From: Fimbriimonadia bacterium
GTDB taxonomy: Bacteria > Armatimonadota > Fimbriimonadia > Fimbriimonadales > JABRVX01
Length of the DNA stretch: 58,640 nt
Assembly (NCBI GenBank): GCA_039961735.1
Contig: JABRVX010000045.1
Span: forward strand, 1-58,640
Direction of reading: 5' to 3'
Positions 1 to 58,640 of this stretch are shown here, piece by piece. How positions within the stretch are numbered: position 1 is the first letter of the stretch; every line of letters starts with the position of its first letter. Position numbers and translations under genes: made by a program. The notes beneath the pieces were generated by a model. That model saw only the letters and a list, made by a program, of their open reading frames with translations, was not told where the DNA came from and ran no database searches.

Positions 1-213
1 CCCCTCACCCCATCTTATCCCTCCGTCCGCCTACGGGTGGAGGGGACCATGTTGGGCCTCATCACTGACGAAGCATGACACCGCAACCACCCCCGCACCC
101 CCAACCGTCATGCCGAGCCCGTCGAAGCACCCGTCATGCTGAGCCCGTCGAAGCATGCACCCACCAGTCGCGAACGCAGTATCATGACACGAACCGTCGT
201 GGCTCTCGGAGAC
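1..213. repeat. Intergenic stretch with REP-like palindromic repeats
   Basis: No gene is supported between the window edge and the portal stop codon. Two copies of the palindromic repeat that recurs at 19.0 kb and 54.4-55.2 kb lie head to tail at about 107-130 and 133-157. A half copy sits near 67-79. The intact unit has arms GTCATGCT and AGCATGAC around an 11-base loop; the first copy here has decayed arms. These chromosomal repeats directly follow the portal gene, so no further phage gene continues that operon for at least 213 bases. Confidence 0.75.
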
Positions 214-1410
214 CTACTCCTCTCCACCCCGAGTCGGCCAGCCGAGGAGGTCGCGGATCCAGGGCTCGCGTGGGTCCACGGCACCCGCCTTAGTCAGCTT
301 CGCGATTGCGTCCGAAAGCCGCGCCACGTCCTCGCGACTGGGCTCGGGCAAGGCGAAGCGTGGCATCGCCTCGCTGTCACCGTAGTTCAGCTCGATCAGC
401 GGCCGTATCACCTGCTCTCCCATCACGCGGTCCTCGATCTCCCGCTTCAGTTTCCGTACACGAGACTCGACCACCGACTGGTGTACCCGTCCCAAGGCTA
501 AACTGCCTACGCGATCTCCTTCGTCCAATAGCAGTGTGTTTCCTAACACGGCCTTCGCGAGCTCCTTGTCGTGGTACTGCACGAAGCGCTCGAACGCGGT
601 GCCGTCTCCCGTCGGTTGTAGCAGCTGCAATTGCACCGAGCGCGGTAGCACGAACTCCGTGTTCGCAGCCGACACCCTCAACTGGTCGAGAAGCTCTTGC
701 TGGAACTCGACACTCGCGCCGTCTTCATACATGGCAACGCGAGGGATGATGCCGTACTTCTCCACATACACTGCCCACCACTTCAGTGCATTATCCTTCG
801 ACCACCACGAGCGATAAGCACGTAGCAAGTCACCGCTGCCGTATGGGCTGCCGTACCGAGGCTCGTGAGCGTAGTGCACGAACTTCTCGGGCGGGTAGGG
901 CTTTGCATGGCACACGCCGGGCACCGTGATGGTGATAGCATGCACGTCGCCTCGCTCATCCATCTCGAATCCTATGGTGGAGGGGTCCTTCGGCACGAAT
1001 CGCAGCGGCACGATCTTGCCTGCGTAGGGCCCAGTGCGCACTGTGTGATACACCTTCTCGAGCACGCTGAATCCGATGCCCACCGCATCCAGCACATCGG
1101 AGATCAGGCCCTCCACCGTACCCAGCATCTGCTGGAACGCCCAGCGAACGAAGCCCGCTCGCTCGCGGCTGTTCTCATCGGGTCCTGCTGCATACACCCG
1201 CCACCCGTCGCCGATCGGCAGCCACCTTTTCACTGCGAGCGCCGCGGCGATCACCGGGTCGCGCTCCATCTTTCTCAACACGCTCCAACGCCGCCGCAGA
1301 TCGTCGTATCCCGCAACCGGCTCCGTCGCAGCACCCACCGGATAGCGCATGGACTGCAGCACCGATCCCGTCAGGTGCGGCGTTCTATCCCCGAACAGCT
1401 TGCTCATCAT
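214..1410 (-). CDS. Phage portal protein, DUF935 / Mu gp29-like
   Basis: A 398-residue protein resembling the DUF935 portal family of Mu-like phages. Portals form the ring at the capsid vertex through which DNA is packaged and to which the tail joins. Visible features are an N-terminal region with the dipeptide-rich start LRRRWSVLRKMERDPVIAAA, a central VPKDPSTIGFEMDERG segment and a C-terminal helix region ending near LGWPTRGGEE. The length fits the lower end of the family. It starts 7 bases after the large terminase stop, so the two are probably cotranscribed. No head-morphogenesis gene (Mu gp30 type) follows before the window edge. Family assignment is from pattern recognition of the sequence. 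Confidence 0.85.
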   Translation of the reverse strand: MMSKLFGDRTPHLTGSVLQSMRYPVGAATEPVAGYDDLRRRWSVLRKMERDPVIAAALAVKRWLPIGDGWRVYAAGPDENSRERAGFVRWAFQQMLGTVEGLISDVLDAVGIGFSVLEKVYHTVRTGPYAGKIVPLRFVPKDPSTIGFEMDERGDVHAITITVPGVCHAKPYPPEKFVHYAHEPRYGSPYGSGDLLRAYRSWWSKDNALKWWAVYVEKYGIIPRVAMYEDGASVEFQQELLDQLRVSAANTEFVLPRSVQLQLLQPTGDGTAFERFVQYHDKELAKAVLGNTLLLDEGDRVGSLALGRVHQSVVESRVRKLKREIEDRVMGEQVIRPLIELNYGDSEAMPRFALPEPSREDVARLSDAIAKLTKAGAVDPREPWIRDLLGWPTRGGEE

Positions 1411-1417
1411 GATCCCC

Positions 1418-2785
1418 CTACCAATCTGTTAGTGCCGAGTCCAGCCTATCTTCGCCCGCGCGTATCGTCCGCCCCTCAGGCACGAACCGCCGCAAGGCCC
1501 TCCAAGCCACGCCGAAGCTGTCCACCTGATCGTCGTGCGGTGCATCCGGAAAGCCACACACTTCCGCCAGCCAGTCGTCATTCCAACTACCATTCAGTAG
1601 CTTCACAAGGCCCGACTCGGCAGCTGCGATCCATTCCAGCGCCCTGCTCACCTTGTCGCGATCTGCCGAAATGGGTAGCAGAGGAACCGGTAGGCCGTCT
1701 CGCTTCAGCATCTGCACGGCGGCAAGTTGGAAGGCGTTGGCTTCCACCGCGATGGCATCCGCACGGTCGTGCAGCCCCTGCTCGGCGATCTCCCTGCGTA
1801 CGGCAGGAAACTCCCTGCGCGCGCGCCACACGTCCAACACGTAGGTGACACCGTCCACTCCCAGGCCGAGTGTGGTTTTCACGGTGAAGTCGGCCTCGGT
1901 ACGCTCGCTGGCAGCTAGGTCCCACCCACACACGATGCGTCGCAACGCGGGTGGACGATCCACCACCTCGAACCACTCACGCTTGAACAAGCGCCCTTCC
2001 AGACCGCTGGGGTCTCCAAGGTACATGCAGTTGTACAGCGCGCTGCCCATGTCGCGCCGTCGGCCTTGCAGGTACTCCAACGGAAAACGCTCCGGCCATA
2101 GCGCCGTGCCCTGGCCCCAATACCCCTCGGCGGGCATCGCGATGTGTGTGAAGCCCGCTTGGAGCAGCACGGGCGCGAGGTCGTCTTGGTGCCAGCGGGT
2201 CATGATGCACACGATCTTCGCGCCACGCTCCGCGCGTGTTAGCAGCGTGCGACGGCACCAAGTCGCTAGATGCCTGCGCGCCGCGGGGCTTCGTGCGGTC
2301 TCTTCGCTCATCGGGTCGTCTATCAGAATGCAGCTCGCTCTGCGACCTATCAGCGCAGAACTGCCCACTCCGCAGGCGAACATCGTCGAGTCCTTGTCGT
2401 CCGTTCGAGGCCTCGCGAGGTCCCAGTCTCCCCTCGTCCATCGGCCCCCCTTGCGCACATGAGGAAAGAGACGACGGTAAGGCGCGGACAACACCGTGCC
2501 CGCCACGGCGTCCGCTCTGTCTTCGGCTTGGGCGTCCGTGACCGAAACGAGGACGATGTGCTGCGACGGGTCGCGAGCCAGCCGCCACGCAGGATAGACG
2601 ACCGCTATCCATGTGGACTTCCCGTGCTCCGGCGGCGCGGTGATCAGCACTCGCTCCGGCTCTGGGCCTTCCAGTGCTCGAATCCAAACGTCGTGATGGC
2701 GCGCAGCCTCGATGCCGTGCACAACGCGCCCATACACGGACAGCGAAGAAAGCGCGGCCAGGGCAAGGGCCCGTTTACCTGTCAA
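1418..2785 (-). CDS. Phage terminase large subunit (ATPase-nuclease)
   Basis: The packaging motor. The ATPase half shows a Walker A-like PPEHGKST (about residue 50) and Walker B CILIDDP. The nuclease half shows the metal-binding acidic motifs GWDLAASERTEADF, AIAVEANAF and DAPHDDQVDSFG. The TTG at 2785 was chosen as start because AGGAG lies 7 bases upstream and it overlaps the small terminase stop by 11 bases; an in-frame TTG at 2851 has its purine tract touching the start codon and is less likely. All catalytic motifs are intact, so the gene appears functional. About 455 residues, normal for the family. Confidence 0.93.
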   Translation of the reverse strand: MTGKRALALAALSSLSVYGRVVHGIEAARHHDVWIRALEGPEPERVLITAPPEHGKSTWIAVVYPAWRLARDPSQHIVLVSVTDAQAEDRADAVAGTVLSAPYRRLFPHVRKGGRWTRGDWDLARPRTDDKDSTMFACGVGSSALIGRRASCILIDDPMSEETARSPAARRHLATWCRRTLLTRAERGAKIVCIMTRWHQDDLAPVLLQAGFTHIAMPAEGYWGQGTALWPERFPLEYLQGRRRDMGSALYNCMYLGDPSGLEGRLFKREWFEVVDRPPALRRIVCGWDLAASERTEADFTVKTTLGLGVDGVTYVLDVWRARREFPAVRREIAEQGLHDRADAIAVEANAFQLAAVQMLKRDGLPVPLLPISADRDKVSRALEWIAAAESGLVKLLNGSWNDDWLAEVCGFPDAPHDDQVDSFGVAWRALRRFVPEGRTIRAGEDRLDSALTDW

Positions 2786-3125
2786 TCGCCCGCTCCTGAA
2801 TAAGTATCTCGTAGATGCGCTGACCGGCCTCCGGGCTGAGCGGGTGTGCAACCTCCTCTTCGGCGGACTCCGCAGTCAGCGACTCGAGCAGCAGCTTCAC
2901 GGCCCAGCCCTGCCCCTGCTCGGCCTGTGAGACCAGCCCGGACTCCACCACCCGAGTGAACAAGTCGCCCTCGGGCAATCCCCTCTCGCCGGCGATTCGC
3001 CGAAACGCGTGCTCCACGGTGAGCGGCATGGGAGATGGGGAAGGGACCGGAGCCCGCGCGCCGTCCCCGTTGGCGCACCCCCCGGCGGCTCCGGTCACCT
3101 TCGTCTTGCGGCCGACCCGCGTCAT
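2775..3125 (-). CDS. Probable terminase small subunit
   Basis: A 116-residue protein placed immediately before the large terminase. It begins with a basic, low-complexity Gly/Ala/Pro-rich stretch, followed by a helical region (VEHAFRRIAGERGLPEGDLF) that could recognise DNA, and an acidic C-terminal half. It overlaps the upstream gene by 4 bases (ATGA) and the downstream gene by 11, typical of translational coupling. The assignment rests mainly on position and size; sequence similarity to known small terminases is not obvious to me. It could be another small DNA-binding packaging accessory protein. Confidence 0.6.
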   Translation of the reverse strand: MTRVGRKTKVTGAAGGCANGDGARAPVPSPSPMPLTVEHAFRRIAGERGLPEGDLFTRVVESGLVSQAEQGQGWAVKLLLESLTAESAEEEVAHPLSPEAGQRIYEILIQERAIDR

Positions 3126-3364
3126 GGACGCACGCCCTCGTCGTGCAGCCGTCTCATGCGGGCCAGGCAGTCCAGGTCGAAGTCGTCGTCTCCATCGAAA
3201 ACGATCCAGTTCAGCTCGTCGGAGCAGTATTGTCTCAGCGCAGGGACCGGGTCGGCGAACTCAGCGAGCAGCCCCTGAAATCGGTCGAGGAACTCCCGGC
3301 ACTCGGAGCAGAGGCTGCTCCAGGAGGAGTGTTCCTTGCCGCATGCCTCACACACGAAAACCAT
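3122..3364 (-). CDS. Small zinc-ribbon protein, first gene of the packaging operon
   Basis: An 80-residue protein with two CxxC knuckles in its first 25 residues (CEAC and CSEC), predicting one zinc site, followed by an acidic segment with a run of Asp residues (DGDDDFDLD). Function is unknown. It is the first gene of the operon controlled by the divergent promoter region at 3.39-3.45 kb and overlaps the small terminase start by 4 bases. Plausible roles are a DNA-binding partner of the terminase or a small regulator of the packaging genes; the sequence does not decide. Confidence 0.65.
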   Translation of the reverse strand: MVFVCEACGKEHSSWSSLCSECREFLDRFQGLLAEFADPVPALRQYCSDELNWIVFDGDDDFDLDCLARMRRLHDEGVRP

Positions 3365-3391
3365 TCACGCCCCCTCATCCATGCAAAAGGT

Positions 3392-3429
3392 GTAGACATA
3401 AGTCTACCATAATTGTTGACTGTAGTCAA
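3392..3429. promoter_or_regulatory. Paired palindromic operators between repressor and packaging operon
   Basis: Two perfect dyads lie 23 bases apart centre to centre: GTAGACATAAGTCTAC (3392-3407) and TTGACTGTAGTCAA (3416-3429). Both have the core GAC-N4-GTC, as expected for two sites of one dimeric helix-turn-helix protein. They overlap promoter elements on both strands, the arrangement of a lambda-like or LexA-like switch. The likely binder is the S24 repressor encoded at 3616. The binding is inference. Confidence 0.7.
3401..3429 (-). promoter_or_regulatory. Putative promoter of the terminase-portal operon
   Basis: Reading the minus strand, TTGACT (3429-3424) is followed after 17 bases by TAGACT (3406-3401), which is preceded by an extended TG element. 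The -35 box is half of the second palindrome and the -10 box is half of the first, so a bound repressor would block both. The predicted start is about 30 bases before the zinc-ribbon gene. Confidence 0.6.
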
Positions 3430-3445
3430 TACCTAGGGGTAGAAT
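3416..3445 (+). promoter_or_regulatory. Putative promoter of the S24 repressor
   Basis: TTGACT (3416-3421) and TAGAAT (3440-3445) are separated by 18 bases and each match the sigma70 consensus at five of six positions. The -35 box lies inside the second palindrome, which would give negative autoregulation. The transcript would have a leader of about 165 bases before the GTG at 3616. Confidence 0.6.
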
Positions 3446-3503
3446 GGGCGCGATGTCAAGAGCCCCGTTGCGGCAGACGCGGCCCGGCGCGTGGGGAATG
3501 CCC

Positions 3504-3582
3504 GGGTCCCCGCCTTCGCGGGAGCGACAATTGCCGAACGACGTAAGTGGTCAACCGGTCTTTCCCGCGAAGGCGGGGACCC
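3504..3582. repeat. 20-bp perfect inverted repeat in the repressor leader
   Basis: The arms at 3504-3523 and 3563-3582 are exact reverse complements (GGGTCCCC... and ...GGGGACCC), separated by 39 bases. In the repressor mRNA they could form a long hairpin 33 bases before the start codon. GC-rich dyads of this kind resemble generic extragenic palindromes, so this may be a repeat insertion rather than a regulator. Confidence 0.7.
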
Positions 3583-3615
3583 GATGGATGCACGCGTGAG
3601 AAGGAGGTGGGAGCT

Positions 3616-4230
3616 GTGGCGAGAGCAGCGAGGTTTCTAGCCGAAGTGGAGCGTGTGATGCGAGAGCGCAAACTGAGCCAGCGCAAGCTCGCAGCGCTCG
3701 CCGGCGTCAACCCGTCCTACGTGTCCAACTGGATGCTGGGGCAGGTGGTTCCCTCGCCGGAGGTCGTACTGCGGCTTGCCCAAGCATTGCGAGAGCCGCG
3801 CGAGGTGTGGCTGCGGGCGGCGGGCTACGACCACTTGGCCGACCTTGCCTCACCCCCTGGCGCGTTCGTGGAAGTGACCGTCGAGGGCACTTGCCTCGCG
3901 GGGCAGGGCGAGGCACTGGTCGAGCCGCAGACCGCGGTCGTGCCGGAGGAGTTCGCGCGCGGGGCCGACTTCTACGTTCGAGTACAGGGCGACTCGATGG
4001 AGCCGGACTTTCCTCACGGGGCGCTGGTGGCCGTGAAGCGGTCGTTTCGCGTGGCGAGCGGCGATCCGGTGGTGGTGCAGGTGGAGGGGTGTCCCGTGGT
4101 CAAGCTGTGGGTGGATACGCCGACGGGACCCGTGCTCCGCAGTCGCAACCCGCGCCACCCGGACATTCCCCTCGGCGAGCACGAGGTGGTCGGCATCCCC
4201 ATCCGCCTGCTCGTCATCCGCGACGTGTGA
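3616..4230 (+). CDS. LexA/CI-like repressor: XRE helix-turn-helix plus S24 peptidase
   Basis: A 204-residue self-cleaving repressor. Residues 1-60 are an XRE-type helix-turn-helix (KLSQRKLAALAGVNPSYVSN). The C-terminal half is an S24 peptidase: a candidate Ala-Gly scissile bond in TCLAGQGE, the nucleophile in VQGDSMEPDF and the general base Lys in CPVVKLW. The GTG at 3616 was chosen because AAGGAGGTGG lies just upstream. It is divergent from the terminase-portal operon with paired palindromes between them. By family knowledge, RecA filaments formed on damaged DNA would trigger self-cleavage and release the packaging operon. It could instead be a general SOS repressor; LexA is the closest cellular relative. 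Confidence 0.9.
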   Translation: MARAARFLAEVERVMRERKLSQRKLAALAGVNPSYVSNWMLGQVVPSPEVVLRLAQALREPREVWLRAAGYDHLADLASPPGAFVEVTVEGTCLAGQGEALVEPQTAVVPEEFARGADFYVRVQGDSMEPDFPHGALVAVKRSFRVASGDPVVVQVEGCPVVKLWVDTPTGPVLRSRNPRHPDIPLGEHEVVGIPIRLLVIRDV

Positions 4231-4296
4231 GGCGGCAAGACGAGCCCATTGGCCTAAGGCCCGCTCCTCAGCCGTTTCGTATTCACGCCGGCGCCG

Positions 4297-4319
4297 TATA
4301 CTTCGCATGATTCGCATGA
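4297..4319 (+). promoter_or_regulatory. Possible promoter with a 9-bp tandem repeat before the efflux operon
   Basis: TATACT (4297-4302) is a good -10 box but has no convincing -35. It runs directly into two head-to-tail copies of TTCGCATGA (4302-4310, 4311-4319). The repeats sit where a transcript would begin, 29 bases before the AbrB-like gene, and may be an operator for that protein or another regulator. Confidence 0.4.
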
Positions 4320-4347
4320 GTTTTCGTGCGGATTGGAAGGAGGGTCC

Positions 4348-4617
4348 GTGGCGAATCACGAGCAGTTTAGTTGTGAAAAGCACTTCTACGGGTCTGTCAC
4401 CGTAGGGGAGCGAGGGCAGGTCGTTATCCCGGCGGAGGCGCGGCACGAGTTGGGTTACTACCCCGGTGACAAGCTACTGGTGATGCGGCATCCAGTGTAC
4501 GCCGGGATTATGATGTGCAGGATTGACGCTGTGCGCTCCTTTCTCGACCTCATGGCCAAAGGGATTGAGAGCGTGGAACGCAAAGGAGCGTCGGAACTTA
4601 CGAAGGAGGAGGACTAA
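4348..4617 (+). CDS. AbrB/SpoVT-type transcriptional regulator
   Basis: An 89-residue protein with a SpoVT-AbrB swapped-hairpin DNA-binding domain at residues 14-55 (SVTVGERGQVVIPAEARHEL, then GDKLLV). The GTG at 4348 was chosen because GGAAGGAGGG ends 5 bases upstream. It ends 2 bases before the TolC gene, so it is the first gene of an efflux operon and probably controls it. The C-terminal 35 residues are a charged helix (LDLMAKGIESVERK) that may aid dimerisation. Antitoxins share this fold, but no toxin gene is adjacent, so a regulator is more likely. Confidence 0.85.
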   Translation: MANHEQFSCEKHFYGSVTVGERGQVVIPAEARHELGYYPGDKLLVMRHPVYAGIMMCRIDAVRSFLDLMAKGIESVERKGASELTKEED

Positions 4618-4619
4618 GG

Positions 4620-5933
4620 ATGGTTCTCGGTATGGCAGCCGCCCTCGCGGCTCTAAGCACCGTTGCGCTTCAGCAATCCCCTCAGATGCTTACTCTCGAT
4701 CAGGCGATCGGAATCGCCCTGGAGAATAGCCTGTCCGTCCGCCGCGCTCGCGCCGAACTCGCGAAGAGCCGCGAGCAGGTCAATCAGGGCTATGCCGCGA
4801 TGCGTCCTCAGGTCACCGGCTCGGCAACGTACACGCGCTTCGACAAGAAGACCACGGCGGAGTTTCCAGGCCAGGACCCCGACGGCAACTCGATCACCCA
4901 GTCCATCGTGATCCAACCCGAAGACTCGCGCACTGCCCAAGTGGTGCTCGGCCAGGCGGTGGACATCTCCGGCAAGCAACGGATCGGTGTGCGTGGCGCC
5001 AAGGCCCTTGAGACCGCGGCGCACGCGGGCCTGAGTGCGGAGGAAGCCGAAGTCGCGCTGCGCGTAAAGCTCGCGTACTACAACGTGCTGCGCGCGCAGG
5101 CCTCGGTGGCCATTGCCGAAGACGCAGTCAAGAACGCCGAGGAGCGGCAGCGCGTAGCCGAAGCCCAAGTAGAGGCAGGCACCGCGAGCAAGATAGACGT
5201 GTTGCGCGCAAAGACGCAAGTAGCCCAGAACCGCCAAGGGCTGATCTCGGCACGCAACGCCGTGGCCCTTGCGAAGGCGGCGTTCAACAACGTTTTGGCT
5301 CGTGCGGTGGACACGCCGTTCGAACTGGCACCCGCGGGCGATCTGCCCCAATGCAGAGGGAAGCTGGACGCTTTGACCGCCGAGGCATTCGAGAAGCGGC
5401 CGGAGCTGCGACAGCTCGAGTGGGTGGCTCGCGTACAGGAGTCGGTGCTGAGCCTGGAGCGGCTAGGGATGATGCCCTCGCTCACCCTTTCCGTGGTCGG
5501 AGACTTCAACTTTCGCACCACGCTGTTCAACAACCGCAGCGAGCGGTACACGGGTGCTGCGGTCCTCTCCTTCCCGCTGTACGACGGCAACATCACCAAG
5601 GCCCGTGTCGGGCAGGCCAAAGCAGACGTTGAGAAGTCGAGGGCCAGCTTCGAGGAAGCGAAGCTGGGAGTGGCCTTGCAGGTGAAGCAGGCACTGCTGT
5701 CGGTACAGGAGGCGTCGGAGCGTCTGGTGACCGCGGAGGCCGCGCTTGCCGAGGCGGAAGAGGTGCTGCGACTCGCCCAGCTCCGCTACAAGAACGAACT
5801 GGCGATTCAGCTCGAGGTCAGTGACGCCGAGTTGGCGCTGACTCAAGCCAAGCTGAACGCCCTGAACGCGCGATACGACTACCTGCAGGCCTACTCCCAA
5901 CTGCAGCGTGCAGTCGGATCGGAGGATGTGTAA
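4620..5933 (+). CDS. TolC-family outer-membrane efflux protein
   Basis: A 437-residue outer-membrane channel component. A short hydrophobic N-terminus (VLGMAAALAALSTVAL) serves as signal peptide. The mature part has two OEP repeats with long Ala/Glu/Arg-rich coiled coils: LTLDQAIGIALENSLSVRRARAEL near the start and the equivalent helix pair near residues 330-430 (LGVALQVKQALLSVQEASERL). By family knowledge it forms a trimeric tunnel docked to an inner-membrane pump. The adaptor starts directly after its stop codon and the RND pump follows, so the three form one tripartite system, exporting an unknown substrate. Confidence 0.92.
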   Translation: MVLGMAAALAALSTVALQQSPQMLTLDQAIGIALENSLSVRRARAELAKSREQVNQGYAAMRPQVTGSATYTRFDKKTTAEFPGQDPDGNSITQSIVIQPEDSRTAQVVLGQAVDISGKQRIGVRGAKALETAAHAGLSAEEAEVALRVKLAYYNVLRAQASVAIAEDAVKNAEERQRVAEAQVEAGTASKIDVLRAKTQVAQNRQGLISARNAVALAKAAFNNVLARAVDTPFELAPAGDLPQCRGKLDALTAEAFEKRPELRQLEWVARVQESVLSLERLGMMPSLTLSVVGDFNFRTTLFNNRSERYTGAAVLSFPLYDGNITKARVGQAKADVEKSRASFEEAKLGVALQVKQALLSVQEASERLVTAEAALAEAEEVLRLAQLRYKNELAIQLEVSDAELALTQAKLNALNARYDYLQAYSQLQRAVGSEDV

Positions 5934-7430
5934 ATGTTCCTAAAGAGAGTCCCTTTCGTGCTGCCGGCAGCACTCGCGCTCGCTATAGCAGGCTGCGGCG
6001 GTCCCGCGAAGGTCCAGCCCGAGCAGGCCCCGTCCGCAGGACCTGCAAAACCGGAGACCCGCACGGTGGTCCGCCTGGAACCGGCCAGGGTCGAGGAGAT
6101 GGTGGAGACAGTCGAGATCACCGGAAGCTTGGCAGCACTCGACGATTTGACACTAAGCCCGAAGATCGCCGGGCGCCTGTCTCGAGTGTTGGTGCGTGAG
6201 GGCGATGCGGTTCGCGCAGGACAGCTCGTCGCGACGCAAGAGACGGATGAGCTGCTAACGCAGCTTCGCCAAGCAGAAGCGGGCCTTGCGTCGGCATGGT
6301 CTGCCCTTGCGCAGGCCGAGGCAGGCGCGCGGTCTTCGCCCGTGGTCACCGAGGCCACCATTCGCGCTGCAGAAGCTGGTCTGGCTCAGGCGAGAGCGAC
6401 GCTGAAGAAACTGGAAGAGGGCGCCAGGCGGCAGGAGATCGAGCAGGCGCAGAAGACGGTAGATGCCGCGAAGGCAGCTTGGGACCTGGCCGTTGCCGAC
6501 CATGCGCGCATTGCAGACCTCTACGCTAAGGATGCGGTGAGCAAGCAGCAGCTCGACATCGCGAAGACGGGCATGGACACTGCGCGCGCACAGTACGAGG
6601 CGGCTCAAGCCACCCTGAGCCTCGTCAAAGAGGGTACACGCGAAGAGGATATCGAGGCCGCGCGGCAGGCCGTGCGTCAAGCCGAGCAGCAGCTGGTTCA
6701 GGCCAAGGAGCTTCGCACCACCGACGTTGTTAGGCAAGAGCAGGTGGCCGCCGCACGCGCCGCGGTTGCACAGGCACGTGCGCAGGTGCAACTCGCCAAC
6801 CAGCAGATCGAGAACACCCGCATCTATTCACCCGTGAGCGGACAGGTGGAAACACGCATGGGCCACCCGGGACAGATGGCCATGCCGGGGCAGGCGATCC
6901 TTCGAATTGTCAGCCTCGGCAGTGTGTACTTCGAGGGCAACGTCTCCGAGACGCAGTTAGCCAACATCGGCGTGGGTCAGCTGGTGACCGTTCGCCTGGA
7001 TGCCTATCCGAACAGGACCCTGACTGGCCGCGTGGCAGCCTTGCGTCCGGTTGGCGACGACCAGGCGAGGTTGTTCACGGTACGCGTCGCTCTGGAGCGT
7101 GAAGGGCTCGTGCTGAAGCCGGGCATGTTCGCCCGGGGCGAGATTGCCGTTCGTCGCGTTCCTTCAGCGGTAGTAGTGCCAAAGGATGCGGTGGTGTCCC
7201 GGGGTGGCGAGCCAGTGGTGTTCGTCGTGAAGGGAGGCACCGCCCAGAAGCGCCCCGTCACGCTGGGCCTTAGCAACGCTCACTTGGTGCAGGTGATAGG
7301 TGTCGAGCCAGGCGAGCAAGTGGTAGTCAAAGGCGCAGACATGCTGGTAGACGGTGGCAAGGTGCAGTTAGAAAAGAGACAGGATGCCGACACCGACGAA
7401 CCGGGACGTCCAGCGGGATCCGTCCGCTAG
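5934..7430 (+). CDS. RND efflux periplasmic adaptor (HlyD/AcrA family lipoprotein)
   Basis: A 498-residue membrane-fusion protein. The N-terminus ends in a lipobox (LALAIAGCGG), so it is probably an inner-membrane lipoprotein. Order: first half of a lipoyl/beta-barrel domain (LSPKIAGRLSRVLVREGDAV, residues about 70-95), then an unusually long coiled-coil region (about 110-300) with repeated pattern EEGARRQEIEQAQKTV and KEGTREEDIEAARQAV, then the return lipoyl half (IYSPVSGQVETRMGHPGQMA) and the beta-barrel and membrane-proximal domains. Two related helical hairpins lengthen the adaptor. It follows the TolC gene with no gap and precedes the pump by 15 bases. Confidence 0.92.
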   Translation: MFLKRVPFVLPAALALAIAGCGGPAKVQPEQAPSAGPAKPETRTVVRLEPARVEEMVETVEITGSLAALDDLTLSPKIAGRLSRVLVREGDAVRAGQLVATQETDELLTQLRQAEAGLASAWSALAQAEAGARSSPVVTEATIRAAEAGLAQARATLKKLEEGARRQEIEQAQKTVDAAKAAWDLAVADHARIADLYAKDAVSKQQLDIAKTGMDTARAQYEAAQATLSLVKEGTREEDIEAARQAVRQAEQQLVQAKELRTTDVVRQEQVAAARAAVAQARAQVQLANQQIENTRIYSPVSGQVETRMGHPGQMAMPGQAILRIVSLGSVYFEGNVSETQLANIGVGQLVTVRLDAYPNRTLTGRVAALRPVGDDQARLFTVRVALEREGLVLKPGMFARGEIAVRRVPSAVVVPKDAVVSRGGEPVVFVVKGGTAQKRPVTLGLSNAHLVQVIGVEPGEQVVVKGADMLVDGGKVQLEKRQDADTDEPGRPAGSVR

Positions 7431-7445
7431 AGGGGAGCTCGGACT

Positions 7446-10400
7446 ATGTGGCTTACCAAACTGGCCATCAACCGGCCGATTTTCATTCTCATGCTTGTCG
7501 TGGGCTCTATCGTGCTCGGCGGCTTGGCGCTGAACACCATGAGAGTGGAGCTTCAGCCGGAGGTCTCCTTCCCCGCAGTTACGGTAGTGGTGGCATACCC
7601 CGGTGCGGGTCCGGAGGAGGTGGAGACTCTCGTTGCGCGCAAGGTGGAGGACGCCATCAGCTCTGCCGCTGGGCTGCGCGAACTAACATCCACGTCTCAG
7701 GAAGGTGCGGCCGTCGTTCTGGCGACTTTTGACGTCGGTACTGATGTAGAGGTCGCGTTCAACGACGTGCGTGCCAAGGTGGAAGCGATTCGAGCTGACC
7801 TGCCACGAGACGCACTATCCCCTACTATCCAAAAGTTCGAGACTACCAGCGAGCCGATCCTGTACATGACGGTGTCCTCCACGCGTCCCTCTGCAGAGCT
7901 TCGAGACCTCGCGGACCGCGTGCTCAAGGACCGATTCAGCCGCATAGACGGGGTGGGCGCGATCGCAGTCACGGGAGGCGACGAGCGTGAGATACAGGTA
8001 TCGGTCAGTAGGGAGAAGCTGATAGCCTACGGTCTACCCATCACGCAGGTTTGGAGCGCGATCCGTGCCGCAAACTACAATGTTCCCGCCGGGCGCTCCA
8101 TCGAGGGCAATCGTGAGTACACGGTTCGAATCTACGGCGAGTTCCGCACCATAGACGAGCTGCGCAGTCTACGCATACAGCTTCAGAATCGCGCCAATCC
8201 CATGGCCAAGGGGCCTGTCATACGGTTATCTGACATAGCCGAGGTGACGGACTCGGTGGCCGAGCGAACCACGGAGACGAGGCTGGACGGAAACGACAGC
8301 ATTGCCATGGTGTTTCAGAAGCAGAGCCAAGGCAACGCCGTCGAAATCTCCAAGGCGGTCAAGCTCGAGGTCGAGGAGCTGAAGAAGGAGTATCCGGATC
8401 TCGTGTTCACTACCATCGAAGACCAGGCGAAGCACGTCGAGGAGAGCCTTACCGACCTGAAGGTGAGTCTGTACGTAGGCATCGCCTTGGTCATAGGTAT
8501 CATCTTCCTGTTCCTGCACAACCTGCGGGGAACCATCATCGTGGCAATCGCCATACCGACGTGCATTCTTGCCACCTTCATGCTGCTCAAGGCTCTCGGG
8601 TTCACCCTCAACACGATGACTATGCTCGGCATCTCGCTTGCGGTCGGAATCCTCGTGGACGATGCCATCGTGGTGCTGGAGAACATCTACAGGCACCTAA
8701 CCATGGGGGAGCCCCCACCTCAGGCGGCGCTGAACGGGCGAATGGAGATCGGACTCGCTGCCATTGTCATCACGCTGGTAGACGTCGTGGTGTTTATCCC
8801 GATCGCCCTGATGGGTGGGGTCGTCGGCCAGTTCTTCCGCAGCTTCGGTATCACCGTTGCGACGGCGACCCTGCTTTCGCTGTTCGTATCGTTCACAGTG
8901 ACTCCGATGCTCGCCGCCCGATGGTACCGTTCGGGCGAGCAGATCGAACACGTCAGCGGTTTCTTCGGTCTGTTCGAGAGGGTGTGGGGAGCTTGCACCA
9001 GGGCCTATCGCGTGTCTTTGGCCGCCGCCCTCAGGCACCGATGGCTTACCGTGTTCCTGGGTGCTGGCGTGCTGTTTTCGGTCTTCTTCCTGATTGCCGG
9101 CTCGTTCATGCCGAGCTATGCAGCCTCGGCGGGCGCGGTGTCAGCGATTGCCATGTACCTACTCGGCATTGCCGCCGTGTTAGCACTCATTTCGGTGCTG
9201 CGTCGGCGCGCGGAGTGGTTCCGGGCCGGAGCGCTGTTCGCCATGTGGGCGGGAATGTTCGCGGCTTCCATGCTTCTTGGCACGTTTCTGGGCCAACTCA
9301 AGGGTCAGCCCGTCTTCCAGTTCCGGTTCGCTCCCAGCACAGACACCGCTAACGTCTCCATAAACATGCTGTTCCCCGCCGGCACGTCGCTGGATTCCAC
9401 CAAGCGCGAGGTGGAGAGGGTGGAGAAGATCGCGATGGCCACGAAGGACGTCAAGTATGTTTTCTCCACCATCGGCTCTACTGCCAGCGGCTTCTTCGGC
9501 TCCGGCGAGTCGGGGTCACAGGTGGCACAGCTTCGCGTGGTCCTGAACGATAAGCGAAGCTTCGGCGAGCAGCTGCTCGGCAGAACCGGTCCAGACATTC
9601 GTACCCGACCAGACACCATCGTTGCAGACGAGTTGCGCGCGAAGATCGGACGCATCCCCGACTGCACGCTGACCGTGAGCGCGGTGAGCGGTTGGGGATG
9701 GGGCGCACCAATCATCATCTCGCTGTACGGTCAGGACGCAGACCTGGTAGGAAAGAGTGCCGAGCAGGTGCGCGATGCCATTTCGGAGATACCAGGAGTA
9801 GTGGATGCCGATATCTCCACGAAGCCCGGAAAACCCGAGATACGCGCTTACGTGGATCGCACGCGCATGGCCGACCTGGGTGTTAGCGTAGAAGAGTTGG
9901 GCAGCGCGATGCGTATTGCCTACGAGGGCGACGACACGATCAAATTTCGCGAGAACGGCCAGGAGTATCCGATTCGCGTGCGACTCTCCGAGCGGGACCG
10001 AAACGTGGTGCGATTGGTGGAGACCGTCCCCGTGGCGTTCTCGCAGAACGGCGGCCTGCTGACACTTCAAGATCTCACGACGCCAAGGCCCGCCTTTGGA
10101 CCTACCAAAATCACACGACGCGATAAGCAGCGCGAGGTGCAGGTCACAGCGCAACTCCTGCCCGGCTACAACCCGGGTAGCATGCAGCGAGTGATTGACG
10201 GCAAGTTGGCCGAGATGAACCTACCACCAGAGGGAGTGACGAAGGCATGGCAGGGCGAGAACCGAGTGATGGGCGATGAGCAGGGATACATGTTCAGGGC
10301 GTTGCTACTCTCGCTGATCCTCGTCTACATGCTGATGGCATCTCTATTCGACAACCTGCTGTACCCATTCATCATCATGCTTTCGCAACCGCAGGCTTTG

Positions 10401-10826
10401 GCAGGCGCGCTGCTCTCGCTCATCATAACAGGCTACGAGCTGAACATCGTCGGCTTCATCGGCATCATCATGCTCGTGGGACTGGTAGGGAAGAATGCGA
10501 TTCTGCTGGTGGACTATACCAACACCCTGAGGCGACGCGGAAGAGGGCGAGAAGAAGCGCTGGTGGAAGCGGGACCGATACGTCTGAGACCCATCTCTAT
10601 GACCACCTTGGCTCTGGTTCTGGCTATGCTCCCGGTCGCTCTCGCGCTCGGCCGCGGCTCGGAGTTCCGCGCCACGCTAGGCATCATCATCATCGGTGGT
10701 ATGACGCTGTCCACGCTGCTCACACTGCTGGTCATTCCATGCAGCTACACCATCGTGGACGATTTCAGCAACTGGCTGGGCCGCAAGGTGTTCCGGCGAC
10801 GAGAGGGCGCATCTATTCAGGTGTAG
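7446..10826 (+). CDS. RND efflux pump, AcrB/HAE family, with extra membrane segments
   Basis: A 1126-residue proton-driven inner-membrane transporter. TM1 is at residues 12-30; TM2-6 follow the first periplasmic domain ([20 protein letters not shown] onward), including the conserved [20 protein letters not shown] helix with its Asp pair. After TM7 (about 530-553) there is a roughly 60-residue insert (557-617) holding two more predicted helices before the second periplasmic domain; standard members have no such insert. The C-terminal helices end with [17 protein letters not shown] and the [20 protein letters not shown] motif. It is the last gene of the TolC-adaptor-pump operon. The substrate cannot be read from the sequence. 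Confidence 0.93.
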
Positions 10827-10866
10827 TCAGCAGGAATCCGGGCCCTTGGGCGGGAAGCGCGAAACC

Positions 10867-11490
10867 ATGCGCGCGAGGGACGGCTTGGTCGCTGGAGTGG
10901 ACGAGGCGGGGCGCGGTCCATTGGCGGGCCCTGTGCTCGCAGCCGCCGTGATCCTCGATGCCGAACGGCCCATTGGTGGCTTGCGCGATTCCAAGGCGTT
11001 GACGCCCACCCGAAGAGAGCGTCTGGAGGCCGAGATTCGGCAGCGGGCGCTGGCTTGGTCGGTCGGGATCGCGAGCGCCGCAGAAGTAGATCGGCTGAAC
11101 GTGCTGCAGGCCACCTTCGCGGCAATGCGACGTGCGGTGCGCTGCCTCTCTGTCGCGCCCGATTGGTGCCTCGTGGACGGCAACAAGACCATCCCTCGTC
11201 TGGGGCTACCCCAATCCGCCATCGTGGATGGCGATGCGTCCGAGCCTTGCATCGCCGCCGCCTCCATTCTCGCCAAAGTATGGAGGGACCGTGTCATGGT
11301 GTTGCTGGATGAGCGCTATCCGGGATACGGCTTCGCACGACACAAGGGCTACCACTGCCCTCAGCACATCGAGGCGCTCCGTCGTCTCGGCCCCTGTGCA
11401 GAGCACCGTCGCTCGTTCGCGCCGATGTGTGGCGAGCAGTTGGTCCTTGCGCTGACGGACGTCGTGGAGACGGGTACGCGCGGTGCCTAG
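10867..11490 (+). CDS. rnhB: Ribonuclease HII
   Basis: A 207-residue enzyme that cuts the RNA strand of RNA-DNA hybrids and initiates removal of misincorporated ribonucleotides. The first catalytic motif is [13 protein letters not shown] (Asp-Glu) near residue 13; further acidic residues occur in [10 protein letters not shown], and the C-terminal motif is the basic HKGYHCPQH segment. The ATG at 10867 was preferred over a TTG 21 bases upstream because the family core begins within a few residues of it. It overlaps the YraN-family gene by 8 bases. Complete and unremarkable. Confidence 0.95.
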
Positions 11491-11854
11491 GGAGGGCGAG
11501 CGGAAGAAGGCCGTCGGCAGGATCGGCGAGGAGGTCGCGGTACGCTATCTCGAGAGTCGCGGCTTTCGAGTGCTTGCCCGCAACTGGCGGGGCCCGACCG
11601 GCGAGCTGGACATCATTGCCGAAGATGGCGAGACTTTGGTCTTTGTCGAGGTTCGGACACGCAGCCGGCCCTCGGCAGTGGCCCCTTCCGAGTGGTTCCC
11701 CATAAGCAAGCGTCGCAAGCTGTTGGCCGCCGCCTGGGACTACCCGAGCGAGGACGACCGACCCCGTCGCTTCGACGTGATCGGCGTGACCCTCGGTCCT
11801 GGCTTGCCCAAGGTCGCCCACTACCCCGCCGCCTTCGGCGAGGAGGGGAGCTAG
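11483..11854 (+). CDS. YraN/UPF0102 family protein
   Basis: A 123-residue member of the YraN family, a restriction-endonuclease-like fold of unknown cellular role. Diagnostic motifs: [20 protein letters not shown], then [20 protein letters not shown] and FVEVRTRS, which align the acidic and Lys/Arg residues of the nuclease fold. The start is a GTG inside the last codons of rnhB, so the pair is translationally coupled; rnhB-yraN adjacency is common in bacteria and supports both calls. Confidence 0.9.
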
Positions 11855-11999
11855 AGCTCGTCCTACCGGCGGCCCGCCGAACAACGTTCATCGCCTGGAC
11901 GGCGAACTTACGGGCGCCCCAGACCTGGTGGTACGCGGGTGACGGTGTGCCAAGGCGCGACCCAGTAGAAACACTCGCAAAAAAAAAGATGGACCGGTC

Positions 12000-12029
12000 T
12001 TGACATCGGGCCAATCTTCTGATACCATA
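12000..12029 (+). promoter_or_regulatory. Strong sigma70-type promoter upstream of accB
   Basis: A perfect -35 TTGACA (12000-12005) lies 18 bases before TACCAT (12024-12029), which is preceded by an extended TG element. It is among the best consensus promoters in the window. Transcription would start near 12036, just before a terminator-like hairpin at 12062-12094. The 273-base gap from 11855 to 12127 otherwise holds no gene. Confidence 0.7.
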
Positions 12030-12061
12030 TGCGTACCATCCAGGTTGGGGCGTATGCCTTA

Positions 12062-12094
12062 GGAGGGCGGAGACTTTCTGCCTTCCTTTTTTTT
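12062..12094 (+). terminator. Intrinsic terminator / candidate attenuator in the accB leader
   Basis: Arms GGAGGGCGGA (12062-12071) and TCTGCCTTCC (12077-12086) pair over 10 bp with two G-U pairs around a 5-base loop, followed by eight Ts (12087-12094). This is a textbook rho-independent terminator. It lies 33 bases before the accB start codon and downstream of a strong promoter, so it either attenuates accB or ends a short leader RNA of about 60 bases. Confidence 0.75.
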
Positions 12095-12127
12095 CTTTCG
12101 ATTCCGGGCCATAATGCTCCAAGCGCC

Positions 12128-12574
12128 GTGAAGGACCTGTCGAACCACGCTCAAACCCTCCGAGACCTTGCCGCTTTGCTGCACAAGCACGGCCTAACCG
12201 AGCTCACCTACGAAGAGGGCAAGGTACGTATTCGCATTCGTCGGGAGCCCCTCGAGCACGAGACCATGGTGCCATCGCTTACCGGGCTGGCCGAGCCGGC
12301 CTCGACCGAGGCACCTCCCACCGGCGAGCCCGTCGAATCGCCGTTCATGGGCGTCTTCTATCGCTCGAGGCGACCCAACGAGCCCCCCTTCGTCGAAGAG
12401 GGCGACCGCATTGACGAAGGCGAGGTCCTGTGTCTACTGGAAGCCAACAAGGTTTTCAGTGAGCTAGCGAGCCCGATTGCGGGTGTCGTGTCCAAGATCA
12501 CGCGAGAGAACGGGGCTTTGGTGCAGCCGGGTGAAGTGCTCTTCTACATCGAGCCGTCTTCTGCGGTAGTCTAA
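12128..12574 (+). CDS. accB: Biotin carboxyl carrier protein of acetyl-CoA carboxylase
   Basis: A 148-residue carrier that shuttles carboxylated biotin between subunits of acetyl-CoA carboxylase in fatty-acid synthesis. The N-terminal helix TLRDLAALLHKHGLTELTYE is typical of AccB; a Pro/Glu/Thr linker follows; the C-terminal biotinyl domain carries the target lysine in LLEANKVFSELASPIAGVV. The usual motif is EAMKM, so the Met before the lysine is Asn here. The GTG at 12128 was chosen because the conserved helix begins a few residues later; an upstream in-frame start would place the terminator hairpin inside the gene. accC is not adjacent. Confidence 0.88.
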   Translation: MKDLSNHAQTLRDLAALLHKHGLTELTYEEGKVRIRIRREPLEHETMVPSLTGLAEPASTEAPPTGEPVESPFMGVFYRSRRPNEPPFVEEGDRIDEGEVLCLLEANKVFSELASPIAGVVSKITRENGALVQPGEVLFYIEPSSAVV

Positions 12575-12579
12575 CATCC

Positions 12580-13428
12580 ATGCCAGAGCTACTCGTCGCT
12601 TCCGTTCAGTTCGCGCCTGCCTACGCCGACGTCGAGAACAATCTCTCCCGGGTCATCGCACTTCTTCGGGACGCTGCCGGGCGCGGCGCCAAGCTGGTCG
12701 TTTTCCCCGAGTGCGCGCTCACCGGGTACGGATTCCCCGACCGCGAAACTGCGCTGAACCACGCGATGGCCGCCGACGGGCCGGAGGTCCGGTCTCTAGC
12801 CGGTGAGTGCGCGCGGCTCGGTGTGTGCGCTGCAATCGGCTTCACCGAGCGAGGAGATCCGGGGCTGTTCAACAGCGCCGCGCTGCTCGGCCCGGACGGT
12901 CTGCTGGGCGTATACCGCAAGACCCACCTGCCTTGGATCGGGCTGGATCGCTTTGCCGACAAGGGCTCCGCCCTGCCCGTGTTCGACACGCCGTTCGGGC
13001 GCTTTGGCATTCTCATCTGCTACGACCTGCGGTTCCCGGAGGCTGGCGTGTCGCTCGCCCTACGCGGCGCGGATGCCATTCTGGTCCCCACCAATTGGCC
13101 GGAGGGGGCGGAAAGCTCGCCCCACTTCCTGGCTCCCGCACGAGCAAACGAAAACCGGCTCTACGTCATCGCCTCCAACCGCGTGGGGGAGGAAGCAGGC
13201 TTTCGCTTCATCGGCAAGAGCGGCATCTGGGGCTTCGACGGCAAACCGATCGCATTCGCGGACCATGCAGACGAGACCATCCTGACCGCCACCATAGACC
13301 CCGAGAAGGCTCGTCAGAAGCGCGTAATCGTCAAGCCAGGCGAGTTCGAGTCGGAGCCGCTGGCAGACCGTCGGCCGGAGCTGTATGACCTGCAGTCGCT
13401 TCGCAGACCGCCGAGCAACGCAGAGTAG
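12580..13428 (+). CDS. Carbon-nitrogen hydrolase (nitrilase superfamily)
   Basis: A 282-residue amidase-type enzyme that hydrolyses a non-peptide C-N bond. The catalytic triad is visible: Glu in VVFPECALTGYG (about 43), Lys in YRKTHLPWIG (about 112) and Cys in ILICYDLRFPEA (about 147). The C-terminus has the family pattern SGIWGFDGKPIAFADHADE. It starts 5 bases after accB, so it is probably in the same transcript, though no functional link is evident. Substrate cannot be assigned; omega-amidase, N-carbamoyl hydrolase and related enzymes share these motifs. Confidence 0.9.
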   Translation: MPELLVASVQFAPAYADVENNLSRVIALLRDAAGRGAKLVVFPECALTGYGFPDRETALNHAMAADGPEVRSLAGECARLGVCAAIGFTERGDPGLFNSAALLGPDGLLGVYRKTHLPWIGLDRFADKGSALPVFDTPFGRFGILICYDLRFPEAGVSLALRGADAILVPTNWPEGAESSPHFLAPARANENRLYVIASNRVGEEAGFRFIGKSGIWGFDGKPIAFADHADETILTATIDPEKARQKRVIVKPGEFESEPLADRRPELYDLQSLRRPPSNAE

Positions 13429-13469
13429 CCGCGAAGGAACGTGACCGCATGAGGAGAAGCCGATAGCCG

Positions 13470-14129
13470 ATGGGTGAGGTGGATTCTGCCCGATTGCTGC
13501 AGTACGTCGGCTTCGTAGTCGGCGGCTTCCTCTTGGGATCGCTTCCGTTCGGCTTTTGGCTGTGCAAGCTGCTGAAGGGCGTGGACATTCGCACGGTGGG
13601 GAGCGGCAACATCGGTGCGACCAACGTCTTTCGTTGCGCCGGACCGCTGATCGGCACTGTCGTGCTGCTCTTGGACGTTGCGAAGGGGTTCATGCCTGCT
13701 GTGGTCGGGCGCATGGTCGCGGGGCCGGACCTTGCGGTGGCCGCAGGTGCCGCGGCGGTTCTCGGTCACACCTTCTCCCCGTTTCTCGGGTTTCGCGGCG
13801 GCAAGGGCGTTGCGGCCGCGCTGGGGCTGCTTCTGGGGGCTACTCCGGGCATCGCGGGCGGCGCTCTAGCCAGTTTCGCGGTAGTGTTCGCCGTCACGCG
13901 ATGGGTGTCTCTGGCCTCGCTCCTCGGGGCGCTCAGCGCGGCAGTGCTGGTGCTCGTGATTGATTCGCCGACGTCCGTGCGCGCTCTGATCCTGGTGATC
14001 GCGGTTCTGCTGATCGTGAATCACCGCGCGAACATCCGCCGTCTGCTGCGTGGGGAAGAGCCGAAATTCCGTTTCGGCGGCTCGAAGGCCGCAGATGCCG
14101 CGCATACGTCGGAGCCCGCGTCGGTGTAG
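13470..14129 (+). CDS. plsY: Acyl-phosphate:glycerol-3-phosphate acyltransferase
   Basis: A 219-residue inner-membrane enzyme that makes lysophosphatidic acid from acyl-phosphate and glycerol-3-phosphate, the first step of phospholipid synthesis. Conserved motifs are present: GSLPFGFWL in the first helix, GSGNIGATNVFR in the first loop, and GHTFSPFLGFRGGKGVA in the second loop. Five to six hydrophobic helices alternate with these loops. The C-terminal 30 residues are hydrophilic. It lies 41 bases after the nitrilase-like gene. Confidence 0.95.
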   Translation: MGEVDSARLLQYVGFVVGGFLLGSLPFGFWLCKLLKGVDIRTVGSGNIGATNVFRCAGPLIGTVVLLLDVAKGFMPAVVGRMVAGPDLAVAAGAAAVLGHTFSPFLGFRGGKGVAAALGLLLGATPGIAGGALASFAVVFAVTRWVSLASLLGALSAAVLVLVIDSPTSVRALILVIAVLLIVNHRANIRRLLRGEEPKFRFGGSKAADAAHTSEPASV

Positions 14130-14255
14130 TCGCGATCTCGGCGGTTCTCTGCGTCCTTTGCGTGAGTTTCTAGGCGCCGGGCCCAACGCCACCTTGCTCG
14201 AAAACCGGGCATTCGTGCAGGACTGCCCGCTCGCAGACGATAAGATTCTAGCGAG

Positions 14256-15050
14256 ATGCCGATTGGGATGCCGCTTGCCATAGACTACACGCCCGCTGTG
14301 CTGTTCCTGAAGGCGGTGCTGCTCTGGGCGCCGGCAGGGTATTGGATCCACCACCTCTTCCTGCGTTCGGTGGCGGCCGATGTCGGTGGCGTGGAGGCCG
14401 CGCTCGGAATCGGCGCGGCTGTCGGTCTGGCAGCCTTCGGCACTCTTCATCCCGAAGCCTGGGTCACGGTCAGCTCGTCCATCGCACTCTGGATATCCGC
14501 CATCGGGGCACCCGTGGCAACCAACTTCATCAACAAGCAGGCGCACAAGACGCTGGACATCGAGCGCATGAAGAAGACGTGCAAGGCGCTTCTCTCCAAT
14601 CCCAACAATCCCTCTGCCCTCGCCGATCTCGGTAGGTCGTGCCACCGAGCCAACCTCAATGCCTCCGCGGCCATCTTCTTAGAACGAGCCGTGGCAGCGG
14701 CTCCGCAATACATGAACGACGAGAAACGCATGCTCCAATGGGTGCGGCGCAGCGTGGAGGGCGATCCGCACGATCATCCCAACTCTTGCCCCAACTGCCG
14801 TTATGCGAACGACCCCGGTGACATCCTGTGTAAGCGTTGTGGCGGCATGGTGTTAGTGTTGATCGCGGGCGGAAGATGGCTCCCCGAGTCTGCGCCCGGC
14901 AAGCTGCTGCGTATTTGGGTGGTCGCGCTCGCAGTCATCTTCCTCGCCCCGCTGGTGGGCGTGACAATCAAGTCCGCTCTTGCCATACCCATCATCGCCC
15001 TTCTGGCGATCGGCGGTGCGCTGCTGGTGTGGCGTATCATCACGCGATGA
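14256..15050 (+). CDS. Membrane protein with a central zinc ribbon, function unknown
   Basis: A 264-residue protein. The N-terminal 100 residues hold two or three hydrophobic helices (AVLFLKAVLLWAPAGYWIHH, then GIGAAVGLAAFGTL). A helical, TPR-like segment follows (NPNNPSALADLGRSCHRANL and a partner helix with IFLERAVAAAPQY). Residues about 175-195 are a zinc ribbon (CPNC...CKRC). Two more membrane helices close the protein. The stop overlaps the LptF/G-type gene start by 4 bases, so it is probably cotranscribed with the LPS-transport genes; that is the only hint of role. I do not recognise a named family. Confidence 0.75.
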   Translation: MPIGMPLAIDYTPAVLFLKAVLLWAPAGYWIHHLFLRSVAADVGGVEAALGIGAAVGLAAFGTLHPEAWVTVSSSIALWISAIGAPVATNFINKQAHKTLDIERMKKTCKALLSNPNNPSALADLGRSCHRANLNASAAIFLERAVAAAPQYMNDEKRMLQWVRRSVEGDPHDHPNSCPNCRYANDPGDILCKRCGGMVLVLIAGGRWLPESAPGKLLRIWVVALAVIFLAPLVGVTIKSALAIPIIALLAIGGALLVWRIITR

Positions 15051-16123
15051 GACGTCTCGACCGATATCTCATCGGAGAGACCCTGCTACCTTTCGGCATC
15101 GGCGCGGCTGCCGCAGTCATGCTGCTGACCGGCGGGTTGCTGGCGGAGTTCGGTCCACTGCTCTTGGATCGCAAAGTGGGCATGCTTGCGGTCCTGCAAC
15201 TGCTGTTGTTTCGCCTTCCGTTCCTATTAGTGATTGCCGCCCCGGTCGCCACGGCGGTGGGGACTGCGATGGCCGTCAGCCGCCTGGCACGGGACCAAGA
15301 GGTGCTGGTGATGCGGATGGCGGGTGTTAGCGTCAAACGCATCTTCCTGCCCTACATCGTGATGGGCATTCTGATGTTCGGCCTGACGTATTGGTTCCAG
15401 GAGGCAGTGGTCCCTGGGTCAGGCTCGGCGTTCAAGCAGCTCTTCTTTCGCATCTCGTTGATGCAGAGTCAGCCGAGCCTCGCTCCGAATACGGTGCTGC
15501 GTGTCCGCGAGTTCATTTTCTGCCTCGGCTTCGTTCAGCAGCGCTCGGAGCGTGTGTTCGAGGTGCAAGAGATCACTGCGTTCCGCCCGAAGGGCGTGAA
15601 GGAGGTGACGATCACGCGGGCGCCACGAGCCGTATACGACAACGGGCGATGGGTGCTGGAAGACCCCCAGACCTGGGTCTTCGGCGCCGGCGGCAGGCTG
15701 CTGCACTTCGAGAAGATCGAGCGGATGGTGATCGAGGGACGCGTTCCACTGCAGGACATCGTGGGAGCCCCGCAACCGGATGAACTTACGCGCGCGAAAC
15801 TAGGGGAGCTGATCGAGCAGGAGCGCCGGGCGGGCCGCGATGTGCGTGCGAAAGAGGTGCAGTACCACACCAAACTGGCCGTTCCGTTCGCCTGCGTCAT
15901 CTTCTCTCTCTTCGGCCCGATCTTCAGCCTGGCCTTCGCGCGCAGCGGTGGCTTCGCGGGCATCCTCCTGTCCGTGTTAGTGGTTTTTGCGCACATAAAC
16001 TTGCTGCTGCTCTTCAGCAAGATTCTGGGCGAACCGGGTGTGATACCACCCGTCGTGGCAGCCTGGGCACCCAATGCGTTCTTTTTCTTAGCAGCGCTTC
16101 TTGCGATGCGGAGGGTCGAGTGA
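15047..16123 (+). CDS. LptF/LptG-family permease (YjgP/YjgQ)
   Basis: A 358-residue inner-membrane component of the lipopolysaccharide export machine. It starts RRLDRYLIGETLLPFGIG, the family's N-terminal signature, has three helices, a periplasmic beta-jellyroll (about 130-260) and three C-terminal helices (FACVIFSLFGPIFSLAFARS onward). The ATG at 15047 overlaps the previous stop (ATGA), and the next gene overlaps in turn (GTGA). Only one LptF/G-type gene is here; a second copy or homodimer would be needed. The adjacent LptD-like gene strengthens the call. Confidence 0.9.
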   Translation: MRRLDRYLIGETLLPFGIGAAAAVMLLTGGLLAEFGPLLLDRKVGMLAVLQLLLFRLPFLLVIAAPVATAVGTAMAVSRLARDQEVLVMRMAGVSVKRIFLPYIVMGILMFGLTYWFQEAVVPGSGSAFKQLFFRISLMQSQPSLAPNTVLRVREFIFCLGFVQQRSERVFEVQEITAFRPKGVKEVTITRAPRAVYDNGRWVLEDPQTWVFGAGGRLLHFEKIERMVIEGRVPLQDIVGAPQPDELTRAKLGELIEQERRAGRDVRAKEVQYHTKLAVPFACVIFSLFGPIFSLAFARSGGFAGILLSVLVVFAHINLLLLFSKILGEPGVIPPVVAAWAPNAFFFLAALLAMRRVE

Positions 16124-18369
16124 GGGCATTCCTGTGGGTCGCGCTTCTGTTCGCAGCGTGTGCGTATGCCCAGGACAACCCACTGAAGCCCAGCGGCTTT
16201 CGCCCCCCGCCGCCCAAGCAGCACGACTTGGGTCCGCCGGACCCGACGCTGGAGGACACGGCACGCATCTATTGGAAGCGCTTCGGCTTCATGAAGATGG
16301 TGGGCCCCAAGGTGTCTGCCGGCAATGGCGTGGAGTTCCAGTATCGCGGCTATACCGTACGAGCAGACGAGGCCGAGGGCGACGTGGATACCGAGCAGTT
16401 CACACTGCGCGGCGGCGTCACCCTGCGAGGTAAAGACCAAGTGGTCACCGGAACAGAAGTGTGGGTGGACTTCCGGGAAAAGACCTACCGGTTCTCGGAC
16501 GGAACTGCCGACTTTCGGCCCAGCTTCTTCGATGGCCGACTACTCTCGGACCTATACGGCACTGCACAGCACTCCGAGGGTGGAGAGTCGCATGTCGTGC
16601 TCGATGCTGGCACGCTGACCACCTGCTCCTCGGAGCACCCGCACTTCCACCTCGGAGCACGTGCCATCGAGGTGACACCGGGAGACCGCGCCATCCTACG
16701 AGATGTTAAGATCAGTGCCCTGGACCGGACACTGCTAACGCTCCGTCACTTCGTGTTGCCCTTAGACCGACCAGACTACAACGGCTACCTGCCAGACGTG
16801 GGTCGCTCGCAGATCGAGGGTGTGTATGTGAAATCGCGTTTCGACGCAGACCTGCTCGGCAAACAGCGTGCTACCATTCGTGCGGAAGCCATGGAGAAGC
16901 GCGGCCTCGGTCTCGGCTTAGGCCAGACGTGGAAGTATGCAGCCGGAGCGGGTGGTTACAACGTCTACAACCTCTACGACCAACAGCGCGGACAGAACAC
17001 ACTAACCGGAGACTTCACTCATAACGAACGTCTGGGCAAGCTGGCATTCAGTTCGCGCCTCGGGCTCAGTCGCAACATCTATGCGAACTTCCCGGAAACA
17101 CGACGACTGGACGGTTCCATCGGTTTACGCTACGGCACTTCGTCACTGGATTATCGCGAATCGCGTAACGACAGCGGTGACTACGGGTCAGGCAACCGCA
17201 CGATAGGTCTTTCCGACAACAGGCGCCTGGGTGGAGGACTCTCTGCCACCTCACGCATCACATACACCAACTTCGAGACCGAGCGCGGAGGCGTGACGCT
17301 CAGCCAGCGCGAGCAGGCGGACGTCAACCTCGGACTTCGCTACGCCGCACGGAAGTTCGACGCGGAACTCACCTATCAACGTCTCGTGCCCATCGGCGGC
17401 ACGACCACCTATCGCACCTCCTTCGAGCGCACGCCGGCGCTAACCTTCCGGACCGATACGAACAGGTTGCTAGGATGGCGCGATGAGCCGAGGGTGGCAC
17501 TCGAAGCGAGCGTTGGAGAGTACGTGGACGGCTTTCGCAACGTCCGCGTTGTAAGAGAGGGATTCGGCGCACGAGCCTCGCAAAGCACGAAGACCGGCAG
17601 AGGGTTATCGTTCGGCTACAGCTCCGAGTTCGCGCAGTCCTTCCACAGTGACGGCACCGCACAATATGTGCTGAATCAGACACTCGAGACCCGGTACGGC
17701 CTGTCTTCCGGTGAGCGCGCAGAGGGCATCATTCTTCGATACCGCTACACGCGCCCCTACGGCTACTCGCCGCTCTCTTTCGATCGACGGGGCGAGACGA
17801 ACATAGCGACCGCTCTGCTGGAGCTGCCATTTGCCGACGGACTGACGTTTCGCGCCGGTGGTGGATATGACCTGCTACAGGAAAAGCGAGGACAAGTCGC
17901 GTGGAACACGCTAGGATTGGCGTTGCGCTACCGTCCATCAGAAGACTTCTTGGCACTAGCGACTTCCTCGTATGACCCTCGCGAGAAGGTCTGGAGTACC
18001 ACGCGGTTGGCCTTCGCCTGGCGACTAGGGGAGACCACCCTGCAAGCGGAGGGCCGCTACGACGGTAGATTGGAGCGGTGGGGGAATGCGAACTTCAGGT
18101 TGGAGGGGTTTCGCCTCGGACGCCTGAAGACCTCGCTTTTGTTGCTCTACAACGGGTACTTGAAGCAGTTCGACACCCAGCAGTTCCAACTTACCTACGA
18201 TCTCCACTGCGCGGAGGCGGTGATAGGTTACCGCAACACGCTGACGGGATATCGGCGCGGGCAGGACTTTCAATTCGCCATACGCCTGAAGGCGCTGCCT
18301 TACCGCTCCGACTTCGGTCTGGGTGTGTCCGGCGAACCGCTTGATACTAGCACGGGCGTAGACTTCTGA
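16120..18369 (+). CDS. LptD/OstA-like outer-membrane LPS assembly protein
   Basis: A 749-residue protein with a signal peptide (RAFLWVALLFAACAYAQ). Residues about 60-230 resemble an OstA/LptA jellyroll (VEFQYRGYTVRADEAEGDVD, then GKDQVVTGTEVWVDFREKTY). The remaining 500 residues alternate short strands rich in aromatic residues and Arg, typical of a large outer-membrane barrel, and end in a Phe (GVDF). By family knowledge LptD places LPS in the outer leaflet. It is coupled to the LptF/G-type gene by a 4-base overlap, which fits one LPS-transport operon. Sequence is divergent, so symbol withheld. Confidence 0.8.
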   Translation: MRAFLWVALLFAACAYAQDNPLKPSGFRPPPPKQHDLGPPDPTLEDTARIYWKRFGFMKMVGPKVSAGNGVEFQYRGYTVRADEAEGDVDTEQFTLRGGVTLRGKDQVVTGTEVWVDFREKTYRFSDGTADFRPSFFDGRLLSDLYGTAQHSEGGESHVVLDAGTLTTCSSEHPHFHLGARAIEVTPGDRAILRDVKISALDRTLLTLRHFVLPLDRPDYNGYLPDVGRSQIEGVYVKSRFDADLLGKQRATIRAEAMEKRGLGLGLGQTWKYAAGAGGYNVYNLYDQQRGQNTLTGDFTHNERLGKLAFSSRLGLSRNIYANFPETRRLDGSIGLRYGTSSLDYRESRNDSGDYGSGNRTIGLSDNRRLGGGLSATSRITYTNFETERGGVTLSQREQADVNLGLRYAARKFDAELTYQRLVPIGGTTTYRTSFERTPALTFRTDTNRLLGWRDEPRVALEASVGEYVDGFRNVRVVREGFGARASQSTKTGRGLSFGYSSEFAQSFHSDGTAQYVLNQTLETRYGLSSGERAEGIILRYRYTRPYGYSPLSFDRRGETNIATALLELPFADGLTFRAGGGYDLLQEKRGQVAWNTLGLALRYRPSEDFLALATSSYDPREKVWSTTRLAFAWRLGETTLQAEGRYDGRLERWGNANFRLEGFRLGRLKTSLLLLYNGYLKQFDTQQFQLTYDLHCAEAVIGYRNTLTGYRRGQDFQFAIRLKALPYRSDFGLGVSGEPLDTSTGVDF

Positions 18370-18370
18370 C

Positions 18371-18973
18371 ATGCTACCACCGCGACGGTCGACGCGCGAA
18401 ATACTAAAGCCACCTACCCAGCTGATCGCGAAGGAAATTGCGCGCCTGGAGGCGGTCATCGAGAAGGGAATACGGTTGCTCGAAGATGTCGTCCGGGCGC
18501 GCCTGGCGGCACAGAGCGAGATGACGGAGCTGTCTGCCGAGCTACGAAGGATAGAAGCAGAGGCTGCGCTACTAGGTGATGCCACCCCGGCCCGACTGTC
18601 GCCAGCCGAGATCCGAAGACGCGTGCAACGCCTAGACCGCCATCTACAGCAGTGCCGAGAAAGGGAGCGACATCTCTCCACGGCTATCAGTCAGGGAGAG
18701 GCCGCTCTGTGGAGTGTGAAACGTGAGGCGGATGATATCCAGCAACTATGGCGCCAGGCTCGCGACCTGACGCGCATGCGTCTGGTGGCCCGCGGCATGG
18801 CAGTCGAGCCACATCGCGAGCCATGGGGCGGCGTTCCGGCTCGCGCGCTAGCTGACATGGGGGATGGAGAAGCGTCGCTCTATGCCACCACGACCGCCCG
18901 ACTCCGTGACTGGCGCCGACGCGCCGCAGCCACTACATCTACGCTCAAATCACAGCTACGTGGGAGGAGGTAG
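18371..18973 (+). CDS. Coiled-coil protein of unknown function
   Basis: A 200-residue, highly charged protein predicted almost wholly helical (KEIARLEAVIEKGIRLLEDV, RRRVQRLDRHLQQCRERERH), with no signal peptide or membrane segment. It starts 2 bases after the LptD-like stop and so probably shares the transcript. Its heptad-like spacing suggests a dimeric coiled coil. No named family is recognised. The Arg-rich C-terminus (LKSQLRGRR) could contact nucleic acid or membrane lipids, but that is speculation. Confidence 0.6.
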   Translation: MLPPRRSTREILKPPTQLIAKEIARLEAVIEKGIRLLEDVVRARLAAQSEMTELSAELRRIEAEAALLGDATPARLSPAEIRRRVQRLDRHLQQCRERERHLSTAISQGEAALWSVKREADDIQQLWRQARDLTRMRLVARGMAVEPHREPWGGVPARALADMGDGEASLYATTTARLRDWRRRAAATTSTLKSQLRGRR

Positions 18974-19039
18974 ATTGACGAGTCACCGATGCTGTCCGTC
19001 TCTCGCATACCGGAACAAGAGGATGGCAAATGGGCTGTC

Positions 19040-19064
19040 GTCATGCTGAGCTCGTCGAAGCATG
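19040..19064 (+). repeat. Solitary copy of the REP-like palindrome
   Basis: One copy of the repeat (arms TCATGCT and AGCATG, loop containing GAGCTCGTCGA) in the 148-base gap between the coiled-coil gene and the SpoU methyltransferase. It belongs to the family that clusters around the GIY-YIG gene at 55 kb. Confidence 0.8.
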
Positions 19065-19121
19065 TACGAATACCGCTCGACATGACGGCTCCCGTGTTAC
19101 TCGAGAGGTGGGATGGACACG

Positions 19122-19730
19122 CTACCGTGTGTGTCCCTCCGTCCCACGTAGCATCAGCTCGAAGGCCACGACCGCAGCCGCGACGTGTACGTTGAGTGAG
19201 CGTCCCTTTCCATACATAGGGATGTACACGGCAGCATCGCACGCCTCGATCAGTCTGTTCCCGATGCCGCCCCCCTCCGCCCCTAGCACCAGACAGGTCT
19301 TCTGAGGATACTCGAATGCCATGTAGTGCTCAGCGCCCTCGGCCACTTCGACCGCTACCAGCGAGTACCCTTCCTGCTTCAACACTGTCAGCGCCTCGGT
19401 CCACTTCTCGAATGTTCGGAAAGGCACCCGTCGGTGCATTCCCATCGAAGTGACACCGATCATCGGGTGTGGTGGAGTGGGCGTGCGCCCCACGAGCACC
19501 AGTTCCCGTGCCCCGCACGCCGCTGCCACACGAAACATGCCACCCACGTTGTAGCCATCCTGCCAGTCCTGGAGCAGGAATGCCAGGTGCTTCTGCGGCG
19601 GGTGCTGAGACTCGAACGCTTTCCTCTCCTTGCGCAGCGCGGTCTTCTTTCGGATAGCGTGGCCATGTGGCATGACTCGCATTGTGGCAGAGCGTGTACA
19701 CATGACGCGTTTCATCTTCTCAGTTGACAT
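19122..19730 (-). CDS. SpoU/TrmH-family RNA 2'-O-methyltransferase
   Basis: A 202-residue S-adenosylmethionine-dependent methyltransferase with the three SPOUT motifs in order: NVGGMFRVAAACG (about 63-75), CLVLGAEGGGIGNRL (about 145-159) and IPMYGKGRSLNVHVAAAVVA (about 170-189), which form the knotted cofactor pocket. It lacks the extra N-terminal RNA-binding domain of larger members. Target (tRNA or rRNA) cannot be assigned. The start is uncertain: several in-frame ATGs occur in the first 20 codons and none has a strong ribosome-binding site. Confidence 0.9.
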   Translation of the reverse strand: MSTEKMKRVMCTRSATMRVMPHGHAIRKKTALRKERKAFESQHPPQKHLAFLLQDWQDGYNVGGMFRVAAACGARELVLVGRTPTPPHPMIGVTSMGMHRRVPFRTFEKWTEALTVLKQEGYSLVAVEVAEGAEHYMAFEYPQKTCLVLGAEGGGIGNRLIEACDAAVYIPMYGKGRSLNVHVAAAVVAFELMLRGTEGHTR

Positions 19731-19853
19731 CGGGCTGGCAGTGTGGCAGCGCTATCAGCAGGGCGGTGATCCGCTGGTCACCCTCACCACTGCGAGAGGT
19801 GAGAGACAAGACAAACGTTAGTGGGCCAAACATGACGGTCGGGGAACAACCGC

Positions 19854-21188
19854 CTATACCAGCTCGCCCATCATCCCCCAAAGATGGCCATCGGTGGCGC
19901 GCACGGTGGCAAGGCGGCCTCTGCGCTCCGGGCCGCCGGGGAAGTGCATCATTCGGAACTCCCGCGTGTACCCCGCCAGCAGTCGCCGGTCCTTGTCCGA
20001 CGGCCCCTCGATCAGTACCTCGAACTCGCGTCCTACGCACCCACGGTTCTTCTCGATGGCGATCCCGTTCTGCAGGTCAATCAGCCGGTTCAGACGCTCG
20101 GCCTTCACCTCTTCGGGGATCTGGTCCGGCATCTCGGCTGCCTTCGTACCCGGCCGCGTCGAATACGCGAACATGAAGGCGCTGTCGAACCGCACCTCGC
20201 GCACCACATCCAGCGTGCGCTGGAACTGCGTTTCCGTCTCTCCAGGAAACCCCACGATGATGTCCGTAGTGATACCGATGTGCGGCACCGCGGCGCGCAA
20301 ACGCTGCGCCGTGCGCAGGAACTCTTTCACCGAGTACACCCGCTTCATCCGTTGCAGCACCTCGTCGTCGCCCGACTGCAGCGGCAGATGCACGTGCTCC
20401 ATCACCTGGGGCACATCGCGGATGGTCTCGATCAGATCGTCGGAGAAGTCCCTCGGGTACGGCGACGTGAATCGAATGCGCTCTAGCCCCTCGATCTCTG
20501 CGAGTCGTCGTAGCAACAGGTGGAACGGCACCCGGCCCTCCAACAGGTTCTTGCCGTAGCTGTTCACCGTTTGACCGAGCAGCGTCACCTCTTTGGTGCC
20601 ATGCGCAGCCAGCTCGCGAACTTCGCGCAGGATGTCCTCGGTGGGTCTGCTTCGCTCCCGTCCTCGCGTCACGGGCACCACGCAGAAGGTGCAGAATTTG
20701 TCGCACCCATACTGGATGGGCACGAAGGCCTTCAGTTTCGGCTTTCTCCCCGTCGCTCGACCGGGAAGGTCGGTCACCACGGCACCTTTGCGCTCCGGCA
20801 TCTCCGTGCGCATCGCGAAGCCACGCCGCTCTCTCGCCTGCTCCACCATCTCGGGTATCACGGCTAGGTCCCGTGTGCCGACGACGAAGTCCACATGGGT
20901 CGCCCTGTTGCGGATGCTCGCCCCCTTGAGCTGAGCCATGCACCCGACCACCCCGATCACCAGATCCGGCCGCTCTTTCTTCAGCTTCTTCAGGCGGCCG
21001 AGCAGTGAGAAGGCCTTCTGCTCGGGCTTGGCGCGTACCGAGCAGGTGTTGAGGATCACCACACTGGCGTCCTGAAGGGTGTCGGCGGGATGCATACCGC
21101 GTTCATCGAGGAAGAGAGAGATCTGTTCGCTGTCTTCCTCGTTCATTTGGCAGCCCCAGGTGACAATCTTGTAGCTATCCGCGCCCAT
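19854..21188 (-). CDS. miaB: tRNA-2-methylthio-N6-dimethylallyladenosine synthase
   Basis: A 444-residue radical-SAM enzyme that adds the methylthio group to i6A37 in tRNAs. The N-terminal domain carries three cluster cysteines (TWGCQMNEEDSE, LNTCSVR, VVGCMAQ); the radical-SAM motif is YGCDKFCTFCVVP; a TRAM RNA-binding domain (residues about 375-444) ends the protein. The ATG at 21188 was chosen because the family core begins 5 residues later; a longer reading frame upstream runs through a GC hairpin that looks like the terminator of the next gene. The partner prenyltransferase miaA is not in the window. Confidence 0.95.
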   Translation of the reverse strand: MGADSYKIVTWGCQMNEEDSEQISLFLDERGMHPADTLQDASVVILNTCSVRAKPEQKAFSLLGRLKKLKKERPDLVIGVVGCMAQLKGASIRNRATHVDFVVGTRDLAVIPEMVEQARERRGFAMRTEMPERKGAVVTDLPGRATGRKPKLKAFVPIQYGCDKFCTFCVVPVTRGRERSRPTEDILREVRELAAHGTKEVTLLGQTVNSYGKNLLEGRVPFHLLLRRLAEIEGLERIRFTSPYPRDFSDDLIETIRDVPQVMEHVHLPLQSGDDEVLQRMKRVYSVKEFLRTAQRLRAAVPHIGITTDIIVGFPGETETQFQRTLDVVREVRFDSAFMFAYSTRPGTKAAEMPDQIPEEVKAERLNRLIDLQNGIAIEKNRGCVGREFEVLIEGPSDKDRRLLAGYTREFRMMHFPGGPERRGRLATVRATDGHLWGMMGELV

Positions 21189-21259
21189 TTCGAGTGCGCA
21201 ATGATACCAAACGGACGTCCCGAACAGAGGTGCCGACGGGTCGGCGGCCACAAAGTCAG

Positions 21260-21285
21260 GAGGCGGGGCCGTCCGGCCCCGCCTC
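21260..21285 (-). terminator. GC-rich hairpin after the PEP-CTERM gene
   Basis: A perfect 11-bp stem with a 4-base loop (arms GAGGCGGGGCC and GGCCCCGCCTC, reading the minus strand) lies between the PEP-CTERM stop (21310) and miaB (21188). The T tract after it is poor, so it may be a weak terminator or an mRNA-stabilising structure. Confidence 0.5.
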
Positions 21286-21309
21286 ATACGGATGTACCTG
21301 CGTCCGAGC

Positions 21310-22197
21310 CTACTTGCGTCGCCGAAGAGCGAGCAAGCCGAGAAGACCGCTCGCCAATGCTACGTAGGTGCTCGGCTCAGGAACCACCTCGATGGTGAAC
21401 CAGTGGCGGTCGCCCCTAGCCAGCGTACCGTTGATCAAGGTGCCGCCAACGTTCAGGCCGTAGTCGCCCCCCCTGGTGTCGATCCCGCCGCCGGCGCCGC
21501 TGCGGTCCCAGCTGCCGCCTCCGGAAATCGCGTCACCCGGATCGCGGGTGTTGTAGCCGCCCAAGCACAGATAGTACAGGCCAGGAGACAGTACCAGATC
21601 CAGGTTCGACTGAGCGCCGCTGAAGTCGTCGTTCGCAGCAATGAAGTTGCCGAAGCCGTCGAAGAACGACAACTCGGTATCGAAGGTGGCCGCGAACGTG
21701 TTGATGTTCAATGCCCCGGGGTTGAATGAACCTGCGAAAGTGGGGGTCAGGTCGTACCAAGACACGTTCAGCCAGTAGTCGAACGTGTTGTAGCCCCACA
21801 TGTAATAGCCCCAGGTGTTCGTCCCGCCGGAGTCGAACAGGTCGAAACTGACCCAGCTAGTTGCGTCTGCGGGATAGTTCACGTCGTCGTTGTTCCCGAG
21901 GATCCAGCCACTCGGACTAGTATCGTAGATGTACAGGTACGAGTCACCGTTGCTGGGGTCCACATTCACATCGAAAATGTACCGGCGCAGCGCCCACGAG
22001 CCGTTAGCGGCCGTGTCGAAGTAGTGGAAGTCGTCGTCGGACGAGGTCATGGAGCCGGTGATGTTCTCCCCATTGTTGAGCATGCCGATGTGGCTGCCGG
22101 GGAACGTGTCGTTGGGCTCCTGCTCCGCGAGGTCCGCACATGCCACGCTAATCGCGCCCATAGCGAACGCGGCCAGCAGCAAGCTTCTGGTAAACAT
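21310..22197 (-). CDS. PEP-CTERM sorted extracellular protein
   Basis: A 295-residue secreted protein. It has a signal peptide (FTRSLLLAAFAMGAISVACA), a body rich in Asp, Asn, Gly and aromatic residues (EQEPNDTFPGSHIGML is typical of pre-peptidase C-terminal-like domains), and the C-terminal sorting signal VPEPSTYVALASGLLGLLAL followed by RRRK. By family knowledge the tail is processed by an exosortase and the protein displayed outside the cell with exopolysaccharide; no exosortase gene is here. A 108-base leader separates it from a good promoter. Function unknown. Confidence 0.88.
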   Translation of the reverse strand: MFTRSLLLAAFAMGAISVACADLAEQEPNDTFPGSHIGMLNNGENITGSMTSSDDDFHYFDTAANGSWALRRYIFDVNVDPSNGDSYLYIYDTSPSGWILGNNDDVNYPADATSWVSFDLFDSGGTNTWGYYMWGYNTFDYWLNVSWYDLTPTFAGSFNPGALNINTFAATFDTELSFFDGFGNFIAANDDFSGAQSNLDLVLSPGLYYLCLGGYNTRDPGDAISGGGSWDRSGAGGGIDTRGGDYGLNVGGTLINGTLARGDRHWFTIEVVPEPSTYVALASGLLGLLALRRRK

Positions 22198-22311
22198 GGT
22201 CCAATCTCCTTTACGTGACTGCGATTAGCTTGCATCCACGGAAGGGAGCGGCACAATGGTAGTAATACATAGACAAGCAACGCCGCAGGCACGTAGGCCC
22301 GCCGCAACCTA

Positions 22312-22340
22312 ATGTTAACACACGATTACGGCCTTGTCAA
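22312..22340 (-). promoter_or_regulatory. Promoter of the PEP-CTERM gene
   Basis: On the minus strand a perfect TTGACA (22340-22335) is followed after 17 bases by TAACAT (22317-22312), itself preceded by an extended TG. It points at the PEP-CTERM gene about 110 bases downstream. The rest of the 22198-22671 gap shows no gene I can support. Confidence 0.65.
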
Positions 22341-22671
22341 GACTCGCTGTAGCCTGGTTCGCGGAGCCCCGGCCACAATGCCGGGAGATTCCGCTGCAGG
22401 CCAGATACTTCCTCAGCCACGTTCGCAACTTCGCACAACGGCCAAGCAGTTCTGCCGGATGCGCCCGCGGTAGCGCGAAACCAGGCCGAACTGCGGGGCC
22501 GCAACCCGGAAAGCGAGTGTGTAAGATGTCAGCGCCTCCACGGAATGGATGCGCTGTGCGCGAACGGAGCGCGCCCCGCGCGCCCGGACACCCAGCACGA
22601 GTGCGGGCCGTTCTGGCTCGGCCATTGCACGTCAGGGATTGACGTTTCTCCGAACGTCTCGGAGGTGGCCC

Positions 22672-22902
22672 ATGTATGGGGAAGATGAAGCTCGATTCGA
22701 CGATGCCGACTATCTCGAGGAAGAAGAACTGCCGATGCCGGAGCCTCCCGGCGAGATCGCGCTGCCACGCACGGCCTGGGGCTGGATGACGCCGTTCTTC
22801 GGCACGATGCGCCCTCCGCACCAGCCGCCCGCTCCCGTGGACCCCGAAGCGGAGATGGAACGCCAGCGCGCCGAGGCCGAAGAGTATCTCTCCATGAATT
22901 GA
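22672..22902 (+). CDS. Small acidic protein of unknown function
   Basis: A 76-residue protein with GGAGGTGG 3 bases before the ATG, the reason for choosing this start over an upstream in-frame codon. The sequence is acidic and Pro-rich (DADYLEEEELPMPEPPGE), with a short aromatic centre (TAWGWMTPFFGTM) and a Glu-rich end. No signal peptide or recognised domain. It converges on the basic, Cys-rich gene on the other strand with a shared hairpin between them; the acidic and basic pair is suggestive but the link is unproven. Confidence 0.55.
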   Translation: MYGEDEARFDDADYLEEEELPMPEPPGEIALPRTAWGWMTPFFGTMRPPHQPPAPVDPEAEMERQRAEAEEYLSMN

Positions 22903-22925
22903 GGCGCTCCCGCAGGCAACGAAAC

Positions 22926-22950
22926 GGGGCCCGCCCCGAAGGACGGCCCC
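22926..22950. terminator. Stable hairpin between convergent genes
   Basis: On the minus strand GGGGCCGTCC and GGGCGGGCCCC pair (one bulge) around a TTCG tetraloop closed by C-G, an exceptionally stable hairpin, followed by GTTTCG. It lies between the convergent 22902 and 22977 stops and probably terminates the minus-strand gene, possibly both. Confidence 0.5.
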
Positions 22951-22976
22951 CTCGCATCACAAGTTGCCTTACCGGA

Positions 22977-23615
22977 CTACTTCCCGTAGCAGCAGCACAG
23001 GGGGTTGCCGCCAATGGAGAGGCAGCAGGTCGAGCCCCACTTCATGCTGTAGTTCGCAAGATCTACGAACATGTGCAGCGCCTTGATGTAGTCCTTGTCG
23101 GTGGTGTTGCACAGGTACCAGACGCCGTTGGCGGCCGGCTTCCAAGTGCAGTTACCGAAGGCGAAGTTGAAGCTGTACCACGGGATGCCGTTCTGCAGGA
23201 TGTTCAGGCTAACCATGCTGCCCGAGTAGATCTGGAAGTAGTTCTGCAGGCTCTTCACGGCGTCCGGCGTGTTGCTGATGAGCTGCCACTTGATGCCGTT
23301 GGTCAGCTTCTCGAACTTGATGTTGAAGAACGGCAGGAACTGCGGAGCGGTTGCAGTGCCGGTGAAGGCGCCGAACTTCTGGGTCGTCGTCGTGGTCCGG
23401 CGGACCGAGGTGGTCCTCTTGGTCACGGCCTTCGGCTTGACCGTTCGGGTGGTCTTCGCCGTCGTCTTCGTCGTCCGCTTGACCTTGGCGGAGCCGCTCT
23501 TCTTCACAGGCTTAGTGAGCGTTGCCGTACCACCGATGGGCCTGTAGGTCGAGGTGCCCACGTGCTTGTTCTCAACGTTGCCGGTATTCGGCGTGTTCTG
23601 TTTGTTCACAGCCAT
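22977..23615 (-). CDS. Basic Thr/Lys-rich protein with Cys-rich C-terminus, unknown family
   Basis: A 212-residue protein. The ATG at 23615 has GGAGG 12 bases upstream. Residues about 30-80 are a low-complexity basic tract of Lys, Arg, Thr and Ser (KRTTKTTAKTTRTVKPKAVT), like histone tails or surface-attachment linkers. Residues 85-195 form a compact domain with many Asn, Phe and Tyr (NGIPWYSFNFAFGNCTWKP). The C-terminus has clustered cysteines (STCCLSIGGNPLCCCYGK). There is no signal peptide, so it is probably cytoplasmic or phage-particle-associated. I do not recognise it. It lies downstream of the tail-fibre gene on the same strand but has its own regulated promoter. Confidence 0.65.
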   Translation of the reverse strand: MAVNKQNTPNTGNVENKHVGTSTYRPIGGTATLTKPVKKSGSAKVKRTTKTTAKTTRTVKPKAVTKRTTSVRRTTTTTQKFGAFTGTATAPQFLPFFNIKFEKLTNGIKWQLISNTPDAVKSLQNYFQIYSGSMVSLNILQNGIPWYSFNFAFGNCTWKPAANGVWYLCNTTDKDYIKALHMFVDLANYSMKWGSTCCLSIGGNPLCCCYGK

Positions 23616-23658
23616 GAACCGCACTTTCCTCCATAGCTCAGGCGCAAACGCCTGATGT

Positions 23659-23697
23659 GTCATAGGAATTGTCGGATCACTCTGTGAAAAGTCACAG
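23659..23697 (-). promoter_or_regulatory. Promoter with a TGTGA-N4-TCACA dyad
   Basis: TTCACA (minus strand, 23688-23683) and TATGAC (23664-23659) are 18 bases apart. The -35 box overlaps the perfect dyad CTGTGAAAAGTCACAG (23682-23697), similar to CRP/FNR half-sites but with a 4-base spacer. A second dyad (TCAGGCG-N4-CGCCTGA, 23638-23655) lies in the leader. Both precede the basic Cys-rich gene. Confidence 0.5.
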
Positions 23698-24061
23698 GGC
23701 AGCACCCTCAGCCAGGCTTCGGAGCCTCTGGAAGATGGCGAGTCGTCCTAGCCGCCGAGGCCCGAACACGCAGTGTAGGTCCAGAGCGAACGGGTCCGTG
23801 CGACTGCTCCCGGGGGAACTTTCGACAACTTTTGCGACGCCCGATGCGATCTTCGCATGATCCTTCGGGCCGCACCCTGGCGAGGCCTTGCCATGCAGCC
23901 CACAGCAACGTGCCGGGCAAGGGGTCTCGCGCAGAGTCGGCAGGGGTACAAAACCCGACGACGTCGTCCCAGAGCAATCCCATTGGTGCCGACGATGTCT
24001 CCGAGCGCTCGTAGCCGCTGCACGATGTCTGTCTTCTGAGGTGCGGGGGTCTCGGACTGGC

Positions 24062-24173
24062 CCTCGCACCGGCGTCGCGCCAGACCAGCACCTGCCGACA
24101 AGGTCCGTCCCGCCCTCAAGGCGAACGCGTATCTCCTCGCACCGGCGTCGCGCCAGACCAGCACCTGCCGACA
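24062..24173. repeat. 38-39 bp direct repeat beyond the tail-fibre gene
   Basis: Two identical copies at 24063-24100 and 24136-24173 (CTCGCACCGGCGTCGCG... ending CCTGCCGACA), 73 bases apart start to start, just downstream of the particle module. The whole 23698-24235 stretch otherwise shows no supported gene; the open frames in it are GC-driven and lack ribosome-binding sites. Confidence 0.75.
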
Positions 24174-24235
24174 CGGCGAGCTTACGACTTCGTTCCAGAC
24201 TTGGCGCATTGCTGGAGCGAAGCAATAGGCGTCGT

Positions 24236-25426
24236 CTAGCCGCTCAGGGAGTCCACCTGGATCGTCTCCACCGTGAGGATCCCCGTACCGCCGGCGCCCA
24301 CGAACACCTTGTAGCATGCCCGCGAGCCCGCCGAAAGCACCGCACCCCCGCTGGTATTCTCGAACTCCCCCGTTTGCCCCGAAGGAATCGTGACCGAAAG
24401 GCCTGTATCGCTACCGTCCGCCCGCAGCGTCACGGTCGAATCGGCCAGCGTGCTGTTTCCGCTGACGTAGACGCGGAGGTTACGCAGCGTGTGAGACTGG
24501 TCGTACAGCCGAACCTGCGCATAGGCCTCGTTCCCACTCGATGGCCCACGGTAGCCCGTAAGTGGCAAGAAGCGTGTAGTGTTCTGGAGCTGCGCCCACG
24601 AGCCGGTGTGCACGATGAAGGTGCGAATGCTGTGCGCGAGGAGCTGAGACACGCGGACTGCATCGGCAGCGTCCACACCGTTGGCCAACCCCATCACCCG
24701 GTGCCCGTCCATCGCGATGTCGCCAGCCATGGTCCCGCCGGATAGCAGCAGGAAGACCCCCGGCGCAAGCTCGCCCTCCGAGGTGATCTGCGTGTCGTTG
24801 CCCGCGTCGTCGCGGTAGAACAACTCGGTCCGTCCACCGACGTCCGCCGTGAACAAGAAGCCCCGGTTGGCGCTGGAAGTCGGCGGGCTCGTGCGTTCCG
24901 GCAGGCTAAGAGCATCCGCACGCGCAACTCCGGAGACGTGCAGGGCGTCAGACGGACTGTCGGTGCCGATACCCACCTTCGGGGCGTTCAGCATCACCAC
25001 CAGTGAGTTTGGACCCGTCACCTGTCGGATCGAGTCCTCCACTCGCTGGCCGCGCCAAGCGATCGAAGTGTCCACTCCTATCACGCTCTCCGTCCCGGTG
25101 GTCGCCGATCCGATCAGCGTATGAACACCCATCGGGGGCGTCAGCGTAGGTGTCAGCGTGAAGCTGCCGTCGTCGCGCAGCCAAATGTAGGTGATGCTGG
25201 CGGGTGGCAGACCTACGATCTCGGTCTCCTCCACCTGCACCAACTTGTCTAGCGATGCCGTGCCCTCGGCCACGACCACCGATAGCCCCTGACCCGCCGA
25301 GAGCCCGAGACCGCTCAGCACCACGTGCCCCTGCGACACGCGCGAAAGCGCCTCGAAGTCGCTCCAGTTACGATTCTGCTGAGTTGCCGAGAGCACCGCC
25401 CCGTCCACCAATCGGAAGTAACCCAT
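24236..25426 (-). CDS. Tail-fibre-like protein
   Basis: A 396-residue protein ending the particle operon. The segment LLSGGTMAGDIAMDGHRVMG followed by LANGVDAADAVRVSQL is the repeat found in many phage tail fibres, and PKVGIGTDSPSDALHVSG resembles the leaf motif upstream of S74 chaperone domains, though no such chaperone domain follows. The C-terminal 120 residues are Ser/Thr/Gly-rich beta strands likely to form the trimeric receptor-binding tip. It starts 9 bases after the Asp-box protein stop. No assembly chaperone gene follows. Confidence 0.75.
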   Translation of the reverse strand: MGYFRLVDGAVLSATQQNRNWSDFEALSRVSQGHVVLSGLGLSAGQGLSVVVAEGTASLDKLVQVEETEIVGLPPASITYIWLRDDGSFTLTPTLTPPMGVHTLIGSATTGTESVIGVDTSIAWRGQRVEDSIRQVTGPNSLVVMLNAPKVGIGTDSPSDALHVSGVARADALSLPERTSPPTSSANRGFLFTADVGGRTELFYRDDAGNDTQITSEGELAPGVFLLLSGGTMAGDIAMDGHRVMGLANGVDAADAVRVSQLLAHSIRTFIVHTGSWAQLQNTTRFLPLTGYRGPSSGNEAYAQVRLYDQSHTLRNLRVYVSGNSTLADSTVTLRADGSDTGLSVTIPSGQTGEFENTSGGAVLSAGSRACYKVFVGAGGTGILTVETIQVDSLSG

Positions 25427-25435
25427 ATTGCCTCC

Positions 25436-28360
25436 CTACTCCTGCCACGTAATCCCATTGTCCAAGCTGCGACTGAGACGTACCTCCCCAGTCGCATCTA
25501 GGTAACTCACGAGCAGCGTGTTGGCACCATCTGGCCTGATCGTCACACCACACGTCTGCTCCGGGCACTGAGCGACCACGGTCACCGGATCAGACCAGGT
25601 AGAGCCACCATCCGTGGAGCGCCTGCAGCGAATCCCACCGCCGTCGTACGAGAAAGCGTACAGAAAACCGGTCACAGGGTCCGCTGCCAAGTTCGGATGA
25701 GTCGCAGAAGCAAAAACCATCACATCCTCCACCCATGTCTCGCCGTCATCGAGCGACCTTCGATGCCACACGGCCCCGTCGAGAACCAGCACTGAATGCA
25801 GGCGCCCCGGCACCGACCATGCAATGCCGAAGCCACCTCCCACATATCCAGGCTCCAACACGAAGTTTTCGCTCCGTTCGTCCGCCTCGAACCGCCGCAG
25901 CCGTAGCCCGTCGGGTGCCGTGTACGCCATGAACACCCGCCCGGTCTCGTTATGCGTCATGCGTGTCTCACCACCCGGAGTGCCTGGCTCGCCAGCTAGC
26001 CCAATCCATCGGTACTTCCTGTCTGTGAGGCCAGAGGCAAGCAGCACCGGCCCGCTCTGCAGAGTGCCGATGGACCACGTTCCGTCTGTGGGAGGAAACG
26101 GCCCTACGCGGTAGTAGCCTTCCTCGCCACTGACCACGCTCGTGTAGCTGGAGCCGTTCCGAAACAGTATCACTGGGACCCCTTCTGCGGCGCGGTGCTG
26201 CGCAGCGTCCACAGTCAGGCCGTGGCACATCGCCCGCAGTCTCTTGGTGAAGCGCAGAGGGTAAGGGCCGCCGTGCGAGCCCGATGGATCACCGATCCCG
26301 GGATAGATCCCCACCTTGTCGTATCGTTGCAGCCAGCGCATAGGAGTCCTGCCAACGAGACTGACATCTAGCAGGTCCCGCCTGGCTCCACCGGGATACC
26401 ACTCCGACGCCATGAACGCCGCCAGGCGCGAGTCGTGATCGTAGTAGTACCGTGTGCGCTCGTCGCTGCCGGGAGGTGTGGGAACTCGAACGTCGCACGC
26501 GTCGTGAGACGTTAGCTCCTCGATCAGCTCGCGCACGGTTAGGAAGCGATCCGATCGCGCGTCTTCGACGCGGTACGGCATGTCGAGGACCTGCCGGCCA
26601 TCGCACAACCCCCAGCACAACCTGTATCGTCTAACGCCATCGTCACCCATCACGCTCTCGTCGAAAGGTGGTAGCGCGATTAGGGAGACCTCGCGCGTAC
26701 GTACCAAAGACAGGTCAGCGAAACTGTAGGTGGTGCCACTGGCCAGCCTCTCCAGGCCAACGCTCTCGATCCGACGCGGACCGTAATACTCGCCCGGAGG
26801 TACATAAGAACTGTCCGTCAGGTCGGAGGCGGCGCTGGCGCCCTCTGGCACGCACAAGTCGAGCACGTAATCGCGAAACCCTGTCGTCAGGTCGAGCTCC
26901 CACACGTACAGGTCCGAGTCGTTCAGGTGCACCAAGCAAGGGCCTGCCGGATTGCTCCTCGCGGTGAGTCGCAGCTTGCGGTACTGCGATGCATCGCGCG
27001 AGAAGCTCTTGCGCACGCTTCCCTCGCCGCCTGCCACCACGACACGCAGAATGCCGCCCGATGCGGTGACCGTTGCATTGTCGCCGACCCACCCATCGGC
27101 CGAGTCGAACGCGTCCACCGTGCGCGCAGCGGTATGCGCGAGCTCGAAGGGCGTCCATGAGAAGTCGTCGGCGATCATAATTCGCCAGTCCTGAGGGATT
27201 TCGCCGTTCTGCACGAGCCACTCGTTGTCCAACCACAGGAACAGGTCGGGCCGTGGTAGTAGCACGTCGCACAACGGCACCGGTATTCCTCCTTCGCAGC
27301 GTTCGATGGCTGCGCGCTGCTCCGTGTAAGTCTCGGTGGGCCCTTCGTAAACGCCGTTCGCCTTCTCGACCTCCGCCGGCTCGGCCCACGAACGGCGGTA
27401 GCGGACGGTCCCACCATAGTTCGGCTCGAACACCTTCGTGGTGACTCCGCTCGGACGCAGGTCAGTGTCGGGAGCGCACTCGCACGTGGCGAGATAGGGG
27501 CCGGAAGCGTGCGCATCGGTTTCGCCGTACAACGTGCCTTCCGCCGAGCCCGCGCACGAATAGTTCGGCTGTTCACAAGCCACACGGTCGAAGTTGATCG
27601 GTAGCTCGTTCAGATGCATGACGCTGACACTGCCCGCAAAGCCCTCCGCATTCGACGGGGAGTGGAATAGCCGCACGGTCGGCGTGTGTGCTAGTACATC
27701 GGGGCCAACGATATCTGCAGGGATGTCCCCCGATGCCGCTGCCCCAAAACCCTCCTCGACCGTTATCTCGAACCCGTACTGCCCGCCTCCCTGTGGCCCT
27801 TCATAGTAGTGCATTGTGCACATGCCCACGAACTCGTCGTCGGCAGGGCCCTGTCCGCTAGTAGGGTACGACAGCGGCACCCGAGGCGTACCAGCGTCTA
27901 TCTCGATGGCCTTCCACTCCTCGACGTCCATCCAAAGCGTACAGGTGCCCACGACGCCATATCGCGCACCAGGAGGCACGGTCGGCATCCCCAGTGGCTT
28001 GTATGCGGCAACCGGCATCTCGGCGCCTACGTGTCCCCAAGGCCCGTGTGCGTTGAAGTACCCACCGAAGCCCGTGTCCGGGTCTCCCGGGAGCCGAATC
28101 TGCAGCACCCACGAGAGACCGTCGGGGCCGCCGGCGATAGGTAGCAGAAACCCGTTCGGCGGTGCGCCCGTGTCGCTGCGGCCACACACATCGCCCGGGC
28201 TGCCCGCCCATACCTCGAATCCCATCCATGCCACCGCAATGCCGGACCCACCGGTGTAGCCCTCACCCACCGGCTGCAAGGCTCGGTAAGCTGCCTCGAC
28301 AGAGAAGGCCCACTCCAACATCAGTCTTCGCGTACGACCGGTGCGGAACAGATCGGCCAT
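25436..28360 (-). CDS. Large particle protein with C-terminal Asp-box (sialidase-like) repeats
   Basis: A 974-residue protein in the tail-tip part of the module. The first 600 residues are beta-rich with little I recognise; about 430-550 resemble a carbohydrate-binding jellyroll (DSADGWVGDNATVTASGGIL onward). The last 200 residues contain three Asp boxes, SLDDGETW, STDGGSTW and SLDNGITW, the hallmark of sialidase-type beta-propellers. Without visible catalytic Arg triad evidence, binding or cleaving surface glycans are both possible. It begins 1 base before the small upstream gene's stop region, so the operon is tight. Probably receptor binding or capsule degradation. Confidence 0.7.
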   Translation of the reverse strand: MADLFRTGRTRRLMLEWAFSVEAAYRALQPVGEGYTGGSGIAVAWMGFEVWAGSPGDVCGRSDTGAPPNGFLLPIAGGPDGLSWVLQIRLPGDPDTGFGGYFNAHGPWGHVGAEMPVAAYKPLGMPTVPPGARYGVVGTCTLWMDVEEWKAIEIDAGTPRVPLSYPTSGQGPADDEFVGMCTMHYYEGPQGGGQYGFEITVEEGFGAAASGDIPADIVGPDVLAHTPTVRLFHSPSNAEGFAGSVSVMHLNELPINFDRVACEQPNYSCAGSAEGTLYGETDAHASGPYLATCECAPDTDLRPSGVTTKVFEPNYGGTVRYRRSWAEPAEVEKANGVYEGPTETYTEQRAAIERCEGGIPVPLCDVLLPRPDLFLWLDNEWLVQNGEIPQDWRIMIADDFSWTPFELAHTAARTVDAFDSADGWVGDNATVTASGGILRVVVAGGEGSVRKSFSRDASQYRKLRLTARSNPAGPCLVHLNDSDLYVWELDLTTGFRDYVLDLCVPEGASAASDLTDSSYVPPGEYYGPRRIESVGLERLASGTTYSFADLSLVRTREVSLIALPPFDESVMGDDGVRRYRLCWGLCDGRQVLDMPYRVEDARSDRFLTVRELIEELTSHDACDVRVPTPPGSDERTRYYYDHDSRLAAFMASEWYPGGARRDLLDVSLVGRTPMRWLQRYDKVGIYPGIGDPSGSHGGPYPLRFTKRLRAMCHGLTVDAAQHRAAEGVPVILFRNGSSYTSVVSGEEGYYRVGPFPPTDGTWSIGTLQSGPVLLASGLTDRKYRWIGLAGEPGTPGGETRMTHNETGRVFMAYTAPDGLRLRRFEADERSENFVLEPGYVGGGFGIAWSVPGRLHSVLVLDGAVWHRRSLDDGETWVEDVMVFASATHPNLAADPVTGFLYAFSYDGGGIRCRRSTDGGSTWSDPVTVVAQCPEQTCGVTIRPDGANTLLVSYLDATGEVRLSRSLDNGITWQE

Positions 28361-28361
28361 C

Positions 28362-28589
28362 CTACCGCCCTATCACCGATCCGTCGCCGATGCGGCTGAG
28401 CCCGACGATGAGCAGAGGCGAGCCGTCGGATGCAGTGAGCGATCGCGACTCGGCGAGCGGCAGACGTGCCACGTCCAGCCGCTGTGTGGTGAGATTGCCA
28501 CTCGTGAAAGCCTGGTCCGCCGAGCGCACGTACTCCTGCTTCATAAGTCGCGACAACGTATCTCTCATCCGCTCCCGTTCCCAATCCAC
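28362..28589 (-). CDS. Small particle-module protein, unknown
   Basis: A 75-residue protein between the hub and the Asp-box protein. It starts with a charged helix (DWERERMRDTLSRLMKQEYV) and ends in a short strand-rich piece (GSPLLIVGLSRIGDGSVIG). It stops 1 base before the next start. It may be a tail-tip connector; there is no recognisable family and the call rests on tight packing within the operon. Confidence 0.55.
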   Translation of the reverse strand: MDWERERMRDTLSRLMKQEYVRSADQAFTSGNLTTQRLDVARLPLAESRSLTASDGSPLLIVGLSRIGDGSVIGR

Positions 28590-28623
28590 TTCGGGTCCTC
28601 CTATCTATCGTGTCACCGACTCC

Positions 28624-30849
28624 TCAATCCGAAGGTGCCACTCCCGTGCAGCGCACATGCACCCACGAGCCCAACCTGCCACCCGTCTCGATCTGCACAT
28701 CGCTCAGCCGGTACTCACCCAACCCCTCGCCACTGATACCTACTACCGACACCATCGAACCCGGCAGCACCGTGGGTTGCCATTCACATGTGAACACGCA
28801 CAGGTGGCGCGACCGTCCTTTCTCCGTCATGAGAAGCCGAGAGACGCGCGCGCACGCCTCCGCCGTGGTGGCCCACGACGCCGTACGGTGTGCCTCGACG
28901 GCCCGCCCGAGATAATCGTCCGAGGCTGGTTGCTGAATGGATGAGAGGTTTCGCTCATAGGTCATCACTCTTTGCGCATCGCGCGACCCGTCGGCGCCGT
29001 ACACGTATAAAACATTGAACTCGGGTGGGACCACCACGCGGCGGAGTGTCAGCGCTCGCAGTTTGCGCTCGTCGGGCTCGCTGGACTCCACGTAGTCCGC
29101 AGTCCTCGCGAACACCCACAGATCCGGCTCCTGCCCCTGGGGTAGTGGCCGATATCGCCAAACACCTGCATCGTGGCGCAGCGACCATCCACTGAACTGC
29201 GTGCAGATCAGGCGAAGCATGTCCGCCACCGTATCGCCCGGCTTCGCGCAAAAGCGCCAGTCGTTCAGCGAGGGGCTCAGCGGGATCGCATCCGGCTCCT
29301 CGTCGGTCTGCCCACCACCGGGCAACGTGCCGTCGCCCTCCGCGATGTCCATCTCGTTGTCCGGCACACCCGCACGTCCGAGCAGGTAGCGTACTACTTC
29401 CGTGTGTATCCAACCGTCGAATGCGGGTGAAGGTGCGGCCTGAACGCCCTCTAGCCGCGACCACCCATCTCTCATCCGCAGTGTCACCGTCTGCCCTGGC
29501 AGCCCGTCTCGGCTCGTCACAGAAACCACCTCGCCACGAAAAAGCGGCGTGCTACCCAACGACAGTCGGCATGGAATGCCCGCGCGCAACGGCAGACCGA
29601 CGGGCTGGCGCAGAGTCGCTTGCAGTGTCTGCGGCTGCGTGTCATCGCTCAGGCGCACGCGCAATCTCATCACGTCGTCGCTCACGTCTAAGGCGTCGCG
29701 CTGCACTGAGGCGATGCGTGGTGCAAACTGCACGGTGACCGCGTGAAGCTCGGGAGACCACGGTCCCGACACCGCACCCGTCAGCAACACGCGAGGCTGG
29801 GGCTTCGTGCTATCACCCACGCTGAACACACCACCCGTGTCGGCGTCCAGAACCAAGCCCTCCATCTCGCCATCGCCTGGTAGGTATCCGTGCAACGTGA
29901 TCTTAGGTGGTTTCGCAAGCGGCGCACCGAGGTCGTCATGTCCTAGGTAAACGGTGTGCTGACCGGCCGCGAACCGCACCTTACCGATCTGAAAGAAGTA
30001 GCGGCGCCCCGGTGAAACCGCTATGCGAAGCGGCCCTTCGTCCACCACTCGCCACACACGGGCCAAGGAGTCCCAGCGTTCCTCGGACCGTGGCACGCGA
30101 TAGGCATGCGAACTGCCCCGCGGCGATGGTAACCGTTCCGATTCGCTCGCAGCGTCTACGGGTCGCAGGCTGGAGTAATAGAAGTGCAGTCGATTCCCGA
30201 GTACTGGTAGCACTACCACCGAAAAACCCTCTCCGTGCTGTTCCGAAGGGCCGGCAAATCGCATCGCCTGAAGTTGCGACCACTCGTTCTCGCGCGGCTG
30301 GTAGCGCAGCAGCAGTGCGGTGCCGTCCGTCCGCACCTTCAGCGCGTACTGGCCAAATACGATGGCCAGGTAGTCCGCCGCGCGATCGTAGGTGAAACCG
30401 AGATGCCGCACTTCCAAGTACAGGCCTTGGTTCAGCGCGAAGTTGTCCTTCGATTGCAGCGCCCACACGAGCCCCTCGCCGTAGCCCTCGATCAGACCGC
30501 CCATGCCCAGCCCCGTGTCCAACTCCACGTCCCCGGGCATCGAACCGGCGGGGTACCCCAGCGACAAGAATGGGTCCCTCAAGCCCTCGCGTATGTACGC
30601 CGTCTCCCAGAACAGCTCGCGTCGGTGGAAGTCCTCGGCCGTCAGCTTGTCCCCCTCGTATGTGTCACCCTCCCTCCACTCCGGTAGAAACGGGGATGGG
30701 CGTAACATAACAGCGCCGGTGATGGGCTCCCTCCATAGGCCGCCGTCCAAAGGCTCCCGATGCACGATCTGCAACGCCGAAAGGGTCTTGCCCCACCCAG
30801 GATCGCGCAGTTCGTTCTCCGTGGTGTTCAGCAGCAGCTCGACGGACAT
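28624..30849 (-). CDS. Probable tail hub / baseplate protein with LamG-like N-terminal region
   Basis: A 741-residue protein. The first 350 residues look like distal-tail plus concanavalin-like carbohydrate-binding sequence (LVWALQSKDNFALNQGLYLE). Residues about 400-740 resemble phage hub proteins of the gpD type: RAGIPCRLSLGSTPLFRGEV, then VTLRMRDGWSRLEGV, and later MLRLICTQFSGWSLRHDAG and VLPGSMVSVVG. In siphovirus-like order this follows the tape measure, as here, and would close the tail tube. A fusion of distal-tail and hub functions would explain why no separate distal-tail gene is seen. Confidence 0.7.
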   Translation of the reverse strand: MSVELLLNTTENELRDPGWGKTLSALQIVHREPLDGGLWREPITGAVMLRPSPFLPEWREGDTYEGDKLTAEDFHRRELFWETAYIREGLRDPFLSLGYPAGSMPGDVELDTGLGMGGLIEGYGEGLVWALQSKDNFALNQGLYLEVRHLGFTYDRAADYLAIVFGQYALKVRTDGTALLLRYQPRENEWSQLQAMRFAGPSEQHGEGFSVVVLPVLGNRLHFYYSSLRPVDAASESERLPSPRGSSHAYRVPRSEERWDSLARVWRVVDEGPLRIAVSPGRRYFFQIGKVRFAAGQHTVYLGHDDLGAPLAKPPKITLHGYLPGDGEMEGLVLDADTGGVFSVGDSTKPQPRVLLTGAVSGPWSPELHAVTVQFAPRIASVQRDALDVSDDVMRLRVRLSDDTQPQTLQATLRQPVGLPLRAGIPCRLSLGSTPLFRGEVVSVTSRDGLPGQTVTLRMRDGWSRLEGVQAAPSPAFDGWIHTEVVRYLLGRAGVPDNEMDIAEGDGTLPGGGQTDEEPDAIPLSPSLNDWRFCAKPGDTVADMLRLICTQFSGWSLRHDAGVWRYRPLPQGQEPDLWVFARTADYVESSEPDERKLRALTLRRVVVPPEFNVLYVYGADGSRDAQRVMTYERNLSSIQQPASDDYLGRAVEAHRTASWATTAEACARVSRLLMTEKGRSRHLCVFTCEWQPTVLPGSMVSVVGISGEGLGEYRLSDVQIETGGRLGSWVHVRCTGVAPSD

Positions 30850-31332
30850 CTACAACTCCTCGCTCAGAGACTCGCAAGCGGACGCCCACGGGTCGTCTAC
30901 TAACACCGGTCGGCCTTCGTGAGACACTTGCACGAGCACATCCTCTAGCCGCCGGGCTAGTCGTTCGATGCGACGAAGCAGCTCGTCTGGGACTTCCTCG
31001 CGCATACGAGACTGGTCCGGGTCCCACTCGGGCTCCTCTCGTGCGCGAGGGAGAAGCCTCTCGCCTGCGCTATCGCGACCAGTCCCGGGATGCTGCGGCA
31101 GCATGTTGCCAGCCCTACCACCCACTGACAATGCGGGTGTCAGCGCGCCCTCGAGCACCCCTAATACACCCTGCGACCATCGCAGAGCAGTGGCCACTTG
31201 TCGATTCAGTGCCCCCTCCACTCCACGACCTGATCCAACGCCCACCGCGGAAGGTGTGTCAACTCTACCGGGTGCCGTCCGAGCACCTCCAGCGAGGCAT
31301 CTAGCAGCCGCTGCCACCAGCGGCACTCCCAA
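30850..31332 (-). CDS. Short protein in the tape-measure position
   Basis: A 160-residue protein between the tail chaperone and the hub. The N-terminal half is hydrophobic and Gly/Ala-rich with amphipathic helices (VATALRWSQGVLGVLEGALT); the C-terminal half is a charged helix (PDELLRRIERLARRLEDVLV). Position and composition fit a tape-measure protein, but 160 residues would set a tail only tens of nanometres long. Its start is a TTG inside the chaperone gene in the +1 (or -2) frame, so it may instead be made as a frameshift extension of that chaperone. Ends 1 base before the hub start. Confidence 0.6.
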   Translation of the reverse strand: MGVPLVAAAARCLAGGARTAPGRVDTPSAVGVGSGRGVEGALNRQVATALRWSQGVLGVLEGALTPALSVGGRAGNMLPQHPGTGRDSAGERLLPRAREEPEWDPDQSRMREEVPDELLRRIERLARRLEDVLVQVSHEGRPVLVDDPWASACESLSEEL

Positions 31333-31663
31333 AAGGGCCGTCGGCCCATCCGTTCAGCTCGTTGCACACGCGTAGCATCTCCAAAAGCAGAGGGCCCTTC
31401 GTACGAGATAATACGACCACGTCTTCCAGTCGCTTCGGCGGATCCGCATCCCAGCACGCACCGATGACCGCCGCAGCTTGCACCACGGCCTCGGTCACAC
31501 GAAATCCGAACACCTTCGAGAAGTGCGCGGCAAGCATCTTGGCCTCGCGTTGGTCCTGCGCTACCCGTATCAGTGTTCCCAGGTCTTCGATACGACGCAG
31601 CCGTACGATGTGTGGGTAACCGAAGCGCGCACCGTCGATCTCCGCGGTTCGCTCCGGTGTCAT
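31301..31663 (-). CDS. Probable tail assembly chaperone
   Basis: A 120-residue helical protein directly after the tail tube gene, where tailed phages encode the chaperone that wraps the tape measure. Sequence: an acidic-basic helix (RRIEDLGTLIRVAQDQREAK) then VFGFRVTEAVVQAAAVIGAC. The last 11 codons overlap the next gene in a different frame, and the heptamer CCCTTTT (31337-31331) lies in the overlap, in phase with the codons CCT TTT. The start overlaps the tube stop by 4 bases. Function is by position and size; sequence similarity is not obvious. Confidence 0.6.
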   Translation of the reverse strand: MTPERTAEIDGARFGYPHIVRLRRIEDLGTLIRVAQDQREAKMLAAHFSKVFGFRVTEAVVQAAAVIGACWDADPPKRLEDVVVLSRTKGPLLLEMLRVCNELNGWADGPFGSAAGGSGC

Positions 31664-32079
31664 GTTAGTATCGGAGCGATGCCATAGGGCCGCAGGGTCA
31701 GGCTCTCCGTGTCCGGCTCGTCCACGCTCAGGTTCAGCTTCTCGATGATGCCATCCACTACTACCGACTTACCGGATCCGATGAGCGTACAAGTAAGCCG
31801 CGCGAGTGCATTGCCGAACGCGAGGTGAGTCAGATCCGGGTAGTCGCTGTTCGTCGTATGCACCAACCCCTCGCACTCCACCACGAAGTCGCGTCGGGCA
31901 ATGCGCAGCATTCGATAGAGGTCTCCAGCCGCTGTTACGTCTACGAGGTCGCTACGGAAGAGGAAGCTGGCACTGCGAAATCGCAGCGTGACCGCAGCAC
32001 CGGGGCTGAAGTCGCCGTCGTCCGGCCCCGCGGGTGCTATGGTTATGGTAGCATCTTGCGCAATGAGGCGTTGTGCCAT
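31660..32079 (-). CDS. Probable major tail tube protein
   Basis: A 139-residue beta-rich protein with the strand pattern expected of tube proteins (DATITIAPAGPDDGDFSPGA, TLRFRSASFLFRSDLVDVTA, TLIGSGKSVVVDGIIEKLNL). Length matches short tube proteins of siphoviruses and gene transfer agents. It precedes a chaperone-like gene and a short tape-measure candidate, the canonical order. There is no sheath-like gene nearby, so the tail is probably non-contractile, unlike Mu itself. Confidence 0.65.
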   Translation of the reverse strand: MAQRLIAQDATITIAPAGPDDGDFSPGAAVTLRFRSASFLFRSDLVDVTAAGDLYRMLRIARRDFVVECEGLVHTTNSDYPDLTHLAFGNALARLTCTLIGSGKSVVVDGIIEKLNLSVDEPDTESLTLRPYGIAPILT

Positions 32080-32090
32080 GAATGGCCCTC

Positions 32091-32573
32091 CTAACCATCC
32101 AGTCCGAACTCACGGGCGAGCGCCTGCACGTCCAGGCCCTGCGGGTCGGTCTTTCGTCCCGCGGGCAGCGCGATGGCGGCGTGCGACACCAACCACCGAA
32201 CGGGAAAGGCGCGGATCAACTCGCTTAGCAGCGATTTCAGACGTGACACCTGAGCAGGCGGGTAGGGGTCGGTGCCATCGTTGCGGTTCACTAGCTCGAT
32301 CCCGATGGAACGGCTGTTGACGCCGCTTGTGCCGTCTGGCAGCCGCGACCTCCCTGCATGATGCGCCGCTCGAGAGAGCGGCACCAACTTGGCCAGCTCG
32401 CCGCGCTTTCCGATAACGTAGTGCGCCGACACTCGGCTCGCCGGGTCGCACAGCCACTGAACCGCCCCGTCAAAGCCGGTACCACCAGTCGCGTGCAGCA
32501 CGATGGTGTCTACAGTGGCACCGCGCCGGCTACCTTGGTTGGGCGACCGGCGCTCGATGTAGCGCCTCGTCAC
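32091..32573 (-). CDS. N-acetylmuramoyl-L-alanine amidase (endolysin-like)
   Basis: A 160-residue amidase of the amidase_2/PGRP fold that cuts the amide bond between N-acetylmuramic acid and the peptide stem of peptidoglycan. Zinc-ligand motifs are TIVLHATGG (His), the SRAAHHAG region and VSHAAIALPAGRKTDPQG (His and the Lys/Asp pair). There is no signal peptide, so it needs a holin or acts from the particle. It is embedded between the DUF1320 protein (4-base overlap) and the tail tube, which is unusual for a lysis gene and closer to gene-transfer-agent or particle-borne lysin layouts. Confidence 0.88.
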   Translation of the reverse strand: MTRRYIERRSPNQGSRRGATVDTIVLHATGGTGFDGAVQWLCDPASRVSAHYVIGKRGELAKLVPLSRAAHHAGRSRLPDGTSGVNSRSIGIELVNRNDGTDPYPPAQVSRLKSLLSELIRAFPVRWLVSHAAIALPAGRKTDPQGLDVQALAREFGLDG

Positions 32574-33007
32574 CAGTCCTCCATAGTGCCCGACTCCGCG
32601 GAGCCCCCGTCAGGCAGGCGGAACACGCTGTCGTCGGCTTTACGGCTCGCGAGCGGCTGCTTCTCCGCAGGCTCGTCCACTACGGCATCGCCTCCAAGCC
32701 TCAACCGCCCGGCTGCCAGGCCGCCCAAAGTGTCCTGCGCCCTGCTCCAGAACTGCCGCACTAGGTCGCCTACGTTGGGGTCCTCGGACGTGAAGTGCTT
32801 GGAGAGCACCTCGTACGCGGCAATGTCCAGGGCCACGAAGCGCACCGCGTCGGGCACGGGGTCGAACGGCACGCGGTACCGGCCATTCAGGGCCGCATCC
32901 ACGTAGCCCTCGGCGAAGGCCCTCGCCGCAACGATCTCGGCAGACGCGGGCGTGATCCCAGTGCCTCGCAGTCTCTCCGTCAGGTCGGCGTCGCTGAAGT
33001 AACTCAC
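32570..33007 (-). CDS. Mu gp36-like (DUF1320) head-tail connector protein
   Basis: A 145-residue protein resembling the DUF1320/Mu gp36 family, an adaptor between portal and tail. Its start VSYFSDADLTERLRGTGITP and the pattern ALNGRYRVPFDPVPDAVRFV then DIAAYEVLSKH are characteristic. The GTG at 33007 was chosen because it overlaps the previous stop (GTGA). The C-terminal 40 residues are Pro/Ser/Asp-rich and likely flexible. Its presence with a gpT-like capsid and DUF935 portal marks the head as Mu-type. Confidence 0.82.
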   Translation of the reverse strand: MSYFSDADLTERLRGTGITPASAEIVAARAFAEGYVDAALNGRYRVPFDPVPDAVRFVALDIAAYEVLSKHFTSEDPNVGDLVRQFWSRAQDTLGGLAAGRLRLGGDAVVDEPAEKQPLASRKADDSVFRLPDGGSAESGTMEDW

Positions 33008-33183
33008 GACCCAGCCGCCTTCCGATCCAGGAAGAACCCGCCGATGGCCGCGCCTCCCGCCGACAGCATGGCGCCGAGGGCGCGGAGGATCGGATGAAAC
33101 TCCGATCCTGCCAGCCCGGCCCCCAATCCCACCATCATTGCGCCTAAGATCGTCCAGCGAAACTTGAACAAATCGTAGGTCAT
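33004..33183 (-). CDS. Tiny membrane protein, holin candidate
   Basis: A 59-residue protein with two hydrophobic segments (WTILGAMMVGLGAGLAGSEF and LRALGAMLSAGGAAIGGFFL) and a basic C-terminus (DRKAAGS). Both ends overlap neighbours by 4 bases, which fixes the start at 33183. Two helices, small size and location two genes before an amidase suit a holin. It could also be a membrane anchor for the neighbouring 81-residue protein. Confidence 0.6.
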   Translation of the reverse strand: MTYDLFKFRWTILGAMMVGLGAGLAGSEFHPILRALGAMLSAGGAAIGGFFLDRKAAGS

Positions 33184-33425
33184 TTGCGCCCTCTTTCCTC
33201 GATCCGCGCCACCCGCTCCCGCACGTCGGCAAGCAGACGCTGGTGCTCCTCCGCGGTGTGAAACAGCCGACCGAGCTGCTCGCTCTGCACCGCTGTCGTC
33301 ACCTCCAGCCGCGAAGCAATCGAATGCCACGACCACAGCACCGTTCCCAGCAGGCTGACCACGCCGAGCATGAGCTGCAGCCACGAGAGCGTCACACCCG
33401 ACGCCGATGCGTCGCTACCGTTCAT
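33180..33425 (-). CDS. Small membrane protein with coiled coil
   Basis: An 81-residue protein with one membrane helix (LQLMLGVVSLLGTVLWSWHS) and a charged C-terminal helix (EEHQRLLADVRERVARIEER). The topology resembles spanins and holin-associated proteins of phage lysis cassettes. It overlaps both neighbours, so it is cotranscribed with the candidate holin and the amidase. No family identified. Confidence 0.6.
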   Translation of the reverse strand: MNGSDASASGVTLSWLQLMLGVVSLLGTVLWSWHSIASRLEVTTAVQSEQLGRLFHTAEEHQRLLADVRERVARIEERGRK

Positions 33426-33870
33426 AGTCGAACCTCACCACCAAAGGGATGTGTGCCACCGCCCAGCCGGATGCGCGCCAAGTCCTCGCGGCCTCCGGGG
33501 GCTCTGCGTCGCGTAGTTTCCAGCCGTGCATGCCGGTAACGCCGCTCCAGCGGTTTCCAGCCTCCAACGCGCGATTCAGTAGCGCGGCGGCCTTAGCTCG
33601 CATGGTCGCTTCCATCGAAGCGGGTGCCTCGGCGCGCTGGAAGTAGAACACGTCCATGTCAAGGTCGAGCGTGCCGACCGTCGGCCCCCAGTCCGACTCT
33701 CCCGAGACGCCCCCCCACACCACAGCGACCTGCGGCGATGACTGCCGGTCCAGCAGAAGGCGGATCGGATCCGTCTCGTAGAGGATGGCCGACGTCACTT
33801 CGGGCCACGCAGTAGAGATCATCCCCTGCAGCGCCGCCGCAACCGACTCCAGCGGGAACGCGATGCTCAT
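33415..33870 (-). CDS. Head-tail completion / tail-terminator-like protein
   Basis: A 151-residue protein similar in size and position to Mu gp37 (DUF1834) and other tail-completion proteins. It begins SIAFPLESVAAALQGMISTA, has a predicted central beta sheet (VAVVWGGVSGESDWGPTVGT, LDLDMDVFYFQRAE) and ends in a strand (VAHIPLVVRFDYER). The ATG at 33870 overlaps the upstream stop by 4 bases. Family assignment is tentative. Confidence 0.55.
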   Translation of the reverse strand: MSIAFPLESVAAALQGMISTAWPEVTSAILYETDPIRLLLDRQSSPQVAVVWGGVSGESDWGPTVGTLDLDMDVFYFQRAEAPASMEATMRAKAAALLNRALEAGNRWSGVTGMHGWKLRDAEPPEAARTWRASGWAVAHIPLVVRFDYER

Positions 33871-34142
33871 CGCTTGCGCAGTCGCTCCTGCAGATCGCGG
33901 AGCGCCTTCGATGCGGCTTGCATGTCCGTGTCCACGGACGCCACGGCCTGTAGCAGCAGGCCGGCGGTCTCGTCGCCTTCCTCTTGTCGCCATTCCAGGT
34001 AGGGAGTGAGTGCCTCGCGAAGGGCGTTCCAGTGTGTGCGCAGGCGGGCAGAGACCGAAACCAGCGCAACCAGCGCTCCCAGCACCCCGCCAAAACCTAA
34101 CAGCGCGAGCCACTGCAATCCGACCTGCCAGTCGAGCTGCAT
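33867..34142 (-). CDS. Small single-pass membrane protein with coiled coil
   Basis: A 91-residue protein starting 2 bases after the capsid stop. One hydrophobic helix (LALLGFGGVLGALVALVSVS, about residues 11-30) is followed by a long charged helix (LRTHWNALREALTPYLEWRQ and QAASKALRDLQERLRK). A membrane protein directly behind a capsid gene is odd. It may belong with the two small membrane proteins nearby as part of a dispersed lysis set. Confidence 0.6.
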   Translation of the reverse strand: MQLDWQVGLQWLALLGFGGVLGALVALVSVSARLRTHWNALREALTPYLEWRQEEGDETAGLLLQAVASVDTDMQAASKALRDLQERLRKR

Positions 34143-34143
34143 C

Positions 34144-35109
34144 CTAACCGGTCCCCGCATGGTAGTAAGCGAGCTGCCACAGGCCATAGCCAACCTCGAA
34201 ACGATCGCGGACGCCGAACACGAACTCGTCGCGCTTGAAGGCATGCTCGCTGCCCTGCTCGAGGTACTGAAACTCCACCGGCTCCCCCGACTCGGTTACC
34301 AATACCAGCGGCTTGGCGGACTTGGTCAAGTCCAACACGTACCAGTGATAGTTGTCAATCCAAGGCGATACGATCAGCTGGAGCTGTCCTTCCAGTACGT
34401 TCTTATAGGGCGTCGAAGCCGTCGCACCGGTGCCCACGGTACCCTCACCGACGTTCACTACCACGATGGGCGACTCCAGCAGCTTGCGCGCACGCCACTC
34501 CAACTTCGGACCCACCAATAGGTGCGAGGGCGTGACCGCAAGCGGCTTCCCCTGGTCGGAAGTGAACGAGCGCATGGCCTGAATCACGTCTTCGATGGCA
34601 TCCGTGCCCAGGTCACTGCTGCCCGTGTTCGCTGCGGTGCCGGCCTGGCCCGAAAGGGTCCGCACCGGATGGTCGGGCGCAAAGAAGCTCTTACCATCAT
34701 AGCAAGCCGTGCTTCCCCCAGCTTCCAACGCTGCAATCAGTTGCTTGAGGCGTGCACTGGCAGGCAGAGCACCCAAGTCTCGTGCGCGCTGTCGGAGCTG
34801 ACCTGTCATGTCATCGCGCAGGGCAGTGCGCTTGACAGCGACCGTCTCCTCCCACGGATCGCCCAGCGTCACGGTGTAGTTATAAGTGTTGAACGCGTCG
34901 TACGCGCGCTCGTCGGTCCAACGCGTCATCTCAGGAACGTCCCCGACAAACGGGAAGCGCGCGATGTTGCCGGAAATGGGAACGGTGGTAGCCAGAAGAT
35001 CGATGACCCGCTGGTCGTCACCCTCCAGCGCCTGGAAGTATGCCTCGTAGAAGTCGTTGCGCAACACCGGCGCAATGAAGCCCTGGATGTCACTGTCGGT
35101 GACAGGCAT
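34144..35109 (-). CDS. Major capsid protein, Mu gpT-like
   Basis: A 321-residue coat protein of the Mu gpT family, an HK97-fold shell protein. The start SDIQGFIAPVLRNDFYEAYF and the motif FPFVGDVPEMTRWTDERAYD are typical of the family, as is the DGKSFFAPDHPV segment near residue 145. Length is normal for gpT-like proteins. It follows the protease/scaffold and a decoration-like gene, the expected order. The reading frame is intact with no sign of decay. Confidence 0.9.
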   Translation of the reverse strand: MPVTDSDIQGFIAPVLRNDFYEAYFQALEGDDQRVIDLLATTVPISGNIARFPFVGDVPEMTRWTDERAYDAFNTYNYTVTLGDPWEETVAVKRTALRDDMTGQLRQRARDLGALPASARLKQLIAALEAGGSTACYDGKSFFAPDHPVRTLSGQAGTAANTGSSDLGTDAIEDVIQAMRSFTSDQGKPLAVTPSHLLVGPKLEWRARKLLESPIVVVNVGEGTVGTGATASTPYKNVLEGQLQLIVSPWIDNYHWYVLDLTKSAKPLVLVTESGEPVEFQYLEQGSEHAFKRDEFVFGVRDRFEVGYGLWQLAYYHAGTG

Positions 35110-35156
35110 GATGATCCCCCCTTATGAGTGTGATCGTGAGGTGTGTGGCGTTCAGT

Positions 35157-35528
35157 CTAGGTGTAGTTGGAGATGTCCACCTCGAGGTGCGAGGCGTCCA
35201 CGTAGCCGACGCACTTCCCGACTTTCGCGTTCTTGGTGGAGGTAGTAGTGAGTGTCTGGTTGTCCGAGGCGTAGAACTCCCGACCGACGTCCACCTGCGA
35301 GGCACCGGACCGGGCAAACACGAACCGGCCCGCGCGCCGCACCCGGATCGCTTTCGCACCTGCTTGTCCGGTGCTGTTATCCACAGTCTCCTCGGCAACT
35401 CCCATGAACAGCATCGGGTTCGTGGTACCAGTGGCAAGATTGGTGACATATCCGGTGTCAGGCACTCCCGCCACGCTCTCTGCCGCCATACCTACCATAG
35501 CACCCTTGAAGATCTTGACCGCCGCCAT
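35157..35528 (-). CDS. Capsid decoration-like small protein
   Basis: A 123-residue protein starting AAVKIFKGAMVGMAAESVAG, rich in beta strands with alternating Gly, Ala and Val (AIRVRRAGRFVFARSGASQV, ASDNQTLTTTSTKNAKVGKC). The pattern resembles DUF2190-type and other capsid-stabilising proteins placed beside capsid genes. The ATG at 35528 has no strong ribosome-binding site, and 64 bases separate it from the protease gene. Call rests on composition and position. Confidence 0.6.
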   Translation of the reverse strand: MAAVKIFKGAMVGMAAESVAGVPDTGYVTNLATGTTNPMLFMGVAEETVDNSTGQAGAKAIRVRRAGRFVFARSGASQVDVGREFYASDNQTLTTTSTKNAKVGKCVGYVDASHLEVDISNYT

Positions 35529-35592
35529 CTTAAGACTGACGATGAGGCCGTCCTTGACAGGGTGGTTTCGCTCGGATGTCAGTGCCGCCAAC

Positions 35593-36576
35593 CTATGCCC
35601 TCCTTCCGATCTGTCGGTGGTTGCCCTGGGCGCTTCGCTTGATGCGCCGATACTCGTCCAGTCCAATGCCGAAGCGCTCGCAAAGCGCTGCTTCGGTCGG
35701 TTCCAGCTCCGGCAGTGGCTCGTCGTCGCTCATGGCGAAGGGAGTAACCTGGGTGAACAGAATGCTCTCCGGCTGAGCCTCCACGAAGTCCATGAACACA
35801 CGCCGGGTCTCCGGCTCGGCATGTAGCAGCAGACGCCGTGCGTGCTTCTCGGTGGCTGGCGTGATACGACCGTCCCGCCGCCATCGCTCGATGCGCGCTT
35901 CCACCTCGGCGTGCAGCCTGGCCTGGGAGCGTGAACCCTCAGCCGGCCTCCGAGAACGTGTGTCCTCGGCACCCAGGGGCACGTACTTCCGCTCGACCCG
36001 CTTGCCGCGTCCCAGCCGAACCGCGCCATCGCGAGTCAAGCGATGGGGCACCTTCAGCAAATCGGCTCCGCGCTCCACGATGGCATGGTCTTCGTACACT
36101 TCGGGCACCCACACGCCCGGGCCGAACGCTTCGTAGATCGCCGCGCGCACGGCCCCCGCTTTATCGTCCAGGGTGGAGTCGAACGGAACGTCAATCCGCA
36201 CCGGCGTCTCATCCTCGGAAAACCGCACGCGGGCATCCGGCACTCGCGGCTTCACCACCAGCGACACTTCCAGCAGCCGCTTGCGCAGCCGGTCGAGGCA
36301 CACCGAGAGGTACTTCGCGCCGGATCGCAACAGCAGCGACCACGCCTCCGGCGCGAATCGAATCACGCCGAACAGCTCGCGGCCCTTCCGGTGTAGATTG
36401 CTCACGGCACCCAGCCGGAGCGGGTTCTCGGAATCTGGGTCCAAATGACCGACGGTCAGAGGCACCTCGCCCGACGTGCGGGCCATCACGTCTAGGTCCT
36501 CTTCGGAAACGCTTAGCCCCTTGTCGGGATAGTCCCCCGCCTCGAAGAGCTTCGCGTGTTTGATCACTTCACGCAC
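35593..36576 (-). CDS. Prohead protease/scaffold, Mu gpI-like
   Basis: A 327-residue protein resembling the phage I-protein family: an N-terminal protease region (residues 1-115, including MARTSGEVPLTVGHLDPDSE with a candidate catalytic His and SGAKYLSVCLDRLRKRLLEV with a Ser) followed by a charged helical scaffold tail (VEARIERWRRDGRITPATEK). By family knowledge it shapes and matures the prohead. The GTG start at 36576 has GGAGG 5 bases upstream. It is the first gene of the particle operon; about 600 bases of repeats and a terminator separate it from dnaE on the other strand. Confidence 0.82.
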   Translation of the reverse strand: MREVIKHAKLFEAGDYPDKGLSVSEEDLDVMARTSGEVPLTVGHLDPDSENPLRLGAVSNLHRKGRELFGVIRFAPEAWSLLLRSGAKYLSVCLDRLRKRLLEVSLVVKPRVPDARVRFSEDETPVRIDVPFDSTLDDKAGAVRAAIYEAFGPGVWVPEVYEDHAIVERGADLLKVPHRLTRDGAVRLGRGKRVERKYVPLGAEDTRSRRPAEGSRSQARLHAEVEARIERWRRDGRITPATEKHARRLLLHAEPETRRVFMDFVEAQPESILFTQVTPFAMSDDEPLPELEPTEAALCERFGIGLDEYRRIKRSAQGNHRQIGRRA

Positions 36577-36611
36577 TCCATCCTCCGTTCTCTCTTGCTG
36601 CGGAATGGTTG

Positions 36612-36646
36612 GACTAGTCGGGCAGTTCGGACCCGTCCGACTGGTC
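36612..36646. promoter_or_regulatory. Three close GAC-N2-GTC dyads upstream of the particle operon
   Basis: GACTAGTC (36612-36619), GACCCGTC (36630-36637) and GACTGGTC (36639-36646) lie 36-70 bases before the protease start. They look like operator half-sites but have a 2-base spacer, unlike the 4-base spacer at 3.4 kb. No convincing sigma70 promoter is visible around them. They may simply be part of a low-complexity repeat. Confidence 0.35.
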
Positions 36647-36664
36647 TAACTCGTCCGTCCTCCC

Positions 36665-36708
36665 AAAGAAAAGGAGCCCCCGCCAAGACGTCCCCGGCGA
36701 GGGCCTCC
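36665..36708 (-). terminator. Intrinsic terminator upstream of the particle operon
   Basis: On the minus strand a GC stem (about 12 pairs, one mismatch and one bulge, 11-base loop; arms 36696-36708 and 36673-36684) is followed by TTTTCTTT. It lies about 90 bases before the protease gene on the same strand, with no gene between it and dnaE. It may shield the operon from antisense readthrough or act as an attenuator if the promoter lies further upstream. Confidence 0.6.
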
Positions 36709-36900
36709 CAATCTCCGGGCCGGCCCGGTTTTCACTCGATGCAGCGTCCGTCGCTCAAGGGGGTACCGCTAGAAACCCTTCTTCGAGCAACGCTGGGGCC
36801 TATTATACCAGACACACGTCTACATGTCAAGGGCCCACTCGCTTTTGCCGCACCTGTACGTAACCCGCGGTTTCGCCGTCCCGGCGATATACGTGGCATC

Positions 36901-37021
36901 ACCGTCCCGGCGATGTGCTTGAACACGGGCGGGACGCCCGTGCCACTTGGGCTACCGTCCCGGCGATGTGCTTGAACACGGGCGGGACGCCCGTGCCACT
37001 TGGGCTACCGTCCCGGCGATG
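36901..37021. repeat. 53-bp tandem repeat upstream of dnaE
   Basis: Two exact 53-base units (36901-36953, 36954-37006) and a 15-base partial third. Each holds the palindromic core CACGGGCGGGACGCCCGTG and the block CGTCCCGGCGATG. Related blocks occur on the other side of dnaE at 40.6 kb. The 36577-37174 gap contains this, the terminator and the dyads but no supported gene. Confidence 0.85.
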
Positions 37022-37174
37022 ACGTGTCTCCGGCAAGGCGTCGGAACGACCGGAGACACGTCGCTCGCAAAATCCACGGGGAATCCGCGGACTCTCGTCG
37101 AACCATGTGTTGCGCCGGTAGCCCAAGGGCCGTCGCCTCCAAGCTAGTTCACACGACAGGAAAGGAAGCACGCG

Positions 37175-40100
37175 TTGTCCTCTTTCGCGCACTTGCACGT
37201 CCACACCGAATACAGCCTTCTCGACGGAGCGCAGCCGATCAAGAAGCTGGTGAGGCGTGCGAAAGAGCTAGAACTGCCCGCCCTCGCCATCACGGACCAT
37301 GGCGTGATGTACGGCGTAGTGGAGTTCTACAACGCGTGCAAGGCACAGGGCATCCGACCCATCATCGGCCTGGAAGCGTACATCGCCCCACACGGGATGA
37401 AGAACAAGTCCGGAAAGCAGGCCCAGGTCCGCCACCATCTCCTGCTACTGGCCAAAAACCGGACCGGTTACAAAAACCTGATGAAGCTCAGCACCATCGC
37501 AGCCATTGAGGGCTTCTACATGCGCCCGCGCATAGATAAGACGGTGCTGGCCGAACACGCGGAAGGCCTCATCGGCACCTCCACCTGTCTTTCCGGCGAA
37601 GTCTGCCGCAAGATCATCGCCGAAGGGTATGAGGCCGGTAAGGAGTGCGTCGCCGAGTACCGAGACATCTTCGGCGCCGAGAACTACTATATCGAGCTGC
37701 AGGACCACAGCCTGGAAGAGCAACGCCAGGTCAACGAACACCTTCGTCGCATCGCGCAGCAGCTCAAGATCCCAGTCATCTGCTCGAACGACGTGCACTA
37801 CCTAAGGCGCGAAGACGCAGGACTGCATGATGTGATGCTCTGCATCCAGACCAACGCCACGGTGAAGGATGAGAGCCGCAAACTGAAGTTCGGCACCCAC
37901 GAGTTCTATCTCAAGTCCCCGCGCGAAATGTACGACTTGTTCAAGGACGACCCCGGCACCGTTGAGAGAACGCTGGAGATCGCTGAGAGGTGCGACGTCG
38001 AGCTGAGCGCCGAGCGCCTGCAGCTTCCGTGCCCAGGCCTTCCGGAAGGCGTCACGCCCCACCAACACGTCAAGAACCTTTGCTATCGCAGCCTTCCCGA
38101 GATGTTCCCCGACACCCCGGACGAGGTGCGCGAGAGGCTGGACTACGAGCTCTCGGTAATCGAGCGGACCGGCTTCAGCGATTACTTCCTCATCGTGCGC
38201 GACTTCACCGAGTTCGCGCGGAAGTCCGGCATCTACTTCGGGGTGCGCGGCTCGGCTGCCGGCAGCCTCACCAGCTACCTGTTGGGCATCACCGAGCTCG
38301 ACCCGATACGCTACGGTCTCACCTTCGAGCGTTTCCTTAATCCCGATCGGCTCTCCATGCCGGACATTGACATGGACTTCGAGGACGAGCGTCGGGACGA
38401 GGTGATTCGATACGTGGTGGACCTGTACGGTGCCGAGCACGTTGCGCAGATCATCACCTTCGGCACGATGGCGGCCAAGGCTGCCATTCGCGATGCCGGG
38501 CGCGCGCTCGCGCTGCCTCTCCCGGACGTGGACCACGTGGCCAAGCTCATCCCTCCCGGAACGGCCACAGAGCCGATGACCATCGAGCGCGCGATGCACG
38601 AAGTCCCCGAGCTGAAGCGCATTTACGACTCGGGCGGCGACATGCGAAAGCTGCTCGACACTGCGATGGGAGTCGAGGGTCTCGCTCGAAACGCCGGCAC
38701 GCACGCGGCGGGTGTGGTCATCTCGCGCGACCCCTTGGTAGAGAACGTGCCCTTGACCAAAGGGGGCAACGGGGAACTCATCACCCAGTACGACATGAAC
38801 TCCCTCGACAGGCTTGGCCTGCTGAAGATGGACTTCCTCGGACTGGCCAACCTCTCCGTGCTCGCTAGAGCGATCAAGAACGTGCAGCGCACGCGGCGTA
38901 TCGAGCTTCGCGTCGAAGACATTCCATTCGACGACGCCAAAACCTACGAGATGCTCAAGAAAGGCGAGACCACCGGCGTCTTCCAACTCGAGAGCCCAGG
39001 AATGAGACGAGCCATCGCGCAGGTCAAGCCCAGCAACCTGGACGAGCTCGCGGCTCTGGTAGCCCTCTACCGACCCGGACCGGTGGACCACATCGGCGAG
39101 TACGCTGCCGGCAAGCACGGGGCTCCAGCGAAATACCTCCACCCCTGCCTCGAACCCATCCTGAGACCCACATTCGGAGTCATCGTGTTCCAGGACCAAG
39201 TCCTACAGATCGTGCAGGCGGTTGCAGGGTTCACGCTCGGACAGGCCGACGTGCTGCGGCGCGCGATGGGCAAGAAGAAGAAAGAGGACATGGAGCGCAT
39301 GACCGCCATGTTCTATCAGGGAGCCCAGGAGCGCGGCATACCAAAAGGCAAGGCGGAAGAGATATGGGCCTTGATCGAGCCCTTCGCGGGATACGCGTTC
39401 AACAAAGCGCACGCTTACTGCTACGCCGCACTCTCTTACCGCACTGCCTACATGAAAGCCAACTACCCCGTCGAGTACATGGCCGCGCTGCTCGCATGCT
39501 ATCGCGCGAAGGAAGACAAGGTCACGGCCCAGATCGAGGAGTGCCGGCGTCTGGGCGTAAAGGTGCTACCGCCGGACGTGAACCACAGCTCGGTGGACTT
39601 CACCGTTGAAGGCGATGCCATTCGCTTCGGACTCGGTGCTATCAAGGGCGTGGGCGAAGCCGCCGTGGAAACCATCCTCACCGCCCGCGAGCAAGGCGGG
39701 CCGTTCGAGAACGTCTTTGACTTCGCGGACCGCACTCGCGCAGCCAAGGGTCTCAACAAGTCGCTCCTCGAAGCGCTCATCAAGGCCGGCGCGTTCGACT
39801 CGTTACATCCCAATCGTAGGCAGCTTCTGGACGGCGTAAAGCTCATCTGTGACTATGCAGAGAAGGCCAACCGGGACCGGCAGGCGGGCCAGGAAGCCCT
39901 GTTCGGCGATGTAAAGGCATCGGGCCGAGTCGTGGACTACCCACCACTCCCGATGGTGGACGAGCCCAGTCGGCTGGAGCGGCTCTCGCTGGAGAAGGAG
40001 GTGCTCGGCATCTACGTGTCCGACCATCCCCTGCGCTCCGTGGCGCTTGCCCTCGAGGGAGCGGTCACGGCCACCGTGGACCATCTGGCGGAGATGGAAG

Positions 40101-40621
40101 AGGGCTCCCAGGTCACGCTGGGCGGGGTCATCGCCTCGGTGAAGCGCTTCCGAACGAAGACACGAAACGAGCAGATGGCTACCGGCGTGCTGGAGGACCT
40201 GACGGGCCACGTCACCCTTGCGGTATTTCCCGCCATACTCGAGCGCTGCAACGAGATGCTGCAGAAGGGAGCGGTCGTGCTCGTACGCGGGCGCACGATG
40301 CACCGCGATCGCCCAGGCAACAGCGGCACGCCAGAGGTAGAACTCCGGGTAGAGAGCATGGAGCGCTTCGAGCCGCAGGGAGTCGAGGCCTTGACGGGAC
40401 CATCGATCGTTCTCAACTTGAGCCGCGCAACGCTAGAGCAGCTTCGCGAAGCCGATGCCGAGCTCCGGAGCCATCCCGGCGACTACCACGTCCTCGTCCA
40501 GATTCAGAAAAACGGCACCAGAACCCGATTCGTGATCCCGCATTCCGTCACGCCGACCACAGACCTGCTACAGCGCCTACGGGAGCTGTTCGGCCCCTCC
40601 GCCGTCCACCTCCACGACTAA
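37175..40621 (+). CDS. dnaE: DNA polymerase III alpha subunit
   Basis: The replicative polymerase catalytic subunit, 1148 residues. The PHP domain begins FAHLHVHTEYSLLDGAQPI; the palm carries catalytic Asps in MPDIDMDFEDERRDEVIRYV (about residue 395); a helix-hairpin-helix follows (GLGAIKGVGEAAVETIL, about 815-830); an OB fold lies near 975-1030 (VTLGGVIASVKRFRTKTRNE) and a C-terminal tau-binding region ends the protein. The start is a TTG preceded by GGAAAGGAAG. No exonuclease domain is inserted, so it is DnaE not PolC. GC-rich palindromic repeats flank both ends. Confidence 0.96.
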   Translation: MSSFAHLHVHTEYSLLDGAQPIKKLVRRAKELELPALAITDHGVMYGVVEFYNACKAQGIRPIIGLEAYIAPHGMKNKSGKQAQVRHHLLLLAKNRTGYKNLMKLSTIAAIEGFYMRPRIDKTVLAEHAEGLIGTSTCLSGEVCRKIIAEGYEAGKECVAEYRDIFGAENYYIELQDHSLEEQRQVNEHLRRIAQQLKIPVICSNDVHYLRREDAGLHDVMLCIQTNATVKDESRKLKFGTHEFYLKSPREMYDLFKDDPGTVERTLEIAERCDVELSAERLQLPCPGLPEGVTPHQHVKNLCYRSLPEMFPDTPDEVRERLDYELSVIERTGFSDYFLIVRDFTEFARKSGIYFGVRGSAAGSLTSYLLGITELDPIRYGLTFERFLNPDRLSMPDIDMDFEDERRDEVIRYVVDLYGAEHVAQIITFGTMAAKAAIRDAGRALALPLPDVDHVAKLIPPGTATEPMTIERAMHEVPELKRIYDSGGDMRKLLDTAMGVEGLARNAGTHAAGVVISRDPLVENVPLTKGGNGELITQYDMNSLDRLGLLKMDFLGLANLSVLARAIKNVQRTRRIELRVEDIPFDDAKTYEMLKKGETTGVFQLESPGMRRAIAQVKPSNLDELAALVALYRPGPVDHIGEYAAGKHGAPAKYLHPCLEPILRPTFGVIVFQDQVLQIVQAVAGFTLGQADVLRRAMGKKKKEDMERMTAMFYQGAQERGIPKGKAEEIWALIEPFAGYAFNKAHAYCYAALSYRTAYMKANYPVEYMAALLACYRAKEDKVTAQIEECRRLGVKVLPPDVNHSSVDFTVEGDAIRFGLGAIKGVGEAAVETILTAREQGGPFENVFDFADRTRAAKGLNKSLLEALIKAGAFDSLHPNRRQLLDGVKLICDYAEKANRDRQAGQEALFGDVKASGRVVDYPPLPMVDEPSRLERLSLEKEVLGIYVSDHPLRSVALALEGAVTATVDHLAEMEEGSQVTLGGVIASVKRFRTKTRNEQMATGVLEDLTGHVTLAVFPAILERCNEMLQKGAVVLVRGRTMHRDRPGNSGTPEVELRVESMERFEPQGVEALTGPSIVLNLSRATLEQLREADAELRSHPGDYHVLVQIQKNGTRTRFVIPHSVTPTTDLLQRLRELFGPSAVHLHD

Positions 40622-40634
40622 CCGAGTTGCCAAC

Positions 40635-40755
40635 GTGGCATCGCCGTCCCGGCGATGTCCGTGGCTTCACCGTCGTGGCATCGCCGTCCCGGCGATGTCC
40701 GTGGCTTCACCGTCCCGGCGAGGGCTTGAAACACGGGCGGGACGCCCGTGCCACG
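40635..40755. repeat. 40-bp tandem repeat and palindrome downstream of dnaE
   Basis: Two exact 40-base units (40635-40674, 40675-40714) sharing CGTCCCGGCGATGTCCGTGG with the upstream set, followed by another CACGGGCGGGACGCCCGTG palindrome (about 40733-40751). The palindromes could fold into hairpins at the dnaE mRNA end. The 40622-41003 gap holds these repeats and one doubtful short frame. Confidence 0.85.
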
Positions 40756-40954
40756 AGACCCCGTCACCCGATTCGACAAGCGGGGCCTTCCTGCCGCCAT
40801 CTCCCGCTCGGTGGACGGCAAACCTGTGCTGCGGGTCGGTTATCGCTACGAGTTCGACGAGAAGGGAAGCTGGGTGAGGGCGACGCGTTGGCAGGCCGAA
40901 GGCGACGGGGAGCAGATACCCGTTTCCGTCGCAACGCGGGTCATCCACCTATGA
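40748..40954 (+). pseudogene. Possible gene remnant downstream of dnaE
   Basis: A 68-codon open frame whose middle, VLRVGYRYEFDEKGSWVRAT, reads like the end of a secreted YD-type or lipoprotein sequence. It begins inside the palindromic repeat with a GTG and no ribosome-binding site, so the 5' part of an older gene may have been lost to repeat insertion. It could equally be chance coding in GC-rich DNA. Confidence 0.3.
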
Positions 40955-41003
40955 AGACCACGCAGCGATGTTGCCTCGAGTTCCTTGGCCCTCAGCCGTA
41001 GAG

Positions 41004-41855
41004 CTATTCGATCAGCCCAGCCTTGCGGGCCGATGCTCGCGCGATCTCCAGGCAGCGCTTCAGCGCATCGCCCTCACCCTTCGGGTCCGGTTCGTACTCC
41101 ACGGCGATCAGGCCCTCGAAGTCGATCTCCTTCGCGGCACGCATTGTCGCGTCCACGTCCAGCTTGCCTTCGCCCAGCACGGTCTCGGTGTCGGCGTCCA
41201 CGTAGTCCTTCAGGTGGATTGCCAGCACCTTCTTGCCGAATGCCCGTAGCGCGCCGACCGGGTCCTCGCCGGAGCGAATGTAGTGACCCGTGTCCACGCA
41301 CGCACCCACCTTGGCCGGCATACCGACGAGCACCCGCTCCACGTCCTCCACGCGGTCGTAACGTGCCTTGGGCCCGTGGTTGTGGATGGCGACGCCGATG
41401 CCGAACTCCTGGACGAGCGCGGACACGCGCTGCATCCCTGCCGGATTAGGGTCGGCGGTCAGGATGGAGATGCCCATCCTCTTGGCGAACTCGAACTGCT
41501 TGCGGTCGGCCTCCGGATCGTCGCCCAGCCCGATCACGCCGTAGTTGGGCATGACCATCTTGGCAGCGGCCAGGGCGTCCTTGGCAGCGTCTGCGGCCTC
41601 GTCGAGCGTGGTCGGGATGTGGCCGGGGAACACCTCCCACGCACTGACCCCGAGCGCCTTCGCCCTCTCCATCGCCTGCTTCCAGGGCAGTCCCCTGAGG
41701 CAGTAACTCTGAATCCCGATATGGACCATCCTGCGCTTCTCCTTTTCCTGTCGCGGTGTAGCCAGGCCGGTGCGCGCCAGTGCAGTCCCGGCCGCAAGGC
41801 ACAGTCCGGCCCGAAGCACGTCGCGCCGGGTCATGCCGGTTCTCTCTTCTCGCAT
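41004..41855 (-). CDS. Sugar phosphate isomerase/epimerase-like TIM barrel, Tat-exported
   Basis: A 283-residue protein of the xylose-isomerase-like TIM-barrel family. It starts with a twin-arginine signal (MTRRDVLRAGLCLAAGTALA), so it is exported folded. Barrel landmarks are HIGIQSYCLRGLPWKQAMER, AWEVFPGHIP, GVAIHNHGPKARYDRVEDVE with metal-ligand His candidates, VGACVDTGHYIRSG and IAVEYEPDPKGEGD. The fold handles sugars and inositol; substrate unknown. It stands alone, convergent with dnaE. Confidence 0.85.
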   Translation of the reverse strand: MREERTGMTRRDVLRAGLCLAAGTALARTGLATPRQEKEKRRMVHIGIQSYCLRGLPWKQAMERAKALGVSAWEVFPGHIPTTLDEAADAAKDALAAAKMVMPNYGVIGLGDDPEADRKQFEFAKRMGISILTADPNPAGMQRVSALVQEFGIGVAIHNHGPKARYDRVEDVERVLVGMPAKVGACVDTGHYIRSGEDPVGALRAFGKKVLAIHLKDYVDADTETVLGEGKLDVDATMRAAKEIDFEGLIAVEYEPDPKGEGDALKRCLEIARASARKAGLIE

Positions 41856-42000
41856 GGCATCCTCCGGTCAAGGGTTCCCTGCCGGCACCGCACCTCCCTG
41901 CCGCCGCCCGCGAATGCAGCCCCCGGGCGGTCCAGAGAGCAGGGCGCCTTCGCGGCCGAGGCCACGGAGGCGCCCAGACGACCCAAGCTGGAATCCAGGC

Positions 42001-42420
42001 CTACGACTCCCGCAGGATCTGCTCCACCTCTTCCGCCGCCTTCACTTCGTCCATGTAGATGTGACTGATGTCGTGCATCGCCCAGTGGTCCTCCTTGAGC
42101 AGTGGCAACACCTCGGCATACGCTGCAGCTGCGCCCTTCTCGGTCGCCAGCGCGTTCTGGAGCATCTCCTTGGCATTCAGGGTGTGCGGAATGGGCGTCG
42201 GGTCCGGCGTCACGGTCGGCACGCCGTCCAGGTGAGCGATGATCCCGCGCACCTTCCCCGCGTGTCCGATGGCCTCCTCGGCCTCTTCCTCGAAGTGGCT
42301 CTTCAGCCACCCAGTGCTGATTCCCCCTACGAACTCGGCGTAATGCGCATAGAGCAGGTGCGCGCGATACTCCCAGGCAAGACACTTATTCAGAAGCTCG
42401 ATGACTTTGCTCTTGTCCAT
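42001..42420 (-). CDS. Ferritin-like di-iron protein (bacterioferritin/Dps-related)
   Basis: A 139-residue four-helix-bundle protein. Iron-ligand patterns are visible: LAWEYRAHLLYAHYAEF (Glu...), then FEEEAEEAIGHAGKVRGII (ExxH), and a second pair in ALATEKGAAAAYAEVLPLL and DEVKAAEEVEQIL. The ATG at 42420 has GGGGGAGG upstream, which fixes the start. Either iron storage or oxidative-stress protection would fit. It lies divergent from the UroD-like gene with 123 bases between. Confidence 0.82.
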   Translation of the reverse strand: MDKSKVIELLNKCLAWEYRAHLLYAHYAEFVGGISTGWLKSHFEEEAEEAIGHAGKVRGIIAHLDGVPTVTPDPTPIPHTLNAKEMLQNALATEKGAAAAYAEVLPLLKEDHWAMHDISHIYMDEVKAAEEVEQILRES

Positions 42421-42543
42421 TCGAAATCCTCCCCCTTTGTATTGGGCAAGATGGTACCAGCTAACCGCGCCGCCGACCAACGCGGCAAGGTCCATTGCAC
42501 TGCGTGTGGACATATGCCGAGTCTTCTGCCAGAATCCCTGGCG

Positions 42544-43644
42544 ATGAAACCCATGACCCCCAAAGAGCGGATGATGACCGCCCTAGACCTCGGCATCCCG
42601 GATCGCGTCCCCGCTTCCGTGCACCAGTGGCAACCGTTCCATCTGAACACCTACCTCGGGGGAATCTCCGATCTCGAGGCCTTCCGCCGTTTCGGATTGG
42701 ACGCCGCCCTACCGCGAAGCCCGATGCTCCCGATGGAGAGCCCCGAATGGGTCACCGAACGGCGCGAGGTCCCTGCTCCCGAAGGCGAACGACGCTTCCT
42801 CACCACCGTCACCACCCCAGGTGGAACGCTGGAGACCCTAGAGGGCGAGAACCCTATCACCCGCTGGACCATCGAGTACCTGGTCAAGAAGCCGGAAGAC
42901 GTGGAGCTGCTGGATAAGTACATGCCGGTCCCCAAGCTCGACAAAGAGGCCTTGGCCCGCGACTACGACGAGTTGGGCGACGACGGCATCATGCGCGGTT
43001 TCGTGTGGGGGTACCAAGGGGGCTGCTGGCAGGACGCCACCTGTCTCATGGGCACCGAGCAGATGATTATGGCTGCTGCCGACGATCCAGACTGGGTCCA
43101 CTACTTTCTCGAAGTACTGTGGCGGAAGAAGGAACGCTTCATCCACGAGAGTCTCGCAGGTGCCAAGTACGACCTGATCGAGACGGGTGGCGGCGCCGCA
43201 TCCTCCACGGTTATCTCCCCGAGGTACTTTCGCGAGTTCTGCATTCCCTACGACCGCAAGATGCACGACTTGCTCCACTCTTACGGCCACAAAGTCGTGT
43301 ATCACACCTGCGGCGGGATGATGCCAATCCTAGAGCTGATCGTGGAGAACGGATGCGACGCCTCCGAGACGCTCACGCCGCCGAGCATGGGAGGGGATGC
43401 GCGTCCCGTGGAACTGAAGCAGCGAATCGGTGACAAGGTTGCACTGATCGGCGGGCTAGATCAGAACACCGTGCTCGAGGTCGGCACGCAGGAGGACGTG
43501 CATCGCCACATCCACGAGCTATTCGATGCATATGGGCCGGGAGGTGGCTACATCATGAGCCCGAGCGACCACTTCTTCCACGTCCCGCCCGAGAATCTGC
43601 AAGCCTACGCAGACGCCGCCCGTGAATGCATCTACGACGGGTAG
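42544..43644 (+). CDS. Uroporphyrinogen decarboxylase-like protein (UroD/MtaA superfamily)
   Basis: A 366-residue UroD-superfamily protein. It begins MTPKERMMTALDLGIPDRVP, the usual start of the methyltransferase-type members, and has VVYHTCGGMMPILELIVENG (His and Cys as in zinc-dependent methyltransferases), ETLTPPSMGGDARPVELKQR and LIGGLDQNTVLEVGTQEDVH. The HxCGG motif favours a corrinoid-type methyltransferase or related enzyme over haem synthesis; no corrinoid protein is adjacent. The ATG at 42544 was chosen; a second ATG three codons later is possible. Confidence 0.82.
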   Translation: MKPMTPKERMMTALDLGIPDRVPASVHQWQPFHLNTYLGGISDLEAFRRFGLDAALPRSPMLPMESPEWVTERREVPAPEGERRFLTTVTTPGGTLETLEGENPITRWTIEYLVKKPEDVELLDKYMPVPKLDKEALARDYDELGDDGIMRGFVWGYQGGCWQDATCLMGTEQMIMAAADDPDWVHYFLEVLWRKKERFIHESLAGAKYDLIETGGGAASSTVISPRYFREFCIPYDRKMHDLLHSYGHKVVYHTCGGMMPILELIVENGCDASETLTPPSMGGDARPVELKQRIGDKVALIGGLDQNTVLEVGTQEDVHRHIHELFDAYGPGGGYIMSPSDHFFHVPPENLQAYADAARECIYDG

Positions 43645-43708
43645 TCAGGCAGACGGGCGATGCCTCCACCGCACGCGGCAGAGGCATCGGATTCCCGTTC
43701 ACTCAGGA

Positions 43709-44587
43709 CTAAGCGGCGCGAAGGCTATTGACGAACTCCTCGGAATCGCGAATCTTCTCTTTAATCTCTGCGGATATCTCGGACAGGTCCTCGGGTGTCA
43801 ACTTGGCCCAGGCCAACGCGTCGGGAAGCACACTGCTAACCTCGGAAAGTTCGTGGGCGTCGAGATCGCTGGTCAGGCTATCGCTGATGTGCACACAGGC
43901 GCACAGCGGGAAGTACTCGTCGTTACCCAGGGGGCCGTGGTGACGCTCGATGACCGCGAGCAGTGGCTGAGGAAAATGCCAGTGGTTACCCAGCATCACA
44001 CCGATCTCAGGATGGTCAATCCCCAGGAGCTCCCGCTCCGCCTCGTGCGTGGGGATGCCTTTTTGCGCCGACAGCTCCGTCGTCTCCGTGAAGAAGCTGA
44101 AGAAGTATCCTAATAAGAACAGCCTGCCCAGGTCGTGCAGCAGGCCGCCCGTGAACGCTTCGTCCATCATGTCGCGACCCAAGTCGAGCTTTCGGGCAAT
44201 GGCGGCGGCTCCCGCACCGGTTCCGAGCGAGTGGCGCCAGAACTGCTTCTGATGCTCGGCCATGTGAGGCATGCGCGCCTTGACGAGGCTCATGGCGGCC
44301 ACACTGAGGGTCAGGTTCCGGAGCTGCTTCACGCCCAGAACCATCACTGCATGGCTAATGGTGGAAACCTTGCCTGCAGCCCCGTAGAATGCCGAGTTGA
44401 CCACCCTGAGGATCTTGCCGGCCAGCGCCTGATCGGTGCTGATGGCGCGTTCGAGGTCGCCCGCAGTACTCGTCTTGCTGTCCGTCAGCTCCAACACGCG
44501 TGCCACCACCTCGGGCAGCGCTGGGAGGTCGCCCACGCACCGGTTCACATGAAGTCGAAGTGCCTCTTTGTCTATGTTGAATCCCAT
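43709..44587 (-). CDS. HDOD-domain signalling protein
   Basis: A 292-residue protein with an HDOD domain at residues 10-210: CVGDLPALPEVVARVLELTD, STDQALAGKILRVVNSAFYG and FTGGLLHDLGRLFLLGYFFS. It keeps an HD pair in GLLHDLG but lacks the full metal-binding set of an active HD-GYP enzyme, so a regulatory role is more likely. The C-terminal 70 residues are helical (TPEDLSEISAEIKEKIRDSE). It follows cheA with no gap, making it the last gene of the cheW-cheA-HDOD operon. Confidence 0.88.
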   Translation of the reverse strand: MGFNIDKEALRLHVNRCVGDLPALPEVVARVLELTDSKTSTAGDLERAISTDQALAGKILRVVNSAFYGAAGKVSTISHAVMVLGVKQLRNLTLSVAAMSLVKARMPHMAEHQKQFWRHSLGTGAGAAAIARKLDLGRDMMDEAFTGGLLHDLGRLFLLGYFFSFFTETTELSAQKGIPTHEAERELLGIDHPEIGVMLGNHWHFPQPLLAVIERHHGPLGNDEYFPLCACVHISDSLTSDLDAHELSEVSSVLPDALAWAKLTPEDLSEISAEIKEKIRDSEEFVNSLRAA

Positions 44588-46516
44588 TTAGCCCCCAAGA
44601 ACTTCTTTCGCTAGACCGGCAACATCTAAGATGAGTCCGACACTGCCGTCTCCCAGTATCGTCGCACCGGCAACACCCGAGGTCCTCCCGATTAACGCAC
44701 CCAGCGGTTTGATGACCACGTCCTCGTCACCCAGAGCTCGGTCCACGATCAGTCCGAACCTCTGCTCTGCTGTACCAAGAACCACGACTTCTGCACCCTG
44801 CACGGGCTTACGGCCCGCGGCGCCATCCACACCCTTGTCCAGCCCCAGCAAATCTGCCGCCGATACCAACGGCACCGTCAGGCCCCGATGGTGCAGGACC
44901 CAATTGCCCTGCACCCGATGCACTTCGGCGGAAGCCGGGCGCACCGTCTCCACCACGTTTCGCACTGGAATCACGAACACCGTCGGGCCCACCATCACCA
45001 AAAGACCCCGCGCGATTGCTAGTGTCAACGGCAGGTGCAGAGTGAAGGTCGTTCCAAGGCCAGAAACCGAGTCGACTGCGATGACCCCCCCCAACTGCTG
45101 TAAGTTGTTCCGAACGATGTCCATTCCGACTCCGCGTCCAGAAACCTCACTGACCGCCTCCGCAGTGCTCACGCCACTCTGGAACACGAGCCGACAAGCC
45201 TCGGCATGGGACAGCCGCTCGGCTGCATCCGGCGTCAGGATTCCTGCCTCCACGCACCTACCTCTGAGTTTTTCCGCATCAATGCCCGCCCCGTCATCTG
45301 CAATGTCCACAATGATGTGGCCGCACTCGTGGCGCGCTGAGACGCGGATGGTGCCTGTCTCGGGCTTGCCCGCAGCCCTGCGCTGCTCTGGCGGCTCGAT
45401 CCCGTGGTCTACGCTGTTCCGGACCAAGTGAAGTAACGGGTCACCGATGGCCTCGATGACAGATCGGTCCACTTCGGTCTCCTCCCCATCTAGGGTGAGC
45501 GAGACCCGCTTGCCGGTCTTGCGTGCTATGTCACGAACCGCCCGTGGCAGCCTCTGAAACACGGTGCCAATCGGCAGCATCCGCGCCTTCGTCACCTGCT
45601 CTTGCAGTGCCTCGGTAATGCGTCCGAACCTGTCCACCACCTCGACCAGCGACTCGACCTCTGGGTCTCGACCATACCGAGCGGCAACCGACCGGCCGAG
45701 GCTTCCCAGGCGGGACCGCTCTACCACCAGCTCCCCGGCGAGGTTAATCAGCGCGTCCAACTTGCCTACGTCCACACGCACCGTGCTCGAGATCTCCTGA
45801 CGCAGTCGGTCAGCGGGCGCTGGAGGGGCGGGTGTGGGTTTCGGCGACAAGGGTGAGGCAGTGATCACACTCACATCCGCTACTCCGGGTACCGCTCCTA
45901 GCTTGGCGCGTACTTCCTCTGCAGTCCTTTCCGTGCGAAGGTTCACGGAGAACCGTCCGCCAAACCGCTCCTGCTCCATCTCCTCCTCGGCGGGCGTGGT
46001 GCCGAGCACGGTTCCCATCTCGCCCAAAACGGTGATGCACAAGAACGCTCGCAGGTACGGCATCTCACAATCGTCCCGGAGCACGACCGTTACGGTGAAC
46101 GCAGCTTCCGACGAAGGAACCGAGGCCTCTCCAGCCGCGCAGGCGCGCAGCGCAGCGAGCACTTCGTCCGTCGCCACGCCATCTCCCGAGCCGGAGGAGA
46201 TTGACTCGTGCATCAGCTTGAGGGCGTCCAAGCAATGCAGCAGCACGTCGGCGATGTCGTGGGTGAAGGGTAGCGCACCTCCCCGTACCCGGTCCAGCAC
46301 GTTCTCCATCTCGTGGGTCAGCTCCGCGAGGTTCTGGAAGCCCATCGCGCGCGAAGAGCCCTTCACAGTATGCGCGGCGCGAAACATGGCCTGGATTCGC
46401 TCCGGGCACGGGTCCTGCTCCAGAGCAAGGATCTCTCGCTCCAGGACTGCAATCTGCTCAGCGCACTCCTCGAGGAAGAGATCGAGGTACTGGGCCGTGT
46501 CTGGATTCGGGACCAT
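44588..46516 (-). CDS. cheA: Chemotaxis-type sensor histidine kinase CheA
   Basis: A 642-residue CheA. P1 Hpt domain with the phosphorylated His in FRAAHTVKGSSRAMGF (about 49); a 90-residue divergent P2-like piece (about 140-225); P3 dimerisation helices (VDVGKLDALINLAGELVVER); P4 ATPase with N box LLHLVRNSVDHGIEPP, DDGAGIDAEKLRG and GRGVGMDIVRNNLQQLGG; P5 CheW-like regulatory domain at the C-terminus. The predicted kinase is intact. No receptor, cheY, cheR or cheB gene is in the window, so the output may be twitching, gene regulation or the HDOD partner. Confidence 0.95.
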   Translation of the reverse strand: MVPNPDTAQYLDLFLEECAEQIAVLEREILALEQDPCPERIQAMFRAAHTVKGSSRAMGFQNLAELTHEMENVLDRVRGGALPFTHDIADVLLHCLDALKLMHESISSGSGDGVATDEVLAALRACAAGEASVPSSEAAFTVTVVLRDDCEMPYLRAFLCITVLGEMGTVLGTTPAEEEMEQERFGGRFSVNLRTERTAEEVRAKLGAVPGVADVSVITASPLSPKPTPAPPAPADRLRQEISSTVRVDVGKLDALINLAGELVVERSRLGSLGRSVAARYGRDPEVESLVEVVDRFGRITEALQEQVTKARMLPIGTVFQRLPRAVRDIARKTGKRVSLTLDGEETEVDRSVIEAIGDPLLHLVRNSVDHGIEPPEQRRAAGKPETGTIRVSARHECGHIIVDIADDGAGIDAEKLRGRCVEAGILTPDAAERLSHAEACRLVFQSGVSTAEAVSEVSGRGVGMDIVRNNLQQLGGVIAVDSVSGLGTTFTLHLPLTLAIARGLLVMVGPTVFVIPVRNVVETVRPASAEVHRVQGNWVLHHRGLTVPLVSAADLLGLDKGVDGAAGRKPVQGAEVVVLGTAEQRFGLIVDRALGDEDVVIKPLGALIGRTSGVAGATILGDGSVGLILDVAGLAKEVLGG

Positions 46517-46524
46517 CGGAGCGG

Positions 46525-46977
46525 TTAGCTGCTACTCGTGGCGAGTGCCCGGTCCACGTCCAGGAGGCTGATGAGCGATCTCTCCTTCCGTGCGATGGCA
46601 AGCACATGGCTACTGCTGTCGCCGGTTGCCAGCTTGGGCGCTTCCTCGATCATCTCCTTGGGCACCGTGAGCACCTCGGTCACCGCGTCCACCAGAAGCC
46701 CGACGTGCCCGTCACACGCGTCAACCACGATGATTCTCGTGGCGTCGCTCGGCGTGTTCGGCCCCAAGCCGAGACGCCAACTTAGGTCGACGATGGGAAT
46801 GGTCTGACCCCGCAAGTTGATCAGGCCCTTCACGTGATCGGGTGCTTTCGGGACGGGTGTTACGTCCCGATTGCGTATGATCTCCTGCACGCGAAAGATG
46901 TCCACACCGAACAATTCGCCCGCAAGCTCGAACACCACGATCTGGATGCCGCTTTCCAGCACCTGGACTTCCGACAC
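46525..46977 (-). CDS. cheW: Chemotaxis coupling protein CheW
   Basis: A 150-residue CheW that links receptors to CheA. Core pattern: IQIVVFELAGELFGVDIFRV, VTPVPKAPDHVKGLINLRGQ and TIPIVDLSWRLGLG. The GTG at 46977 was chosen because GGAGG lies 5 bases upstream; an ATG seven codons earlier (46998) is possible. It precedes cheA by 8 bases and is divergent from the glycoside hydrolase gene with about 100 bases between. Confidence 0.93.
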   Translation of the reverse strand: MSEVQVLESGIQIVVFELAGELFGVDIFRVQEIIRNRDVTPVPKAPDHVKGLINLRGQTIPIVDLSWRLGLGPNTPSDATRIIVVDACDGHVGLLVDAVTEVLTVPKEMIEEAPKLATGDSSSHVLAIARKERSLISLLDVDRALATSSS

Positions 46978-47083
46978 GTCCCCCTCCCACAGCGCCATAA
47001 TGGCAAGAAGTGCGGCGCGGCAAAGCACCGCACACTCGAATTCTCGGCCAAGGGCCGAGGCGTCCTCACGGAGTGAAGTTCAT

Positions 47084-48250
47084 TTGCGAAACGAAGATCA
47101 ATCGTCACGAAGACTCTGGACACGGGGGATAATCGGCCTGGCGATGGCCTTGTTGTGCGTCGGTGCGGGCAAAGACGCGGACGCAGGAGCCGCAAACGCA
47201 AGCAGCAAGGAGGTCCGCGCGCTCTGGGTAGTCCGAACGAGCATCACCAGCCCGGCGAAGGTCACCAATCTCGTTCGGCGCGCTGTGGATACCGGGTTCA
47301 ACACCCTACTCGTTCAGGTGCGGGGCCGAGGAGATTCCTACTTCCTCGGTGGCACCGAACCGAGAGCCGAAGATCTGGCCGCCCAATCGAGCAACTTCGA
47401 CCCGCTAGCCGCGGTTCTGGATGCCGCGGGCAAGAACGGACTGAGCGTTCACGCGTGGGTGAACGTGAACTACGTGTGGAGCGGCAATAAGCTGCCTCTG
47501 GACCCCTCGCACTTGGTGAACGCAAAGCCGGAGTGGCTAGCAATGGATTCGGACGGCGTGCGCCCGAAGACCTCGGGCCGTGTCGAGGGTGCCTATACGT
47601 GCCCGTCCGACCCCGAGGTGAGAGCGCACATCCGCTCGGTGATCAGGGACCTGGTCGCCCGCTACCGACTAGACGGTATCCACCTAGACTACATCCGTTA
47701 TCCGAACGAGCACTACTGCTACTGCCCCGGATGCATCGAACGCTTCAAGCAATACCTCGGCGATGCCGCAAAGGGGATCGCCGTCCCTGACACCCCCAAG
47801 CGCTTCGCCACGCAGTGGACGGATTGGCGAAGGGAGCAGATATCCGCGCTCGTCCGCGACATCCGAGATGACCTCTCGAAAACCGGCGTTGCGCTGACGG
47901 CGGCCGTCTGGGTAGATGTGAAGAGGGCTCGCGATACCAAGTTCCAGGACTGGCCCCGCTGGTGCAAGGAAGGCTGGCTGGACGCCGTGCTGCCTATGAA
48001 CTATGCAGTGGACGAGGCAACGTATCGCGAGCTCGCCGAGGAAGCGATGCGACAGGCAGGTACTACCCAGGTCTGGATGGGCATCGGCGCCTGGAGGCTC
48101 GAGCCCGAGGAGAACGTCAAGCGGATCCGCATCGCACGACAGTTGGGCGCCGCTGGTGTCAGTCTCTTCTCTTATGGCGGCCTGACGAACGAGGGGACTT
48201 CCGAGAAGAAACTCACCGCTCTGCGGGAAGTATTCGGTACGGAACGGTGA
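47084..48250 (+). CDS. Glycoside hydrolase family 10-like (DUF187/GHL10) secreted protein
   Basis: A 388-residue protein. The TTG at 47084 gives a signal peptide (RRLWTRGIIGLAMALLCVGA). The rest is a TIM barrel of the GHL10 type: EVRALWVVRTSITSPAKVTN, GFNTLLVQVRGRGDSYFLGG, RYRLDGIHLDYIRYPNEHY (putative catalytic Asp), then LTAAVWVDVK and LDAVLPMNYAVDE. A CYCPGC motif after the active-site strand may bind metal or form a disulfide. By family it probably cleaves a cell-wall or exopolysaccharide glycan; substrate unknown. It overlaps the next start (GTGA), so the two are coupled. Confidence 0.87.
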   Translation: MRNEDQSSRRLWTRGIIGLAMALLCVGAGKDADAGAANASSKEVRALWVVRTSITSPAKVTNLVRRAVDTGFNTLLVQVRGRGDSYFLGGTEPRAEDLAAQSSNFDPLAAVLDAAGKNGLSVHAWVNVNYVWSGNKLPLDPSHLVNAKPEWLAMDSDGVRPKTSGRVEGAYTCPSDPEVRAHIRSVIRDLVARYRLDGIHLDYIRYPNEHYCYCPGCIERFKQYLGDAAKGIAVPDTPKRFATQWTDWRREQISALVRDIRDDLSKTGVALTAAVWVDVKRARDTKFQDWPRWCKEGWLDAVLPMNYAVDEATYRELAEEAMRQAGTTQVWMGIGAWRLEPEENVKRIRIARQLGAAGVSLFSYGGLTNEGTSEKKLTALREVFGTER

Positions 48251-49266
48251 CGGGCGAACGAGTCGAGGCAATCCTACGTGAAGGCCTCGAACAAGGCGTC
48301 TTCTCCGCCGCTGCCTGTTCGCTCAGCAGACCCGCAAAGAACGGTCAGGCCGAGCGCACCGAGTGGTACTTCGGAGAGGCGTCTGCCGACACTTTGTTCG
48401 ACCTCGCTTCGCTCACGAAACCCGTGGCGACCGCTGTCGCGCTGCTGCGCCTCGTCGAGATGGGGCGCCTCGCCCTCACCGACCCAGTCTCCGACTGGCT
48501 GCCCGAGTGCCGGCACCTCGGCACCGCCTCCGTCTTTCACCTGGCAACCCACACGGGGGGGCTCCCGGCCTGGAAGCCGCTGTACGAAGCCGACGACCCG
48601 CTGCGCGCAGCCTTCCACATTCCCCTAGAGCGACTTCCGGGCTTGGGCTACAACTACAGCGACATAGGCTACATCCTTCTCGGGGTCATTCTGGAACGTG
48701 CCGGGGGCGAGCCTTTGTCTTGCCTGTGTCGCCGACTGGTGTTCGAGCCGCTGGGCATGGCGCGAACAGGGTTCCTGCCCCCGAACACGCAGTCGGCCGC
48801 GCCAACGTCGAATTGCACCTGGCGAGAGGGCCAAACGCTGTGCGGAGTGCCGCACGACGCAAACGCCACCGCGCTCGGAGGTGTCGCTGGTCATGCCGGG
48901 CTGTTTGCGACCCTTGCCGATATCGCCTCATTCGCCGAAGCGCTGCTTCCCGGCGCACCGCACCCGGTCCTGGCATCGCGGGGCGGCATGGACAACCTAG
49001 TCCGCAACGTGATCGAGGGGTTAGGGAATCAATCTGTAGGTTTCTTTACACACGGGAACCCCCTACTTCCCGACGTGCAGATGTTCGGAGCGTCGGCCAT
49101 CGGGCACAGTGGCTTCACCGGTACCGCCATGCTCATCAACCCCGATCGTGGTCCCGCAGCGGTGCTCCTTACCAACCGTGTGCACTGCGATCCGGAGGGT
49201 GACCGCTATCGCCGATTCCGCCGTCGTCTGATGAGCACATTGGCCGCCTCGCCGGAGCCGCGCTAG
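48247..49266 (+). CDS. Serine beta-lactamase-like hydrolase (class C / penicillin-binding fold)
   Basis: A 339-residue protein. The nucleophile is in LASLTKPVATAV (SxxK, about residue 56), the YxN motif in GLGYNYSDIGYILLG (about 137) and the third, HSGFTGTAM, replaces KTG with HSG. It has no signal peptide, so it is probably cytoplasmic, or the true start lies elsewhere. Family members are esterases, D-amino-acid peptidases or transpeptidase-like; antibiotic resistance should not be assumed. The GTG start overlaps the glycoside hydrolase stop. Confidence 0.85.
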   Translation: MTGERVEAILREGLEQGVFSAAACSLSRPAKNGQAERTEWYFGEASADTLFDLASLTKPVATAVALLRLVEMGRLALTDPVSDWLPECRHLGTASVFHLATHTGGLPAWKPLYEADDPLRAAFHIPLERLPGLGYNYSDIGYILLGVILERAGGEPLSCLCRRLVFEPLGMARTGFLPPNTQSAAPTSNCTWREGQTLCGVPHDANATALGGVAGHAGLFATLADIASFAEALLPGAPHPVLASRGGMDNLVRNVIEGLGNQSVGFFTHGNPLLPDVQMFGASAIGHSGFTGTAMLINPDRGPAAVLLTNRVHCDPEGDRYRRFRRRLMSTLAASPEPR

Positions 49267-49313
49267 CGACCGCGGCCACCGGCAAGCCCACTACTTCGCG
49301 AGCCGAAGTAGCG

Positions 49314-52300
49314 CTACTTATCCTCTTCCTTGATGCCCATGCCACTACGGATCGGATACGCGGGCTTGGCGGGCTTCACGTAGGGCTTCGTCCGCAGTTC
49401 CTCCAGCATCAGCGCGATGGCGGCATCGAGCTGTGGATCCGCACCGGTCATCAGAACAGAAGGATCGTCCCACACCTCGATGTCCGGGTCCACGCCGTGC
49501 CCCTCGATGCCCCAAGTTCCGTCCGGCTCGAAGTATCCGAACGTGGGAACGGACATGCTGCCGCCGTCAATGAACGATGGGTTGCCGCTCAGACCGACCA
49601 AGCCGCCCCACGTGCGCATCCCGATCAGCTTGCCCAGCCCCGCTTGTCGGAAGAACGCGGGGAAGGCATCGCCTCCGGAGCCGGACAGGCCGTTGATCAA
49701 CATGCACTTCGGTCCGAAGTGCGCTGGCGAAGGGGTGACCCAATCGTTGCCGTGACGACGAGCCCAGTAGCTGATTACCGGACGGTTCAGCAGCTCGATG
49801 AAGCGGTTGGGGATTTGCCCTCCGCCGTTCCAGCGCTCGTCTATGATCAGCGCGTCCTTGGTGAACTGCATGAGGAACTGGCGGTAGAGTTCGGTCTGAC
49901 CGTTCTGACCAGTGTCGGGCACGTACACGTACCCCACGCGCCCGCCCGTCTTTTCCTCCACATACTTGCGGTTGCGCTCCACCCAGTCCCGGTAGCGCAA
50001 CCCACCTTCCGATGAGGTGGGCCTCACGAGCACCTCACGAGCTTTTTCGTCCTTCGTGGGGTTCTCACTTACCGTGATGCCTATCGTCCGACCCGCTGTC
50101 CCCGCGAAAGCGGCCCACGGTGCCTTCGCGACATCCACCGGCACGCCATTGACGGCGAGCAGATAGTCACCCTCCTCGACGTCCAAGCCGTCCAACGGGC
50201 CGCGTGAGTCGGTATCCCACGGAGCTCCGCGGTAGATGCGACTTATCCGGTAGGCGCCGTTCTCTAGTGCGAAGTCCACGCCGAGCAGGCCTACTGGAAC
50301 CGAGGGGCCTCCCTCCGTATCACCGCCGCCGACGCCTGCGTGCCCGACGTTCAGCTCCGCTATCATCTCCGCAATCACGAAGTTCAGGTCCTCGCGCGAC
50401 ACGCAGTCTGGAAGCATCGCAGCGTAGCGCTCACGCTGTGCTGCCCAGTCCACGCCGTGCATCCCGGGGTCATAGAAGAACTCGCGCATGATGCGCCATG
50501 CATCGGTGAAGATCTGTTTCCACTCTTCGCGCGGCTCGATCTGCACGCTCATGCCCGCGGTCACTACTGCATCGCCAGTCGCACCGGCCGAAGCGTCCTG
50601 AATCGAAGCGCTCGCACCACGCATCACGAGGATCTTCTTCCCGTCGGCCGACAGGTCGAAGTCGTTAGCGCCGGTCGCGACGCTCTTCTCTTCTCGCTTG
50701 TCGTCGTTCAGGTCCAACAACTTGATGCCCGAGCCCTCGCCGGAGCCAGGCGTCCCGAAGCGCACGAACAACAGCGCTCCCTTGTCGTTCACGCCCAACC
50801 TACCGAACCGTCCTGGTGGGATGGGTAGCTCGATGGCCCTGCCCTCGAAGCCCTCGATATCGATCTCCACCTTTTTTGCAGCCTCTTCGGGCTTCTTGTC
50901 CTCCGGCTTCGTCTCGTCGCCTTTGGCAGGAGCCGAGCGCTTTGCCTCGACCGTGAACGAAAGCCCTTCGACGGTGGCGGTCGCCGTCAGCGTGCCGTCT
51001 TCGACCCTCCCGGAGATCGTCGCGCTTCCACCAGGCCACTCCACCGTGAGGCTAAGCTGCTTGGTGGCCTTGTCGTAGCTGCCTTCGGTGATCTGCGCCG
51101 ACTGGCCCATCGCCTCTACGGTGCCTGTCACCTTGCCATCGGGCTCTAGCTTCAGAACCATCGTGAGCGGCAAACCCTCCGGCGGGATGGGGCTGGGTCC
51201 CCTGACCGTGCCGGTCCAAGTGCCGCTGACCCCGTCATCGGTTGCCGCCTCGCTCGGGGGTTTGGGCTTGTCCTTCGCGGGCTCTTCCTTCTTGGGCTCC
51301 TCTTTCTTTACGCTCTCTTCGTCGCTCTTCAGCGGCCAGGGCCGCTTCACGTCTTTGCGAAGCGGCACGGCGAAGAGTTGCTGCGTGCCCCGATATATCC
51401 ACGTCGCACCCATGTCGTCGTAGGTCGGCCGGAACGAGCGGTTCGAGGCGAAGAACAAGAAGTCCCCCTTGCGGTCGAACACGGGCCCGGAGTCGGAGTG
51501 CATTCCCGAGGTGAGCTTGTGCCGAGCCCCCTCTTCCACGTCGTACAGCCAGATCGCGGACATCGTGGAGCGCTGCTCGGTCTTATCGTAGACGAGCCAC
51601 CGGCTATCGTGAGACCAGTTGACGGTCCCGATGGCCGCCCACGGGTCGGTGTCCACCTGCTTGACCACTCCGGTCTCGACGGTGAGGATGTAGATGGTGC
51701 CCGAGTTGTCGGCAAACGCGAGGTGCTTCGAGTCCGGTGACCATCGGTGGAAGTAGCGGTACAACTTGCCATCGTGGGTGAGCTGCTTGGTCTCGCCCTT
51801 GCCGTCCGACTCCGTGATGTACAGCTCGTACTCGCCGGTTGCATCGGAGAAATAGGATATCCAGCGACCATCGGGGCTCCAGGCCGGATCGCGCTCTGCC
51901 ACGCCGCTGCTCCGCGTAAGGTTGCGCGGCGAGCCCTCCTTCGCTGGCAGCGTCCAGATGTCTCCTCGCGCTTCGACAACCGCTCGTTTTGCCGAGGGCG
52001 ATAGGGACCAGCTCGCGATGTATCCAGCGGCATTCACGGTGCGAGGACGCAGAGTCGGGCGTGCTCCAGGAACCTGCACTCGCACCACTCGGCTCTGCCC
52101 GGTCCGCAGGTCCAGCAGGTGGATGTCGGTTCCGCTCTGGAACGCGATCTCCCCGCCTCCATCGGGACCGGGCCCCATGCTCGGCCAGCGCACGTCGAAG
52201 TCGGCGAACTTGGTCACCTGCCTACGCTCTCCCGTGCGCGTGTCATAAGACCAGATGTTCAGGCGGTGCTCGGCCCCTTGGTCGCTGAGGTAGTAGACCA

Positions 52301-52967
52301 TCCGCCCGTGCCACATGGGAAGGGTGTCCGTGCCTTCCCAGTCGGTGATGCGCTTCGCCTGCTTCGTCTTCAGGTTGAACAGCACGATGTCGGTGGCCAT
52401 GCCGCCGCGGTAGCGCTTCCAGCTCATGCGATCTGTGGAGTGCGGCGTGTAGGCGAGCCACTCCCCATCGTCGCTGAGGCTGCCGTTGGTCCCATAAGGA
52501 ATCGGCAGCGCCTCGGGCAAGCCACCCCTCTCTGAAACCTGCCAAAGCTGCGTGCTTCGGGGGTGTGGATGCATTCCGCCCGCGGCGAACAGAAGCTTGC
52601 CCTGTCGAGTCCACTGCATCGGCTGCTCGCCTGCGGGGTGATAGGTCACCCGGAAGGGGATGCCTCCTCCTATGGGAAGCGTGTAAATGTCCAGGTTGCC
52701 GTCGTAGTTCGCGCCGAACGCTATCGCCGTTCCGTCGGGACGGAACCGCGGCTGCGTCACCGAGCCTTGCGGCATCGCCACCGGCATCGCGGTGCCCCCC
52801 TCGCGAGGCACGATCCACAGGTTGTTCGCATACACGAACGCAACGTGCTTCGCGCTCACGGCGGGATATCGCAACATGCCGGGGTGCGGCTCGATGGTCT
52901 GAGCAGGACTAGGCGGTGTGCTCGGTAGTGAAAGAAGGGTGGCGAGCAACGCGGCGACGATGTGCAT
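49314..52967 (-). CDS. Tricorn-like S41 protease with beta-propellers and an inserted domain
   Basis: A 1217-residue secreted peptidase (signal peptide at residues 1-23). Residues about 30-540 are PD40-type beta-propeller repeats (LPMWHGRMVYYLSDQGAEHR, SPDSKHLAFADNSGTIYILT). A Lys/Glu/Pro-rich linker (about 545-575) leads to a 100-residue beta-barrel-like insert (about 576-674, VSGTWTGTVRGPSPIPPEG...). Then a helical C1 region, a PDZ domain (LDGLDVEEGDYLLAVNGVPV) and an S41 catalytic domain with nucleophile in NGLSGSGGDAFPAFF. Tricorn normally has about 1070 residues; the insert explains the excess. It probably degrades peptides in the periplasm. Confidence 0.92.
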   Translation of the reverse strand: MHIVAALLATLLSLPSTPPSPAQTIEPHPGMLRYPAVSAKHVAFVYANNLWIVPREGGTAMPVAMPQGSVTQPRFRPDGTAIAFGANYDGNLDIYTLPIGGGIPFRVTYHPAGEQPMQWTRQGKLLFAAGGMHPHPRSTQLWQVSERGGLPEALPIPYGTNGSLSDDGEWLAYTPHSTDRMSWKRYRGGMATDIVLFNLKTKQAKRITDWEGTDTLPMWHGRMVYYLSDQGAEHRLNIWSYDTRTGERRQVTKFADFDVRWPSMGPGPDGGGEIAFQSGTDIHLLDLRTGQSRVVRVQVPGARPTLRPRTVNAAGYIASWSLSPSAKRAVVEARGDIWTLPAKEGSPRNLTRSSGVAERDPAWSPDGRWISYFSDATGEYELYITESDGKGETKQLTHDGKLYRYFHRWSPDSKHLAFADNSGTIYILTVETGVVKQVDTDPWAAIGTVNWSHDSRWLVYDKTEQRSTMSAIWLYDVEEGARHKLTSGMHSDSGPVFDRKGDFLFFASNRSFRPTYDDMGATWIYRGTQQLFAVPLRKDVKRPWPLKSDEESVKKEEPKKEEPAKDKPKPPSEAATDDGVSGTWTGTVRGPSPIPPEGLPLTMVLKLEPDGKVTGTVEAMGQSAQITEGSYDKATKQLSLTVEWPGGSATISGRVEDGTLTATATVEGLSFTVEAKRSAPAKGDETKPEDKKPEEAAKKVEIDIEGFEGRAIELPIPPGRFGRLGVNDKGALLFVRFGTPGSGEGSGIKLLDLNDDKREEKSVATGANDFDLSADGKKILVMRGASASIQDASAGATGDAVVTAGMSVQIEPREEWKQIFTDAWRIMREFFYDPGMHGVDWAAQRERYAAMLPDCVSREDLNFVIAEMIAELNVGHAGVGGGDTEGGPSVPVGLLGVDFALENGAYRISRIYRGAPWDTDSRGPLDGLDVEEGDYLLAVNGVPVDVAKAPWAAFAGTAGRTIGITVSENPTKDEKAREVLVRPTSSEGGLRYRDWVERNRKYVEEKTGGRVGYVYVPDTGQNGQTELYRQFLMQFTKDALIIDERWNGGGQIPNRFIELLNRPVISYWARRHGNDWVTPSPAHFGPKCMLINGLSGSGGDAFPAFFRQAGLGKLIGMRTWGGLVGLSGNPSFIDGGSMSVPTFGYFEPDGTWGIEGHGVDPDIEVWDDPSVLMTGADPQLDAAIALMLEELRTKPYVKPAKPAYPIRSGMGIKEEDK

Positions 52968-53122
52968 CTTCGAACCTCCGCACCCGTGCCGTTCACGCGG
53001 CTTCGGGGATCAGCCCAGGAGATTCGCGATCCTAGGGTCCGTCCTCCTCCACGTGGCAAGGAAAGGCCTAGTCCGAAACGAAGCTAGTCCCGCGAATACC
53101 CCCAAGTTCGAGGAGGAACTCG

Positions 53123-54127
53123 ATGAGCATTGGATGCGCCGTCGTCGGCTTCGGCGGCCGATTCGCTATGGGCCTGCACCACGCCAAGCAGGTAATGGAC
53201 ACCCCCGGGCTGCACCTGGCCGCCGTGTACGACATAGACCCCGAGCGCCGAGAGATTGCCCGGCAGGAACTGCCCGAAGTTACGGTCCACGACACTTACG
53301 AGGCGGTGCTCGCCGATCCGGGTGTAGACATGGTGATCCTCGTGACCCCGCACGACACCCACGCCCCGATGTCCATAGCTGCCAGCAAGGCGGGCAAGCA
53401 CGTGCTTACCGAGAAGGTCATGTGCCTCGACGTTGCCGAGGCAGACGCAATGATCGCTGCCGCGCGCGAGGCGGGCAGAATGCTCTCCGTGTACCAGAAC
53501 CGGCGATGGGACCATGACTATCTGACCGTCCGAAAGGTGGTCTCTTCGGGCCTGCTCGGCGACGTGTTCCACGTAGACAGCTCCGTCAACGGTTGGTGGA
53601 AGCCTTCGGGCTGGCGCGGATCCCGTGCGGCAGGCGGAGGAATGCTGTACGACTGGGGAGCGCACCTCTTCGACCAGGTCGTCCAGATGAACCTGCCGTC
53701 GCTACCCACTTCCGTCTTCGCCAGCCGCGCCCATCGGGTGTGGATGGACGTGGATGTGGACACACAGAACAGCGTGATGGTGCTCTTCGACAACGGCGTC
53801 ACCGCGTGCATCGACGTCGGATGCATCAGCCGCACACAGCGGTCCCGATGGCTGGTGAGAGGGGAGAAGGGAGCACTGCACCTGCCGGATTGGGACACCG
53901 CGACCGCGCAGGTCGAGATGAACGGCGTGCTCGGGTCGCTGAAGGTCGAGATGGAGAAGGACGACTGGAACGCGCTCTACCGAAACGTGTCGGCCCACCT
54001 GAACGAGGGCACCGAGCTGCTCGTGAAGCCAGAGGAGGTGCGCATCGGCGTCGCCTGCATCGAGGCCGCTATGAAGTCCGCCGAGCGCGGCGAGTCGGTT
54101 CGCGTGGAGCTTCCCGCATTGCCTTGA
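53123..54127 (+). CDS. Gfo/Idh/MocA-family NAD(P)-dependent dehydrogenase
   Basis: A 334-residue oxidoreductase. The Rossmann start is GCAVVGFGGRFAMGLHHAKQ, followed by DIDPERREIARQE and VILVTPHDTHAPMSIAASKA. The EKP motif is EKV here (HVLTEKVMCLDVAEADA), which may alter nicotinamide contacts. The C-terminal alpha/beta domain has the usual GGGMLYDWGAHLFDQVVQMN sheet. Substrate is probably a sugar or inositol. The last codons (VELPALP) are repeated in tandem after the stop, so its 3' end has been duplicated. Confidence 0.9.
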   Translation: MSIGCAVVGFGGRFAMGLHHAKQVMDTPGLHLAAVYDIDPERREIARQELPEVTVHDTYEAVLADPGVDMVILVTPHDTHAPMSIAASKAGKHVLTEKVMCLDVAEADAMIAAAREAGRMLSVYQNRRWDHDYLTVRKVVSSGLLGDVFHVDSSVNGWWKPSGWRGSRAAGGGMLYDWGAHLFDQVVQMNLPSLPTSVFASRAHRVWMDVDVDTQNSVMVLFDNGVTACIDVGCISRTQRSRWLVRGEKGALHLPDWDTATAQVEMNGVLGSLKVEMEKDDWNALYRNVSAHLNEGTELLVKPEEVRIGVACIEAAMKSAERGESVRVELPALP

Positions 54128-54365
54128 GTCGGGGCGTTGGCGACCCAGATTGGCGATCGGATTGCTCCGATGAGACGCTGCGCATGGAGCTTCCCGCATT
54201 ACCGTGATTCGGCTCGTCGGCGAACCGGATCGGTGGCGGATTGCTCCGATGAGACGCTGCGCATGGAGCTTCCCACATTACCGTGATTCGGCTCGTCGGC
54301 GAACCGGATCGGTGGTCGGATTGCTCCGATGAGACGCTGCGCATGGAGCTTCCCGTATTGTCTTG
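54105..54365. repeat. Tandem 79-80 bp repeat seeded by the dehydrogenase 3' end
   Basis: Copies begin at 54105, 54185, 54264 and 54344, each opening with TGGAGCTTCCC, the last codons of the dehydrogenase, and containing GGATTGCTCCGATGAGACGC. The first copy is in the gene; three partly diverged copies follow the stop. This is a recent local expansion rather than a dispersed repeat. Confidence 0.85.
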
Positions 54366-54438
54366 AGGCCAAGCCGCATTCACGGGCTGGAGGGCCGGTT
54401 GCCGTAATTCCGTCGTCCTGCGGACCCGGCCCGGGTCC

Positions 54439-54725
54439 GTCATGCTGAGCCTGTCGAAGCATGACACCGATCCCCGCCTCCCTGCCGGGGCGACCCGCCA
54501 TGTTCTCCTACGCCCCCACCGTCCGCGAACCCCACCAACGGGCGTGGCGGTAGACCGTCATGCTTCGACAGGCTCAGCATGACGTTAGCTTCGACAGGCT
54601 CAGCATGACGGTACCGGGCGCGGCTGGCCTTCGCACGATTGGTCTTGCGGCCGAACGCGTATCTCGGCGAAGCACGCCCACCCACACGCCTCCATCCCGT
54701 CATGCTGAGCCTGTCGAAGCATGAC
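54439..54725. repeat. REP-like palindromic repeats on the 3' side of the GIY-YIG gene
   Basis: Copies at 54439-54465, 54557-54583 (with an attached 26-bp unit 54584-54609) and 54699-54725. Arms are GTCATGCT/AGCATGAC around the asymmetric loop GAGCCTGTCGA; the copies at 54439 and 54699 read forward and those at 54557-54609 read in reverse. Forward copies are followed by the extended block ACCGATCCCCGC. All four lie within the extended reading frame of the nuclease gene. Confidence 0.9.
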
Positions 54726-55027
54726 ACCGATCCCCGCTCCCTCTTGCTGTAGGACCTAGACAACGCGGGGAGGTCCTCCAGGCGCCCTTCAATCAGGGCC
54801 AGCTTCTTCTCCCGTCGCCAGCCCTTGATCTGTTTCTCAGCGGTGATCGCTTCCGCCATGGTCCCGAAGTGCCCCACCCACACACACTCGCACGGTCCGT
54901 ACTTCCGGGTGAACTCTCCGCCCGCACCGGCGTGGTTCGCGCCGAGCCGCACCTCGGCCTGAGCCGTGACTCCCGTGTAGAACCGGCCGTCTATGCATCT
55001 CAGGATGTACACTGCAGGTGACTTCAT
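54440..55027 (-). CDS. GIY-YIG nuclease embedded in REP-like repeats
   Basis: A 195-residue frame. Residues 1-80 are a GIY-YIG domain of the small UPF0213 type: AVYILRCIDGRFYTGVTAQA (the GIY-YIG strands, here YIL and FYTG), the Arg in EVRLGANHAGAG, and the catalytic Glu in FGTMAEAITAEKQIKGW. Such nucleases nick DNA. The rest of the frame is translated repeat sequence (SCFDRLSMTG, HAEPVEANVM), so the original stop was lost or the tail is non-functional. The ATG at 55027 lies 31 bases inside a repeat copy at 55058-55084, and the opposite-facing copy at 54699 lies just past the domain. The core may be about 95 residues. Confidence 0.82.
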   Translation of the reverse strand: MKSPAVYILRCIDGRFYTGVTAQAEVRLGANHAGAGGEFTRKYGPCECVWVGHFGTMAEAITAEKQIKGWRREKKLALIEGRLEDLPALSRSYSKRERGSVSCFDRLSMTGWRRVGGRASPRYAFGRKTNRAKASRARYRHAEPVEANVMLSLSKHDGLPPRPLVGFADGGGVGEHGGSPRQGGGDRCHASTGSA

Positions 55028-55057
55028 TGCATTTATCCGACAACGCGGCGGTAGACC

Positions 55058-55238
55058 GCCATGCTTCGACAAGCTCAGCATGACGGTACCGGGCACGGCG
55101 GTAGACCGTCATGCTTCGACAGGCTCAGCATGACGTTAGCTTCGACAGGCTCAGCATGACGTTAGCTTCGACAGGCTCAGCATGACGTTAGCTTCGACAG
55201 GCTCAGCATGACGTTAGCTTCGACAGGCTCAGCATGGC
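55058..55238. repeat. REP-like repeats on the 5' side of the GIY-YIG gene, with a tandem array
   Basis: Full copies at 55058-55084 and 55108-55134, both in reverse orientation, then four 26-base units (55135-55160, 55161-55186, 55187-55212, 55213-55238) of the form GTTAGCTTCGACAGG plus CTCAGCATGAC. The tandem units have lost one palindrome arm. There are no unique spacers, so this is not a CRISPR array. The 55028-55316 stretch holds nothing else. Confidence 0.92.
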
Positions 55239-55316
55239 GGAAACCACTGACCCTGCCTCGCCATCGGATGGAAGTGGTCTTCTCCCCGCCGGACCCGCCT
55301 CGGGCCGAGCGCCGAT

Positions 55317-55994
55317 CTAGAACTCCAGCAGATACGTTGCGCCGAAGAAGATCTCTGCTCCCTGCACGCCGCCTTGCACGCGGAAGTTCCGGTCGTGCGA
55401 GTAGCGGAGCACCCCGTTGAAGTCCTTCGCATCGTACTCGCCGATGACGCTGAACTTCGGATCGAGCTGCAGTTCACCACCGAAGATGAACTCGTCCTCG
55501 AACATGCCCGTACCTGCGCCGAAGTGAAGGCGGAAGCCGATGGCTCTGTCCTCCACGGCGCGCGGGATGGCGAAGTCCGCTGAGCCGATCACATAGTAGG
55601 AGCGAGTGATCGCGTCCGCCGCGTCTATCACTCCGACCCCGACTTCGAAGAAGTCGAAGTTGGCTGGGATGATGTTGACCTTGGCGTTCGCGACGCCTTT
55701 GTTCTTTCGGCCCTCTCGGTCAATGAAGGCACCGCCGATCTCCACGCCAGGGGTGATGCCGTAGTTCGCAGCCGGCCCGCGGATGTCCTCACCGAACGAT
55801 GTGCTGAATTGCACCTTGCCGTGCTGTGTTACGTAAGCCGTAGGAACGTTGATCAGCCCAGTGGGGCCGAAAAGCGTGTTCGAACTCGTGAGGGCCTCGC
55901 GTGAGCGTTGGACAACCTGCCCGCCGCCTACACCGGCCGCTGAGGTGGCGATCACGCATGCCGTCGCCACATGGAAGACCGTTCCCAGAATCAT
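55317..55994 (-). CDS. YjbH-like outer-membrane beta-barrel protein
   Basis: A 225-residue protein. The ATG at 55994 has GGGAGG 9 bases upstream. A signal peptide (ILGTVFHVATACVIATSAAG) is followed by NTLFGPTGLINVPTAYVTQH, characteristic of YjbH/YbjH proteins linked to exopolysaccharide, and by alternating amphipathic strands ending in GAEIFFGATYLLEF, with a terminal Phe as in outer-membrane barrels. Function inferred as outer-membrane, perhaps polysaccharide-related. Shorter than typical YjbH, so it may be only the barrel core. Confidence 0.75.
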   Translation of the reverse strand: MILGTVFHVATACVIATSAAGVGGGQVVQRSREALTSSNTLFGPTGLINVPTAYVTQHGKVQFSTSFGEDIRGPAANYGITPGVEIGGAFIDREGRKNKGVANAKVNIIPANFDFFEVGVGVIDAADAITRSYYVIGSADFAIPRAVEDRAIGFRLHFGAGTGMFEDEFIFGGELQLDPKFSVIGEYDAKDFNGVLRYSHDRNFRVQGGVQGAEIFFGATYLLEF

Positions 55995-56073
55995 TACACA
56001 CCTCCCTGTTGAGGTCGCCAGCGGCAACCGATCTGCGTTTTCGCCAGCGGACGCCCGCTATCCTGCAGCCCTA

Positions 56074-56835
56074 TTATGCATCAGCCCGAGAAAACGCCTG
56101 CCAGTGTTCGATCGAGTCGATATCGGTGCCTACCGACGCGTGCTCGGTGATAATCGCCTTCACGGGGGCGCCGAGCATCCGGCTCGCCTTTTTCTCCAGG
56201 TACCCCAGCGACAAGGTGCTCGGAGCCAGCCAGCCAATGAGCAGGCGAAGGGTCATGCCCGGTCCGAGCATGGCTGCGAGCCGCAGCGGGCTCTTGCGCG
56301 CGGCGTGGGCGGCTTCCACTCTCGCCCAGTTCTCTTCCAAGAACTGCCGGTGCAAGTAGGTGATGTTGCCGCCGGTGAAGTACCCCTCGCGGATCCGAAC
56401 CGCGGTCCTCTTGACCCCTGGGAATGCCGCCTCGCACGCCGACATCGGGATGATGGAGTAGCAGAACCATGCGCCGGACTCCACCGACTTCCGGCAGACA
56501 TCCTCCACCGCGTCTGGCGTGAGGAAGGGTATGTCCGCGGAAACGAGGAGGAAGCTGTCGCCACCCAACGCTTCGGTGCCATTTCGAATGCTCTCGAGAA
56601 TCGTTCGTCCCCCCGGGGCTATCGTGCAGCCCAGAGTCTGTGGCAGGTCACCGACTGCCACGATCCGCCCGATCGAAGGTGCCGCGCGCACGGCCTCCAG
56701 CACCCACTCGGCCATCGGGCGCCCGCGAAAGGGCAGTAGCGCCCGGCACTCCACTCCCGCTGCAGCGGCTAGGTCTGGGGGGCAGCGACCTCCAGCGAGC
56801 AAAACCGCCCCGACGGAGCCGGGTACTAAGGCCAT
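56074..56835 (-). CDS. MobA-like nucleotidyltransferase
   Basis: A 253-residue NTP-transferase fold protein. The nucleotide-binding loop is GAVLLAGGRCPPDL, with RALLPFRGRPMAEWVLEAVR next and VSADIPFLTPDAV as the metal-binding Asp motif. It differs from IspD, which has a PKQ motif, and from GlmU. The ATG at 56835 overlaps ispE by 10 bases, so the two are coupled. Its C-terminal half (LRLLIGWLAPSTLSLGYLEK) has no clear match. Substrate unknown. Confidence 0.75.
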   Translation of the reverse strand: MALVPGSVGAVLLAGGRCPPDLAAAAGVECRALLPFRGRPMAEWVLEAVRAAPSIGRIVAVGDLPQTLGCTIAPGGRTILESIRNGTEALGGDSFLLVSADIPFLTPDAVEDVCRKSVESGAWFCYSIIPMSACEAAFPGVKRTAVRIREGYFTGGNITYLHRQFLEENWARVEAAHAARKSPLRLAAMLGPGMTLRLLIGWLAPSTLSLGYLEKKASRMLGAPVKAIITEHASVGTDIDSIEHWQAFSRADA

Positions 56836-57638
56836 TCGTCCCGACGCAACGTGCGAACGGCACGGGCCCAGTAGCCCTCCGCTTCGAGCGCCTCGGCCAT
56901 CCGCCGTGCCTGCTCTTCGTCTGTGGTCAGGGCCGCAATTGCCGAGCCGCTTCCGCACAGCACGGCGCCGAGCGCGCCGCGTTGTCTCACCTCGTCCATC
57001 AGCGCATCCACTTCGGGGTACGCGCGCCGTACAACCGGCTCGAAGTCGTTAGCCAGCAGTGGAGCAAGGATCTCCGGCGAGGTGATCCCCGCCCACGCTT
57101 GCGCGAGTCGCTCCGTAGCCGCGCCCATCGTACACGCGTCTTTGTCCAATAGCCCAAACGCCTCCGGCGTAGGCACGCCGTGCGACGGCTTTGCCAGGCA
57201 GAACCATATCGGCGGCAGGTCTGGCAGCGGGGTGAGATGCTCGCCTCGTCCACGACCCCTTGCAGCGCCCCCGACCAGGAAGAAGGCCACATCGCTGCCG
57301 AGACACGCGGCGTGACGCGCGAGGCGGGTGACGGGCACGTCCAAGAGCCGGGCGCCTGCGAGTAGCGCCGCAGCGCAGTCCGAGCTTCCTCCCCCGAGGC
57401 CCGCTCGCTCAGGGATGCGCTTCTTCAGTCGAACCGACCACGGAGCTTCCGCGTCCAGCCGCCGTAGCGCGCGCGTCACCAGGTTGTCCTCGGGCAGTAC
57501 CGGCCCGCCGGAGAGGTCCACGACGAGATCGTCCCGCAGGTCTACGGCTTGGAAGATCGTATCGATTGCGTGGTATCCATCCCCTCCCAGAGGCCCGATG
57601 TCCAGCGTGAGGTTGATCTTGGCGGGGGGCTGCATCAT
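56826..57638 (-). CDS. ispE: 4-diphosphocytidyl-2-C-methyl-D-erythritol kinase
   Basis: A 270-residue GHMP kinase that phosphorylates CDP-methylerythritol in the MEP isoprenoid pathway. It starts with the family motif PPAKINLTLDIG, has the ATP-binding glycine loop PERAGLGGGSSDCAAALL (about 82-99) and the C-terminal motif CGSGSAIAALTTDE. The start overlaps the upstream stop by 1 base, so it is in an operon with the small membrane protein, and it overlaps the nucleotidyltransferase downstream. Normal length, no oddities. Confidence 0.95.
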   Translation of the reverse strand: MMQPPAKINLTLDIGPLGGDGYHAIDTIFQAVDLRDDLVVDLSGGPVLPEDNLVTRALRRLDAEAPWSVRLKKRIPERAGLGGGSSDCAAALLAGARLLDVPVTRLARHAACLGSDVAFFLVGGAARGRGRGEHLTPLPDLPPIWFCLAKPSHGVPTPEAFGLLDKDACTMGAATERLAQAWAGITSPEILAPLLANDFEPVVRRAYPEVDALMDEVRQRGALGAVLCGSGSAIAALTTDEEQARRMAEALEAEGYWARAVRTLRRDEWP

Positions 57639-57904
57639 CAGCGCATCACCTCTGCTACCACGGCGAGGGCGATCAAGGCGACTACCGCAACGCTTCGAAT
57701 CAATGCCGCGCTACCCTGGACGGCTCCCGACAAGATCAACGCGACCAGCGGAGTGCCAATCAGCGTCCACACTCCCACGGAGGCCACCCAACCTGCCGCT
57801 GCACTGCTTACCGCGTATAGCAACCCGCCCGCCAGCAGTGCCATGGTGGATGCAGTCAATCCTATCACCAAGACACCCTTGCACCAGGTCGCGTCTCTAT
57901 CCAA
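57638..57904 (-). CDS. Small membrane protein, unknown
   Basis: An 88-residue protein with three hydrophobic segments (GVLVIGLTASTMALLAGGLL, GWVASVGVWTLIGTPLVALI and AALIRSVAVVALIALAVVAE) and no recognised domain. It overlaps the TauE/SafE gene by 8 bases and ispE by 1, so it sits inside the operon. Function unknown. Confidence 0.65.
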   Translation of the reverse strand: MDRDATWCKGVLVIGLTASTMALLAGGLLYAVSSAAAGWVASVGVWTLIGTPLVALILSGAVQGSAALIRSVAVVALIALAVVAEVMR

Positions 57905-58640
57905 GAATGGCCCTCCTTGCCATCATATAAGCCATGTATAGTAGCACGAGCGAGAAGAGCGCGCGCAGGTTCTTGCCGCTCACGAACTTCGCGGTCCTCG
58001 CGCCCAGTTGCGCGCCGACGAGGAGTCCGAGCGCCGAAGGTCCGGCGATGGTCGGATCCACCATGCCCGCCCACGCATAGATTGCTACACCCGAAGCAGC
58101 GGTGACACCGATCATGTACGAGCTGGTCGCAGCTGCCACCTTCATCGGTGCACCCACCGCGAGTGCGATTGTCGGAACGTTGATCGCCCCGCCGCCAATG
58201 CCGAGAAGGGTAGATAGCACGCCTCCGCCGAACACAGCGACGTGGGCCCTCGGGGGAACGACATGTTTGGTTTGCCGGTCGTCATCCGTTTCCTGTTGCC
58301 GATTACGAAACATCAGCCACGCAACGATGAGCGTAACAGCGGCGAACAAACCCGCGGTCACCCTTCTGCCCTCCTCGGACCCGAATAGGGGCTTGCCGAC
58401 AAAAGTCCCTGCGACCGCCCCGACGACGGAGCTGAGCAGGAGCCGACTCGCCAGATCGAGATCGGTCCGCTTCTGCGATAGATACTCCACGGACGAAGCC
58501 GCCGAAGTGGCGATGATGCCGAGCAGGCTGGCGGCAACAGCCTTGTCCATCGGCACGGAGAGAGCCTGCGTCAGCACAGGCACCATGATGATCCCGCCAC
58601 CCAAACCCAAGATCGCCCCGAAAGCCCCGGCCCCCACACC
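57897..58640 (-). CDS. TauE/SafE (TSUP) family permease, 5' end beyond the window
   Basis: At least 246 residues of a sulfite/organosulfur exporter-type membrane protein. It contains the repeated TSUP motif FGAILGLGGGIIMVPVLTQA near the start and its partner GGGVLSTLLGIGGGAINVPT near residue 155, each in one half of the inverted-repeat fold, with about eight hydrophobic helices. The frame is open to the window edge and the real start probably lies upstream, so the N-terminus is incomplete. Substrate (sulfite, sulfonate or other anion) cannot be assigned. Confidence 0.85.
   Translation of the reverse strand, partial: GVGAGAFGAILGLGGGIIMVPVLTQALSVPMDKAVAASLLGIIATSAASSVEYLSQKRTDLDLASRLLLSSVVGAVAGTFVGKPLFGSEEGRRVTAGLFAAVTLIVAWLMFRNRQQETDDDRQTKHVVPPRAHVAVFGGGVLSTLLGIGGGAINVPTIALAVGAPMKVAAATSSYMIGVTAASGVAIYAWAGMVDPTIAGPSALGLLVGAQLGARTAKFVSGKNLRALFSLVLLYMAYMMARRAILG

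Follow-up and report, generated by a model that had tools for sequence, protein, structure and literature searches.

We propose that a small GIY-YIG nuclease and the CGTC-tagged hairpins surrounding its gene constitute a two-part mobile repeat system, in which the nuclease would recognise, nick and spread the hairpins, and we assign this reading a probability of roughly 70%. It builds on the association of gene and repeats, the specificity of nuclease subfamilies for repeat types, a hairpin with compensatory changes, the sharp CGTC ends of the repeat units and the presence or absence of whole units at orthologous sites; moreover, no gene other than that of the nuclease is a constant companion of the repeats. 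From these observations, we infer that the hairpin is cut by the nuclease and owes its spread to it.

In the whole 58,640-nucleotide stretch analysed here, referred to as the window, ten exact copies of the core CTTCGACARGCTCAG lie in both orientations between positions 54445 and 55232 around a PF01541 gene, in agreement with the sequence-only reading, which had counted about ten palindrome copies within 800 bases. When up to two mismatches are allowed, the window contains 13 copies compared to 0.28 expected, a number reached by no shuffle. The palindrome comprises 27 bp with the arms GTCATGCT and AGCATGAC and an 11-nt loop. Four of the ten copies are perfect palindromes, one is near-perfect and five lack the left arm. 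Full palindromes (GTCATGCT-11-AGCATGAC) are located at 54439–54465 (minus strand) and 54557–54583 (plus strand), followed by a partial copy with TTAG in place of the left arm (54585–54611, plus strand). The immediate 3′ bracket of the gene is a full palindrome on the minus strand (54699–54725), and its immediate 5′ bracket is the near-perfect palindrome on the plus strand (55058–55084, with a GCCATGCT arm and CAAG in the loop), about 30 bp from the start codon, so that the gene indeed lies between oppositely oriented palindromes as had been claimed. A further full palindrome (55108–55134, plus strand) opens a tandem array of four of the copies without left arm, which are spaced by 26 bp (55135–55238, plus strand; cores at 55140, 55166, 55192 and 55218). 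The additional copies reported at 0.1 and 19.0 kb are present on the minus strand but not exact: two diverged cores with one to two mismatches lie within 113–153 (113–127 and 139–153) and one with a single mismatch at 19046–19060. Adjoining the cluster, positions 54092–54366 repeat the 3′ end of the upstream oxidoreductase gene (GCGCATGGAGCTTCCCGCATT...) imperfectly in tandem and represent a decaying duplication. A search of window positions 54438–54584 against Rfam returned only a sub-threshold similarity to RF02901 (Aggregatibacter sRNA 41; 40.9 bits, cut-off 97), which is apparent on both strands; this family may contain a related hairpin repeat.

The enclosed gene is an open reading frame on the minus strand (54440–55027, ATG at 55027), whose PF01541 domain (54803–55015) matches the profile with 45.3 bits (cut-off 22.6; 47.2 bits in the genome search). 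Since the frame is stop-free up to the 3′ repeat and continues through it to 54440, the tail of the open reading frame after approximately residue 95 is translated repeat. The conserved Y, Y-x-G, R and E of the GIY-YIG fold are invariant in an alignment (A1) that includes the window protein, placing it in this superfamily. Its nearest sequences in the PDB are the UPF0213 proteins 1zg2 (E 4.6e-10) and 1ywl, which share with it the organization as a single GIY-YIG domain of about 95 residues.

The check named by the sequence-only reading, a genome-wide count of the repeat, yielded 133 exact cores in the host genome (3.24 Mb, 77 contigs), while the reversed-pattern control yielded 0. Nineteen distinct head-to-head core pairs were found in the host regions read, 14 of which are spaced by exactly 78 nt. 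Information in these dimers amounts to 2.0 bits up to GTC/GAC and 1.5–1.7 bits at the terminal base of CGTC/GACG, but to at most 0.4 bits just outside CGTC...GACG, which marks a sharp element end. The inner spacer is partly conserved with a GCCGC motif at both sides. The host dimers are thus units resembling REPINs, with a length of about 106 bp and exact ends. No target-site duplication is apparent beside the 19 dimers or at the sufB-sufC insertion described below. We also considered that the REPINs arose from the present gene unit by simple internal deletion, and rejected this because the inner edges of the gene unit mismatch the spacer consensus of the REPINs: the right edge agrees with it no better than random, and the left edge matches weakly, with about 6% of random positions equalling it.

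PF01541 has three matches in the host genome, namely the window gene, a second small gene (C48) and a 612-residue frame resembling UvrC. The second small gene has a different family at both sides, TGGATTCCCGCCTTCGCGGGAATGAC, of the CGTC-1 (dRS3) form, with 18 near-perfect copies in the genome, four of them around this gene. Its repeat, set beside the window repeat as the host's other pair, reads GTCATTCCCGC and conforms to the CGTC form with an 8–9 bp stem starting with AT, a 4–5 nt loop and a CCA tail. The only Y1 transposase gene of the host (PF01797; locus L034, C59:226–546) is RAYT-like and flanked by a third repeat family, GGGGCATGGATCGCGGCGACAGCCGACCGGGACGCGGGCC, and no window-type repeats were found around it. 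Hence, with two small GIY-YIG genes and one Y1 gene, each accompanied by its own family, the host genome holds three enzyme-repeat pairs.

We searched PF01541 in 291 genomes of the host's phylum and selected 60 small-frame loci by E-value irrespective of their flanks. Repeat coverage, defined as the bases under 14-mers recurring within 1 kb, was 27% within 250 bp of the gene, 18% at 250–500 bp, 4% at 500–1000 bp and 1–2% farther away, compared to 2.1%, 1.5% and then less than 1% at UvrC control loci of the same phylum. The repeat families vary between the loci of this sample. A simpler threshold, 28 bp of repeat sequence within 500 bp, was reached by 6 of 20 UvrC loci, so that coverage and bracketing are the better measures. 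Among genomes with at least ten core copies, 10 of 12 have at least two PF01541 matches versus 101 of 291 overall (the latter a hand count from the search table; Fisher p 0.0006). The two exceptions, G226 with 279 and G247 with 15 core copies, each have a single match that is probably UvrC. Since both are fragmented drafts, and contigs of G226 start in the repeat, the nuclease gene could be missing from the assembly; G226 has either lost the nuclease or has an assembly gap.

Beyond the phylum, a 22-protein diverse alignment was too varied to seed a scan, and a narrower alignment (A2) was used instead. The scan with the core-bearing subfamily yielded 80 named loci from Chloroflexi, Bacteroidota, Cyanobacteria, Desulfuromonadia, Beta- and Gammaproteobacteria, Gemmatimonadetes and others. 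At these loci, the core density is 1.7 per kb up to 250 bp from the gene, 0.32 per kb at 250–500 bp and about 0.02 per kb at distances above 1 kb (0 for the reversed control), which bears out the general impression of the sequence-only reading that the same repeats accompany small GIY-YIG genes in other phyla. A general test outside the phylum with 40 further GIY-YIG loci, taken from 40 genomes with an A2 match and consisting partly of the same genes as the 80-locus set, showed the same peak of repeats (20% versus about 1%). Bracketing, i.e. a 14-mer common to both sides of the gene, was observed at 31 of 48, 37 of 66 and 22 of 39 loci, compared to 0–3 when the windows were moved by 3 kb and to 1 of 16 at UvrC.

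The cross-phylum hairpin has a constant loop, TTCGA..CTCA, and a variable stem with compensatory changes, and is concentrated by the gene. Of 141 loci, 81 have the generalised core TTCGA-N2..5-[GC]CTCA no farther than 700 bp from the gene, and in these 81 the five innermost stem pairs are Watson-Crick in 77, 77, 75, 59 and 54 cases, whereas shuffling gave means of 50, 32, 40, 31 and 23 and maxima of 58, 44, 50, 41 and 36, respectively. As the stem positions vary and yet pair, they document compensatory change around a conserved loop.

We also noted where some of these genes reside. The gene of the subfamily with a GANHT-like motif and its hairpins are located within 1.5 kb of hsdM or hsdS in 36 of the 80 cross-phylum loci (L134, L163, L165, L187 and 32 others of L130–L209; L080 was also noted); both genes are near in 29 of them, typically with the unit between hsdM and hsdS. 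In this gap of type I restriction-modification operons, the unit may help the shuffling of hsdS, or the gap may be a preferred landing site. Tandem copies of the GIY-YIG gene 370–500 bp apart occur at L324, L344, L347, G306:C22 and G305:C17; those at the first three loci lie among repeats, as if units duplicate locally.

The type of repeat follows the nuclease subfamily. On a tree of 180 proteins, the presence of the core requires 17 changes, compared to 59 on average and at least 50 for shuffled labels. Proteins with the GANHT-like motif carry the core in 85 of 102 loci and other proteins in 15 of 80 (p 5e-19), an effect size to be read with care since part of the set was chosen by similarity to a core-bearing query. 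Seven YhbQ-like loci (AKY[FT]R motif), which serve as an internal negative control, have no flanking repeats, in contrast to the repeat-bracketed window gene. This subfamily comprises the nearest named relatives of the UPF0213 proteins among the loci sampled, so that the partner of the repeats is a set of related subfamilies and not UPF0213 in general; the expectation of repeats next to UPF0213-type genes elsewhere thus holds for related subfamilies, which are bracketed, but not for the classical YhbQ-like one. A GTCAT tag common to all repeat-flanked loci was considered and rejected, since, in the remaining class of repeat-bearing loci, it is found in only 21 of 49. The strict automatic detector for CGTC hairpins missed degenerate cases, so that many loci were labelled merely as repeat-bearing. 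Another GIY-YIG subfamily is inserted at the 3′ ends of tRNA genes with duplicated 3′ parts of the tRNA at both sides (L070, L072, L075, L081, L082, L116, L122, L127, L129, L323, L330, L344 and L347), often with a short GTCCCGA..TCGGGA palindrome where the anticodon arm would be; for one subfamily, 6 of 9 loci have a tRNA gene no more than 600 bp away, versus 9 of 173 others.

We compared these repeats to the already described CGTC REP superfamily, whose members have a CGTC head by a stem starting with AT, form head-to-head dimers and occur in tens to hundreds of copies in many phyla. When a REP-type protein was compared by tblastn to plasmid-class records, matches came mainly from rhizobia, sphingomonads, Azospirillum and Neisseria, all of them groups in which CGTC REPs have been reported (PMC3733652). 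We counted 11 CGTC hairpins at up to 500 bp from the gene in N. gonorrhoeae (dRS3-type), seven in S. meliloti, five in Rhizobium CIAT894, four in A. lipoferum, three in Shinella and two in Aeromonas, and over twelve loci their density is 3.1 versus 0.4 per kb. The hairpins around these genes are each species' own CGTC type. CGTC REPs, including the dRS3 of Neisseria, are the very repeats that surround the GIY-YIG genes in Neisseria, Azospirillum, Sinorhizobium and Rhizobium as well as the C48 gene of the host. The strict CGTC pattern was found near none of the genes in N. aromaticivorans, Sphingobium, Planktothrix and Spirosoma; by eye, other GTCA-headed hairpins are visible near the gene in the latter three. 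The window repeat shares with CGTC REPs the tag, which stands unpaired at the outer end of every dimer (1.7–2.0 bits, sharp edge), and the dimer form, but differs in loop and tail. Its stem is ATGCT/AGCAT (8 bp if GTC/GAC pair), its loop has 11 nt and its tail is GAC. Because of the 11-nt loop and the far-end GACG instead of the CCA tail, it fits none of the four described CGTC families, all defined by the stem, loop and tail found at the C48 gene. The notion of a widespread, undescribed mobile unit is therefore sustained with respect to its many phyla and its polymorphic sites, while many of the repeats belong to a superfamily that is already described.

The closest known system to the GIY-YIG unit is that of REPs and RAYTs. 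As in a REPtron (REP/REPIN plus RAYT), the enzyme gene lies within its own palindromes, which belong to a family dispersed in the genome, non-autonomous inverted pairs are scattered and each family has one enzyme. Here, however, the head is CGTC rather than GTAG, and the enzyme has the GIY-YIG fold (PF01541) and lacks the HUH motif and the catalytic tyrosine of Y1 transposases. Since a Y1 enzyme is missing, the system is not a strict REPtron, though laid out alike. It also differs from classical MITEs, defined by terminal inverted repeats common with a DDE transposase element and by a target-site duplication, as no duplication is apparent.

The insertion polymorphism anticipated by the sequence-only reading was observed at orthologous sites. 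In A. lipoferum 4B, a GIY-YIG gene with a hairpin pair on either side lies between sufB and sufC. The whole unit is absent in A. ramasamyi, A. oryzae and Azospirillum sp. B510, whose flanks are 95–97% identical and whose sufB-sufC gaps contain no CGTC hairpin. Hence, hairpins and gene probably arrived together. For two congeneric genomes of the host's phylum, G261 and G262, six G262 sites were searched by their left flank; at all three core sites alignable at both flanks the hairpin unit is absent in G261 (clearest for L219 versus L354), and the remaining sites end or diverge.

These sites bear on the possibility that the repeats are targets, i.e. that mobile GIY-YIG genes home into existing REP clusters without moving the repeats. 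GIY-YIG homing endonucleases insert close to their own cleavage sites, and some units do lie at tRNA 3′ ends or in the hsdM-hsdS gap, which are other repeated or conserved contexts. Those of the I-TevI type share with our unit the nuclease domain, a self-spreading gene and presence or absence at orthologous sites, but our unit has neither intron nor intein, lacks additional DNA-binding domains and is bracketed by multi-copy hairpins. A homing endonuclease cuts the element-free allele and is copied in by recombination; for our unit, presence or absence was observed at one site. As the sister sufB-sufC sites are hairpin-free, and the repeat type tracks the protein tree, homing into existing repeats is the less likely course and we consider it improbable.

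For the proposed two-part system, we envisage the following course. The unit would consist of hairpins, a single-domain GIY-YIG gene and hairpins, and copies without the gene, mostly head-to-head pairs, are dispersed over the genome much as RAYTs disperse REPINs. The nuclease would most likely recognise its own hairpin extruded as a single strand or cruciform, consistent with the conserved loop and the variable paired stem, and would nick or cut at the CGTC tag that forms the foot of the hairpin. Replication or repair by the host could then copy the hairpin-bounded DNA into new sites. To our knowledge, no GIY-YIG enzyme transposes DNA on its own. On balance, it is probable that such nucleases are dedicated mobilisers of CGTC REPs and of the related TTCGA..CTCA hairpins, moving the hairpins together with their own gene.

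Hairpin-cutting nucleases exist, and the hairpin is the conserved feature here, so that the nuclease might instead serve host maintenance by trimming or resolving hairpins and cruciforms, thereby protecting replication, and be kept near the repeats by selection or linkage. The patchy presence between sister species, the several distinct nuclease-repeat pairs within one genome and the tandem gene copies with repeats between them, which look selfish, make this a poor prospect, as does the finding that a second GIY-YIG gene is present in about 35% of the phylum's genomes while the repeat is absent from most. Weakest is the view that a RAYT or other transposase moves the repeats in trans with the GIY-YIG genes as bystanders, for although REP elements elsewhere are moved by RAYTs (PMC3733652) and the host has one Y1 transposase gene, it is strongly disfavoured by the other repeats flanking that gene, by the association with GIY-YIG genes in phylum after phylum and by the lack of any reported transposase flanked by CGTC repeats (PMC3733652).

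Di Nocera et al. (2013) described CGTC REPs without a dedicated transposase and left the enzyme to future work; they report no transposase gene flanked by these repeats and never mention GIY-YIG (PMC3733652). We found no literature linking GIY-YIG genes to REP repeats, although priority is uncertain as preprints and subscription papers were outside our search. Our comparison of genes and flanking repeats suggests that small GIY-YIG nucleases are the missing enzyme that spreads this large repeat class, including dRS3, a major source of genome plasticity in Neisseria (PMC3733652), and makes them the leading candidate for the mover of CGTC REPs. A GIY-YIG partner renders the question of the CGTC REP enzyme directly testable by using the domain, which has about 95 residues, together with synthetic hairpins. 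If the two-part system holds true, GIY-YIG would be a second type of enzyme beside RAYTs that spreads REP elements, which would explain the several palindrome families in one genome and provide a function for many proteins whose sole annotation is 'GIY-YIG nuclease family protein'.
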